Shown: positions 1-64,000 of the stretch, in pieces
Numbering within the stretch: the stretch's first letter is position 1
Layout of the letters: each line of letters starts with the position of its first letter
The notes under the pieces: model-generated
The model's database searches: none
Seen by the model: the letters and a program-made list of their open reading frames with translations, nothing else
Told to the model about the DNA's origin: nothing
Source: an uncultured Mycoplasmataceae bacterium
Lineage (GTDB): Bacteria > Bacillota_I > Bacilli_A > Mycoplasmatales > Mycoplasmoidaceae
Assembly (NCBI GenBank): GCA_947429165.1
Contig: CANEON010000001.1
Location: 62,001-126,000 of the forward strand
Length of the DNA stretch: 64,000 nt
Reading direction: 5' to 3'
Translations under genes and position numbers: made by a program

Positions 1-737
1 TGGGTTGATGAAATCTCAAAAACCATTAAAAATTTCTTCGGATTATTTACAATGCTTTGATAGTTAGAAAAAATGTTGAAATAAAATTCGTTAGGGTCGT
101 TTGAGTTAACAAAGCTAATATCTGATTCATATTTTGTCATTTCATAATCAAGTTCATTCTTAGCTACATATGGAGGATTCATAAGAATTACATCAAACTT
201 TAAATTATTTTTTGTAATTGTTTTTAAATAATCACCACAAATAGTTGAAACATTTAAATTATTTTTTTTAGAATTATGTTTGATGTTTTCGATAGAAACA
301 GGATTGATATCAATGCAAGTCACATTAGAATCTTTAAATGTTTTTTTCATATATAAACCCATGTTCCCTGTACCAGAACACAAATCAACAATTGAAATTT
401 TACTATTGTTAAATTTTTCCAAAAGCTTTTGTCTTGCTATTTGGCAAACAAATTCTGTTTCGTTTCTTGGAACAAGAATATTATCAAATACATCGATGCT
501 AATTCCAAGAAAGGAAGTATTTTTAGTTATGTGACCTAATGGTTTTTTATTTATAAAGTATTCAATACATTGCTTTCTTAATTCATTAAAGGCAAAATCA
601 ATCTCTTCATTTCGATTGCTTATATAAGACAACTTATCTTTTACTTTTTTTGACAAATAAAAAATGATCTCATAAATAATAAGATCATTTGATGAGTGTT
701 CTTTTTTAATTTCATTAAAAGCTTCAAAAAAAGTCAT
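1..737 (-). CDS. prmC: PrmC/HemK, release factor glutamine methyltransferase (C-terminus cut by window edge)
   Basis: SAM-dependent enzyme that methylates the Gln of the GGQ motif in peptide release factors. Visible are a helical N-terminal domain, the VPRNETE segment (family form VPRPETE), the SAM-binding loop DLCSGTGN, DINPVSIEN, and the catalytic NPPY motif at about residue 185. The ATG at 735-737 directly abuts the prfA stop, so the enzyme is made from the same transcript as its substrate, a common bacterial pairing. About 245 codons lie in the window; the family is near 280 residues, so the last 30-40 are outside. Confidence 0.93.
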   Translation of the reverse strand, partial: MTFFEAFNEIKKEHSSNDLIIYEIIFYLSKKVKDKLSYISNRNEEIDFAFNELRKQCIEYFINKKPLGHITKNTSFLGISIDVFDNILVPRNETEFVCQIARQKLLEKFNNSKISIVDLCSGTGNMGLYMKKTFKDSNVTCIDINPVSIENIKHNSKKNNLNVSTICGDYLKTITKNNLKFDVILMNPPYVAKNELDYEMTKYESDISFVNSNDPNEFYFNIFSNYQSIVNNPKKFLMVFEISST

Positions 738-1817
738 CTATATTTTTAATTCACTCATTAATCTTGTTTGCTCGTCAGCAATTAACGGATCAATGATTTC
801 ATCAAGGTTACCTTGCATTATTTGGTCGAGCTTATTTAGTGTTAAACCAATTCTATGATCTGTTACTCTATTTTGTGGGTAGTTGTACGTTCTAATTTTT
901 TCTGAACGATCGCCAGTACCAACTTGAGATTTTCTCATAGAAGAAATTTTTTCATTTCTTTCAGTTTCTTGTTTTTCTCAAAGTTTAGAATATAGCATTT
1001 TCATACATGTATCACGGTTTTCAAACTGTGACTTACCTTCTTGACAACTTACTACAACGCCAGTTGGTATATGTGTAATTCTCACAGCTGATTCTGTTCT
1101 GTTAACGTGTTGACCGCCAGCACCAGATGCTCTATATGTATCAATTCTTAAATCAGCAGGATTAATTTTAACATCCACCGCATCGAATTCTGGTAATACT
1201 GCAACTGTAATAGTAGAAGTATGAACTCTACCTTTAGATTCTGTAGCAGGAACACGTTGAACACGGTGAACACCAGATTCAAATTTCATTTTTGAATAAA
1301 CTTCTTGGCCTGAAATGTTGAAATAAATGTAATCATATCCACAAGAATTTTGTGAGATGTCCATAATCTTAATTTTTCATCCTTGCTTATCAGCAAATCT
1401 TTTATATGTATCAAACAAATCAGCAACAAATATAGAAGATTCATCACCACCAGCTCCTGGTCTCATTTCAACTATAACGTTCTTTTCGTTGTTTGGATCA
1501 ACTGGTAATAACAAAATTTTAATTTGTTCTTCAAGCGGAGGAATTTGGGTTTTAATTTCGTCTAATTCCATCTTAGCTAAGTCAATTAAATCTTTATCTG
1601 ATTCATTAGCTAAGATCTTCTCATCTTGTGAACCATTATCAATTAACTTTTTATATTCTAAAAACTTTTCATGTAATGGAGCAGCATGTTTAATTTGCTT
1701 GTTTATCTCTGTTAATTGACTAATCGGTAAACTAGCAGATTCAAGCTGTTTATTAAGCTCTAAATACTTGTTTGATATAGATTCTAATGATTCGAATAAT
1801 CTTTTGTTATATTCCAT
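738..1817 (-). CDS. prfA: Peptide chain release factor 1 (RF1)
   Basis: Recognises UAA/UAG stop codons and triggers peptide release. It has 359 residues, the normal length, with two TGA codons read as Trp. The central GAGGQHVN carries the catalytic GGQ, and RPGAGGDE marks domain 2. RF1 should be the only release factor needed here because UGA is a sense codon; no prfB is seen in the window. A GGAGA ribosome site lies about 15 bases upstream of the ATG at 1817. The gene lies downstream of rpmE and directly upstream of prmC. Confidence 0.97.
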
Positions 1818-1841
1818 AGTTTGTATAAAAAAATCTCCTAC

Positions 1842-1866
1842 TTATAAAAAAAGACAAAATGTCTTT
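1842..1866 (-). terminator. Weak hairpin with T tract after rpmE
   Basis: A 7-bp stem AAAGACA/TGTCTTT at 1850-1866 is followed on the minus strand by a run of Ts, 25 bases past the rpmE stop and before prfA. The stem is AT-rich, so it may be only a partial terminator and allow read-through into prfA. Confidence 0.45.
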
Positions 1867-1890
1867 CTTACGAAAGGAGATGAAATGTTG

Positions 1891-2202
1891 TTATTTTTCA
1901 GTTGATGTAAGTTCGTCTAAAGATTTAACAACTTTCTTGTTACCTGTTTTCTTGGTTTTAACAGTTTTAACTTTCTTAGTTGTTGAAGTTGCTTTTCCAG
2001 CTTCAAATTTCTTAGAAAGTTTTTCTGCACGTCCCTTAACTTTTTGATCAGATAAACCACCTTTATAGAATGGGTGGCAGTTTGAACAAACATCAAGAGT
2101 AACTACTTCAGCTTTGTTAGTAGACAAAATAGTAAATTCTGTACCACATGAAGCACATTTGAACTTTGTTTCCTTTAGATTAGGTTGAATTTTCTTGTTC
2201 AT
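1891..2202 (-). CDS. rpmE: Ribosomal protein bL31
   Basis: Large-subunit protein bL31. The N-terminal half is the L31 fold with the zinc-binding type cysteines CASC and CSNCHPF (about residues 16-19 and 38-44). After residue 65 there is a Lys/Thr/Val-rich tail of about 40 residues, giving 103 residues where many bL31 have 66-90. The tail is low complexity and probably disordered, a common mollicute feature. It is the first gene of a leftward group with prfA and prmC. Confidence 0.93.
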   Translation of the reverse strand: MNKKIQPNLKETKFKCASCGTEFTILSTNKAEVVTLDVCSNCHPFYKGGLSDQKVKGRAEKLSKKFEAGKATSTTKKVKTVKTKKTGNKKVVKSLDELTSTEK

Positions 2203-2282
2203 ATATTTGTATATTATATTTAATAACTAATCTTATGCTATAATATTTTATACAATTATCTTAATATATTCACATTTTTTAA

Positions 2283-2831
2283 ATGAAACCAAAGCAATCT
2301 TGAATATTGTTAGACTCAAATAAACTTTTGAGAGAACACTCAAAGGATATTTCTATCCCCGTTTCTAAAGAAGACAAAGAATATTTTGACAAAATGATGT
2401 CATATATAGATGCTTGTGACAAAGGATTAGAAAAAGAATATGGGATTCGTCCTGGTATTGCTGTTGCAGCTCCACAAGTTGGTTTTCTAAAAAAAGTAAT
2501 TTATATTAATTTTGAATTTGCAGGTACACAATATCGTTATTTGTTAGCAAATCCTAAGATTGTTTCTAGATCGTTAGGTATTACATACCTACAATCTGGC
2601 GAGGGATGCTTAAGCGTTGCAGATGATCACGAAGGATATGTTCCAAGAAATTCAAAAATAATTGTGAAAGCTTATGATCTTTTAAACAATAAAGATGTTA
2701 CAATAAATGCTGAAGGTTTACTTTCAATTTGTTTACAACATGAAATAGACCACTTATCTGGAATACTTTATTACGATCACATAAATAAGCAAGATAAATT
2801 TTATACAGAAAAAAATTGAAAACCTTTATAG
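2283..2831 (+). CDS. def: Peptide deformylase
   Basis: Removes the formyl group from nascent N-terminal Met. The three family motifs are present: GIAVAAPQVG, EGCLSV, and the metal-binding HEIDH (QHEIDHLSG). I start at the ATG at 2283, because the Trp TGA at 2301 joins it to the body; the TTG at 2307 is not needed. A Trp TGA at 2817 also extends the C-terminus to TAG at 2829-2831, giving 182 residues. It is followed 8 bases later by the RNase J gene, so the pair is likely one transcript. Confidence 0.95.
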
Positions 2832-2839
2832 GAGATAAA

Positions 2840-4525
2840 ATGGAAAAGACAAATAAACCTACATATATATTTGCATTAGGTGGAATTGAAGAAATTGGTA
2901 AAAACATGTACGTCGTTGAACACGATGATGAAATTTATGTTATTGATTGTGGAATCAAATTCGCTGACTCAAACGATTTATTGGGTGTAGACTCAATAAT
3001 TTGTCCTTTTGATTACTTAGTACAAAACAAAGATAAAATTAAAGGATTAATTGTTACTCACGCTCACGAAGACCACATTGGTGGTATTCCTTATCTATTA
3101 AAAACTGTATCAATTCCTAAAATTTATGCAGCTAAATTAACAGCAGGAATCATAAAGAAAAAATTAAAAGAACACAAGAATCTTCAACAATTTTCTTTTG
3201 AAACATTTGATGATAACAAAGTAATTCAATCAAAGAATTTTAAAATTGAATTCTTTAGAGTGTGCCACTCTATTCCTGATGCGTTTGGTATATATTTTGA
3301 AACACCAAACGGAAGAATCGTTTCAACTGGTGACTTTAGATTTGATTTCTCTACACAAGGTGATGAATCAGATATTCAAAAAATGGCTGAATTAGGTAGA
3401 AGAGATATTGATGTATTATTATGCGAATCTACAAACTCTGAGACACAAGGATTTTCTGTTAGTGAAAAGTATATTATTAATGAAATTAAAAAAATTATTG
3501 ATAATGCAAAAGGAAGAGTTTTCCTTTCTACATTTGCTTCAAATTTAGGAAGAATCGAAGAAATTATCGAAATTGGAATTAAAAACAATCGTAAGATTTG
3601 TTTAATTGGTAGATCAATGATAACTAATATTGAAACATCTATAGATGTTGGTTTCTTAAATGTTAGTGATGACTGATTTATTGAAGCAAGAGAAATTGAA
3701 AAATATCCTGATAATGAAATTCTAGTTTTATGTACTGGTTCACAAGGTGAAGAAATGGCCGCATTAAACCAAATGGCTATGGGAAAGCATGCTTGAATTA
3801 CATTTAAGCCAACAGATATTTTAATCATGTCTTCTAACCCAATTCCTGGCAACTATGAAAGTGTTGAAAAACTTTTAAACAAACTTTCTAGAAAGAATAT
3901 TACTATCATAACTAACAGACAAGAACAAAAGTTACATGCTTCTGGACACGCTACAGAAACCGAACAACAATTAATGTTTAAATTAATTAACCCTTTATAT
4001 TTAATTCCAATTCATGGTGAATATAAGATGTTAAAAGCATTGAGAAAAAATGCTTCTAATGCAGGTATTAATCCAGATAATGTTATTCAGGTGACTAACG
4101 GTCAAAAAATCGAACTATTAAATCATGTAGCTAAAGCAACAAATGATTTTGTAGACATCTATGATGTCTATGTTGATGGAAACAATATTAATAGCGATTC
4201 TGACGGATTATTAAAATACCGTCGTATTCTTTCACAAGACGGAGTGTTCAATATAACTTTATTAATTGATAGAAAAAATATAAAAGTTGTTGATAACCCT
4301 GTTGTTTCTACAAGGGGATGCATTTATGCAAAATCTCATTATGGATTAATTACAAAAATTTCTTACACAATCAAAACAAATATTGAAGAACTAATGGGAA
4401 AACAACAAGCTCCAATCAACAATAACGAAATCAGAAAAATTTGTGAAAATGTTGCAAGTTCTTTTATTTGAAGACACAAAAAGAAACACCCATTAATAAG
4501 AACAACAATTTTTGATGTTGACTAA
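2840..4525 (+). CDS. rnj: Ribonuclease J (metallo-beta-lactamase fold RNase)
   Basis: Zn-dependent 5'-3' exo- and endoribonuclease for mRNA decay and rRNA maturation. Motifs are HAHEDHIGG (HxHxDH metal site, about residue 78), CHSIPDAFG, STGDFRFD, and a late HASGHAT and PIHGEYKML, all diagnostic of RNase J. It is 561 residues long, as expected, with four or more in-frame TGA codons. A GGAG site sits just before the ATG at 2840. The stop codon overlaps the convergent ffh stop by 3 bases (CTAA). Confidence 0.95.
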
Positions 4526-5865
4526 CCCATATTTTTCAATAAGTTCATTGGGTTTTTTCCTTTTCTTAAGGCAGATGATATTTCATCCATTTTCTTTTTG
4601 CTTTTTTCAAATTCGTTAAGCATTTTATTTAACTCATCTGGTTTTCTTCCTGAACCATTTGTAATTCTTGTACGTCTTGAAATTGATTTACGAATTAATG
4701 CAGGATTCCTTCTTTCTTTTAAAGTCATTGAACTCATTAGAATCTTTCAGATTCTAATTTTTTCTTCTGCAAGTTCAACTTGATCTTTGGAAATCTTTTG
4801 TGTTCCTGGCATCATTTTAACAATTGAATCTAATGATCCCATTTTGTTGACTTGTTGAACTTGTCACAACAAGTCTTCTAAATCCATTTTGCCTGACAAC
4901 ATTCTCATGATTGTTTTCTTAGAGCGATTTTCATCAATCACATCTGCAGCTTTTTCTGCAAGCGTCATAATGTCACCCAAGCCAAGAATACGATCTGCCA
5001 TTCTTTCTGGATAAAACAAGTCTAGTGAACCAATCTTTTCACCAATACCAGACATCTTAATAGGAACATTTAATAAACTAGCTAGAGACAAAGCAACACC
5101 AGCTTTTGCATCTGAATCTAATTTTGTAATGATGATTCCTGATAAGTTTAACTTATCATTGAATTCAGTAGCAACGTTAATCATATCTTGACCACTCATT
5201 GCATCGACAACCAATAAAGTATCTGTTGGTTTAACTATTTTCTTTAAATCAACTAATTCTTTAATTAATGTTTCATCAGTTTGTAGACGACCAGCAGTGT
5301 CAAAAATGATGAAATCATTTTTATTTTCTTTTGCTTTTTCTAAAGCTTCAACAGCTGTCTCTCTTGGGTTTTGTGTACCGTGATCATAAAAATCAACATT
5401 GATTTCAGAAGCTAATTGTTTTAATTGATCGATTGCTCCTGGACGATAAATATCTAGACCTACAAGCATTGGTTTAAATGCTTGTTTTGTCTTAAAGAAA
5501 TTAGCAAGTTTTGCGGCAGTTGTTGTTTTACCAGAACCTTGTAAACCAACCATAATAATTTTTACTGGTTTCGAATCTGTAACAATTGGACTTTGTTGTT
5601 TACCAAGGATAGAAGTTAATTCTTCTTTTACAATTCCTAGTAAAAACTTTTCTGGGTCTTGTCCTTTTTCAATTACTTGTCCTACTGTTTTTGTTCTAAT
5701 ATTCTTAATAAAAGTTTTTACAACAATTAAGCTAACGTCAGCATCTAACAAAGCAATTCTTATTTGTTTTAAAACCTCAGCAACATCTTCTTCAGTTATT
5801 GTTGAGTTTATAAGTTTTTTCTTCATGTGCTTAAGCACAATCGAACTAATCTTTGTGTTTAGCAT
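4522..5865 (-). CDS. ffh: Signal recognition particle protein Ffh
   Basis: SRP GTPase that binds signal peptides and SRP RNA for co-translational targeting to the membrane. The order is N domain, G domain with GLQGSGKTTTAAKLA (P-loop), DTAGRLQTDE and TKLDSDAKAG, then a methionine-rich M domain with the RNA-binding RRTRITNGSGR. It has 447 residues. The gene follows tyrS by 7 bases and converges on the RNase J gene. I did not find an SRP RNA next to it. Confidence 0.97.
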
Positions 5866-5872
5866 ATTATTT

Positions 5873-7102
5873 TCACTTAATTAAGAAGAAATTTTTCTTT
5901 CCTTTTTTTAAGTAAGAAAATTTGTTGTTTATCGAATCGGTTTTCTTAACCATGAAAGAAAAGTCTGTAACTGGTTGAGAATTAATAGATACAGATTTAG
6001 AAGAAATTAAATTTCTTGCATTTGATTTTGAAGTTGAGATTTTTGATTCAACTAATAAATCAATTACATTGATTTCATTTTCAACTTCGATTGTTGGAAC
6101 ACCTAATAAAGCGTTATATAAATCTTCTTTTTCTATAGTTGTAATTTCTTCTGAGAAAAGTTTTTGTGAAATTTCTTCACATTTCTTTGCTTCATTTTCG
6201 CCGTGAATATCTTTTACAATTGCATATGCTAATTTTTTTTGCGCATAGAACTTAGATGGATTTTCGTTGTGAACTTTTATGATTTCATTGATTTCATCAA
6301 CTGAGTAAAAAGTAAGAGCCAATAACAATTTCTTAACATCTTTATCTGATTGATTAACCAAGAATTGATACATTTGGTAACAAGAGGTAACTTCTTTATC
6401 TAAATAGATTGCACCTTTTTCTGATTTACCAAATTTTGTACCATCTTCTTTAGTTAACAAGTTAATCGTTAATCCTAAGGCATTGTTGTCATCACCTAAA
6501 GTTTTTCTAATCATTTCAATACCAGTAGTGATATTTCCTCATTGATCAGAACCACCAATTTGCATTCAAACATTATGATCTCTATACATTTTTAAGAAGT
6601 CGTAACCTTGAATAAGGTTATATGAAAATTCAGCATAAGAAATCCCTGTTTCTAAACGTGACTTAATAATGTCTTTTTCTAATAAATAATTAACGTTAAT
6701 TAATTTGCCTGCGTCTCTAAAAAAAGTTAATATGTTTAAGTCTTTATAAAAATCGTAATTGTTAACTATTTCACAATCAAAAAGATTTTTAATTTGATTC
6801 GTTAAATGTTTAGCATTATCTTGAATAACTTCTATTGGTTGAATTTTTCTTTCAGCTTTTTTACCAGACGGATCTCCAATTAAACCTGTGGCTCCGCCAA
6901 TCAAAACAAATGGTTTAAAACCGTTTTTTGCTAATCTAATTAAAGTAATTAATGTGTAGTAATTACCTAAATGCATAGATCTGAAAGATGGATCTACGCC
7001 AACATAAACAGCCGGTTTAGAATTAATAAATTCTTCTAACTTCTTTTCGTTAGTAATGTTATTTATAACATTACGTTGTTTCAATTCGTCCAATATATTC
7101 AT
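5873..7102 (-). CDS. tyrS: Tyrosyl-tRNA synthetase
   Basis: Class I synthetase of 409 residues. The HIGH-type signature is in VDPSFRSMHLGN (about residue 40), the tyrosine-specific GGSDQWGN lies centrally, and KFGKS replaces the canonical KMSKS/KFGKT. The last 65 residues form an S4-like RNA-binding domain that ends in a basic tail. It lies between soj and ffh in a leftward run; 13 bases separate its ATG from the end of soj. Confidence 0.96.
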
Positions 7103-7115
7103 ATTCTTAATTATA

Positions 7116-7808
7116 TTAATTATTAATAATAATATTAACTATCTCATCAATTTTGATTGCAAAATCAGATCAAGGATTTTTTTCTAAGTATATTTTTGCA
7201 GTCTTTGATTGTTTGTTTAAGTTCTCATTAAAAGGTAAAACAAATATCTTTGTGTTAAACACTTTTTTAAGATTCATTAGTGCGTTAATATGTTCTGTTT
7301 TATCTTTGTTGTATTCATTTAAAATAACACAACAAATTTTTAGATTTTGATTTTTTAGTTGTGCTTTTCTAATTAATCCTAAATCTGTCATTACTTGGTT
7401 AGAAGCATATTCATTAGAGTTGTAGATTAAAATTGCATCATCGCATAAAGATAACATTAAATTGTTAAAATTTAAATTTGTATTTGATGATTCAACAAAA
7501 ACATAGTCTGAATTCTTTTTAATCTCATTGAAATCAGAAACGATTGATGATTCAACTTGCTCATTGTTTGTCCAAATTACTGATAATCTTTTTTGATTTA
7601 AAAAATATGATGTTAAGTGTTTGTTGTTTTCAGCAATATCAAAATATTTAATCTTGTGTTTTCTTTTTAATTCAATCATTTCTTCTGGTAGTTTAGATGA
7701 AACAATGGAAGACTTCGTCTTTTTGCTTGATATTTTTGTAGCGAGATTAAAAGTTATGGTGTTCTTACCATAATTAGGTTTTTGACTTCAAACAAATATT
7801 TTCTTCAT
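7116..7808 (-). CDS. ParA/Soj-like P-loop ATPase, degenerate
   Basis: 230 residues starting MKKIFVWSQKPNYGKNTIT. This occupies the place of the ParA deviant Walker A (KGGxGKT) but keeps only GKNTIT, with Asn and Tyr replacing the glycines. Later parts (SDYVFVESSN, CVILNEYNKD, KIFVLPFNENL) follow the ParA/Soj order. Position right after mnmG-rsmG matches the classic gidA-gidB-soj-spo0J order near bacterial origins, but no parB follows: tyrS comes next. It may be a diverged chromosome-segregation or MinD-like protein with weak or no ATPase activity. Family call fair, function uncertain. Confidence 0.6.
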
Positions 7809-7809
7809 A

Positions 7810-8508
7810 TTAGTTATCTTTTGCTATTTTAGATCAAGATCTTGGATATATTCTGTTGGTTTTATGTGTTTTTATAAAAACAAAAACATTGTGTTGAATA
7901 TCGTTTGCAGAAACAAAACTATTCATCTTTTGTTCAACATCAAGTCTTTTATTTAAATGGTACAAACCATTTGTCTCTTGTTGATAATTTTGTGATTTTG
8001 GAATTACAACAAGACCTTTAACTTTTGCATATGGTGTTGAAACTTCTAACATCGCTTTTAGTTTCCCAACTGCTCTTGAAGTTACTAAATCGTAAGATTC
8101 GTACTCATCTTCTTTTATGTCTTCAGCTCTTTTTAAATAAACATCAACATTTTTTAATCTGAGTTTTGAAACAAGTTCTTTTAAAAAAGTTACTTTTTTA
8201 TTGTTTGATTCAATAATTCCTAAATGAATATGTGGAAACATAATTTTCAAGACAATTCCAGGAATACCAGAACCAGAACCAATGTCTAAAACTGAATTAA
8301 TTTTTGAAAAATCTATATCTTTATAAGGAATGATTGATTCATAAAAATATAAACCATAAACTTTTGATTCACCATCGAGTCTTGTTAAATTTACTTTCTT
8401 GTTGTATTCAGTTAAAAAGTTACGATAAATCTCAATTTGATCTATTCATTTTGAATCTACATTATTAAAGTTTTTGTTTACTTCAGTGATTAATTCTTGT
8501 TTATTCAT
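7810..8508 (-). CDS. rsmG: 16S rRNA m7G527 methyltransferase RsmG (GidB)
   Basis: SAM-dependent methylation of 16S rRNA G527. The SAM loop reads LDIGSGSGIPGIVLK, followed by IESNNKK (SAM ribose site) and SRAVGKLKAMLE, all typical of GidB. It has 232 residues with the TGA near the C-terminus read as Trp. The ATG at 8508 lies inside the last codons of mnmG (8-base overlap), and soj starts one base after its stop, so the three are translationally linked. Confidence 0.95.
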
Positions 8509-10336
8509 GTTCTATATAATACTTGATTGCAATTAAATCTGGCAAATTAATTCCACTTATTCTTTGCGCTTGACCAAGGGTTAATGGTCTAATTCTATTC
8601 AATTTGTCAATCGCTTCTAATGAAAGATGTTTTACTTCTTTAAAGTCTTTAATGTTAGATAAATCTAAACTTTCAAATTGATTGATTCTGTCAACGTATT
8701 TGTTTTGGTTCTTAATATATCCTTCGAATTTAACTTTGATTTCTATTTTCTTTATAGAGTTCTTTGTTAATTTCTTCAGTTGTTGTGGTTTTAAAATGCT
8801 TGACAATTTAACATTTGGTCTTTTTAATAAGTCATATAAATTATGGTTTGAGTTACCAAATTTTTTTACAAGTCCCTTCTTGTAACTTAGATTATGTGTT
8901 TTTAGGAATTTTATAGTATGTTTGATTAATAAATCTTGTTCTATATATTCTTTGTAATTCTTTTCTTTTACTAAACCAACTTTATAACCATATTTTATTA
9001 AACGATCATCTGCATTATCATTTCTAAGTAACAATCTATATTCAGCACGACTTGTTAATAATCTGTATGGATCATTTACACCTTTTGTTACTATATCGTC
9101 AATCAATACTCCTATATATGCTTCATTACGTTTAAGTATTAAAGGTTTCTTACCTTTAATCGAATTAATCGCATTAATTCCTGCCATCAATCCTTGACAT
9201 GCGGCTTCTTCGTATCCAGAAGTTCCATTAACTTGTCCAGCAAAATATAAACCTTTAATTAATTTAGACTCTAATGATGGTCAAAGGTCTCTAGCATCGA
9301 TTGCATCATACTCAATTGCATATGCATATTTTTTAAATTTCGCACGTTTTAAACCAACTACAGAATGAACAAATTGCTCTTGCACTTCTTTTGGTAAAGA
9401 AGTAGAAAGACCTTGAAGATACATTGTGTCCATTTCAAGAGATTCTGGTTCAATAAAAACTTGGTGTCTAGGTTTATTCGCAAACCTAACAATCTTATCT
9501 TCAATACTCGGACAATATCTTGGACCAACACCTGAAATCTGTCCTGAATACATTGCAGACTTGTTAATATTCTTTTTTATAATTTCGTGTGTTTTATCAT
9601 TGGTGTAAGTTAAATAACAAACTTGTTGTTTTTTTAGTGGAACAAATTTTTGGTTAAAATGAGAAAAAGATAATTTATCCTTTGTTCCTAGCTCAACAGC
9701 CATTTCATCATAATCTATGCTGTCTTTGTAAATTCTTGGTGGTGTTCCTGTTTTTAATCTAATTATTTTGAAACCTAAGTTTTTTAATTGAGTAGAAAGA
9801 GTTTCGCTTCTTTTGTGGCTTGAAGGACCTTCTTCTTTTTTAATATTACCCATGTGGGTAATAGCTTTCATATATGTTCCCGTTGTGATAATGACTTTTT
9901 TACAAGAATAATTTTTAGTTGGGGTTTTAACTCCAACTACTTTTTTGTTTTTAATAATTAGTTCACGAATCTCGGTTTCTAATAAAGTTAAGTTTTTGTG
10001 TTCTTCAATTTTCTTTAAAAATCATCTATGGTATTTTAATTTATCTATTTGTGCTCTTAATGCTCATACACCAGCACCTTTTGAACTGTTCAATAATTTC
10101 ATTTGTAACTGATTAGCATCAGTCGCTATTGCTTGCATTCCACCTAATGCGTCAATTTCTCTTGTAACAATTCCCTTTGCTGGACCACCAATCGATGGAT
10201 TACACGGTGCTTCAGCAACCGAATCTTTAGATAATGTTGCAATGGCCGTTTTATATCCTAAATTAGCACAGGCAAAAGCTGCTTCTACACCAGCGTGTCC
10301 TGCACCTACAACTATTACATCAAAATCAGTAATCAT
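8501..10336 (-). CDS. mnmG: tRNA uridine-34 carboxymethylaminomethyl enzyme MnmG (GidA)
   Basis: FAD-binding partner of MnmE that modifies the wobble uridine of some tRNAs. The dinucleotide fold [12 protein letters not shown] is at the start, followed by [23 protein letters not shown], and GTPPRI. The C-terminal helical domain ends in [10 protein letters not shown]. It has 611 residues, near full length. I chose the ATG at 10336 because the first residues then fit the family; another in-frame ATG at 10363 would add nine hydrophobic residues. It is the promoter-proximal gene of mnmG-rsmG-soj. Confidence 0.96.
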
Positions 10337-10349
10337 AATTAAATAATTA

Positions 10350-10382
10350 TAAATAAAAAACACACCATATTTGGTGCGTTAA
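10350..10382 (-). terminator. Terminator of the LRR lipoprotein gene
   Basis: Minus-strand hairpin AACGCACC/GGTGTGTT (one G-U pair, loop AAATAT) at about 10359-10380, followed by six Ts. It lies 10 bases past the lipoprotein stop and just upstream of mnmG. Confidence 0.8.
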
Positions 10383-10391
10383 TTTAACTAA

Positions 10392-11153
10392 TTAATTTCA
10401 TTGAATCTTATCGAATTCATCGCCATCTCGAATCGGAAATGTGTTTTTAAATCACTGTTTAAATTTTTCTATTTGTTCAGAATCCAATCCCATTGTGTAT
10501 ACATGCGCAGAACTACGCATATACTTAATTGTATCTGTTCATGTTCAAGTTGGTAAATTAACAAAATTTTTAAAGTATATTTTAGAATTATTAAAGAAAC
10601 CTCATCCACCTCAAGCTTGACCTAGAGTACAATTAACAGGATTTTTGAAATAAATTGTAGCGCCGCCATCATCCATTCAAAAAGAGTAATAATTTACAGA
10701 AGTAACTTTTTCTGGAATCTCTACGTATTTTAATGAATTGCTATCATCATAAAATGTACAAGATGGTATTTTTGTAATTTCAGAATCATCTTCGAAAATA
10801 ATATTTTTAACTGAAGCAGGAATACTGCTTTGGAATGCATTATTTTCAAAAGATTTTATTGTATTAGGTATATACAAAGTATCATATGATTGATATTTTT
10901 GATCATTTTTATTAAACCCATCTATAAATCCGAAACAATGCCCATTTTCTGAGTCTACTTTAAGAACACTTTCTTCTCCTTCATATGGTAACGGATTATA
11001 ATTTGTTGGTCTTGGATCAGGAATGTCTGGAGTTGGTGGTATATCGCCACCAGAATTTTTTGATTCAATTGATGAAATAGCGCTACAAGCAGTAACACAT
11101 CCTAATACTACAGGTATTCCAAAAGTAATGGTTTTAAATAATTTTCTATTCAT
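10392..11153 (-). CDS. BspA-type leucine-rich-repeat surface lipoprotein
   Basis: 253 residues. The N-terminus is a lipoprotein signal peptide with lipobox-like VTACS around residue 23. A Pro-rich spacer (PPTPDIPDPRP) follows, then degenerate LRR_5/BspA units such as YIPNTIKSFENNAF, SVKNIIFEDDSEI and YVEIPEKVTSVNYYSF. This pattern is known in surface proteins that bind host matrix. It is half the size of the related gene at 46.5-48.3 kb. No strong ribosome site precedes the ATG at 11153. The ligand cannot be read from the sequence. Confidence 0.75.
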
Positions 11154-11167
11154 AATAAAATATTATA

Positions 11168-11202
11168 AATAAAAAACAACGAACAATAAAATTCGTTGTT
11201 AT
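11168..11202 (-). terminator. Terminator of the first YfcC carrier gene
   Basis: Perfect 8-bp stem ACAACGAA/TTCGTTGT at 11177-11200 with T-rich sequence after it on the minus strand, directly behind the TAA at 11207. Confidence 0.85.
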
Positions 11203-11206
11203 TGAA

Positions 11207-12784
11207 TTAGAATATTGAGCTTCCAGGTAATGCAGTACCAATCATTAATAACGAGATACACAATACAACAATACCACCAATTAGGAATCAAGAAGATTTG
11301 TAGTATCTTGATAATGGAATGTCACAGATTTGTAAACAAATTACAAACGGACCAGCTGTAGGCATAGTTAAGTTAACTAAACCGTTTGCCATTGAGAATC
11401 CTAAAATTGATCCAGAAACTGTCATTCCTGTTCCATTAACAGCAGCAGCTCCTCCAGTTAATGCAGGACCAATTGTAGGGAATACACTACGTGCAAATCC
11501 AGACATCGAAGGAATGAAGACTGAGATTACAAAGAACAATGCAAACAACACAATTGCAAATGCAGCAGGTGGTAATGAAGTGGCTGTATTTTTAACCGCA
11601 TCAATCAATACTGATTGAATACCAGTTTCTGTTAATAAGATACTGAATCCGTTTGCAATAGCAACAATTAATGCTACACCAACAAATTCTTGTGCTCCTT
11701 CAATAACCGTATTGCCAAATTTCTTTTCACCTTGTCAGTTAATAATTGCAATAAAGAAAGTTGCAGCAAAGAATAAGAAAGCCATTTCAAATACAGATCA
11801 TGTACCAATAGGATCAATATTAGAAGTTATTTGGTGAGTAATTGGATCATAAGCTTGGCCTGCAATATAAGGAAAGTACTGAGCTAAAATACTTCCTAAT
11901 AATTGGAATCCATTCATACCAGTCATTGTATCTCATGGAATAGCACCAACAATTAACAATACAAATGTTAAACAGAAACAAACTAAAATAATTTTTCTTT
12001 TCTTAGTTAGTGGTGGAATAGCGTTTGCATCAAAAGAGAAACTTTCTAAATGTTTGTCTCTTTTGTCATAAACGATAGACTTTGTTGGATCTTTTTTAAT
12101 TCTCTTTGTATATCAAATAATGTATCCAATAATAAATGATGCCAATACAACAAGCGAAACAACACGTCAAAGTATACCTGTTGAAGACAACATAAATTGA
12201 ATGTCAGGGAAAATTTGAGCAATACCTTGATTTGCCGCATTAAATGCATTATCAATTAACACCGGGTTAATTGTTGAAGCTAAACATCCGATACCAGCAC
12301 CAAAGCAAATTACTAAGAAGGCTGTATATGAATCAAAACCAGCAGCCATTAATATAGGAATTAACAAGAAATAAAAAGGAATAGTTGCTTCACACATACC
12401 AAATGTGGTACCACAAAGCATAAATACAAGGAATAGAATAATGATTAACATTGTTTCTTTTCCTTTTAGTTTCAAGAAGATTGCACCAATACCTGCATCT
12501 AATGCTTTTGATTGGTTAACAACTTTTAAGAAAGCAGACATTAAGAATAAGAAAATAATTAATTCTGCTGAAGAAATAAATCCTTGAATAGGAGCAGTAA
12601 ATAATTCTAAGATACCAGCGGGGTGAAAAGTACCTGATGGATTAGCTCCTGTAGCTCAATATATTATTCAACTTGCAACTATTACTAGGAATAGCAAAGA
12701 AAATAGAATAGCAAATATGGATGGACTATATATTTTCCTTTTCTTTTTAAAGTCTTTTTTATCTTTATTTTTCTTACTGAACAT
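11207..12784 (-). CDS. YfcC/C4-dicarboxylate-type carrier (copy 1)
   Basis: Polytopic membrane protein of 525 residues with about 12 hydrophobic segments. Family marks are CGTTFGMCEATIPFYFLL, GAGIGCLASTINPVL, FIPSMSGFARSVFP and NGLVNLTMPTAGPF, the repeated re-entrant motifs of YfcC/DcuC-like carriers. Members have been linked to dicarboxylate or amino-acid exchange; the substrate here is unknown. It is divergent from the serine/threonine dehydratase gene, so uptake of serine, threonine or a related amino acid is a reasonable inference. Compare the copy at 48.8-50.6 kb. Confidence 0.8.
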
Positions 12785-12841
12785 TTCAATAATTAGTATA
12801 AACAAAAATATTAATATTTTTGTATTTTATTAATTTTTATA

Positions 12842-12869
12842 TTTATTTTAATATGTATATTAAAATAAA
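12842..12869. promoter_or_regulatory. 28-bp perfect palindrome between carrier and dehydratase genes
   Basis: Two 13-base arms TTTATTTTAATAT and ATATTAAAATAAA around a central GT, lying 20 bases before the dehydratase ATG and 58 bases from the carrier ATG. It contains only A and T in the arms. It could be an operator for both genes, a core promoter or an RNA hairpin in the leader. Confidence 0.5.
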
Positions 12870-12888
12870 ATAGAAAGGCTAAAAAATA

Positions 12889-14091
12889 ATGAAAAAAAAT
12901 AAGTATTTGATTTCACTTGACAGAATTAAAAAGTCATCACAAAAAATGAGCAAGATTCTTGCTCCTACTCCATGTGTGTTTGAATGATATTCATCAAACT
13001 TGACCGGATCTCAAATTTACATGAAACTTGAAAACATGAATATTGTTAAGTCTTTCAAGATTCGTGGTGCATTAAATGCAATTCTTAATTTAGATAAGAA
13101 AAAAGTTAAGGGTGTTATTACTGCCTCTGCAGGAAACCATGCACAAGGTGTTGCTTATTCAGCAACTAAAGCTGGTATTAAATCAATTATTGTAATGCCA
13201 AAATCTGCTCCAATGGCAAAGATCAATGCTACTAAAGGATTTGGTGGTACAGTAGTCGCAGATAAATGTAATACTTTTGATGAATGTAATGAATATGCTC
13301 AACAACAAGCTAAAGCATTAAACTACACTTTTGTTCCTCCGTTCGATTCAGAAGATGTAATTGCAGGACAAGCTACAATCGGTTTAGAAATGATGCAACA
13401 AGTTCCTAACCTTGACATGGTTATTGTTCAAATTGGTGGTGGTGGTTTAATTGCTGGTGTTGCTTCAGCAATTAAACAAATTAATCCTAGAGTCAAGATC
13501 ATCGGTGTTCAAGCTAAGAACTTCCCGGCAATGGTTAACTCATGAAAAACAAAGAAACTTCACGCTGAATCTGCGGGTGTTCCTACATTAGCAGATGGTA
13601 TGGCTGTTAAAATGCCTGGTAAGATTACTTACTCTGTAGTTAAAGATTTAGTTGACGGAATGGTTACAGTTACTGAAGATGAAATTGCTAATGCAATTGC
13701 ATTCTTACAAGAAAAAGGTAAGATTGTATCTGAAGGTGCTGGTGCGTGCGGTATGGCTGCGATCCTTGCTAAGAAAGTTAATGTTAAAGGAAAAAAGGTT
13801 GGTATCATCATTTCAGGTGGTAACATTGACCCCGATAAATTAACTTCAGTTACTGAATGTGCTTTAGAAGATCAAGGAAGAAAAGGTGTGTTCCACATTA
13901 AATTTAACAACGCTAAGGAAGCAGAAAAATTAATGGACATTGCTAAGAAGTGTGATGCTAAAATTTATTTTCCTTGTGGATGTGCTGCTTGCGCAAAATG
14001 TATGCCATTAAAAAAACCTTTAGTATTAAAGGCATACTTCCCAAGCAAAGCTTGCAAAACTAAATTTGGTAAAGCTTACAAATTTAATTAA
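12889..14091 (+). CDS. Serine/threonine ammonia-lyase (PLP) with cysteine-rich C-terminus
   Basis: Fold-type II PLP enzyme that deaminates threonine or serine to a 2-oxo acid. KSFKIRGALNA carries the PLP lysine, ASAGNHAQG is the substrate loop, and IGGGGLIAGV binds the PLP phosphate. It has 400 residues. The C-terminus has a short regulatory-like part (GVFHIKFNNAKEAEKLMDIA) and then a tail with CGCAACAKCM plus a further Cys, not the usual ACT pair. Pyruvate from serine could feed acetyl-CoA and pta. An AGAAAGG site precedes the ATG. Substrate choice between Ser and Thr is not settled. Confidence 0.88.
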
Positions 14092-14791
14092 TTTGTTTTC
14101 TTACTTCGCTTAATAGAATTCCAGTTGAAACTGAAACGTTAAAAGATTGGACATTCCCAAACATTCTGATTTTAATTAAGAAATCAGAATTTTTTATTAC
14201 TATTGGACTAATCCCTGAATTTTCATTTCCAACAACAATAACAGACTTGTTATCATATTCAACTTTTGAATAGTCTTGAGACTTATCATCTAAACAAGAT
14301 GAATAAATTCAGAACCCGTGTTCTTTTAATAAATTAATTTCATTAACTAAATTAGTTACTTTAAATAAATTTAAAGTATTAATAGCACCCATACTTGTTT
14401 TAGCGACTAACTCATTTAGTTGAACTTGATTATTCTTCTTATATATAACTCCATCTACTCCAAATCCTTCAGCTGTTCTTAATATTGCACCAAAGTTTTG
14501 TGGGTCTTCAATACTATCAATCATTAAAAACAATAAATTCTTTTTGTCTTTATTTTGATTAAGGAAATCTTTAAGGGAGATTTCTTTTTTATCATTTAAT
14601 TCAATAGCAACATTTTGATGATTTAACTTTTTATCAAATCTGTTAAAAAAAGAAGGAGATTTAAGAATCTCAAATTTAATTCTTTGTTTTTTTAAAAAAG
14701 TTAAAACATCATTTGTAGGTTTATATAAATAAACCTTTTTAATGTTTTGTGTTGCGTTATCAAATAAAGATTTTTTACCAAATAAAAACAT
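14084..14791 (-). CDS. rlmB: TrmH/SpoU-family RNA 2'-O-methyltransferase (RlmB-like)
   Basis: SPOUT methyltransferase, probably of 23S rRNA G2251. Motif 1 is IDSIEDPQNFGAILRTAEGF, motif 2 VVGNENSGIS, and motif 3 MFGNVQSFNVSVSTGILL. It has 235 residues, with a short N-terminal substrate-binding domain. The ATG at 14791 lies one base after the cysS stop; the pairing with cysS is common in Firmicutes. Its stop overlaps the convergent dehydratase gene by 8 bases. It could instead modify tRNA, as for other SpoU proteins. Confidence 0.88.
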
Positions 14792-14792
14792 T

Positions 14793-16097
14793 TTAAATTA
14801 TTCCTTTATCTTTAAATTCTTGACGAATCTTGTCAGCAACATCGTATTGCTTAGATTTGATTGCTTCTTTTCATTTATTAATTAATTGAGCGTTTTGTTC
14901 TGTAAGAACGTTTTCGTGCTTTAAACCTAAAATATCAAACTCATTATATATAGATGAAATTAGTTTATTAACTTTGTCAAAATCTTTTTTTGAAAAGAAA
15001 GTTCTTAAAGATTTAACATCTGATCAAATCGCTTTAATTGCGTTTGGAAAATTTAAGTCATCTTCTAAAGCATTGACAAATTCAATGTTAATTTCCTTAT
15101 TATTAATTTTTGTTTCAATGCCTTTTATTGATAAATCAATAATTGTTTGATTAATTGTTTTAATTAATTTGTTAAATTCGTCATTCAATTGAACAAAGAA
15201 ATCTTTCGAAAAATTAATTGGGTTCTCGTATTGTGTTTGGTACATAAATCAACGAATAACATTTGGTTGATATTCCTTTAATAAGTCTTTAACTAAAATA
15301 AAGTTGCCTAATGACTTAGCCATCTTTTCGTTGTTAACTCTTATGTGTCCAATGTGCATTCATATTTTTGCAATGTTTGTATTGCTTATAGCAATATTCT
15401 GTGCATTTTCGTTTTCGTGGTGGGGAAATTTAAGATCAATACCTCCACCGTGAATTTCTACTTGCTTACCAAAAAATTTATTTATTAAACAAGCACATTC
15501 GGTGTGCCATCCCGGTCTACCTTTTGATCATGGTGAATCTCAGTTAATACCTTCACTTGTTTGTTTTCATAAAGCAAAATCAAATTCATTCTTTTTGTTT
15601 TTACTTAATTCTTTTCTCACGCCTGTTTTTAATTGCTCTATGTTTTGCTTTGACAAGCATCCGTAATCTTTAATAGAGGCAACATCAAAATAAACATCAC
15701 CGCCAGAAACATAAGCGTGTTTAGAGTCAATAAGTTTTTGAATATAAGCAATTAAGTCTTGCATATTCTCAGAAACTTTTGGCATTGTCATTTCCTTAAT
15801 ATTTAAGGATTGAAGAATATATAAATATTCTTGAAAATATTTTTTAGAAAATTCTAACTCGTTAACGCCTTGAACTTTTGCTGCATTAATTATTTTGTCG
15901 TCTATATCAGTAATGTTATGAACAAATTTAACTTCTTTTCCTAATAAAATAGATAAACGATTAAGAACATCAAAAGTAATAATTGGTCTAATGTTTCCTA
16001 TATGAACATCGTTATAAACAGTTGGACCACAACAATACATTGTTATAGGTTCAACAACATCTATTTTTTTGTTAGATAAAGAATCATATAGTTTCAT
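14793..16097 (-). CDS. cysS: Cysteinyl-tRNA synthetase
   Basis: Class I synthetase of 434 residues. [15 protein letters not shown] includes a zinc-ligand Cys and the HIGH-type motif. [15 protein letters not shown] and KMAKSLGN (KMSKS) complete the set. I start at the ATG at 16097, 2 bases after the ligA stop and preceded by GAGAATA; an upstream in-frame start at 16109 would lie within ligA. Confidence 0.96.
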
Positions 16098-16099
16098 AA

Positions 16100-18118
16100 T
16101 TATTCTCAAATCTTCTCTTTAATTATAGTAATACCAAGTTTGTTGGCTTTTTGTTGTTTGCTTCCGCCATTCTCACCAACAATCAAAAAATCAGTAGTTG
16201 CATTAACAGATTCTGAAACATATGCATCATATTTAATTTCTAATAATCTTTTAATTTCACTTCGTGGAATATCAAAGCTTCCTGTAATACAGAATTTTTT
16301 CTGATAGTAAGGAGATGATTTATTTTCCTCTGACACGGAAACTTTTGAAATGTAATTCATATTTACACCAAAATTTTTTAAATCATTTATTAGTTGGATA
16401 TTATTTTCGTTTTTAAAATAATCAATTATTGAAACACCAACGGTTTCTCCGATGTCTGTAATCTTTTGTAGATCCATCATTGAAGCATTCATTAAATTAT
16501 CCATTGTGTTGAAATGTTTTGCTAATGCTTTAGATGTTGTTTCGCCAACATGTCTAATTCCTAAAGCAAATAATAATTTTTCAAGAGAGTTTGATTTTGA
16601 ATTATTAATATTTAAAACAATCTTATCAAACATCTTTTGTTTAATTTTTAAATCTGATTGAAGAATAATATCTTTCTTTTGTTCGAATCTATAAATATCT
16701 TGAATAGACAAAACAAGTTTTGTATCATACAATTTTTGTAAGTTCTTTTCAGATAATTCCTCAATATTCATTGCTTTCTTTTCACAGAAGTGAATCATTG
16801 ATTGTAATATTCTTGATGGACAAGAAGTATTTGTACAATATTGATCTACTTCTCCTTCTTGTTGTTCTAACAAAGATCCACATACAGGACAAGTGATGAT
16901 AGGTTTAAATTTAGGTAATTCTTCTTTTCTTAATGAAGTAACTGGGCCTAATACTTTTGGAATGATTTCACCAGCTTTAAAGACTTGTACAACGTCACCA
17001 ACTCTAATATTTTTTTCAATTATGTAATCAGCATTGTGAAGTGTAGCATTAGAAACTATAGACCCAGATAATTCAACTGGTTCTAATTCTGCAACATATG
17101 TAATTCTTCCAGTTCTACCTACAGTAGATTTGATTCCGTTTAATTTAGTCTTGACAATTTCTGGCGGGAATTTATAAGCAACTGCTCATTTAGGAAACTT
17201 AGATGTTCTTCCGATGATATCATACAATTCCATTTCATTTAATTTAATTACCATTCCATCAATTGGAAATTTCATTTCGCTACGGTGCTCAGTCATTTGC
17301 TTAATGAAATCAATAACTTCGTTAATGTCTTTGCAAACTTTATTTTCTATAGCGGTTCTAAAACCAATTTGTTTCAAGTTTTTTAAAACATCTGATTGTT
17401 TGTTAATATTTAACTCTTTTAAATTATTTGGATTTGGTAAATAATAAGCAATCATTTCAAGGTTTCTTTTTGCCGTCAAAGAACTATCTAGATTTCTTAA
17501 AGAACCAGCTGCAGCGTTTCTTGGGTTTGAAAATTTCTTTTCTTCGTCATCAATCTTAGAATTAATGTTTTCAAATTCTTTAAATGACATAAAAACTTCA
17601 CCACGTGCTTCTAATTCTTCAATAGAAGAATTTATATTTAGTGGAATCGATCTAATTGTTTTTGCATTTACAGTTACGTCTTCACCATATTCACCATCAC
17701 CCCTAGTGAGAGCTTGAACTAGCTTGCCATTCTTATAGTGTAACGATATACTTAATCCATCAATTTTTGGTTCAACTGTATATGAGTAGGAAATATTTTT
17801 ATCAAAACTAACTAATGCTTTCTTAATATCATTATCAAATTTTAAAATTTCTTCATAACTGAATACATCAGAAAGTGAAAGCATTGGAAAGTTGTGCTTA
17901 AACTTTTCAAACTTACTAATTACGGTTCCACCTACTCTCTTTGTTGGAGAATCATCGGTTACATATTGTGGATATTTTTCTTCTAGAGCAATTAGTTCGT
18001 TCATTGCCATATCATATTCAACATCAGAAACTAATGGGTTATCAAGTGCATAGTAATGATATTCCCATTTTTTAAGATTAGATTTTAATTTATTTATTTG
18101 CTCTAATATTTTGTCCAT
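16100..18118 (-). CDS. ligA: NAD-dependent DNA ligase LigA
   Basis: Seals nicks in replication and repair. The order is Ia and adenylation domain with the KxDG active site (VEPKIDGLSIS, about residue 119), OB fold, four-cysteine zinc finger (CPVCGSLL ... CTNTSC), HhH region, and C-terminal BRCT domain (CITGSFDIPRSE). It has 672 residues, standard length, and uses several TGA codons. It is followed by cysS after 2 bases and preceded by a membrane-protein gene. Confidence 0.97.
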
Positions 18119-18127
18119 ATTAATATA

Positions 18128-19660
18128 TTAATTATTATTAATAATTACTTTTTTATTGATGTTTTTTTTAGTAAATAAATCGTAATTGAAAAGAGCAGGA
18201 GAAACTAATAAATAATTTATTTCCGAAAGATTTTCATTAAAATTTGAAAACATAGATTGCATGATTTGCATTGCTAACGGATTAACAAATAGAACCAACA
18301 TGAAAACATAATAAACAAACGAATCACTATATAGTTTGTTTTTTTTAGTTGCGAACATATAGATAAGTCACGAGATAACACAAACAACATAAAAAACCCA
18401 TAAAACTATGTTCATAATTCAAACGGTTTTATCAGTCAAAGAATAAGTTCAAATGTAGTTGTATCTATATAGATAAAAATCAATTGATTCACCATAGTTA
18501 ACAATTGAATATATAGAAACAAAATATATAGTGGCTCCGATTATAAAATATATAACTTTGATACTTTCGTTAAGGATTAAAGAAGCTTTTGAGTATGCTT
18601 TGTAAAAAAGAGTTTTATTTTTTTGAATAACGTGGAAACCAAAAAATAAAACTATTAGAACATCATAAATAATTCATCAAATTTCTGCTTCCAAAATAAA
18701 GAAAGTGTTTATTATTTGTAACGCAAGAATTAAAACTATCCCAACAAATAAATCAAATGTGTTTCTCTTATGAATTCCATAATAAAATACAGCAAACATG
18801 CCCAAACAGAAAGAGAACAAAGCTCCATCTTGGTTAAATGATGTAAATGAAAATAATGATAATCAGATGAAATAGATATTTCAATCATTATTAAAATCAT
18901 CAATCATAAACATTGCATATCAAAAATAAATTAGTAAAACACCAATTCAACACTTACCTAATATCGAACTTTCAGAGTTTGAAAAATTTAAAAATAAGAA
19001 TATTAATTCAAACACAACTAATAAAACAGTTTTACTAATCGTAATATTTTTACTCTTAATAAAAATTGCTGTTAGACCAAGCGAAACACACAAAGCATAT
19101 AGAATTGAATAACTATATTGAAAAAATATTTCAGCATCTTTCTTTTCGGAAATAGTGAAAAGCGTTTTAAATATTGCTGTAAAAATATTTAATGATGAAA
19201 AGTTGTTATTAATTTCTGGTAAATTGATTGTTTTATAAATATCAAAATCTTCTATTTTTAAATATTCTAATAGTGATTGTCCATAAGAAGAAACAATACG
19301 ATCAACAGGAATTAACGAATTAAACACAACCGAGAAGACAATAGCCGTTAGAAATGTTAATAATAAAAATAAATTTGATTTGTCTTTAATGTTATTAAAG
19401 AAATACTTGTAATTTAATCCGTATCAAATTAAACACAACAATTGCGTTATTCCTATAAAGTAATAGAAATAAATAATTTTTGCATGCATTAAATACATGA
19501 AAATGAATACTAATTGATAAACCCCGAAGAAAAATAAAATTCCTGTAAAATAAGCAAAATACTTGTTTACACAAATTTTAGATTTTTTTAACAAATTACC
19601 TATGCAAAATCCGTTCAAACAAAAAAAGAATGGAATAATGAAAATAGCAAGATAAACCAT
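18128..19660 (-). CDS. Polytopic membrane protein of unknown function
   Basis: 510 residues, mostly hydrophobic, with about 12 predicted membrane segments. The first segment starts at residue 2 (MVYLAIFIIPFFFC). The only long soluble loop is at about residues 115-165 (YGQSLLEYLKIEDFDIYKT...), and the C-terminus is charged and Asn/Lys-rich. I find no family motif. It looks like the polytopic glycosyltransferase-like or O-antigen-type proteins, but that is only a resemblance of layout. It sits 29 bases downstream of dxs and 9 bases before ligA, within one leftward transcript. Confidence 0.75.
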
Positions 19661-19689
19661 ATTAAATATTATATTTAATATGGTTATTT

Positions 19690-21438
19690 CTATATATGTT
19701 TTCTAATATCTTCTATTATTAGTTCTGGTTTTAAGTGGTTTGCTTTCAAAACTTCCTCTAAATTAAAACGATCTAAAAATTCTTTGTTTAAACCGTAATT
19801 TAAAACCTTGATATTTGACCCACCAAAATATCTTGAAATCTTTTCTCCAAAACCACCGTCGATTACACCATCTTCAATAGTAATAATTAACTTGTGATTC
19901 TTTTTTAAAGAATCAAGAGTTTTAGGATCGTATCCTGTTAAAAAGTATGGATTAATCAATGTTGGTTTTGTTTTGAATTTCTTTTGATATAGTATTGCTG
20001 TTTGTTGCGCCAAGTTATACATACTTCCCGCACCAATAATTGCTACTTTTGAACCTTTTTGTGTAACTTCATATTGGTTTGTTTTACTAAAATCTTTGGT
20101 ACATTTATTAGATGAAATAATTGGTCCACCAGGAGCCCTTACAACAACTGGGTGTTGTTTTTGATTTACAGCATAATCAATAGCAGAAATAAATTCTTGT
20201 TTTGTTGTTGGAGCAATATAAACAAGATTTGGAATATTGCACAGTAAAGGGATGTCAAAGAATCCTAAGTGAGTCATATCTCTTAATGAATAAACACCAT
20301 TAAACATACAAGCAATAGCTACTGGAGAATTGTTTAAACAAATATCTTGTGATATCTGATCATACGCTCTTTGAATAAATGTTGAATTAATTGTTCATAA
20401 CGGTTTTGCCCCATTTGTTGCCGCTCCACCAGCAGCTGCAGCAGCAGTTTGTTCAGCAATACCAACATCAATAAATTGTTTTCCTAATTGCTCTCTAGTT
20501 TTTTTATCTAAACCTGCAGACCCTGGTGTAGCACTAGTAATAACTAAAAAGTCTTTGTCCTTTTTAGCTTTATTTAAAATGTAATTTTTAATTACATTTG
20601 AATATGTTTCATTAGGAATGTTTTTAAGTTCACCGGTTTGTGGATTAAAAGGCATCTTGTAGTGTCAAGATTCTTTATCTTTTTCAGCATAAGGTAATCC
20701 TTTACCTTTGGTTGTACATATATGAACAACAACTGGTTTCGAAGATTTACTTGCTTGTTTAAAAATATTAATAAGACTATTTATGTTGTTACCGTCTTTT
20801 GTAAAAAGGTAGTTATATCCCATTGATTTAAAAATATTATTTTGAGATTTTCCGTTTGTGTTTCTTAATATTTTTAAACTATTGTAAAGACCTCCGTGGT
20901 CTTCTGCCATACACATGTTATTGTCATTTAAAACAATAATGAATTTGCTATTTAATTCATGTGCTGCATTCAATCCTTCTAATGCTTCACCACCAGAAAG
21001 TGACCCATCTCCAATAAATGCAATAACGTTATATTTTTGTTTTTTTAAATCTCTTGCTTTGGCAACGCCAATAGCTAAACTAATTGATGTGGAAGTATGT
21101 CCAATAGCAAACATGTCATATTTGCTTTCATATGGATTTGTATATCCTGAGACTTTATTAAAGTCTTTATCATTTAAAAATCCATATGCTCTTCCTGTTA
21201 ATAATTTGTGAGGGTAAGATTGGTGAGATACATCAAAAATTATTTTGTCAGTTGGGCAATTAAATACATAGTGTAATGCTATTGTAGCTTCAACAGAACC
21301 AAAATTTGGTCCAACGTGTCCGCCAATTTTACTAACTCTATTTAAAAGCGCAGCTCTCATTTCGTTAGCTAATTTCGGAAGGTTTTTTAAAGGAATTTTT
21401 TTTACGTCTTTTGGTGTTTTTATTTTTTCTAACATCAT
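19690..21438 (-). CDS. dxs: 1-deoxy-D-xylulose-5-phosphate synthase-like thiamine enzyme
   Basis: Thiamine-diphosphate enzyme that condenses pyruvate and glyceraldehyde 3-phosphate. Features are GGHVGPNFGSVEATIALHYV, the ThDP motif GDGSLSGGEALEGL...NDN, VGIAEQTA (catalytic Glu) and a transketolase C-terminal domain. It has 582 residues, shorter than the usual 620. Its DXS-type order sets it apart from the PDH E1. No other MEP-pathway gene is in the window; DXP also feeds thiamine and pyridoxal synthesis, so its role is open. ATG codons at 21438 and 21435 are both possible. Confidence 0.85.
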
Positions 21439-21471
21439 ACTTCTAATTATAAAGTTTTTATATTAATATAA

Positions 21472-21500
21472 AAAAATAGCGCTAATCAGGCGCTATTTTT
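21472..21500 (-). terminator. Strong terminator after the glpQ-like gene
   Basis: Perfect 9-bp stem AAATAGCGC/GCGCTATTT at 21474-21498 with a 7-base loop. On the minus strand it is followed by Ts; the reverse side also ends in Ts, so it could work both ways. Confidence 0.85.
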
Positions 21501-21512
21501 ATTTTGCAATTC

Positions 21513-22457
21513 TTAAAGAATTCAATCTGTTGTAATGTAGTCTACACCTATTGCATCTAATGCTTTAGCACGATCCAATGTATTAACTGTCCATACATTT
21601 ACTTCTAAATTTTTATTATGGAAGTATTCAACAAAATCTGAATTAATATATGTTCCTCAATCTAATGTTGAAGGAGATAATGCATCTCCTACATCTATAT
21701 TTCACCCTTGATCAGCAATTCATTTTCATGAACCTCATTCAGGGCCTTTTGATGAATCGGTATTTAGACTAGGATCAAATAGCTGTTGCATTTTTTCTTT
21801 TGGTAAATTGATACTTGGGGTAAAACTTCCATTGGCAATGTGATCAAGTAAATCGTTGTCAAATGAAATTAAAATATAATTTCCATCTTTTACTATTTTG
21901 TTTATTAGATTATTTAATTCTTGAATCGCATTATCTGTTCAAATTCCATTTTTGTCAGCGGTTCATTTTACAGTATCTTTTAATTCGATAACTGCAGTTT
22001 TTTTATACTTTACACATACATTTAGATATTCTTCTAATGTAGGTAGTTTATATTTGTTAATTGCAGAATTGTGATCAAAAGAACCTGGATTTTCTCTTGG
22101 ATAATTTGCTGAAGCGTGTAATGTATAGCTTGCAGCTACATCGCTATCAACTTCTGCAACACTAGCAAACGGATCTTCATAAAATGGATATTCGTCATGT
22201 ACAACATATAATTCATTTGCTGTTGCGTTAGGTTAAACATCACATTCAATTGCTGAATAATAATCTGATTGACCAGCCACTTCAAATGAAGCAATTGTGT
22301 TTTCAAATACGTTTGCATTAGATGGACAACCTCTATGCCCAACTACTTTAGCATTAAATTTTGTATAGTTACTACAACTTGTTGCATTCATTGAAATAGA
22401 TGCGCATAATCCAATGGCACCTAATGTTGATAAAAGTATTTTGTAAGTTTTTCTCAT
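21513..22457 (-). pseudogene. Glycerophosphodiester phosphodiesterase lipoprotein, broken by an in-frame TAA
   Basis: Reading straight through gives 315 codons with one TAA at 22233-22235 (codon 75). I checked every codon and the frame is otherwise intact. Before the stop are a lipoprotein signal (ISMNATSCS) and KVVGHRGCPSNANVFENTIASFE, the GDPD HRG motif, and AIECDV. After it come YVVHDEY (catalytic His), AVIELKD and a final INVWTVNT-like block (VNVWTVNTLDRAKALDAIGVD). GlpQ-type enzymes give glycerol 3-phosphate from deacylated lipids. The TAA sits where families usually have a variable residue, one base from Trp TGA. Without suppression only 74 residues are made. Confidence 0.85.
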
Positions 22458-22504
22458 AATTTTCCTTCTCTATACTTTTAGTTAAAACACTTTTTTGTCA
22501 AAAA

Positions 22505-22545
22505 AAATAAAAAAATAAAAAGCATTAAGATACTCTTAATGCTAA
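22505..22545 (-). terminator. Terminator after tRNA-Gly / ptsI
   Basis: Perfect 10-bp stem AGCATTAAGA/TCTTAATGCT at 22521-22543 with loop TAC. On the minus strand a long T-rich run follows. It ends the ptsI-tRNA unit. Confidence 0.9.
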
Positions 22546-22564
22546 TTTTTCTATTTGATTTTAA

Positions 22565-22638
22565 TGGAGCAGATGACGAGAATCGAACTCGCGTTTTGAC
22601 CTTGGCAAGGTCACATTCTACCATTGAACTACATCTGC
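22565..22638 (-). tRNA. tRNA-Gly (anticodon GCC)
   Basis: 74 bases with encoded CCA. The acceptor arm is GCAGATG/CATCTGC. The D arm is TAGTTCAATGGTAGA, the anticodon loop is TTGCCAA with GCC at 22604-22606, and the T arm has GTTCGATTC. It starts 21 bases after the ptsI stop with a shared terminator, so it is probably cut from the ptsI transcript. Confidence 0.97.
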
Positions 22639-22659
22639 ACAAGTAAGATATTATTAATT

Positions 22660-24381
22660 TTATAATAATTTCTTAGATTGTAGAAACTTTGTTACTAATT
22701 TGTTAACTTCATCAATTGTTTGTAAGTTAAGAGCTTTTTGTCCAAGTTCAACACATTCAGCGCTAGAAAGATTATTAATTATCTTTCTTGCTTGAGGAAT
22801 ACTTGTGGCACTCATTGAGAACGCATCAAGACCTAATCCCAATAATAGAGGAACAGATAATATGTCTCCAGCCATTTCACCACACATACCTACTCAACGC
22901 TTTTGTGAATGACCACCATTAATAGTAGAAGCTACTAATCTTAATAATGAAGGGTTGTTTGGTTGATATAGATATGAAACTTCTTTAGACATACGGTCAC
23001 ATGCAAATGTGTATTGGTTTAAGTCGTTTGTACCAATTGAGAAGAAATCAGAATGAATAGCAAATTGATCTGCAAGAATTGCAGCAGAAGGAACTTCAAC
23101 CATCATACCTAATTGAATATCATCAGATACTTTGTGTCCTTCTTTCTTTAATTGCTTAAAACAATTTAAAGCCATTTGTTTTGCTTTTTTAAATTCATCA
23201 ATTGTAGCAATCATAGGAAACATAATAGCTAATTTACCATAAACTGATGCTCTACCTAAAGCTCTTAACTGAGTTTTAAAAATCTTTGGTTTGTCTAAAC
23301 ACAAACGAATTGCCCGATAACCTAAGAATGGGTTCATTTCTTGAGGGAATTCAAAGTAAGATAATTTCTTATCGCCACCAATATCAAGAGTTCTAATAAC
23401 AACTAATTGATTTTTACAAGTTGATAAAACTTCTTTATATGCTTCAAATTGTTCATCTTCTGTTGGTCAGTGATCATTTCCCATATATAAGAATTCGCTA
23501 CGGAATAATCCGATACCTTCTGATCCGTATTTCAATGCTTGTTTTGCATCTTCTGGGTTTCCGACGTTTGATTCAAGTAAAACAGTTTTACCGTCTTTTG
23601 TTTTTGTTTTTAAATTGATATATTTTTTTAATTCAATTTGATTTTTTTGGAATTTAGAAATTCTTTCTTGTCATTCTTTTTTATTAGATGGGTCAATTTC
23701 AACTTCTCCTGTTTTTCCATCAATTGCAATATATGAACCATTTTTAATGGTTTCAGAAACTGTTTTTAAACCAAGGACTGCAGGAATTTCCATTGTTCTT
23801 GCCATAATAGCGGCATGAGAAGTTCTTCCACCGATGTCAGTTATAAAACCTTTAACATATTGTTTATTTAATAAAGCAGTTTCACTTGGAGTTAAATCAT
23901 GTGCTACGATAATAACTTCCTTATCAATACTTAAAATATCTGGTAATTCAACATCTAACACATTACTTAAAACTCTGTTTTTAACGTCAATAACGTCTGC
24001 TGCTCTTTCCTTAAAATAAGCGTCTTCCATTGCGGCAAATGTATCATGGTATTTATCAAATACAGAAGCAACTACGTGTTCTGCACAAACTTTTTGTTCT
24101 TGAATGGTTTGTTGAACTTCGTTTTTAATTTCTGGATCTGTTGCGATTTGAATATGGGCATCAAAAATTTCAGCTTTTTCAGCCCCAAGTTTTTTTGCAG
24201 CAATTGATTTAATTTTTTCCAATTGAGAAACCGTTTTAGAAAGTGCATTTTCAAATTTAGAAACTTCAGATTTTACATTCGTAATTTTCTTTTTAGAAGT
24301 ATTGAATTCTGGTGTTTTTAAAATATATGCTTTTGCATAAGCTACACCAATACTAGCACCTGTACCTTTTAGTTTTTTCAT
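22660..24381 (-). CDS. ptsI: PTS enzyme I (phosphoenolpyruvate-protein phosphotransferase)
   Basis: Takes phosphate from PEP to HPr, the first step of sugar uptake. The phospho-His is in [12 protein letters not shown] (about residue 190). The C-terminal PEP-binding TIM barrel has [45 protein letters not shown], and the active-site Cys in [10 protein letters not shown]. It has 573 residues. The ATG at 24381 lies 55 bases from the divergent nitroreductase start. HPr and the IIABC are nearby but on separate transcripts. Confidence 0.97.
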
Positions 24382-24436
24382 ATGTTAACCTTAATAATAA
24401 TGTGTTAATTATATAATATTTATAAATATAAATATT

Positions 24437-25141
24437 ATGATTAAAGAACAATTAAAAAGAACTTCTGTAAGAAACTATTTAGACAAGAAAATTGAAAAAT
24501 CTAAGATTAATAAAATCAAACAAGTTATTAATTCTGCCCCAACCGCAAAGAATTTTCAATGCTTTAGTGCAATTTTTATAACCAATCAAAAAACTAAGAA
24601 AAAGTTATCTGAAATCAATTGAAATCAAAAACACATAACTCAAGCCCCGCTAGTTATTTTGTTTTGTGCAGACAACAATAGACTTGATATGTCTATTCCG
24701 GATAAAAAAGATCATAGTTTTGAAGAATACGTTTGATCTACTATTGATGCCACTATTGCTGCAACTATGGCAATGGATTGTGTTAATGAATTAGGTTTAG
24801 GTTGTTGTTTTTTAGGCGGAATCAGATTTCAAGCTGATAAGATTAAACAAAGTTTAAATTTATCTGGTTCTATTACTCCGGTTCTTGGTTTGTGTGTGGG
24901 TTATCCAGCAAAAATTAACCCTATTCGTCCAAAAATAAACAAAGTTTATGATGAAAAATATTCATTATCTAAAGTTAAGGCAGAAATGAAGGAATACGAC
25001 AAAGTAATGAATAAGTATTATTTAAATACATTTAAAAAAGATACCACATTTAAGAAAATAAATGCGGCATCTATTGATAAGTTTGATTCTAAAAAGAATA
25101 AAGAAATTTTAAAAGATCAATTTAAATTAAAAACTATTTAA
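24437..25141 (+). CDS. Nitroreductase-family flavoprotein
   Basis: FMN-dependent NAD(P)H oxidoreductase family. The N-terminus RTSVRNYLDKKIE and SAPTAKNFQCFS is the FMN phosphate site. A central region with ATIAATMAMDCVNELGLGCCFLGG and VLGLCVGYPAKI matches NfsA-type proteins. It has 234 residues with TGA codons. It stands alone on the plus strand between ptsI and ptsG and overlaps the ptsG stop by 8 bases. The natural substrate is unknown. Confidence 0.85.
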
Positions 25142-27515
25142 TTGATAAAATTTTTGCTTTAGCAGTAACGTTTCCGAACTTACTAATTTTAATCTTTTTA
25201 TTTCCTAAAGATTCTTGTAATACGATTACTGGTGTAATAGTATCAAGTTTGTGTTTCTTAATTAAATCAAGGTTAGCTTCAACAACTAATTGTCCTAATT
25301 TAACTTCATCACCAACTTTAACTAAATGTTTGAAAACATTTTTGTTAGTTAATTTAACAGTGTCAATACCAATATGTACTAAGATTTCAACACCATTCTT
25401 AGACTTAATTGCATAGGCGTGGTTATTAACTAATACAACTTTACCAGCAATTGGAGCAACAAATTTACCATCTGTTGGGATTATTGCAAAACCTTTACCC
25501 ATTATGTCTTGACTAAATGTTTGGTCTTTTACACTCTTAGTTGAAACAACTTCACCATTAGCAGGAGCGCAAATATTTAAAGGTTTTCTTGCTTTTCTTG
25601 CTTTAGCAGTTACTACTTTTGTAGTTTTAGCAGCAGGTGTAGGTAATTGAGTAACTACCGGAGCTTTTCCTGTGAATATATCTTTCATTTCATTCTTAAT
25701 ACGATCAGCAGTTGTACCAAATACAGCATAAACCGATTGTTTAGAAGGATACATAACACCCTTAGCACCTAAGTTCATTAATTCTTGTTTATTAACTTTC
25801 TTAGGATCGATAACTTGTACACGTAACTTTGTGATACACGCATCAACGTTCTTAATGTTTTCTTTACCACCATATGCTTTAATTACAGCATTTGATTGTT
25901 GGTTAATTTCAGAAGCTTGACCATTACCATTCTTTGCTAAGAAATCTTTCTTAGTAAATAATTTAATTTCATTTCCTTCTCTTCCTGGAGTTTTGATATC
26001 AAATTTCTTAATTAAGAAATAGAAACCAAAGAAATAGATAGGAATTAGTACTAATCCAATACATGCTGCGATTCAACAATTTGCTTTAGCACCAATTGCA
26101 TCAGGTAAAGCACCATAAATAATAAAGTCAATGAAACCACCAGAGAACGTCATACCCATATGTGCACCAAATAAGTTCATCATTCAGAATGACATTGCAC
26201 AGAAGAATGCATGGAATCCTCAATATAATCAAGGAGCTAAGAATAAGAATGTAAATTCTAATGGTTCAGTAATACCAGTTAAGAAACTTGTTAAAGCAGC
26301 TGAGCCAATGATTGAGAATGCAATCTTACGGTTACTGTTTTTTGGAGTTACAAGAATCATAGCTAATGCAGCAGCAGGTAATCCAAACATCATGAATGGA
26401 TATTTACCTTGCATATATTGACCAGCATTTACTGTTCCATTACCTAACATATTACATAAAGTTTTGAATGTTAAAGTTTGCTCAACGCCATCAAGAGTTA
26501 CGTGTTTACCGGCCAATTGTGATAATAAAATTCAACATGATTGATCACCATTTACTAAAGATTCACCAGTGTATCCTGTTGCTTGTGCAAAAGTAAATCA
26601 AGTACTATATGAAGTGCCATTGTAAATTATGTTGGCTGTAGCACTTAAATCAATATTTCCACCAACTGATGTATATCATAATGGTGTATAGAAAGCGTGG
26701 TGTAATCCAAATGGTACTAATGATCTTTCAACAAATCCAAAGATAAATGAGTTAAATCCATATGTGTACTTACCCATCATACCTAATCCTCAGCCCATTC
26801 AATATAATCCCATACCAAATGCAGGTCAAACTAATGAGAATAACATAGCTAATGGGATCATTGCTAAGAATGTAATAATAGGAATAAATCTTATTCCTGA
26901 GAAGAAACCTAAAATTGTAGGTAATTGAATGTTTTTAAACTTGTTGTATAAGAATGCAACAGCAAATCCAACAGTTAAACCACCAAATACTGATGTGCAT
27001 AACGATTGAATACCAAGGTTCTTAGTAAAGATAGCACCATATTGTGTTGAATCTAGTGTTCAATATAAAAATTTATATATATCTTCACCTGTGGCATTTG
27101 TTGAAGGAATAATTAAAGCTGATTGTAATGCACAGAATACAATTCATCCAACAAATGATGAAAGACCAGCAACACCAACATCACCAGTAAATGTGATTGC
27201 AATAGCAATTGCAAATAGAACAGCCAAGTTACCAAAAACGATATCACCAGGTTCTTTAATGATTAAACCCAAGATTCTACCAAATTCTGAAGAAGCTTGA
27301 GAAGCAATTGCATTACCGATTCCTAAAAATAATCCGGCAATTGGTAACATTGCAATTGGTAACATTAAACCACGAGATAATTTAGCAATGAATTCTCTCA
27401 CGCCACCAGAAGATTTTTCTGAATTTTGCTTCATAATGTTGTTTTGTTTTTTACTAGATTTACCTTTCGGTGTTAATCTGTGAACAGAATTTTTGATTGA
27501 ATTAGTTGTTGACAT
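25134..27515 (-). CDS. ptsG: Glucose-type PTS permease, fused IICBA
   Basis: Imports and phosphorylates glucose or a related sugar. It has 793 residues. The IIC part (about residues 35-510) has around ten membrane segments and GITEPLEF, the conserved sugar-site loop. IIB (about 560-620) has the phospho-Cys in [12 protein letters not shown] linker of Ala, Lys and Thr (about 635-665) follows, then IIA with the phospho-His in [10 protein letters not shown]. The GGAGA site lies just before the ATG at 27515. The family covers glucose, GlcNAc and maltose carriers, so substrate is inferred. Confidence 0.92.
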
Positions 27516-27546
27516 AATTCTCCTATCTTAATAAGAATATTTTATT

Positions 27547-27552
27547 ATTATA
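27547..27552 (-). promoter_or_regulatory. ptsG: Probable -10 box of ptsG
   Basis: Minus-strand TATAAT 31 bases before the ptsG ATG, with a clear AGGAGA site between. No good -35 is seen, which is common in mycoplasmas. Confidence 0.55.
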
Positions 27553-27582
27553 TAAAAATTAACTATATATTAGTGTGAGAAT

Positions 27583-27612
27583 AAAAAAATCTACATGTGA
27601 ATGTAGATTTTA
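27583..27612 (-). terminator. Terminator overlapping the small membrane-protein stop
   Basis: Perfect 10-bp stem AAATCTACAT/ATGTAGATTT at 27587-27610, followed on the minus strand by seven Ts. It ends the ptsH-small gene unit before ptsG. Confidence 0.88.
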
Positions 27613-27870
27613 TTGAATGTCTGATGCATCTCCCAGGTTAATTGACATACAACTTACCAACGCAATTCCAACAAAAAGCAAAACAACTGTGAAAAGTAGA
27701 ATAATTGTAGCTTTGTTCTTTTTGATTCATCCAGCGAACCAATTGCTATATGCGATTTCGTTTTCAGAGACCGGGTATTTATAACTTCTTCAAAACCAAA
27801 TCGCCATTGGAATACATGCAATTAAGCAAATTACACCAACAGTGATGAACACTATATTTTCAGTAGACAT
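27610..27870 (-). CDS. Small two-segment membrane protein beside ptsH
   Basis: 86 residues: MSTENIVFITVGVICLIACI starts the first hydrophobic segment, followed by a charged loop with RSYKYPVSENEIAYSN, a Lys-rich turn, and a second segment (IILLFTVVLLFVGIALV). It starts 19 bases after the ptsH stop and ends on a terminator, so it is co-transcribed with ptsH. I recognise no family. Confidence 0.65.
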
Positions 27871-27889
27871 ATAGTTTAATAATGTTTAA

Positions 27890-28153
27890 CTAAATTAATT
27901 TAGAAGATTTAAGAACTTTTTGAATGCCTTCGATAGCAGCTGCTTCGTCTAATCCTTTAGCTTGGATTTCAATTTTGTTGTTTTTCTTAACACCTAAAGC
28001 CATTAAGTTAATTAATGACTTAGCGTTAGCTGTTTTACCGTCCATTAAGATCTTAATGTCAGATTTATATTTTGAAGCTTCGTTAGTAATTTTTGAAGCT
28101 GGTCTAGCATGTAATCCAATTGGATCGATAATTTTTACAGTGATTGATTTCAT
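27890..28153 (-). CDS. ptsH: Phosphocarrier protein HPr
   Basis: Carries phosphate from enzyme I to the IIA domain. It has 87 residues with His15 in IGLHARPAS and the regulatory Ser46 in ANAKSLINLMALG. I chose the ATG at 28153 because it gives the standard HPr N-terminus; the reading frame is open 24 codons further. An AGGTT site precedes the ATG. Ser46 suggests that an HPr kinase may exist elsewhere in the genome. Confidence 0.96.
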   Translation of the reverse strand: MKSITVKIIDPIGLHARPASKITNEASKYKSDIKILMDGKTANAKSLINLMALGVKKNNKIEIQAKGLDEAAAIEGIQKVLKSSKLI

Positions 28154-28201
28154 TTTATAACCTCGTATATATTTAATATTATATATGGAACATGTTACTA
28201 A

Positions 28202-28236
28202 TAATAAAAAAGAATATGTATTCATATTCTTTACTA
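28202..28236 (-). terminator. Terminator of the cardiolipin synthase operon
   Basis: Perfect 10-bp stem AAAGAATATG/CATATTCTTT at 28209-28232 with T-rich sequence following on the minus strand, 30 bases after the cls stop. Confidence 0.85.
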
Positions 28237-28261
28237 ATGTAAGGAGATGTCTTGTTCTATC

Positions 28262-29812
28262 TTATAAAAGAGGGTAGTAGATCATCATTAATGAAATTCT
28301 TAATTTGTCAAGTTTTTTGGTGTTTTCAAGTAAGAACTTTTGATTAATTGTAGTTGAATTAAAAATAGTGAAGTTTACATATTCAGATAATTCGTTTGCA
28401 AGAGCAGTGTCTTTAACCAAAATAGCGTTTTCAAAATTTATTCATAATGAACGGTAATCTAAATTGTTTGATCCAGTAAACACATATTTTTTGTCAATAA
28501 CCATTAGTTTTGAGTGAATAAAACCGTTGAATTCATAAACTTTAATTTTTGCATCTATCATTTTCTTGTAATTGTGTCTATTTAACAAAGTTACAAATGC
28601 TTTATCATCGTTTTGACCTGGACAAATTAATCTAACTTTTATTCCGCTTTGACTAGCAATAATTAAACAATCAACAATATCGTCTGTTGGAAAAAAATAT
28701 GGAGTAATAATGTCAATTGATTTTTTGGCTTTCAAAATTAAGTTAATAACTTGATTTTTAATTGTTTTTCCTTCGTAGTCTGGGGAAGATTCAACAACTT
28801 GAGCTTGGATCTTATTATTAACTTTCTTAGGTATAAGAATTTTGTCTAAGTTGTTATAAACTTCTTTGTATTGTTTAGAGTCTTTTTTAACATCTGTCAT
28901 AAAACAATAATCTTGACAAAATAATAAATTTAAGGTGTTTACAACTTCGCCTTCAACAATAAAATTAAGATCTTTGAAATAATTAGTTTTTTTATCTATT
29001 GATAAATATTCATCACCAATATTGCTTCCACCATATAACGCTATTTTGTTATCAATGATTATTCCTTTTCTATGAGAACGGAAGTTTGTGGCTCCTTTAA
29101 AAATGTTGATGCCATGAGGATTAAAGTTAGCAACATTAATACCGTTTTCTTTTAATTCTTTTATGTATTTCTTCGGAAATCTTTTTGAGCATCCTACTCA
29201 ATCATAAATAAATCTAACTTTAACTCCAGATTTTGCTTTTTTTATTAACTCATTCATCAGTGAATCTAATCAGAAACCTTTATGCACAATATACATTTGT
29301 ATATGAATAGTTTTCTTTGCTGATCTAATTAATTTAATTGATGTTTTATATAAATCTGAATTGTCTTTAATAACACTTATTTTATTATTTTTATAAATTG
29401 GACGAAAAGAATTTACTTTTGCAAAATTAAAAACATTTAACTCATCAGCTGTTAATCCTAATTGGTTGTTTTTATAGAATTTTTCGTTTTTAATGAAATC
29501 AACTTGAGAAGTGTTGTATTCCTTTCATTCTTTTCTTTTAAATGGTGTTGTTCCAAAAATGACAAATATTACATCCCCAATCATCGGAAGAGCTAAAACG
29601 ACGAAAACTCAACACAGTTTTATCATCGCATATCTTGGTGAAGAAATAATATGAAAAGCAAAAAGTATATCGGTTAACAAGATAACAAGTAATACTGGAA
29701 TTAATACATATGATTTGTCATATCCATAACAAATAAGCAAAACAAAAAAACTAAACAACGCAATTAGGATTATTGATGCAAAAAAAGTCATTCAAATCTT
29801 TAATTTGTTCAT
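28262..29812 (-). CDS. cls: Cardiolipin synthase (phospholipase D family)
   Basis: Joins phosphatidylglycerol molecules to form cardiolipin at the membrane. The N-terminus has two or three membrane segments (about residues 8-70). Two HKD motifs follow: HRKGIIIDNKIALYGGSN and HSKLMVIDKKYVFTGSNN. It has 516 residues, normal for Cls. It starts 6 bases after the diadenylate cyclase stop and is the last gene of the proS transcript. The start is the ATG at 29812, with Trp TGA at codon 8. Confidence 0.93.
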
Positions 29813-29818
29813 AGATGA

Positions 29819-30499
29819 TTAATTAGTTTTCTTTTTTGACTTTTGTTGTTTTTCTCTTTTTTCAAATGTGCTTTTGTTTATTGTAATTAAATTACTTGCA
29901 CTAAACATTTTAATTATTTGACTTGTAAGTTTTTCTGGAACATCAGATAATTTTTTAATTTCATCTAAGTGAACTCCTGTGATGTTTCCATTTGTTTCAC
30001 TTACAACAAATGCAAAACAATCAAACTTTTCTGCAATACCGAACGCAGCACGGTGACGTGCTCCATATTGAACATTAATAATTTTTTTAGAAGTTGGTAG
30101 ATAACTTGATACTGACACTATTTTTCAATTTCTTACAATGATAGCTCCATCGTGTAATGGAGATTTTTTGTTATAAAAAATTGTATATACAAGTTCGGGA
30201 AAAAATTCTGATTCAATTTTGTTACCAATATTAATATATTGATTTAAACTATCGTTTTTTTCTACCACAATTAATGCGCCAACCTTATCATTTGACATCT
30301 TAATTAAAGAACAAACAAGTTTCCCAATAAAAGACATCATCTTGTTGTATTCATCTTTATCTTTTTTCTTTAAGAAGTTAATTTTCTTAAAAACATCTTT
30401 TCCATCAATTCTTAAAAACTCACTTGTAAATTGAACAACAACGATTCAGCATACAAGGATGAATATTAAAATCAATAATATTATTAGAGTTGTTTGCAT
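29819..30499 (-). CDS. Diadenylate cyclase (c-di-AMP synthase, CdaA/CdaM type)
   Basis: Makes c-di-AMP from two ATP. The DisA_N domain shows both hallmark sites: SPLHDGAIIV (DGA) and GARHRAAFG (RHR), at about residues 117 and 146. It has 226 residues with one N-terminal membrane helix (about 3-22) and a Lys-rich linker, as in the mycoplasma CdaM type, not the three-helix CdaA. c-di-AMP controls potassium and osmotic balance in Firmicutes and mycoplasmas. It is followed by cls and preceded by the GGDEF/EAL-like gene. Confidence 0.93.
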
Positions 30500-30523
30500 A
30501 TTTATAAATTATATATTAATTAA

Positions 30524-32101
30524 TTATTTAAAGTAGTAATCAAAACTATATGCCTTGTTACTATTAGGAGCAAAAGAACCTAGCTTAATTTTATAAAATT
30601 TAAATTTGTCTAGATTTTTTAACAAACACTTGTTTGATAAATCCGCTTCTTCTGGCAAAGTAATAATTACTTTATTTATCATTTCTTTACCAAAATTATT
30701 AATGAAAGTATTGATAAATTTTTCAATTCTAAAATTTGAAGAATTTAACACATCGACAGGATAAGGAAGAACTAAAAGTGCTTTGGAATTTCAAGATGAG
30801 TATCTAAAACGATAAGCAATTATGTTAGAAATTATTCTTTCAATTAACCTATATTCATTTTCATATTTTTTAATTAAATTTTTTTCGTTAATTTCAAATG
30901 GATATGATATTTTTGAGAAAACAATTAATTGATTTTGTTTTTCTAACGGAACAAAATCTACGTTAATAGAATTAAAATTAATTTCGCTATATAAGTTCTT
31001 GACTTCTATTTTTTCTTTCAAATCTAACAAGTTATTTTTATTGTTAAAAAAGATAATTTTTCCTTCAGCTTGTAGTGATATCATCGATCTACATTGAACA
31101 ATTAACTCCTCAAACAAATTTGAATTAATACCATATATGGTTATTAAAAAATTAATTTTTGACTTAGGATCTACTAAATTATTAAAAACTCTTGATAATT
31201 GATAATTTATTACTTTGTCATCTTTTATTGCTGAATCTTTCTTTATAAAAAAACAAAAGTTCCCCTGAGTTGTTTTGAAAAATATTTTTGGTTGATTTTC
31301 GAAAACTTTTGTTAGTTGCTCGTAAACTAAAGAAATATTTGTATTGCTTAATTCATTGAAATCAATCATTACAAAATATCCAAAAATTATTTTGTTTTCT
31401 TTAATGAATTTGTAAAAATAATCTTTTGAATAATTAGAGTTTATGAAATATTTGTTTTCGTAACTTATGTTTTGCTTTATCTTAACTGTTTGACTAAAAA
31501 AGTCATTTATATATTTAGCTATGAAAATATATAAATACGAGAACAATAATACATTTGCTAAAACAACATATAAAATAGTTTCATCTCGATATTTTGGAAT
31601 TGAAACTGTAAGTATTAAAAGAAAAATAGTTGATAAAAATGGAGCAGTAATTTTTAATATTTTATTTTTAAAAAAATTAAAACCAAGCCCAAACGCCTCA
31701 AATGTAATAATAGCAAACAAAACTATATACATTGAATCATGAGAAAAAATATTTAAATATGATGATCAAACTGCTATTGAAATAATGGTAAAAAAACCAG
31801 ACGCATAAGGAGAGCAATAATATATTAACGGGAAGCATATTATTGAAAATAATAAAAAATTTGCTAATGAATATTGGACGTTTGAATCGAACTGTTGTAT
31901 GTAATAAAAAAAGAATAATGAGAAAGTTCCTAAAATACCCCCAAAAATACTTTCACAAATTGGTTTAACTCATTTTTTGTTGTTATATGCGTTAAATAAA
32001 AATCTATTTTTAATATAGTAAAATATCGTTAGACAAAAAATAGAAAAAAGTATTGACAAAGCAACAATCGAATATAAACTTCCTATTTCTTTTTCAATCA
32101 T
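30524..32101 (-). CDS. Membrane protein with degenerate GGDEF- and EAL-like regions
   Basis: 525 residues. Residues 1-170 hold about six hydrophobic segments. A soluble part follows with marks of a GGDEF domain: FVMIDFNELSN (as DIDxFKxIN), FKTTQGNFCFFIKK at the GGDEF position, and CRSMISLQAEGKIIFF (as ADxALYxAKxxGKN). Then VDFVPLEKQNQLIVFSKIS and VIITLPEEADLS resemble EAL starts (YQPIVDL and LEITE). All catalytic residues are missing. It starts on the last base of the preceding stop (TAATG) and precedes the c-di-AMP synthase. The domain call is by eye and needs a profile search. Confidence 0.45.
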
Positions 32102-32568
32102 TATTTTTTATTTTTCTTGTTCTTTTCTTTTGTAGAAATGTAATCTGCCTTTGAAATATATCCAAGCTTGAATAATCATTTGTTTTTCTTATTAGAAAAT
32201 TTTGTTAAATCTGTATCTTCGTATTTTCTAACTAACTTTTTGTATTTATCTGTTTCAAAATACATCATTCTTGAAGTTTTATAAATAGCCGGAATTAAAA
32301 ACGCTAAATAAACTGCCAATCCAAAAGCTATTAAAAAAACAACTATACCAAATCCAAATAGAATTGGTTGATTAATAATAGCATTATAGTCAGGTTTAAA
32401 ATCATCTTTTGTAATGTTGAAATTAACTGAAAAAGAAAGCATTAGTGCTGATGCAATAAATAAAACAAGCAGACACAAAATAATCAAAGAATAAAATAAA
32501 GTAAATTTATTTCTTGATTGTTTTGTGTAATGGACTTTAACCATTTTTGTTGCCAATTTATCTACCAT
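32101..32568 (-). CDS. Small two-segment membrane protein
   Basis: 155 residues with two hydrophobic segments (about 25-48 and 70-92) and a very basic C-terminus ending KNKKNKK. No family is recognised. It overlaps proS at TAATG and the GGDEF/EAL-like gene at another TAATG, so translation of the three is coupled. A membrane partner of the next gene is possible but not shown. Confidence 0.7.
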
Positions 32569-33986
32569 TAGTATGCTCTTCCAAAATAAACTAAATTCTT
32601 AGCTGGTTTACCAGTATAAAAACATTTCTTGTCAGATATTGCACATTTAATACATCTTGGTGTTATTCCGCCAGATTGTTGTTTTAATTTTTTCTCATCT
32701 TCAGGAGAGCCACCCCAAGGAGCCAATGCAATTTTCTTGCTATTAATTGCTTCAACTAGTTTATCGTACGAATCTACTTCAACAATAGATTCATCTAAAC
32801 GTTTTTTAGCATTATTGAATAAATCGTTTTTGTACTTCTCAATAATTTCAGTAATCTTTGTCTCTATTTCATTTAGTGAAACATTAATTTTTTCTAAACT
32901 ATTTCTAACGATGATTGTTGCGTTGTTATTTGCTAAATCTTTTGGACCAACAACGATACATATAGGCGTTCCATTAATTTCTTGTTCAGAAATTTTAAAA
33001 CCAAACGAATTGTTTGATTCATCAATAAAAGTACGATATTTTTTAGATAAAGAATTATTTAATTCTTTTACTTTAGATAAAACTTCTGGATTTTTATCAA
33101 AAGAAATTGGAATTAAGGCAACTTGAACAGGAGCTATTCCAAAAGGTAAAACTAATCCATCATTATCTGCGTGAGACATAATGATAGCACCAATTATTCT
33201 TGTAGACATACCTACAGAAGTTTGGTAAACAAATTCAGGTTTGTTTTCTTTGTTTGTAAACTTAATATCATAAGTTTTTGAGAAGTTTTGTCCAAGATAG
33301 TGACTAGTACCTGCTTGTAATGCTTGACCATCTTTCATAACAGTTTCAATTGTGTATGTGTGTTCAGCACCAGCAAATCTTTCACCTTCAGTTTTTTCTC
33401 CCATTAGAGTTGGAATACATAAAAAGTTTTCAACAAAATCTTTATAAAGATTAATGCATAAAATTGTATGATCTTTTGCTTCTTTTTTAGATGAATGAAT
33501 TGTGTGTAATTCAGTTCAGAAGAATTCAGAAGTTCTTAAAAATGGCTTAGTATTTTTTTCAGATCTAAAAACACTACATCATTGATTTACTTTAATTGGT
33601 AAATCTCTATATGAATTAACTATTGATTTGAAGTATGAACAAAATAAAACTTCAGAAGTTGGTCTTACTACGTATGGTTCAGTTAATTCTTCTTCGCCTT
33701 TTTTAGTTACTAAAAAAACTTCTGGAGAGAAACCTTCAACGTGTTCTTTTTCTTTGTTGAATTCAGAATATTTAATGAATAAAGGTAATTGAACATTTAC
33801 AACACCTATTTCGTGAAATCTTCTATCTAATTCTTTTTGAATATTAGATCAAATAGCTCAACCATTAGGACGATAGATCATCGTACCTTTGATTGAAGAA
33901 TAACTAACTAATTTTGCGTTCTCAACAACACTTGTGTATCATTTAGCAAAATCTTTTTCCAATGGAACTATTTTTGAATTAGACAT
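32568..33986 (-). CDS. proS: Prolyl-tRNA synthetase (eukaryote/archaea-type)
   Basis: Class II synthetase of 472 residues. Class II motif blocks are in RPNGWAIWSNI, PYVVRPTSEV (motif 2 region), and FRSEKNTKPFLRTSEFFW. After the anticodon-binding domain, the C-terminal zinc-type part has CIKCAISDKKCFYTGKPA and a final aromatic RAY. There is no long editing insertion, so it is the short type found in mycoplasmas. It heads a five-gene leftward transcript. The ATG at 33986 is chosen by the family N-terminus. Confidence 0.95.
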
Positions 33987-34044
33987 AATTAATAATTATA
34001 TATACATTTTAAAACTTATATCTTTAAGTATTTATAATAATTTT

Positions 34045-34632
34045 ATGTTTTGTTTTAAAACAAAAAATATTTATAAAGAAACTATTAATAAATCAAAATT
34101 TATCTGTTTAAATTTTAATATTTCTGGTGCTGAACAAGCTAAAGAAATCATTAAGAAATTACATTCAGAATATCCAGATGCTTCACACATTTGCTACGCT
34201 TATATTCTTGGTAATAACCAAGAAGAATTCTTTTATTCTGATGATGGAGAGCCAAGTAAAACTGCTGGATTTCCGATATATACAATGATGCAAAAATATA
34301 AATTATCTTTTTGTTTGATCGCTGTTGTTCGATATTTTGGTGGAATTAAGTTTGGTGTCTCTACATTAAAAGATTCATTTGCTGCTTTAGCAGAAAAACT
34401 AATCAAATTAAATCAGTTAAGTAATGTTAAAAAAGTAGGGTTATACGAACTTAAATTTGGTTACGATAAAATTAAAATTTACGAAAATAAATTCAAAAAC
34501 GAAATCATTAAAAAAGAATTTAGTGATGATGTTGTTTTTCACGTAATTTGCAATGAAAATAACAAAAAACTTTTAGAGCAAAATGATGCAAAATTAATTA
34601 ATTCAGATTACTTATTAATTGATAAAAATTAA
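34045..34632 (+). CDS. yigZ: YigZ/IMPACT-family protein
   Basis: 195 residues of the UPF0029/IMPACT family, of unknown exact role but linked to translation control. Key parts are SKFICLNFN, ASHICYAYILG, SDDGEPSKTAG (family SDDGEPxGTAG) and VVRYFGGIKFGVSTL (family RYFGGxxLGxGGL). I start at the ATG at 34045; the frame is open further upstream into proS but would not fit. It is alone on the plus strand; its stop shares bases with the convergent sufB stop (TTAA). Confidence 0.88.
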   Translation: MFCFKTKNIYKETINKSKFICLNFNISGAEQAKEIIKKLHSEYPDASHICYAYILGNNQEEFFYSDDGEPSKTAGFPIYTMMQKYKLSFCLIAVVRYFGGIKFGVSTLKDSFAALAEKLIKLNQLSNVKKVGLYELKFGYDKIKIYENKFKNEIIKKEFSDDVVFHVICNENNKKLLEQNDAKLINSDYLLIDKN

Positions 34633-36014
34633 GCCAAATCTTGCTTTAATAATCTGTTTAATTCAACAGCATATTCCATTGGTAATTCACCAACAAATTC
34701 TTCAACAAATCCCAATACTAAAAGGTGTCTTGCATCTTTTTCGTTAATTCCTTTGGAATTAAGATAGAACATTTTTTCTTTATCTAAGTCTGTAACTTTT
34801 GCTTCGTGTTTTAAGAATGAAGATGAGTTAGAAATAATTTCAGTTGGGATTGTGTCACTCTTTGAAATTGAATCTAATAAAAGTGTGTCACATGTAACGG
34901 TTGATGATGAATTAGTTGCTTGCTTTGTAATATTTACTAATCCACGGTAGTTTGCAACACCACCACTATGAGCAATTGATTTAGAAATAATTAATGATTT
35001 AGTATTTGGAGCAAGGTGTATCATTTTTGCACCAGTATCTTGGACAACACCTTTATGAGAAGTAGCAATCGTAATACATTTTGCACTAGAATTTTTACCT
35101 GCAAGTATTGTTGCAGGATACTTCATGTTTAATCCACTACCTAAGTTTCCATCAATTCATTCCATGACACCATTTTCATCTACTTTTGAACGTTTTGTAA
35201 CTAAATTTAAAACATTGTCTGATCAGTTTTGAATGGTTGAATATCTAAACTTGGCATTTTTACCAACAAAAACTTCTACAACAGCAGCATGTAAATTATT
35301 TTTGTCATATATTGGCGCTGTACACCCTTCGACATAGTGAGCAGTTGCTCCATCATCTATGATGATTAATGTTCTTTCAAACTGACCAACAGACTTTGTG
35401 TTGATTCTAAAATATGACTGTAATGGTTTATCAAGCTTAGTGTTTTTTGGAACATATAGAAAACTACCGCCAGATCATACTGCAGTATTTAGTGCAGCAT
35501 ATTTGTTATCAGTAAAAGGAACTAATTTACCAAAATACTTTTTTACTAATTCTGGGTGTTCTTTAATTGCTGTTTCAATGTTTGAAAACACAACATTTTT
35601 TTGTTTTAGTTCTGTTTCAAGCGAATGATAAACTGATTCCGAATCATATTGATCATTTACTCCAGATAAAACTTTTGCATGGTTTTCTGAAACATTTAAT
35701 TTTTTAAATGTTTCTTTAATGTTTTCTGGAACCTCATCTCAATTAGTTTTGTATCCACCTTTAATTGGTGAAGAGTAATAAATGTAATCATCAAAATTAA
35801 TAAAACTTAAATCAGGACCTCATTTAGGGTTTTTAAGTTTATTAAAAGCATTAAATGCTTTTATACGATTTTGTTTCATTCATTCTGGTTCATTTTTAAT
35901 TTTAGAAATTTCATTAATAACTTCTAATGTTAGACCTTTAGAAAGTTCGACAACAGCTTTGCTCTTGTCGTTAAAACCATATTTATATTTTTTATTAAGA
36001 CTATTTTTTTTCAT
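34629..36014 (-). CDS. sufB: Fe-S cluster scaffold SufB
   Basis: Core of the SufBC(D) scaffold that builds Fe-S clusters. It has 461 residues. Marks are [39 protein letters not shown] (read FLYVPKN...), [24 protein letters not shown], and VTCDTLLLD with the key Cys, then KHEAKV and [12 protein letters not shown] codons encode several Trp. Its ATG at 36014 lies within sufU (14-base overlap). It is the last gene of the suf operon and converges on yigZ. Confidence 0.95.
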
Positions 36015-36447
36015 CGTTTAAAGCTTCTTTAATAGCAACTATTCCAACTTTTGCACAGTTAATTCTATTAACTTGACGACTTACATTACTAAATACATAA
36101 AGTTCACCAAGTTTGTCTTCATTAAATTTTTTCTCATCTATCATTGATAGATAGTTGTCAATAATTTTGTTAGCTTCTGCTTTTGTTTTATTGACAACTA
36201 AACTTGCCATAATATCTGAAGAAGATGTAGCAATTGCACATCCTTCACCATGTAATTTTACATCAGCAACTTTTCCTTTGTTTGTTTTAACATAAGCTGT
36301 TATGTTGTCGATACAAGAAGGTGAATTATTGTTATAAGAAGAATAAGATTTATCGATTTTCTTTAAGTCTTTAACAAAATGTTTTGGATTCTCATAATGA
36401 TCCAAAATTATGTATCTTCTTAAATCTTTATCATCATTAAATGACAT
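36001..36447 (-). CDS. sufU: SufU, sulfur-transfer/Fe-S assembly protein
   Basis: 148 residues of the IscU/SufU fold. It receives sulfur from SufS. Conserved zinc or cluster ligands are in SPSCIDN (C, D), GEGCAIA and RINCAKVG, at about residues 43, 67 and 129, as in SufU of Firmicutes. It overlaps sufS by 11 bases and sufB by 14, so the three are coupled. Confidence 0.94.
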   Translation of the reverse strand: MSFNDDKDLRRYIILDHYENPKHFVKDLKKIDKSYSSYNNNSPSCIDNITAYVKTNKGKVADVKLHGEGCAIATSSSDIMASLVVNKTKAEANKIIDNYLSMIDEKKFNEDKLGELYVFSNVSRQVNRINCAKVGIVAIKEALNDEKK

Positions 36448-37654
36448 GAGATAATTCGTCTCCTTTCTTGAAAGATTTTAATGCTTTTGCAAGATTATCA
36501 ATATCTTGATAATCATTATAAACACCAAGAGATGCTCTCACATAAGCTTCAACGTTTGTTGAGCACTTAATTAATTTTGAACAAGAAACACCTGATCTAA
36601 CAATAATATTTTTATTTCCTAAATATGAAGCTAAATCTTGAGAGTTTACTCCTTTAAAATTAAATATTAATGTTGGTGCTAATACGCCTAAGTTGTAATA
36701 AATTAAATTAGGAATAGTTTTTAATTTTTTATCTGCATATTTTTTTAATTCAACAATACGTTTTGTAATGTTTTGCATCCCAATTTTATTAATGTAATCG
36801 ATAGCGGCTCCCCAACCGATAATTCCTGAAATGTTTAATGTTCCACCTTCAAATTTGTATGGAGCTTGTGCATATGTAAAATTTTCTTGAGTTACATCAG
36901 AATTCATTGATCCACCTAATTTTATTGGATCTAATTTGTCTAGTCATTTTGTGTTAATGTAAGCACACCCAATTCCTGTTGGACCAAACATTTTATGAGC
37001 ACTTACTGCCATAAAATCAATGTTTCATGATTTTAAATCAATTGTGTGATGACTAACTGCTTGAGCTGCATCAACAATAATGATGATGTTTTTGTTGATT
37101 TTTCTAGCTGCAGCTGAAATTTTCTTTACATCAAGTTCATAACCATATAAGTTTGAAACATTACAAAAACTTAATACTTTAGTATTTTTCTTAATTAATT
37201 TAATAATTTTTTCTTCAGAAGGTAATTCTTTTTTAAAATCAATAAATCTAACATTTAAGTTGAAATCTTTTTTAATTTGTAATCAAGGGATGATGTTAGA
37301 TGTGTGTTCGTGATTTGTTAATAACACTTCTTCATTTTCCTTGATAAATTTTCTTAATCCGAATGCAAATAAACATAATGATTCTGTTGCACCAGAAGTA
37401 TAGATAATTTCTTTTGATTCACAGTTGAAATAAGAGGCAATTTTTTGTCTTATATCTACTTCAATATTTTTGTATGTTTTGTATGAAAACAACGAGTCTG
37501 TGTTGTGTGGATTTGTACTATATTTTGAGTAGTATTCAGTAATTGAATCAATTACACATTTAGGTTTTAGTGCTGTTGCGGCACTATCTAAATATGTATA
37601 TTTAGGATTGTTTTTAAATCAAGGGAAATCTTTTTTTAAGTTTGTTAGTGTCAT
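36437..37654 (-). CDS. sufS: Cysteine desulfurase SufS
   Basis: PLP enzyme that takes sulfur from cysteine. It has 405 residues. TYLDSAATALKP opens it; ATESLCLFA and NHEHTSNIIPW follow; the PLP lysine lies in VSAHKMFGPTG; the sulfur-accepting Cys is in RSGVSCSK at about residue 356. It starts 1 base after the sufD stop. Fold and motif order match class II SufS rather than IscS/NifS. Confidence 0.95.
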
Positions 37655-37655
37655 A

Positions 37656-38261
37656 CTAAAATAATCCCATCACTTTCTTGTCTACTTTGTTGTAAACAGT
37701 TTTACAACTTTTCAAATCAAATTTGTTGTAGTAATCATATTCTGATCTAATTAAAACTGTTTTTGCTGTTTTAAAATCGATTCCTTTGCATGTTAAATAA
37801 AATAATTTTTCAGGATTAATTGAACCAACACTAACAGAGTGGTTGGCAACAATTTTGTTGTTGTCAACAAGCATTGAAGGAATCGCTAAAATTGTTGAAT
37901 TGTCGTTAAAAATATATCCGTTAATTTCTTGATTTAACAAGATGTTTTCTGCAGATTTTGGTATTTTACTATCGATAAAAACTTTAGTTGATGAACTATT
38001 AAAACCAAAACATTTAACATAAATGTTAACTGTTGAATTCTTTTCTTGATTAATAGCAAAAGTGTAAGACTTATCAAATTTAGAATTGACAATCAAACAA
38101 TGAATGCTTAAAACACAATTTTGTTTGACTGAAAAATTTAAAACATCATCAATATTTTTATCAGAAATGTCTGTAATAACCAAATCTAAATTAGAAGAAA
38201 TATTCTTACTAATTTTTTGTGTTTTTTCGACATTTAATAAATCGATTTTATTTTTTCCCAT
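37656..38261 (-). CDS. sufD: Short SufD-like scaffold protein
   Basis: 201 residues against about 420 in usual SufD. The kept part is the C-terminal beta-helix core: SIPSMLVDNN-like IPSMLVDNNKIVANHSVSVG (the His of HGATVG), INPEKLFYLTCKGIDFKTA and a helical end. The N-terminal half of the family is absent, with no hidden frame upstream, since sufC directly precedes it. It keeps its place in the operon and overlaps sufC by 14 bases. It probably still pairs with SufB. SufD identity rests on the motif and on context. Confidence 0.75.
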   Translation of the reverse strand: MGKNKIDLLNVEKTQKISKNISSNLDLVITDISDKNIDDVLNFSVKQNCVLSIHCLIVNSKFDKSYTFAINQEKNSTVNIYVKCFGFNSSSTKVFIDSKIPKSAENILLNQEINGYIFNDNSTILAIPSMLVDNNKIVANHSVSVGSINPEKLFYLTCKGIDFKTAKTVLIRSEYDYYNKFDLKSCKTVYNKVDKKVMGLF

Positions 38262-39036
38262 GTTTTAAATCACAGCACATTATTGGCAAAGTTCTTATTG
38301 GTCTTAGTTTTTTTTCAAAAAATGAACTATATCCGTTCTTTTCAACAAAATTAATAATATCTTTTTGATTAGAAGCAGCCACTTGACCATCAACTAAAAC
38401 GATTGATTTGTTTGGCTTAATATTCTTTAAAAAATCAATGTGGTGACTAACAATAATTGTTATTCAGTTTTTTTTGTTTTTATTAATGTAATCTGCAACT
38501 ATTTTAATTGCATCTAAATCAAGACCAGAATCGATCTCATCAATAAGCATAATTTTTGGTTGAAGTAACTTTGCTTGTAAGATCTCATTTTTCTTTTTTT
38601 CACCACCAGAAAAACCCACATTTACGGAGCTTTTTAACAATTCATGTTTTAGTTTTACTTCAAGCATCGCGCTGTTTAAATTCTTATAAAATTCATAGAA
38701 ATTTTTAGAGTTTTCTTTTGACAAAACTTTAAAAAATTCAAGCATTTGAACTCCATCAAGTTCAACTGGGTTTTGACTGCAATAAAATAGACCAAGTTTA
38801 GCTTTTTTATCAGTTGGTAAATCAGTTATGTTTTTACCGTTTAAAACTATCTCTCCTGATTGGATCGGATAATTGTAATGAGACATCAAAGATTTTAACA
38901 AAGATGACTTACCAGCTCCATTTGGACCAAGAACAGCCATTACATCTCCTGTTTTTAATGTAAAGTTAATGTTTTTTAATAAAACATTATTGTTTAAATT
39001 TACCGATAAATTGCTAACTAAGAATTTTATTTGCAT
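38248..39036 (-). CDS. sufC: SufC, ABC-type ATPase of Fe-S assembly
   Basis: Soluble ATPase that drives the SufB(D) scaffold. It has 262 residues. Walker A is GPNGAGKSS, the ABC signature is GFSGGEKKKNEILQ, Walker B is IMLIDEIDSGLDLDA (the SufC-type form) and SHHIDFLKNI holds the switch His. I start at the ATG at 39036; an upstream in-frame ATG at 39054 is also possible. It heads the sufC-D-S-U-B transcript and is divergent from the giant lipoprotein gene. Confidence 0.95.
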
Positions 39037-39091
39037 ATTAATAATATTATACATATATTTAAAAAATATGTGTGTTTATGGGTAATATGAC

Positions 39092-39097
39092 TATAAT
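39092..39097 (+). promoter_or_regulatory. Probable -10 box of the giant lipoprotein gene
   Basis: TATAAT in the 93-base divergent region, 32 bases before the ATG, with a GAGGT ribosome site in between. The -35 is not clear. Confidence 0.55.
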
Positions 39098-39129
39098 ATT
39101 AAATACTTTATAAATATAGAGGTCAAATT

Positions 39130-42100
39130 ATGAAATTAAAAAAAACAATAATGTCAATCTTCGCTTTAGCGGCAACAGGATTAATCATTACGCCAATTGC
39201 TACTTCGTGTTCAGATGTAAGTAGTGATATTATCGACAACCTAGTTGATAAAGGTGAAAATGCAGATAAATTTTCATCTGTAGGCGAAAAAGGAGATAAC
39301 AAAACTTCTTTGGAACAAGTTTTTACTGAAGCTCTTAAAACTAAAACTGGTTTTAATGCTTTTAAATCAAAACTTGTTGATGACGTTCTATATGATTGAT
39401 ATAAATCAAAGATTGACGACAAAAACCCAACTTTCAAAGACAATTGAAAGAAGTGAGAAAAAGATGCTAAGAAAGATTATGATGATAAAGTATCTTCTTA
39501 CAAAGATTCTCATAGAAATGATTGACCATACTATTTTCAAAACGAAGTATTAGATCCAGTTGGTGGAACTAAAGATGCTTATATCCGTGACAAAATTTGT
39601 CAAAGTGTTAGAACAGAATTTACTGATCTAGTTTTTGCTACAGATGATTTGAAGTTACCAGCTAATTATGCACAAGAAGATTACAAATATGATGAAAGAA
39701 ATGAAATTTGAAACGGTACTACTTCAAATACTTTTGATAACTCTAGTACATGATCAAAAATGGATTTCTTTAGTTCTGCTGATCCACTATACTTATCAAT
39801 TCCTGCATTAGCTAATCAATATGCAAAAATACAAAAATATGTATTTAACCAATACATGAAAGTAGTTAGACCTGTATCTACTGCAATGTGTTTATGAAAA
39901 TATTCTGCTCCTAAAGGTAGCATGGAAGATGTTTATAACAAAGATACAATTCCTTCTTCAGGTGGTGGAAGTGATACAAACGACGATACTAAAGGTATTA
40001 CTGTAAGCTATGAATACCCATTTTTTACACAACCTGGCAGCCCTATTGGAAGCGACAAAACTGTAAGCAATACATATTTTGATTTTACAACTCAATGAAA
40101 GTCTAAACTTGCCTCAGGAGAATTACCATTTATCGATAAAGATGACCAAAAAATTAATATTCCAAAAGAATTTTCTGAAGATTCAGCAACATTAATGATT
40201 ACTGAAAGCAAAACAGCTTTTAGTTCATTAGATGTATATTTTGCTGGTGCTGTTTCTGATTTATGAAGCGCTTATGGTACTGGTAATGTTGATAGCGAAC
40301 ATTTAAAGAATGATTATTTCAATAATGGTCTTGTCACTCCAGATTCACTAGAAAATGTAGACATATTAGATAACTTCTTCTTTAGAAACGATAGCACTAA
40401 AAAAGATGAAACATTTGGAGCATATTCACTTGATCTAAGCAAGCAATTCGCTTATACCGGAACTGGAACTGATACCATTACTAATTTTTCTTCTGCATTA
40501 TTCAACCCATATGGTGTGTATGCTGCACACAATGGTGTAGAAGGAGTTAGATATGTTGTTCCTGCAGTGAGACTTACTGCAAAAGCTGCTGGTTCTACAG
40601 AAAACACAGCATTACCTATGATTCTTATTCGTGACACTTTCGGTGTTCACCTTATTGGTTTAGATTGTGCTAAATATATTGCAAGTTACAAAGATAGCGC
40701 AGGTAAGGTAAATCAATGAGAGGCTGAAAGTAATGTATTAAAATATCGTTCTCTTATGGAAAGTTATAACTTTGGAAATCAAGGTACTGGAATGACTTTG
40801 AATTCAAAGTTAAAAGATTACTTCAAAAATAATTTAGATGACTTAGTCTTGGGCATGTTAAAAGATGGATGAACTGCTTATTCTGGTTCTGAAAAAGATG
40901 CTGTTGAGAAAGAGATTTTTAATAAAGATGTTTGAAATGATAAAGACAATCTTGATAAGATTCTTGATTTAGTTTCTGCCGGAAATCAATACTACAACTA
41001 TTATGATTTGGTAAATACTATCGATGAAGCAAATAAAAAATTGTTTGATACTTCTTCTAAATATGTTACAAATAACTTACTTCGTAAAAATGGACAAATA
41101 ACTACTGACGTTTATAAAAACGGTGTAGCCAACTGTTTACCTTTTACAATTGTTTCTGGTATCGTCGGTGGATCTTCTAGTTCTTTTGATAGTGCATCAT
41201 CATTATTCATGTCAAATACACATTATGAACCAATTAAATTAGTGTATGGTTATGATGATGACTACTTAGCTGGACCACATAGTATGGTTGATAGAATTAC
41301 AAAAAATTTCTTAGATAGTCTTTTAAATGATCTAACAGCAAAAACTGATGCATATTGAAATTGATCAAATCCAACCGGAAATGCTTCAAAAGATGGTTCA
41401 TTAAAATATAGCGAACACATTTTTGTTAATCGTGGAACTGATGATACAAATGACGAAAAAACTCATGATGCTATCAACTTTGTTTACAACGCTTTTGGTG
41501 GATCTGGTTCAGATATGTCAAACATTATTAAATATAATGCATATAACGATTATTTGTCATTAGGTGACGATAAGTTTAGTGAATCAGATTTTGATAACGC
41601 TTTAACTTCAATATATAAAACTGATAAGGTAATTTCTGATAGTACTCCTCTTTCATATTACAACAACGGTGAATTACCTACTGCAAGTTCATACAAGAAC
41701 TTAGTAAATCAAGCTTACAATGCAACATCATGAAAATCTATTACAACAAATGCTCAAACATTTAGTTCTGATTCGCTTAACTATCAATTAACTCTTGCAA
41801 CATTACATTGATTAACAAAAAATAATTACAAACAATTGTTTACTCAATTAAGAAACACTATTCCTGATTTCAGTTCTGCTGCAATAGTTTGAGCTGAAAA
41901 AGATTTAATTCCTTATAACAAAGATTTTACATATGTTTGTAAAACAACTGGCACAGCACAAACTGCTTCATATGATAAAATTTTTGGTTTCCAATCAAAT
42001 TATTTAGGTAAATTTGATAAAACATACCAAAGCACTAATGTTGATAAAGAAGAACATCCGTATAACGATGCAGTAACTTCTGGATTTATTTCAAATCCTT

Positions 42101-42987
42101 ATTATTATCATTTTGCTCCACTTCCTTATACAACAACAGGTACCGAATCTGCCCCTTCTACTATGGCTACTTTAGATATGGGAATGGGTTTTGTCGGTAT
42201 TCAAACGTCTTCTTCAAGTCCTGAACTTGATTCTGAAGTTTCTGACATCATCTTCAGTAGAAACAACAAGCACTTGTATAATTCTGTACAAAACGCTACT
42301 ACAGACCAACTCGGTACAAAAGGAGAAGGATCTTTATATCAATATGGTTCAAAAGCCAACTTAAAAGGATTAATTCAAGACAACCATTCAATCGAATCAA
42401 TTAAAAGTTATGCTTTAGCTATTGAAAACGCAATTCCTTATAATCCTAATTTTGAAGTTATCATTTCACAAATTAAAAATGGTAAGAAGTCTGATGGTAC
42501 ACCTCTATCAGGATGAAAAGAATATTCAGACTTATTGTTAAGTGCTTTTGATAGCAAAACAGAAAACGTGGACCCTATCATTACTGATGATATGTTTAAA
42601 GGATTCAACTTTAAAACCGGTGGCCTTGGTGGTGTTCAATTAAAATCTAACGATAGCACATATGGATCTGCAATCAAATTATCTACTGGCGAATTTGTTA
42701 GAGCATACATGATCCAATTCAGTAAAAACGATTTAGTTGGTACAGATGATGAAGTTTACAAAAACTTAATTCATATATTTGGTTCAACATCTGACACAGG
42801 TGGTGTTGGTGAAGAAATCTTAAAAACCATCGCAGTTCAATATGCTTTAAAATCTAACATCAAATCTTCTGCAATTACAGATATCATTAAAGAAGTATTT
42901 GATGGTCAAAAAGTTACAGTTTATGACCGTAGATTAAATGATCAATTAGGTGATACTTGAGTTATAAACTGAAAACACTCAAACTAA
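39130..42987 (+). CDS. Giant surface lipoprotein (1285 residues)
   Basis: The N-terminus is a lipoprotein signal (MKLKKTIMSIFALAATG... PIATSCS; Cys at about residue 27), followed by a Ser/Asp/Lys-rich extracellular chain with no further membrane segment. There is a short linker SSGGGSDTNDD at about residue 280. Trp codons are nearly all TGA (about 20 of them). I do not recognise a domain; mycoplasma lipoproteins of this size often act as adhesins or transport helpers, but nothing here proves it. An A8 tract covers codons 4-6, a possible slippage site. It converges on coaX with 2 bases between. Confidence 0.88.
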
Positions 42988-42989
42988 TT

Positions 42990-43736
42990 TTAAAGACTTT
43001 TAGTTAAAAAATAATAGCCTGTCAATGTTGGTTCATCCAAGACAGCTATTTTTTTTGCATATTCTTTTTGCTTTAAAAACATTAAATTCTTTGACTTGCC
43101 ACCACAAACACAAAACTTATTAATTTTGTATTTTTTAGAAGTAAAACAAATCAAACTATCAACAAATCCTTTTGCTAAATGGTTTGCTCCAGCAGCTAAT
43201 GCTGTTGGTGTATCGTGTCCATAATCAAATCAGTTATATAAATTTTTCTTACTATCAAATTTATTTGTTCTTGTTAATTCTGTAGAAGAATTTAATGTAT
43301 CAAACGCTGATGAAAAACTAGGAGCAATCATTACACCATAAAGCTTCTTGTTATCAACCGCTATTGAAAAAGTTGCAGTCCCAAAACTAATTGCACAGCA
43401 CTTCTTATATTCTTGTTTTATATATAGAGCTAATCCTAAAATGTCTGTTCCGATTTCGTTAAGGTCAAATTTTGACAAATCAAAATGTTTAAGAAACATC
43501 TTGTTTTCAATTAGTTTTGCTTTTACTTTATAAGTTTTATAAAGTTTATCAATAATTTTATTGTTAAAACTAGGAATAACACTCCCTATATAGATAGAAG
43601 ATATTTTTTCTTTTATTGTTGGTAGTTTAACTTTTAAAATTTCTTCTTTTGGAAACTTAACGATTTTCGTTAAATTATTATTTTTAAAATATCCAATTTT
43701 TATGTTTGTGTTTCCTGCGTCAATGATTATGTTCAT
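42990..43736 (-). CDS. coaX: Type III pantothenate kinase
   Basis: First step of coenzyme A synthesis. It has 248 residues. DAGNTNIKIGYF is the ATP-binding start, IGTDILGLALYIK follows, and SFGTATFSIAVD and TALAAGANHLAKGFVDSL mark the substrate and ribose sites. The family lacks PanK I/II inhibition by CoA. The gene is divergent from the CorC-like gene, 33 bases apart, and converges with the giant lipoprotein gene. Confidence 0.9.
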
Positions 43737-43769
43737 ATTTTTTTAAAGTGTTTATATAAAATATATTAT

Positions 43770-44996
43770 ATGAAAGTTGCAATAATCATTTTTATAGTTT
43801 TATTAGTTGTATTAAGTTGCTTGTTCTCTGGAAACGAGACATCTGTAACAACCCTTAAACCATATCAATGATTATCAAGAAAATCAAACGATACTAACAA
43901 AGTTAGAAATAAATGTGTATTGAAAATTTTAAATAACTATTCAATGGCGCTTGGTTCAATATTAATAGGTAATACAATATCTAATATTGTTTGTTCTTCT
44001 TTGGTTACATTATTAGTTGAAAGATATTATAGTAATGCATATGTTGCATTAGCTACTGGTATATTAACATTATTTGTTTTAATCTTTTGCGAATATTGAC
44101 CTAAGACATGAGCTAAAAGAAATGCTATTAAATGAATGTCTTATTTTTGATGAACAATAATTAGTTTTTATTATTTATTGTGACCATTATGCAAATTGTT
44201 TCAAAAAATATTTGAAAGAGATGAAAAACCAGCTACAGCTAGTGAAAACGATGTTAACTATTTAGTTAAGACTATTCAACAAGAAGGAATTCTTGAAAGA
44301 GATGAAGCAAGTCTTGTAAATAACGCATTAAAATTTGATGACACTCCTATTTCTTCAATAATGATAAGAAGATTTGCAAGTTTATCTACAAATGATACCG
44401 CTCAACAAGTTAGGAATAAATTTATAAAAACTAATTATTCTAGAATGCCTGTATTGAATTCAAAGGGTAACGCTGTTGGTTTTGTATTAAGTAAAGATAT
44501 ATTAAGAGATTTTGTTTATGACTATGACTCAATACAAAATTTTAGTTTAGATAAATACATTAAGACTCTTCACACTATTACATGTGCTGACAACCTTGAC
44601 GATGCATTGAGAATAATGCAACGAACCAACACTCATATGTTGGGAGTTATTAATTCAAAAAAGCATCGTAAACTTTCAGGAATTGTTACTATGGAAACAG
44701 TAATAGAACAATTAGTAGGAAAAATATATGATGAAAAAGATAAAGTAAATGATATTCAAGCTATTAATTCATTTACATGAATTGTTGACCCTGATGTTAA
44801 TGCTGCATCTTTCTTTAATCAATACTTAGGTTTAAATCTATCAAATAAAAAAATTACTATGGAAACATTTTTAAAGAGAACATTTAAATTTAAACACAAT
44901 ATTAAAGGTTCTAGATATAGAGCAAAGAAATTCTCAGCTACTGTTGTAGGCTCTCAAAAAGGAAAAACTTTAAAGTACGAAATAACAAAAATTTAG
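43770..44996 (+). CDS. CNNM/CorC-family membrane protein with CBS pair
   Basis: 408 residues: a DUF21 membrane domain (about 1-150, SCLFSGNETSVTTL at its start), a CBS pair (about 185-310; SIMIRRFASLSTNDT, SRMPVLN, HMLGVINSKK), then a CorC/HlyC C-terminal domain. Related proteins handle Mg2+ or Co2+ efflux or act in ion stress. GNETSVTTL in the first helix matches the transport motif (family SxxETxxxxL). Its stop overlaps coaD by 4 bases. Confidence 0.88.
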
Positions 44997-45460
44997 TTGT
45001 AGTGATTAAAAGTACCATATTTTGATGCTTTTTTTAATGCTTTAATGTTCTTATTCATTTCTCTTATTGCGTGAGAAGAAATATTTACTAATGATGGATT
45101 AGATACAAAGAATATTGTTTCAATGTTGTTATCTAATTTATAGTTGGCTTGAGCTAAGACTAATTCGTATTTAAAATCTTTTACATCTCTTAATGATCTT
45201 ACAAGATATTTACATTTATTTTTTTTAGCAAAATCTATTGTAAACCCACTATTTAGTGCAACCTCAACATTTTTAAGTTTAATTTGTGCAATTTGCTTTT
45301 TAACTTTTAAAAATCTTTTATTTAAATCGTCACGTTCCTTATCAATATTGATTGATACAACAACAAATAATTTATCAAACATTTTTGCTGCTCTTTTAAT
45401 AATGTCTATATGACCCTCATGAAGAGGATTAAAAGATCCGGGGAACATCGCAATTTTCAT
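44993..45460 (-). CDS. coaD: Phosphopantetheine adenylyltransferase
   Basis: Fourth step of coenzyme A synthesis, making dephospho-CoA. It has 155 residues. FPGSFNPLHEGHIDII carries the HxGH nucleotide-binding motif, RSLRDVKDFKYEL and NISSHAIREM (ISSTxIRE) follow. It is divergent from pta, with a 60-base AT-only region of palindromes between them, and near coaX, so the two CoA genes are clustered. Confidence 0.96.
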   Translation of the reverse strand: MKIAMFPGSFNPLHEGHIDIIKRAAKMFDKLFVVVSINIDKERDDLNKRFLKVKKQIAQIKLKNVEVALNSGFTIDFAKKNKCKYLVRSLRDVKDFKYELVLAQANYKLDNNIETIFFVSNPSLVNISSHAIREMNKNIKALKKASKYGTFNHYN

Positions 45461-45473
45461 ATATGTTTTTGAA

Positions 45474-45510
45474 TTATATAATTATATATAATTATATAAG
45501 TAACTTATAT
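45474..45510. promoter_or_regulatory. Double palindrome in the coaD/pta divergent region
   Basis: A perfect 26-bp palindrome lies at 45474-45499, made only of A and T. A second dyad at 45494-45510 has arms ATATAAGT and ACTTATAT around one A, ending where the pta AGGAG site begins. It may be an operator or a hairpin that hides the ribosome site. Confidence 0.45.
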
Positions 45511-45520
45511 AGGAGAAAAT

Positions 45521-46501
45521 ATGTCATTTATTGAAAGTTTAAAAACTAAATTATCTAGTAGTTCATATAAACCAAAAATTGTTCTTGCCGAAGGATGAGA
45601 CAAAAACATTCACGAAGCAGCACAACAATTATGAAAAACAGGGGAAGTTGTTCCTTTCTTAATATTTAGAACACGTAGTGAAGTTTATGAAGATGTTAAG
45701 GATAACTACATCGTTATTGAAGAAATGGATTTAGACAAATATGCTAATCAATTGTTTGAATTAAGAAAAGCAAAAGGTTTAACAATTGAACAAGCTAAAT
45801 CTTTAGTTAAACAACCTAACTATTTAGCTTCTTTAATGGTAAAGATGGGTGAAGTTGATGGTGAAATTTGTGGTATTCAATATACAACAAAAGATACATT
45901 GAAACCAGCACTTCAAATTCTTAAAACTGCACCTGGTGCTAAATTAGTTTGTTCAGCATTTGTAATGCAAAAAGGTAGCGAACAATATATCTTCGGTGAT
46001 TGTGCAATAAATATTAATCCAAATTCTGAACAATTAGCTGATATTGCATTAGGTATAGGTCAATTTGCTAAAGATGTTGTAGGAATGACTAACTTAAAAA
46101 TTGCTTTATTAAGTTATTCAACTGCAGGTAGTGGTGCTGGTGAATCTGTAGACAAGGTAAGAGGCGCTCACGATATATTAATGAATAATTCTGCAGCTCA
46201 ACAATTCCAAATTTCTCCTGAAATTCAATTTGATGCATCTTTTGTTCCTGAAGTTATGCATAAGAAAGCAAAATCTTTAGATTGAGATACAAATGCTAAG
46301 ATCTATGTATTCCCTAACATTGATGCAGGTAACATTGGTTACAAGATTGCTCAAAGAATGGGTGGATACGAAGCAATCGGTCCAGTATTAATCGGATTAG
46401 CTGCTCCAGTAAATGACTTAAGTCGTGGTGCTTCAACAAGTGATGTAGTTAACTTGGCTTATATTACAGGATATCAAGCATTAGTAAAAAGAAATAAATA
46501 A
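45521..46501 (+). CDS. pta: Phosphate acetyltransferase
   Basis: Converts acetyl-CoA to acetyl phosphate, the entry to ATP production by acetate kinase. It has 326 residues. VLAEGWDKNIHEAA opens it; GAKLVCSAFVM, FGDCAININPN, LLSYSTAGSGAGESVDKV and FPNIDAGNIGYK match the Pta family. An AGGAGAA site lies 5 bases from the ATG. No ackA is in the window. Its own terminator follows. Confidence 0.96.
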
Positions 46502-46508
46502 TAAAACA

Positions 46509-46536
46509 AAAACTCCCATTTGGGAGTTTTTTTATT
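46509..46536. terminator. Bidirectional terminator between pta and the LRR lipoprotein gene
   Basis: Perfect 10-bp stem AAAACTCCCA/TGGGAGTTTT, loop TT, with T runs on both sides. It ends pta on the plus strand and the convergent lipoprotein gene on the minus strand. Confidence 0.92.
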
Positions 46537-48278
46537 GTCTTACAACTTTTCAATTAGTAACATCAAGTGAGTTTTTGCTAAGCAAATCTAAAATTTCTTT
46601 GTCAGATACATTAGCACATTTTATTAAATATATAATACCGTTATTTGGGCAACCTCTAAATAAGTTACCCGTCATTTCTCAGCTTGGTAAGCCATGAAGG
46701 TTGTTGAATTTAATTGTGTGTAAATTTAGACTTAATGCAAAAGCATCATGATATATATATGATAAGTTATTACCAGTAAATGAAATCGACTTCAATTCTG
46801 AACCGGCACCAATAAAATAACCTGTTATTTCTTTAAGTGAAGCTGGAAAAACTGCTTCTGTTAATATATGTGGAACTGCACAATAACCTAGCGTTTCCAA
46901 ACTTTCAGGAAAAATTATTTTATCAAATAATTTGTTATTATTAGAAGTTGAATCAGATGAAGAAAAAGCAAAATCGTCAATTTTTTTTAGTTTTTTTAAA
47001 TTACTCAAATCTAATGTTTTATATTGTTTAGAATTATTTAAAAAACAATCTTCGAAAGCTTCTTTCCCTATTGTTTCAAGAGATGAGTCTTGTTCAAAAG
47101 AAATCGTATAAAGTGAAGGATCATCCATAAAAGCTTTGTTATTAATGATATGTAGAGATTTTGGAAAAGATATATATTTACAAGAGATAGATGTAAAGGC
47201 ATTTACATCTATTTCATTTAAAGCATGATTCTTTTTTAAATCTAAATCATCACGAATAGAATTTGCATGACAAAACGCTGATGATCCTATAGAAGTCAAT
47301 GAATTATTCTCTTCAAACAAAATACCAGTTATGTAATCTGGAATAGTTGATTTAAAAGTAAAAATATCATAAAAAGAATTATTAGCTATTTTGTTTATTC
47401 ATCCCGGTATACATAGTTTGGTATATCCTTTATCTTTATAATCTTCTTCTTTAAATGAATAATTGAATCCTCACAATTCCCATCGATTATTATAGTTATC
47501 ATAATTTAAAACTTTATCTGGTGGCAAAACATTATAGTCAAACACTTTAAAAGAAAATTCTTCTGTATCGATTTCAAAATCTTCCGAATTTCATCTAAAT
47601 ACTATTTTGAAATTGAATCTCTCACATTTTGTAATACCTGATGTCCATGATAATTTATAAGTATTATTTTTATCTGTTTTAGTCTCACTAATGCTCAACC
47701 ATGATGGTATCTGATTATCTGATACAATAGTGCATGTAAGATCGGAAGGAATATCTTTGCTTTCTGTTGGAGAAATTAACATACTTTCTTTCGATTCGCC
47801 TTCAATTCCTTCAGATCATGAAAAATTTTGTATTCCAAAATAGCTATATTGAATATAAATTTTTTCTTTTACGTTCAATGTGAACAAATTTGAAACAACA
47901 TAATCATCACTATTAATTTTTGATACAGTTTTAACTCTAAAACTATATGATTGGTTTTTGTGTAATGCTTTCCCGTTTCATGAAAATTGGCAATTGTTGT
48001 TATAAGGCAGTAAGTCAACCCATGTATCAATATGTGTATCTAACTCATCAATAATTTCTCATTTTAAGTCAGGAACGTTTGATTCATCTTTTGTATTAAT
48101 AGTTAAAATATTATCTGTTTTTTTAGGTTGCCCTTCTCTTATATCAATATCATAACTATTACATTCACATAACAAATTTGATTCATGGTGTTTACACGAA
48201 GTTAATGATGGAGAGACTACACAAATTGAAGACAGCGACAACAAACCCAAACTAAATATTTTTCAAATTTTTTTTCAT
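46532..48278 (-). pseudogene. Second BspA-type LRR lipoprotein, out of frame at a poly(A) tract (possibly phase-variable)
   Basis: An ideal AGGAGG site at 48282-48287 precedes the ATG at 48278, but after ATG the run of eight As puts the reading into a TAG at 48252. With seven As the frame would read MKKIWKIFSLGLL..., a lipoprotein signal with Cys in SLTSC, and continue as 581 residues to TAA at 46532. The rest is intact: Ig-like Trp-rich half, then LRR_5 units such as LTSIGSSAFCHAN, NNKAFMDDPSLYTI, SLETIGKEAFEDC. Only the first codons are out of frame, so this looks like an OFF state or a sequence error, not decay. Confidence 0.8.
48268..48275 (-). repeat. Poly(A)8 tract at codons 2-4 of the LRR lipoprotein gene
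   Basis: Eight As on the minus strand right after the start codon. Loss of one A restores the full-length frame; tracts of this kind slip during replication. Confidence 0.8.
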
Positions 48279-48300
48279 TTTTCCTCCTAATGTATACAAC

Positions 48301-48355
48301 AAAAAAATCTATTAGTGCGTTAATACACCAATAGATTGATTAACAACAGTTAATC
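48301..48355 (-). terminator. Terminator-like hairpin and second stem in the lipoprotein leader
   Basis: On the minus strand a 12-bp stem (AATCTATTGGTG/CACTAATAGATT, one G-U, loop TATTAACG) is followed by seven Ts, only 23 bases before the lipoprotein ATG. A perfect 7-bp stem GATTAAC/GTTAATC at 48338-48355 abuts it. It may end the upstream carrier/TM2 transcript or act as an attenuator for the lipoprotein gene. Confidence 0.7.
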
Positions 48356-48364
48356 TATTATCTA

Positions 48365-48382
48365 ATATATATATATATATAT
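48365..48382. repeat. (AT)9 dinucleotide repeat
   Basis: Nine AT units upstream of the LRR lipoprotein leader. Dinucleotide runs of this length can vary in copy number and change promoter spacing. Confidence 0.75.
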
Positions 48383-48413
48383 TGACTTTGTCATATAAAA
48401 ATATTATACTAAA

Positions 48414-48779
48414 TTATTTTTTTGTTATATAAGAACGATCTCTACAGTCTGTGAATTGTCCAGTTAAAACTAAAATAAGATCTATTAATCACATTACGAA
48501 TCGGATCAGACCACATACTGCATATGCATACCGAATTTGCGGAACATCTCATCAAACTGAACCACATATTCCTAATATAAGACTAATTAATGCAAGTAAA
48601 CCTGCAGTTAAATGATAATCAGCTGTTCAAAATTTAAATGTGTAATCTCTGTGGATTCCTAATCATCCAAAAACAATAGTAAAGAAAACAAGTAGTTTAT
48701 AGTTTATCACTCTTGTGCTTCTGTGTTTTAATCTGTCTTTTTTTTCATTACTTAATGGTTTACCGTTTATTCTAATCAT
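48414..48779 (-). CDS. Small TM2-domain-like membrane protein
   Basis: 121 residues. A basic N-terminus is followed by a segment with FGWLGIHRDYTFKFWTADYHLTAGLL (the TM2 pattern GxxGxHRFYxG), and two further hydrophobic parts with WWDVPQI and MWLIDLILVLTG. The C-terminus is charged. TM2 proteins are short and of unknown function. It starts 21 bases after the second YfcC carrier gene stop and may be co-transcribed. Confidence 0.6.
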
Positions 48780-48800
48780 ATGGACGAATTATAAGTAAGA

Positions 48801-50597
48801 TTAGAATATTTTAGGTAAAGCTGTACCAATTAAAATCATTATTAACATTGTTAATAAGAATACTAATAAAGTTTTTCAAGCTCCTCTATAGTAGTCGTTT
48901 AATGATACTTTACATAATGAACATCCAGCAACAAATGGGCCAGCTGTTGGTGAGAATAAGTTAACAAATCCGTTTGCTAATGAGAATGTTGTAATTGCAC
49001 CACTTACTGTTAATCCAGAAGTTGAAGTTGCAATTGCAGGACCCATTACAGGGAAAACAGTAGAAGCAAAACCACTTGTAGAAGGAATCAAGAAAGAAAG
49101 CACAATGAAAATAACGAATATTATTAATATTCCTAATTGTGCATTTATTGAATTCATCATGTGTGATAAACCATCAACCAAAATATTGTTAAGCCCTGAA
49201 GATGATAACATCATTGATAATCCTCTTGCGATTGCAATAATAAATGCAACTCCAACAAAATCTTTTGCTCCAGTAAAGACATTTTGTAAGAAATCTTCTT
49301 CGCTCTTTCATGTAATGACGCCGATGATAATTGCTGAAAAGAAAAATAAGAATGACATTTCAATTAATGATCAAGAACCAATTGCACCTGCTCCAGTAAC
49401 AATAAATGGAAGATTTTGAGCTAATCAGTTGTTAAATCATTCAAAACCTGTAAATCCGGTTAGTCCTTTTCAGTCTATAACCATTAAGATCATAAACAAG
49501 AAAGTTAAACCAAAAATACAAAGAATAGCTTTTCTTTTTGTAGTTAATGGGTATTCATCATTACTACCAATTTTGAAATGTTTGTGATGTTGTTTGGTTT
49601 GTTCGTAAACAACAGAACGAGTCGGATCTTTTTTTACTCTATAAGCGTGATATGTCACACAACCTATACCAACGACAATAAGTAATAAATATGTCAATAC
49701 TCTTCATGCAATACCTGTTGTAGTAGTTAATCATTCTACACCAGCAGAAGTAACAGCTGGAGCAATTAAAAATGGGTTGAGAATAGAACCAGCAACACCA
49801 AGACCTGCACCAAATAAAATTGTAAATAATGATGTTAGTGTATCAAATCCTGCAGCTAACATTATTGGTGTAAGAATTAAATAGAAAGGAAGAGTTTCTT
49901 CACACATACCAAATGTTGTTCCACCAATAGAGAAGCATAACATTAGAACAGGAATCAAATAGATTTCTTTACCTTTTAGTTTTTTAATAATTGTATTTAC
50001 ACCAGCTTCAATAGATTTTGATGCATTAACAATTTGTAAAAACGCTCCAATACATAGTAAGAAGATAATTAGTTCAGCTACATCAACAAACCCTTTTACA
50101 GGAGCTAGTATTACATCAAGAATACCAGGAACAACAGCTCCTTCATCTATTTGACCACGTGACAAATAAATTATTCAGATAATTAAGGCTATAGCTAATG
50201 TCAAAAAGAAAAGAATAGTATAAGCACTAGGTGAATACTTCTTCTTGTTTCCTAGCAACTTGTTTTCTTTTGTTTTATATATGAAAGATATTATTGCACC
50301 AGATATAGGAACTCAAGTTGTATACAAATATGCAAGGAATTTTTTATCCTTTAAATGTCTTAAATCTTGCTTTGCAAGAAAAGCAGTAAAGATAATAATC
50401 AAACAAAATGAACCAGCAAATAAAAAACTTCCAAAACCAAGATTTGCATAAAACTTGCTTGTGTCATCGCCAAAAGCAATCTTTTTACATGCAAAAGTTA
50501 AAATATAAAAAATTAAACTGTAAGTAAAAAATAAATTGGATCAAATTATTTTGTTCCAGTATTTTTTTTGTTTTGTTTCTTGTGTTAGTTTTTCCAT
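48801..50597 (-). CDS. YfcC/C4-dicarboxylate-type carrier (copy 2) with extra N-terminal membrane domain
   Basis: 598 residues. Residues about 130-598 match copy 1 at 11.2-12.8 kb: FSIGGTTFGMCEETLPFYLIL, GAGLGVAGSILNPFL, FLIPSTSGFASTVFP, NGFVNLFSPTAGPF. An extra 120 residues at the N-terminus form about four hydrophobic segments with IWSNLFFTYSLIFYILTF and no known motif. The ATG at 50597 lies just after the guaA stop. Motif Thr/Gly/Glu differences from copy 1 suggest another substrate. Trp is by TGA throughout. Confidence 0.8.
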
Positions 50598-50599
50598 AA

Positions 50600-53252
<2,653 letters not shown>

Positions 53253-53286
53253 AGTTCGTCAGTATTCTTATATATAAGATAATTTT

Positions 53287-53322
53287 ATATTAAAAAACTA
53301 CATTTTAATAATGTAGTTTGCT
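53287..53322 (-). terminator. Terminator of the nadE-obg unit
   Basis: Perfect 10-bp stem AAACTACATT/AATGTAGTTT at 53295-53319, with T-rich sequence after it on the minus strand, between nadE and guaB. Confidence 0.88.
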
Positions 53323-53339
53323 AGGATATGGATTGGCGT

Positions 53340-54056
53340 TTATTTACTCTTAGGCTTTAATGGCATTGAAAATTTGTGAGAATTAACTTTATGCAATCTT
53401 TCAATAGTTTGTTTTGACTTTAAAGATATTTTTTTGCCAGATAAATAAGCATCAATTTCTTTGTATGTAACACCCATTTCTTTTTCATCTGTTTGATCGT
53501 TAAATAAACCAGCACTCGGTGCTCTTTCAATAATTGATTTTGGTAACTTTAATTCTTTAGCTATTTCAAAAATCTCAGATTTGTTTAAGTTGGCAATTGG
53601 CATTAAGTCGCAACCGCTATCACCAAATTTTGTGAAATAACCAAGGTATAATTCATCGGCGTTTGATGTACCTAACACTATGTGTTTTTTCTCAGATGCT
53701 AATGCAAACAAAGTAGTCATTCTAAGTCTTGGTTTAATGTTCGCTAAAGTCATTTTGTCTTTAACTTTTATAGTTTTTATAAGAGTTTGAAATTCTTTCT
53801 TTAAATTAATTGTTCGAATATTTACTTTTAATTTTTTAGCTAATTCTTTTACACATTTTTTGTCTAATGTAGAATTACCAATATCTATAAAAACATATTG
53901 AGTTTCTAAATTAGTAAATTTAGAAATAATTCCAGCTACAACAGCAGAATCAATTCCACCAGAAATTCCTAATGTTACACCATTTAATTTGTAAGATGTA
54001 ACATAGCTATTCACTCATTTTGCTATATTTTGTATTTGTTTTTGAACTTTATTCAT
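53340..54056 (-). CDS. nadE: NH3-dependent NAD synthetase
   Basis: Last step of NAD synthesis from nicotinate adenine dinucleotide. It has 238 residues. LGISGGIDSAVVAGI is the PP-loop, RLRMTTLFALA and LGTSNADELYLGYFTKFGDSG are the family motifs, and the C-terminus has a LKPKSK-type end. There is no nitrilase domain, so ammonia is the donor. It starts 2 bases after obg. The start is chosen with the Trp TGA near residue 14. Confidence 0.94.
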
Positions 54057-54058
54057 AT

Positions 54059-55348
54059 TTATTCAACTACGAATTCTAAATCGTAGATTTTTAAAGTATC
54101 CCCTTTAATTGCTCCTAATTGTTTAGCTTTGTTTTCAACATCAATTGACAACATTTTTTGATTAAACCTAATTATATTATCTTTAGTAGTTAAAGGTATT
54201 TTGTATGATCAATATTTTAAGAATTCAGATTCTACTTGTCATATATGATCCTCAATCATAGTAATTTTTAAATCTTGTTTGTAATCTTTTTGCTTTTTTA
54301 ATTCAATGACTTCTGTATCTGATACTCTAGTATCAAGAGCTTTTTGGTTTTTTGCTTCTTGTTCAATATATATTTTGTAAACTTGATCAAGTAATTTATC
54401 TAAATTTAATTTGTCTTTTGCAGAAATTACTAAAACATCTTTTAATTTAGCTTTATTGCAGAAGTCCTTAACAATAGACTCATCTGAACACATGTCAGAT
54501 TTGTTTAGAACTACTAAAATTTTCTTTTTAGTTAGTTTGTTATTAAATTTAGATAATTCATCATTAATTGTTGAATAAGCTTGGAATAAATCATCATTAT
54601 CGATTTCACTTAATGAAATTAAGTGGATTAGCATTTGGCAACGTTCGATATGTTTTAAGAAATCATGACCAAGACCTTTTCCTTCGCTTGCTCCTTCAAT
54701 TAAACCAGGAATATCTGCAAAAACTAAATTTTTATCTTTGATAGATACAGTTCCCAATACAGGAACTAAAGTTGTAAATTGATAATTAGCAATTCTTGGT
54801 CTTGCGTTTGATAATGCACTTACTAATGTAGATTTCCCTGCATTAGGAAAACCAATGATTCCGACATCAGCAACATATCTTAGCTTTAAATCAATTTTTC
54901 TTTCTTCACCTAAATCACCATTTTCAAATAAAGTTGGTGCTTTATTAAATGATGATTTAAAAAAAGCGTTACCGTGTCCACCTTTACCACCATTACAAAT
55001 AGTGTAAGTTTGACCAGATTTAAGAATATCTACAATTAATTCTTTAGAATATGCGTCATATATAGAAGTTCCTAAAGGAACTTTGATATAACAATCTTCT
55101 CCTTGTTTTCCTGTAGCCATTTTAGTTTGGCCGTTTTCTCCATTTTCTGCAAAAATATTTTTCTTATTTCTTAAATCAAAAAGAGTGTTGATGTTATGAT
55201 CACCAATAATGATGATGGATCCACCATTTCCTCCATCACCACCTCACGGGCCACCTTCTGGGTAGTGCGCTTCTCTTCTTCAAGAAACAACACCGTTTCC
55301 ACCATTACCAGCCTTTAAAGTTAAAGTACATTCATCAACAAACTGCAT
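54059..55348 (-). CDS. obg: GTPase Obg
   Basis: Essential GTPase in ribosome assembly and stress control. It has 429 residues. The glycine-rich Obg fold (AGNGGNGVVSWRRE, GGPWGGDGGNGGS) comes first, then the G domain with FPNAGKSTL, DIPGLIEGASEGKGLGHDFL and NKSD, then the OCT domain (about 350-429). The ATG overlaps the preceding gene's stop (TAATG). Confidence 0.96.
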
Positions 55349-56067
55349 TATTTCTTATTTATATCATCTAAGTCGATATATTCTTTATCGTTTTCCTTAC
55401 GATAATTATCCACTAAATTATTTAAATCATTGTTATAAACATCAGCAGCTTTCTTTTCGGATTTCAATTCATTAGCCAATGTTTGTGCATTTCTTGTTGT
55501 AATAAAGAATTTGTTAACAATACTATTTGTGATAAAAAATGAAATTAATCCACAAGCACAGGCAATAACCATTCTTAGCAATTCTCTTCAGAATTCGTTT
55601 GATTCTCCTCAATAAGGAATTAAAGCCGTTAAAAAGAAAACAGTACAAACTATTGAAGTAGTCAAGCTTAAGGGAATAATGTCATAGTTTCCTCATTTAA
55701 ACAATTTAAAAAATAGTGGATAAATAATTGAAAGTGCAATACCTATAAATACGTATATTAAAACATTAGGATTAAATCATTGCTCAAACGCTATGATTTT
55801 GTATTTGTTACCAACACATTCGTTTTTAAATGAATCAAAATCTGCAAATCCTCAAGATTTGATATTGTGGTATTTGTCTCATAATCATTGAGCATTATCA
55901 TTAGTAACTTTACCAGATCATAGCGTTCCGTTAACAGGAACTATGTAGTCTTTATTTAATAAATCAATTTCTCCAACAAGTAACCAAACAATAAGAAAAT
56001 AAAGAAGTACTATAACTCCTATTGATACTGTGGTAACTCAAGGTTTGGTTCTCATTGAATAACTCAT
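55348..56067 (-). CDS. Membrane protein of unknown function next to obg
   Basis: 239 residues. One membrane segment near the start (about 11-33), an extracellular loop of about 65 residues with CVGNKYKII and several Trp, then two or three membrane segments, and a charged coiled C-terminus (about 185-239; LKSEKKAADVYNNDLNNLV). No family recognised. It is translationally coupled to obg. A candidate RNA lies directly upstream of it. The ATG at 56067 is chosen; one at 56055 is possible. Confidence 0.7.
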
Positions 56068-56084
56068 ATATTTATTTTACTAGT

Positions 56085-56330
56085 AAAAATAAAAAAACAG
56101 AATGTTCTAGAGCATCCTATTCTTTTGTTAAATATCATGAGCAAGTAATTTATTAATCTTCAGTTCTTTACAAGTGTTGATGTATTTGAAATTTGATTAG
56201 GATCTCTCCAACGCCAACCGAATTATTAAATTATCAAATCTATACGTCTATAAAATAGATAACAAAACAATCCCATGTAAACAATTGAATTTTATTAAAC
56301 TGCCTACACTTCTAATATATCTTATTTAAA
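56085..56330 (-). ncRNA. Candidate structured RNA or leader
   Basis: A 293-base gap without a gene (56068-56360). On the minus strand it ends in a hairpin (AGGATG/CATTCT, G-U pair) at 56099-56118 followed by seven Ts. Upstream are pairs such as GATTTGAT with ATCAAATT around a GC-richer loop with GGTTGGCGTTGGAGAGATCC (56197-56217). A TATATT-type -10 lies near 56325. The hairpin only pairs well on the minus strand. I do not recognise RNase P, tmRNA, SRP RNA or a T-box. It could be an independent RNA or a leader of the 239-residue membrane-protein gene. Confidence 0.45.
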
Positions 56331-56360
56331 AATTTTTTTTAAAAAAAATAAGTAAATATA

Positions 56361-56834
56361 TTAAATATATTTAACTTTGAAATCAATCTTGTTTTGATCT
56401 ACCAAACACACAATATATGAGCCTTTTTTCTTAGGACCTCTTGGTAAAGCAATTGATCCAGGATCAACTAATATTGGAGTTTGTTCATCATCAATTAATT
56501 GATAATGAGTGTGCCCATAAATAAGAACATCTGCATTATGTTCTTTTGCAAATTCTCTCATTCTAGAAAAATATTTATCTTTATCAAAAGAAAAGAATTG
56601 GTGGCTATGTACTAAAACAAACTTTATATTTTCAATTTTAAAGGTCTCAACATCTTTATACTGGTAATCGTTGTTACCATCGACAAAATAATCAAAATGT
56701 GCTTTCATAAATGATAAATCTGTAGTGTAGTCGCCAGCAAAAACCGATACATCATAATCTTCTTTTTTAAGGACTTTGAGAACTAAATCATCGTATCCAT
56801 GAGAATCAGAAATTATTAACAATTTTTTACTCAT
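56361..56834 (-). CDS. YfcE/MJ0936-family metallophosphodiesterase
   Basis: 157 residues of the calcineurin-like fold. ISDSHGYDD (D, H metal ligands), VFAGDYT, VDGNNDYQY (GNxD), LVHSHQFF (His) and YGHTHYQL (GHTH) form the dimetal site. Family members split small cyclic phosphodiesters or act on nucleotides. It overlaps uvrC by 8 bases, and it ends just before the candidate RNA. Confidence 0.9.
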   Translation of the reverse strand: MSKKLLIISDSHGYDDLVLKVLKKEDYDVSVFAGDYTTDLSFMKAHFDYFVDGNNDYQYKDVETFKIENIKFVLVHSHQFFSFDKDKYFSRMREFAKEHNADVLIYGHTHYQLIDDEQTPILVDPGSIALPRGPKKKGSYIVCLVDQNKIDFKVKYI

Positions 56835-58602
56835 TTAGCGCCTCCTTAATTTTCTTTGCAACCTTAATATTAACATATTGAGAAAGTTCTTCAATAGATG
56901 CTTTTTTTAAATTAGCAAAGTTATCATAATTTTCCATTAATTTATTTATTGTCTTTTCTCCTAAGCCTTCTATCTCGTTTAATTTTGATTTGAATTTTGA
57001 TTTAATGCTCTTGTCTCTAAAGAAGTTAATAGCATATCTGTGAACTTCTTCTTGTATGTTAAGTAAGTACATATATAGAGTTGATGTTTTATCAAGTTTA
57101 ATTGTTTTTTTGTTTGGAAAAACAATAGCATTTGTTCTGTGATGATTATCTTTAGATAGCCCAATAACTGGAATCACTTTATCTAAATTGTTTTTCTTAA
57201 GTGAGGCAATCGCTGCATTTATTTGAATGATTCCTCCGTCAACAATAATTAAATTCGGTAATTGTTCTTTATTTTCTAAAACTCTTTTATATTGTCTAAA
57301 GATAACTTCTTGCATTCTTGTAAAATCACTTGTAGCATCTAAGTCTTTAATAATAAATTTACGGTATAAATTTTTATTAAACACTCCATCTTCAAGTGCA
57401 ATCATAGCACCCACTTGATTGTCAGTAAATAAGTTTGCAATATCATACACATGTATTAATGACAAATTATCAAGGCCAAGAAGGTATTTAAGTTCGTCAA
57501 AAGATTTCTTTGTTAAATTTATTTTTTGTTGATAAATTAAATAACTACTTGTAAAGAATTGTTTTGCATTTTTAACACCCTCTTGGAGAATCTGTTTAAA
57601 TTTACCACGGACTGGTGAAATAAATTCAATATTTGTTGTTTTATTAAGCGATTTCAAATCTGAATTTGGAAGATTAACATAACATATGTCTGGTTTGTTC
57701 AAACTATCAAAATAATATTGCATTAAATAGTTAACTAACACATCACTAATGTCTTCATTATTAATTTCAGCTATTTGTTGATTCTTTGCAAGTAATTTTC
57801 CGTTCAAATATGAAAATATAACAATTGATAAGTGATTGTTTTCCTGATAAAAGGAAATCACGTCAATATTCTTTTTAGAATTAAAAACAATGTTTTGATG
57901 AGATTGAATTTCTTTTATTCCATTTATTAACTCAAGTTTCTTTTGTGCTTCTTCAAATTCTAAATTTGCAGATAGTTCAAGTTCTTCTTTTTTAAGAGTA
58001 GCAATAATTTCTTTTGTGTTACCATTAAAAAAATCGTTTATTTGATTTTTAATTTTTTTTCATTCAGAATCATTAATAGTATTAACGCATGGCGCTAAGC
58101 ATTGGTGCATATCATAATATAAACACTTATTGTTTTTTAACTTATTACATTTTCGTAAAGGAAAAATTTTCAGAAGTAAGTTATATAACTCATACTTGTT
58201 ACTTTTTGAAGAAGCAAATGGGCCATAATATTTTCCTTTATACTTTTTTAAATCTCTTGTGTAAATGATTCTTGGATATTTTTCATTCGTAACAACAATG
58301 TAAGGATAGCTATTTCCATCTTTTAATAAAATGTTGTATTTTGGTTGGTGCTTCTTTATTAAGTTGTTTTCGAGAATTAATGATTCGTTTTCATTTTTTA
58401 CAACAATGAAATCTACATCTCAAATATTTTGAACAAGTTTTGTTGTTTTGTTATTTGTTGTTGTATTAAAGTATTGGTGTGTTCTATTAAAAAGGTTTTT
58501 TGCTTTACCTACATAAATTATTTTGCCATATTTATCTTTTCATAGATAACACCCAGGTAATTTAGGAATGTTTTTTAGTTTATATTCTAAGTTACGATTC
58601 AT
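56827..58602 (-). CDS. uvrC: Excinuclease ABC subunit C
   Basis: Makes both incisions in nucleotide excision repair. It has 591 residues. The GIY-YIG nuclease domain ([25 protein letters not shown]) is at the N-terminus, followed by a Cys region ([21 protein letters not shown]), a UVR coiled-coil part, and an RNase-H-like second nuclease region with [15 protein letters not shown]. The C-terminal helix-hairpin-helix ends in KLMENYDN. It starts 1 base after the unknown 213-residue gene. Confidence 0.95.
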
Positions 58603-58603
58603 C

Positions 58604-59245
58604 TTATAAAATTTTTCTAATTTTCAGCATTCTTTCTAACGAAACATATAAAAGTTTAGGATCTGAAACATGAATTGTATATTTATTGTTATTCGTTTGA
58701 ACGATTAGCGAATCATCACATAAATGTAATCTAACCATTTCTTCGTAATTTATTTTTTCAAATGATTGATTGTCATGTCTTAAAAATAAATTAAAGTTTG
58801 ATAAACAAACTTGATAGGCAGAGAAATCTTTTTCATCTTTTTTGTATTTATTCATTGCGTAGAAATAATACACAAACTCTCTTTTTGGTAACTCTAGATC
58901 TGTCAAAACACTTTTTAAATTTCTTTTTTTGGCAAAAGCAATATTTCTTATTGAATAAAGAAAAAACTCTTCGTCAGGATAAAGAAAGTCTACAAGCATA
59001 AGTTTTTTTAAAATTACATCAAATTTATTTATTGATTCTTTTGTATAAACTAAGTTCTGTTTTGATCATGAATTTAATAATTCAAAACGGTATCTTAAAA
59101 AATGTTGTTCGTTTTCAACTGATAAAAATTTTTTGATTTTAGATTTGCTAAACGATAAAAAATTGTTTCTGTTGATGATATTAACAATGCTTTCTTTGTA
59201 TTTTAAATATTCTTCATCATTTGATGGCCTTTTAAATAATTCCAT
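58604..59245 (-). CDS. Unknown 213-residue protein upstream of uvrC
   Basis: MELFKRPSNDEEYLKYKE opens a charged, helical and aromatic protein with SFSKSKIKKFLSVENEQ and repeated acidic/basic blocks. There are two Cys (about 130 and 158) and no membrane segment. I do not recognise a domain. It is one base from uvrC and 22 bases from the divergent plus-strand gene. A repair or DNA-related role by context only. Confidence 0.7.
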
Positions 59246-59267
59246 ATAATGAATTATACTTTTAATA

Positions 59268-59696
59268 ATGTTATACCAAAGTGAGAAAAGACAAAAAGCA
59301 ATAAAGAAGATTTTTGAGAATGCAATTTCTCGTAAATCAATATTTTTTCGTCGCAATCTTTCTATTAATGGTAAAAGAACAAATACAAAAATAATTAAAG
59401 TTAAAAAAGATATTGATCAGATAATTTCTGGATTAAATGCAAGTTCAAGTGATGTGTGTCTATTAATTGAAAGAACATCAAAAATAAATATTGATTATCT
59501 CAAAACTAATCTTGATATTGTTGGAACAAATTACCACGGTAATGTTTTAGGAAAGTCTTTCCTTAAATCAAATGAGCAAAACATTATCGATTGAACTGAA
59601 ATTGGTGTAAAAAATATTTGAATTTTTAAAGAAGGATGAATTAAAAGACTTGAAATTAAAATTAATTCAAATGTTTCTACTAAAGAAACTATTTAA
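59268..59696 (+). CDS. Unknown basic 142-residue protein
   Basis: Very basic N-terminus (MLYQSEKRQKAIKKIFENA), then RRNLSINGKRTNTKIIKVKKDIDQI and an acidic middle. The C-terminus has WIFKEGWIKRLEIKINSN. There is no membrane segment, repeat or motif that I know. The frame is open with TGA as Trp to TAA at 59694-59696, overlapping the convergent permease stop by 8 bases. Divergent from the unknown 213-residue gene with a 22-base gap that must hold both starts' signals. Confidence 0.6.
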
Positions 59697-61716
59697 TGTC
59701 TGTTCTTCTATAAACAACAAAAGTTGTTCCAAATAAAGCTAAAGAGAAAATTAATCAAATAACGATCGCTTGTTCGTTCGTTACATAACGGTTCACTTTG
59801 TATCAATATGCACTTCTTAATTCTCTAATACTACTAATATTGTTTCTCATAGTGTTTAAATCAAAAGATGCATCTCTCTCGACTTTTGGAGTACCTGGTG
59901 TTAATGGTATTTTAAAACCATCAATATTTTTTAAAGTAAAAGCTTTTAAATCTATTATTTTATAGAATCTTCCATATGCAGTTACTGGACCACCAGATTT
60001 TTGAATATCTTCTGCACCTGCATTTAAAAATTCAGAATAAAACAAAAATCTATAATCCTTAAAAAACTCTTGTTTTGAAACTGTTGTTTTGTTATAAAGA
60101 GTTCATTCTCTATCTTCTCATTCAGACACTAATTTATCTATGAATCAATTCTTTGAATCATCAATCATTGAAGACATTTTGTATTTTTCTAAATGTCTTC
60201 CGTAGAATAAATCTCATAATTCAAAAGCAATGTTTAATGAAACTTTTGCAAGCGCAACACTAAATTCTTTGTTGTCGATTTCATCAAGTTTCTTTCCTGT
60301 TACTGCTTCAATTCCAGTTTCACTAATTACTTTAGATGAATCTCCAAACTTATGAAGAGGATTGCATAAAAATTTGTACAAATCTAAGAAAAAAGCATTG
60401 TTTCCTTCTTCGCTTGTTTGATAAGGTATAGAACCATTACCAAGTATATAGTTAATAAATTTATTTCTTAAATCAGCATATTCTTGTGCACCGTTTGGTT
60501 GATATTTTCCTGAAGAATCTTTAGATTCTTGAATTATGTTTTTTCCGTTTTGATCTGTAAATACAAATTCAACTGCGTCAATAAATTTAGAACTTAATTT
60601 CGAAGAAACATCATCAATGATAAATACAGAAGATGGCTTACATCCAATTGCCTCATATATAGAATAACGCATTTGGTCAATTCCATAAAGTGTGTATCCT
60701 CAAAAGTCTTCTGATTTTTTAGGATAGATTATCGGGAAGAATCCGTTAGGATTTGTTGTATCAATTTTTGGATCATAATAATCAAACACATTTGAAGAAG
60801 GATCAACTATAAATTTGAAAGAAGAATTAGCTCCATACATAGATAAATCTGCATCGTCTAAATTATTTAGTTTTAAAAGTTGATACATGGAAGCCATTTG
60901 ACCACCAATATCTATACTATTGATAATTTGAAGACCACTTGCTTTTTGGGTAATGTTGTTTCATTCATATGTATTGTGATCCATATCTGTGTCATCAAGA
61001 AGAATGCCATCATTTGCTGTCATAAAACAACGAGCTCTATTCTTGTCTCTGTCATAATAGTTTGTTGTGCTAATTTGAATACCATATCTATCTGTTGCAA
61101 TTTCACTTGGTGATTTAACGATCATTGGCATAACCATTGAAATTAATTCAAATACGATTGCGATTGCAATTGTAGAAACCATGATAACTGGTTTATTAGC
61201 GCGCATACTAATAAGTATTGCAATTGATCCAAAAAATAAACAAATAACTAATGTTGCAATAAATATTGATAATTCTAATGAAGCTAATTTTGAAACATCG
61301 AATCCATCTGGATTAGTAACCGGATCATATTTACCTAAACACAAACAAAATAATGGTAATATCATGCTTACTATTGTATTTATGAATACAAAAGTTAAAT
61401 AAACCAAGAATTTGACGTTAATTATTTTTCAACGCGCAATAGGTTTAGAAAAAATAATTAATTCTGTCCCATCTTCTCTTGGTTGGTTGAAAATACAAAC
61501 TGCCAAGATACTACAATATATAGACAAGAATATTACTGTCATCAAATTGAAGTTAAACATTGAGTTAGATCATAAAAACAATGGACTAACATGAAGAGGA
61601 GCCGGAATAATAAAAAATATTAACGCAAAAAATAATCAAACCAATCCGTTTACTACTCACATTGATTTTTTGTTAATAACATTTTTAATTAAATATCCGT
61701 AAAACTTCCCAAACAT
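59689..61716 (-). CDS. ABC-2-type permease with large extracellular domain
   Basis: 675 residues. About six hydrophobic segments lie in the first 220 residues (LFFALIFFIIPAP, TVIFLSIYCSILAVCIF), with FNQPREDGTELIIFSKPIAR on the cytoplasmic side. Then a domain of about 390 residues without membrane segments carries Ser, Asp and Tyr-rich blocks; a last hydrophobic helix (IVIWLIFSLALFGTTFVV) ends the protein. It starts on the last base of the ATPase stop (TAATG). The substrate is unknown; export is more likely than import as no binding protein is seen. Confidence 0.7.
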
Positions 61717-62750
61717 TATTTGTTTAATTCATCTAAATCGACTTTCATTGTGTCAACCGAACCTTTTACGATTAACTTTTCATAAACTTGTTCAAGAGAT
61801 GGTAATGATCTCTCAAATAAATCTAAGAACACTTTGTGTTTTAAAGTAAATTGTTGGAAAGATATCATTTCTTCTTTACTCTTGAAATATGTTTGAATAA
61901 AACCTTCATATTTGTTTTCTTTGAACTCTATTTTTTGTTCCTTTAAGTATTTTTTAATAAGTGAATCGTTTGAAGATTTTATCTTAAAAAATTCTTTTGC
62001 ATATTTAGTAAGTAATTCTTCTTTAGTTCCTGAATATACAATTTTTCCACCATCTAAGATAGTAGCAGAATCAAAGTATTGATTTAATTCTGCAAGAACG
62101 TGACTTGAGATAAAAATTGCTTTGCCTTGTTTTTTTAAATCAATTAATGTTTCAAAGAATTCAAGTCTTGCTTTTGGATCTAGGTTAGCTACCGGTTCAT
62201 CCATGATAATGATTTCTGGATCATGAATTAAAGCTTGTGCTAATAATATTTTTTTCTTTTGACCAGAAGAAAAAGTATTTGGTGAACGATTTCTTAAGTT
62301 TCACATATTAAGTTCTTTTAGTTTCTTAGAAACTATTTTTTGAGCTTTCTTGTGTTCAATTCCAGAAAGCATAATCATTCATAACAAATATTCTTTTGAA
62401 GACATTTGTTCTGGGAATCTAGCGTTTTCTGGAATGTATCCTATTTTAAGTTTTGCTTCTTCTTTATCATTTCTTATTCCATCAATAAGAATAGTTCCTG
62501 ATCATTTAAAATAAGCACCAATTAAAGATTTAATTGTTGTAGTCTTTCCAGCACCGTTTGCACCAATGAATGCATGAAATTGTCCTGGATATACATTGAA
62601 TGTTAAATTATTTATTGCTGGTACTTTTTTACCAGAATAAATCTTTGTTAGGTTTTTAACAAATAAAATTGGCTTATTTTTTAATTCGTTATAAGCGTTG
62701 ATATCTTCCTTTTTAAATTTCTTTTGGATGTATTTATTTAATGCTTTCAT
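61716..62750 (-). CDS. ABC transporter ATP-binding protein
   Basis: 344 residues. Walker A is GANGAGKTTTIKSL, the signature is FSSGQKKKILLAQAL, Walker B is IIIMDEPVANLDPKAR and the switch is SSHVL. It carries a roughly 70-residue N-terminal extension and a C-terminal accessory part typical of DrrA/CcmA-type ABC-2 exporters. It lies between two permease genes: 6 bases after the upstream one and overlapping the downstream one. Confidence 0.93.
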
Positions 62751-62755
62751 AATTC

Positions 62756-64000
62756 TTATTTAAAATCTATTCTACTATAAATTACATATGCTATAGCATA
62801 TGATACAATTGCAAAGAATGATCAGAATAAATATAAACCTGCGGTTGTTATCTGATCAACTGATTCAAATGTGAATCCCATAAAGTTTGCAGTTAGTAAT
62901 GTATCTTGGTTTGTAGAAATATTTCCTGTGTTTCCTCCTTTTCGTAATGCAAAATCAAACGGATCTAAATACTCTTTGCCATCTACTGTATATGTTTTCT
63001 TTCCTGCAAAACCATTTTTGTCTTGTAGTAAACTGAAATTCTTAACTAATGTACTTGTTGCTATATATTCTGGATCGAAAAACATAGGGTTAGCACCAAA
63101 TGCAAGGCTGTCTCCGTTTTTTTGCATATCAAATGGAGCGACTATTGGTCCAAAATGTTTATCATTTAAAAAAGTATTAGGAGAATCTGCATATGCAGTC
63201 AATATTGGATTTAAATATTTTTCTTGTTGTTGAAAATATTTATTTGCCAATATAAAATACTTAAATTTTAGAGTTTCCTTCATTAATTGTTCATTCGAAG
63301 TGATATCCAGTTTTATTCAAGATGAATTATCAGTAGAAATTTGATTTAATAAGCAGAAGTGAACATATTCGTTAATACTTGTAAATGCTGGTGCATCTTG
63401 AACACTAGCGTTTGCTTTTACTAAAGTAAAAGCTGGATCAGAATAAATAATAGAGTTGCTAGAATTTATAAATGTTTTATTGTCTGAAGAAATATTTATA
63501 AAAGGTTTTGTGTTGCTAGATATTTCAGAGGCAATAAGTCCTTTTGGTAATGAATATTCATAACTGCTTGAACCATATTTTTTGAAATAAATTTTTGAAT
63601 CAGAATCCAATAAAACATTAAAAAAATCTTCTTCTTGTTTAGAGATTTTAAAATCTTTTGGATTTGCACCTACTTTTCCTCTTGAGTCAGGATATGTAAT
63701 AACAAACGAATAGTTATCATTACCTTCCATAAAAATTGACATTCCTGAAAAAGCGGAAGTTTGAGCCGTACTATTTCCGATAGTAATAACACCTTCACCA
63801 AAAATAGAAGCTATATTTTTTTGGTCCATAAAATATGCCATAATTTTTGCTTGTTGTGAGGCATCAGTTTCAGACATGAAAGGAACTTTATTGTAATCAA
63901 TAAACATTAAAGGAAATGTTTGAACATTTGAATTAAATTTATCAACTAAAAAACTGCCTGTAATATTGTAATCAACATCTCTGTTTCAACCAAATCCTTT
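62756..64000 (-). CDS. Second ABC-2-type permease, 5' end outside the window
   Basis: 414 residues of the C-terminal part are seen; the N-terminus is beyond the window. The visible part is a large extracellular domain with Ser, Asn and Phe-rich blocks (e.g. FGEGVITIGNSTAQTS) and a single final hydrophobic helix (AGLYLFWSFFAIVSYAIAY). It resembles the 675-residue permease in layout. It belongs to the ATPase operon. Confidence 0.65.

Follow-up and report, generated by a model that had tools for sequence, protein, structure and literature searches.

Locus and Reading Frames

The 64-kb window (the whole stretch of DNA analyzed here) belongs to a genome of 710 kb in 7 contigs. It carries, on its minus strand, a gene for an LRR lipoprotein whose ATG is out of frame with the rest of the coding sequence. 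Features at the gene start and in the coding region are as follows (window coordinates).

48283..48288, minus strand: Shine-Dalgarno AGGAGG (from sequence)
48276..48278, minus strand: ATG start codon (from sequence; sister species G035 uses the same start, in frame)
48268..48275, minus strand: poly(A)8 tract; sister species G035 has A7 (from sequence)
48252..48254, minus strand: TAG stop, ninth codon of the ATG frame (this assembly; from sequence)
46532..48268, minus strand: LRR lipoprotein open frame, 578 codons plus TAA, code 4 (frame reading)
48194..48196, minus strand: lipobox cysteine (LTSC) of the signal peptide (motif in the lipoprotein frame)
47030..47308, minus strand: best-scoring BspA-type LRR_5 stretch, residues 321-413 (Pfam; PDB relative 4gt6 by sequence)

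A sequence-only reading of this DNA had reported the AGGAGG, the ATG, the eight As, and the TAG at codon 9, all of which were confirmed; that the gene lies on the minus strand and needs genetic code 4 are additions to its text. The ATG frame reads ATG AAA AAA AAT TTG AAA AAT ATT TAG (minus strand). The lipoprotein frame has ATT as its first codon (48268), ends with TAA at 46532 after 578 sense codons (with TGA decoded as Trp), and contains a TTG at 48250, one base past the TAG. The earlier arithmetic, by which removal of one A gives 581 residues in 1746 bases, is correct, and the proposed joining of the two frames by the loss of one A is borne out by G035, which carries A7 with the ATG in frame. 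Further lesions elsewhere in the gene, which the same reading had named as grounds for its rejection, were looked for, and none was found in the 1.74 kb of the gene; the sole lesion is at the poly(A) tract. Because intact open reading frames (ORFs; ~55) cover about 97% of the rest of the window, and because the sister species holds the in-frame form, the off-frame start is beyond chance.

The neighboring frame, as claimed, encodes a lipoprotein: its 578 open codons begin with a typical signal (IWKIFSLGLLSLSSICVVSPSLTSC) that has a charged n-region, a hydrophobic core, and a lipobox Cys (found by script and by eye, in a frame that the sister allele links to its ATG). A match to Pfam LRR_5 (E value, 1.7e-17; 64 bits against a curated cut-off of 27.7) places the protein among the BspA-like (TpLRR) proteins. 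Its nearest solved relatives by sequence are LRR surface proteins (e.g., 4gt6), and we infer that the lipoprotein is displayed on the cell surface. Upstream lie genes for a DcuC-type transporter and a 121-residue membrane protein; downstream and convergent is a putative phosphate acetyltransferase-like gene, named by reading its sequence.

The protein could conceivably be made despite A8, either from a mixed mRNA pool produced by RNA polymerase slippage or by ribosome re-initiation at the TTG (48250), but we hold this to be highly improbable. The TTG does lie in the lipoprotein frame directly past the stop, and transcriptional slippage in poly(A) tracts reportedly rescues frameshifted genes in insect endosymbionts (PMC3017870). 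However, initiation at the TTG would leave the signal peptide devoid of Lys and would lack a Shine-Dalgarno of its own, and in this genome, unlike those of the endosymbionts, the census of start tracts turned up no frameshifted housekeeping start.

Sister-Species Allele

The same locus, with the same gene order, is present in one other genome of the genus (G035, CATEWF010000050.1, an uncultured Mycoplasmatota metagenome-assembled genome), where the gene is intact and its ATG runs in frame through A7. A protein search of genome contigs returned a single relative, the sister species; a DNA search of 95 family genomes gave no further copy, and a pattern scan of viral contigs gave no match to the 5' end of the gene. 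Two further features were defined by comparison with G035.

46510..48277, minus strand: segment nearly identical to G035, with a divergent inner patch at 46896-46688 (alignment against L085/L086)
46508..46531, minus strand: intrinsic terminator 3' of the gene, the right edge of the shared segment (sequence comparison)

From 48277 down to 46896 (the first 1.38 kb), the alleles differ by four substitutions and one A; they are ~10% different in the inner patch and identical from there to 46510. The gene body is thus about 99% identical between the species, whereas the flanks over 20 kb are 66 to 92% identical, which points to a recent interspecies exchange of the coding region. On this comparison, we take the gene body to have been swapped recently between the two species; the exchanged segment is bounded by the ribosome-binding site/start on one side and the downstream terminator on the other. 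Purifying selection is an implausible cause of the likeness, given 0.3% divergence versus about 15% in the flanks, housekeeping genes among them. A chimeric metagenome contig is unlikely, since the sequence in common at the left edge spans only ~14 bases and several junctions would be needed to account for the divergent inner patch.

The two alleles bear on a second explanation, that of a fixed loss, in which the gene is a young pseudogene: a dispensable surface gene that broke first at its poly(A) and has not switched back. Each of the four substitutions in the first 1.38 kb is nonsynonymous, which speaks for such a loss, but not significantly so (p 0.32). Against such a loss stand the clean remainder of the 1.74-kb gene, the intact and near-identical allele of the sister species, and the recent exchange, which suggests that the gene is still useful. 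We consider a fixed loss unlikely; counts across the genome, given below, weigh on both sides of it.

Start-Codon Tracts across the Genome

All 38 ATG-A(7+) sites of the genome were collected and then classified; the start of this LRR lipoprotein gene is C1:110278 in the census. Three of seven surface-gene starts were out of frame at the tract (C1:110278, C1:238829, and C1:273320), versus none of 15 other gene starts (Fisher p 0.023; classes were assigned from the sequences, and the enrichment tests are post hoc and on small numbers). In-frame start tracts were those of the 15 nonsurface genes (e.g., fba, recA, rplS, sufB, and pfkA, named from sequences) and of four surface genes. In stretches totaling 372 kb that were sampled from the genome, 445 A/T tracts of ≥7 inside ORFs (327 kb) were in frame, and off-frame surface starts were enriched relative to these tracts (3/7 versus about 2/447, p 2e-5, again post hoc). 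The counts favor a process concentrated on surface-gene starts. In a wider survey, no general excess of the OFF state was found in relatives, where long genes behind SD-ATG-A(8+) are in frame.

These counts also speak to a consensus or assembly error in the homopolymer, by which the true tract would be A7 and the gene simply on. The lesion does amount to one homopolymer length, and an operon at C1:237-239 kb holds three tract frameshifts within ~1.6 kb; on the other side are the 445 other tracts that are in frame and the confinement of off-frame start tracts to surface genes. Two-color short-read sequencing seldom miscounts A8, and the long poly-G run at the terminus of contig C4 (L038:5250-5304) is likely an artefact of that chemistry, which would make an error at this tract less credible still. 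We regard such an error as very unlikely.

Other frameshifted or decayed surface or accessory genes were found in this genome. At C1:273320 (L036:1367-3321, minus strand), an LRR protein gene of ~650 codons is off frame at an A7 past its ATG and meets a stop after four codons. A 214-codon lipoprotein gene at C1:238829 (L020/L124), for which no homolog was found in the genus, is off frame at an A7 past its ATG. The acyltransferase-like gene 3' of it has two more tract frameshifts (A7 and T8), which weakens the case for C1:238829 as a second switch; the C1:237-239 kb operon probably reflects decay rather than switching. An LRR lipoprotein pseudogene at C1:354520-356774 (L110) has several frameshifts, and its signal peptide is interrupted by a nonsense codon.

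Slippage-made pseudogenes are present in this genome, and decayed surface/accessory genes lend support to a fixed loss, as does the fact that, in so AT-rich a genome, indels arise most often at poly(A) tracts. The chance that the start tract would be the one struck in all three off genes is about 1 in 10, as estimated from counts of tracts of at least 7. It also counts against a switch that ATG-A(6-8) is common without a regulatory role, given Lys-rich signal peptides and an AT-rich genome.

Leader and Promoters

The gene is preceded by a leader with the following features.

48403..48408, minus strand: putative -10 box TATAAT (from sequence)
48365..48382, minus strand: (TA)n run in the leader (from sequence)
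48338..48355, minus strand: leader hairpin 1 (GATTAAC-TGTT-GTTAATC), overlapping a possible antiterminator (fold z, -6.7)
48306..48337, minus strand: leader hairpin 2, a 13-bp intrinsic terminator with a T run, upstream of the ribosome-binding site (fold and sequence)

The ~28 bases between the leader terminator and the ATG are too few to hold a promoter, which must therefore be located before the terminator. The two-hairpin leader with its terminator was found at 48299-48392 of the window (minus strand), at L038:1560-1627 (minus strand), and at L210; it precedes a gene for a 195-residue membrane protein on C4, the homolog of that gene in G030, and the G035 gene, and it is thus common to two unrelated membrane/surface gene families. 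Hairpin 1 is kept in the G035 and C4 leaders and less well in G030. We infer that the leader acts as a transcription attenuator, possibly an undescribed element; a search of Rfam gave no matching family.

The LRR lipoprotein genes of relatives carry poly(A) of another kind, in a TTGTTGC-like box, A(15-20), and (A/G)AGTATA arrangement ~30 bases before the ATG.

L072, L073, L082, L197, L198, L201, L202, L203, and L205 (genomes G030 and G032-G035): A15-A20 spacer between a TTGTTGC-like -35 and a TATAAA-like -10

These spacers are candidates for transcriptional phase variation of the BspA/LRR family and resemble Mycoplasma hyorhinis vlp, in which poly(A) lies in the promoter region (PMC10502178), in placing promoter poly(A) ahead of lipoprotein genes. 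Unlike in vlp, promoter poly(A) is not the mechanism of the gene studied here, which has no long poly(A) in its own upstream region; corresponding spacers in this genome are mostly A5-A8, and two other genes have A14 and A15 upstream.

Interpretation

The switch proposed in the sequence-only reading remains the best-supported account of the locus, qualified by the slippage-made pseudogenes described above. It is favored because the single lesion is at the tract, the near-identical sister allele is in frame with A7, and off-frame starts are confined to surface genes. We consider it probable that this surface lipoprotein gene undergoes reversible, slipped-strand translational phase variation and that this assembly caught it in the OFF state. 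Slipped-strand mispairing in the poly(A) directly past the ATG would alter the tract length by one: with A7, as in the sister species, the ATG would be continuous with the signal peptide, giving the BspA-like LRR lipoprotein; with A8, as in this assembly, the ribosome would stop at codon 9 and the lipoprotein would not be made. The tract lengths seen in nature (A8 in this assembly and A7 in G035) come from a comparison between two species, and frequent and reversible slippage within one population is what the switch would presumably entail.

In the Mycoplasma hominis vaa adhesin, A8 is ON and A7/A9 are OFF at 1e-3 to 1e-4 (PMC524362). Both vaa and the present gene encode surface lipoproteins with a 5' coding poly(A) of 7 to 9 in which a change of ±1 puts the gene out of frame; unlike vaa, the present gene encodes a BspA-type LRR protein, has a tract that abuts the ATG, and is predicted from its sequence to switch. 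In Mycoplasma fermentans p78, an ABC-transporter lipoprotein gene, a one-base change in a 5' poly(A) of 7 is inactivating, according to the part of PMC2831843 that cites Theiss and Wise (1997). On that account, both are surface lipoprotein genes with a 5' poly(A) and have A7 as the open form; they differ in gene, operon, and species, the closed form here being A8. With a 5' coding homopolymer, a ±1 frame change, and the remainder of the gene intact, the locus matches both systems, and by this analogy the gene belongs to a kind of switch already known from mycoplasmas. An expanded BspA/TpLRR family in a small-genome mycoplasma has a parallel in "Candidatus Mycoplasma girerdii," which has expanded BspA-like LRR proteins (PMC4206474); the main text of that paper contains no word starting with "phase," so phase variation of BspA-like proteins is not reported there under that name.

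More tentatively, and as a doubtful extension, the BspA-type LRR repertoire of the genus might combine two tiers of poly(A) switches (the A15-A20 promoter spacers of relatives and the start-codon tracts seen here) with whole coding cassettes that are traded between species, their cuts falling at the ribosome-binding site and at the terminator, so that the recipient keeps its promoter and attenuator leader. The sharp exchange of one surface-protein ORF demonstrates movement of antigen genes between species that are otherwise ~15% diverged. If the switch is real, the BspA/LRR lipoproteins, here in an uncultured mycoplasma genus, would be added to the proteins subject to poly(A) phase variation, and tract counting in metagenome reads would provide a simple, culture-free assay of surface switching.
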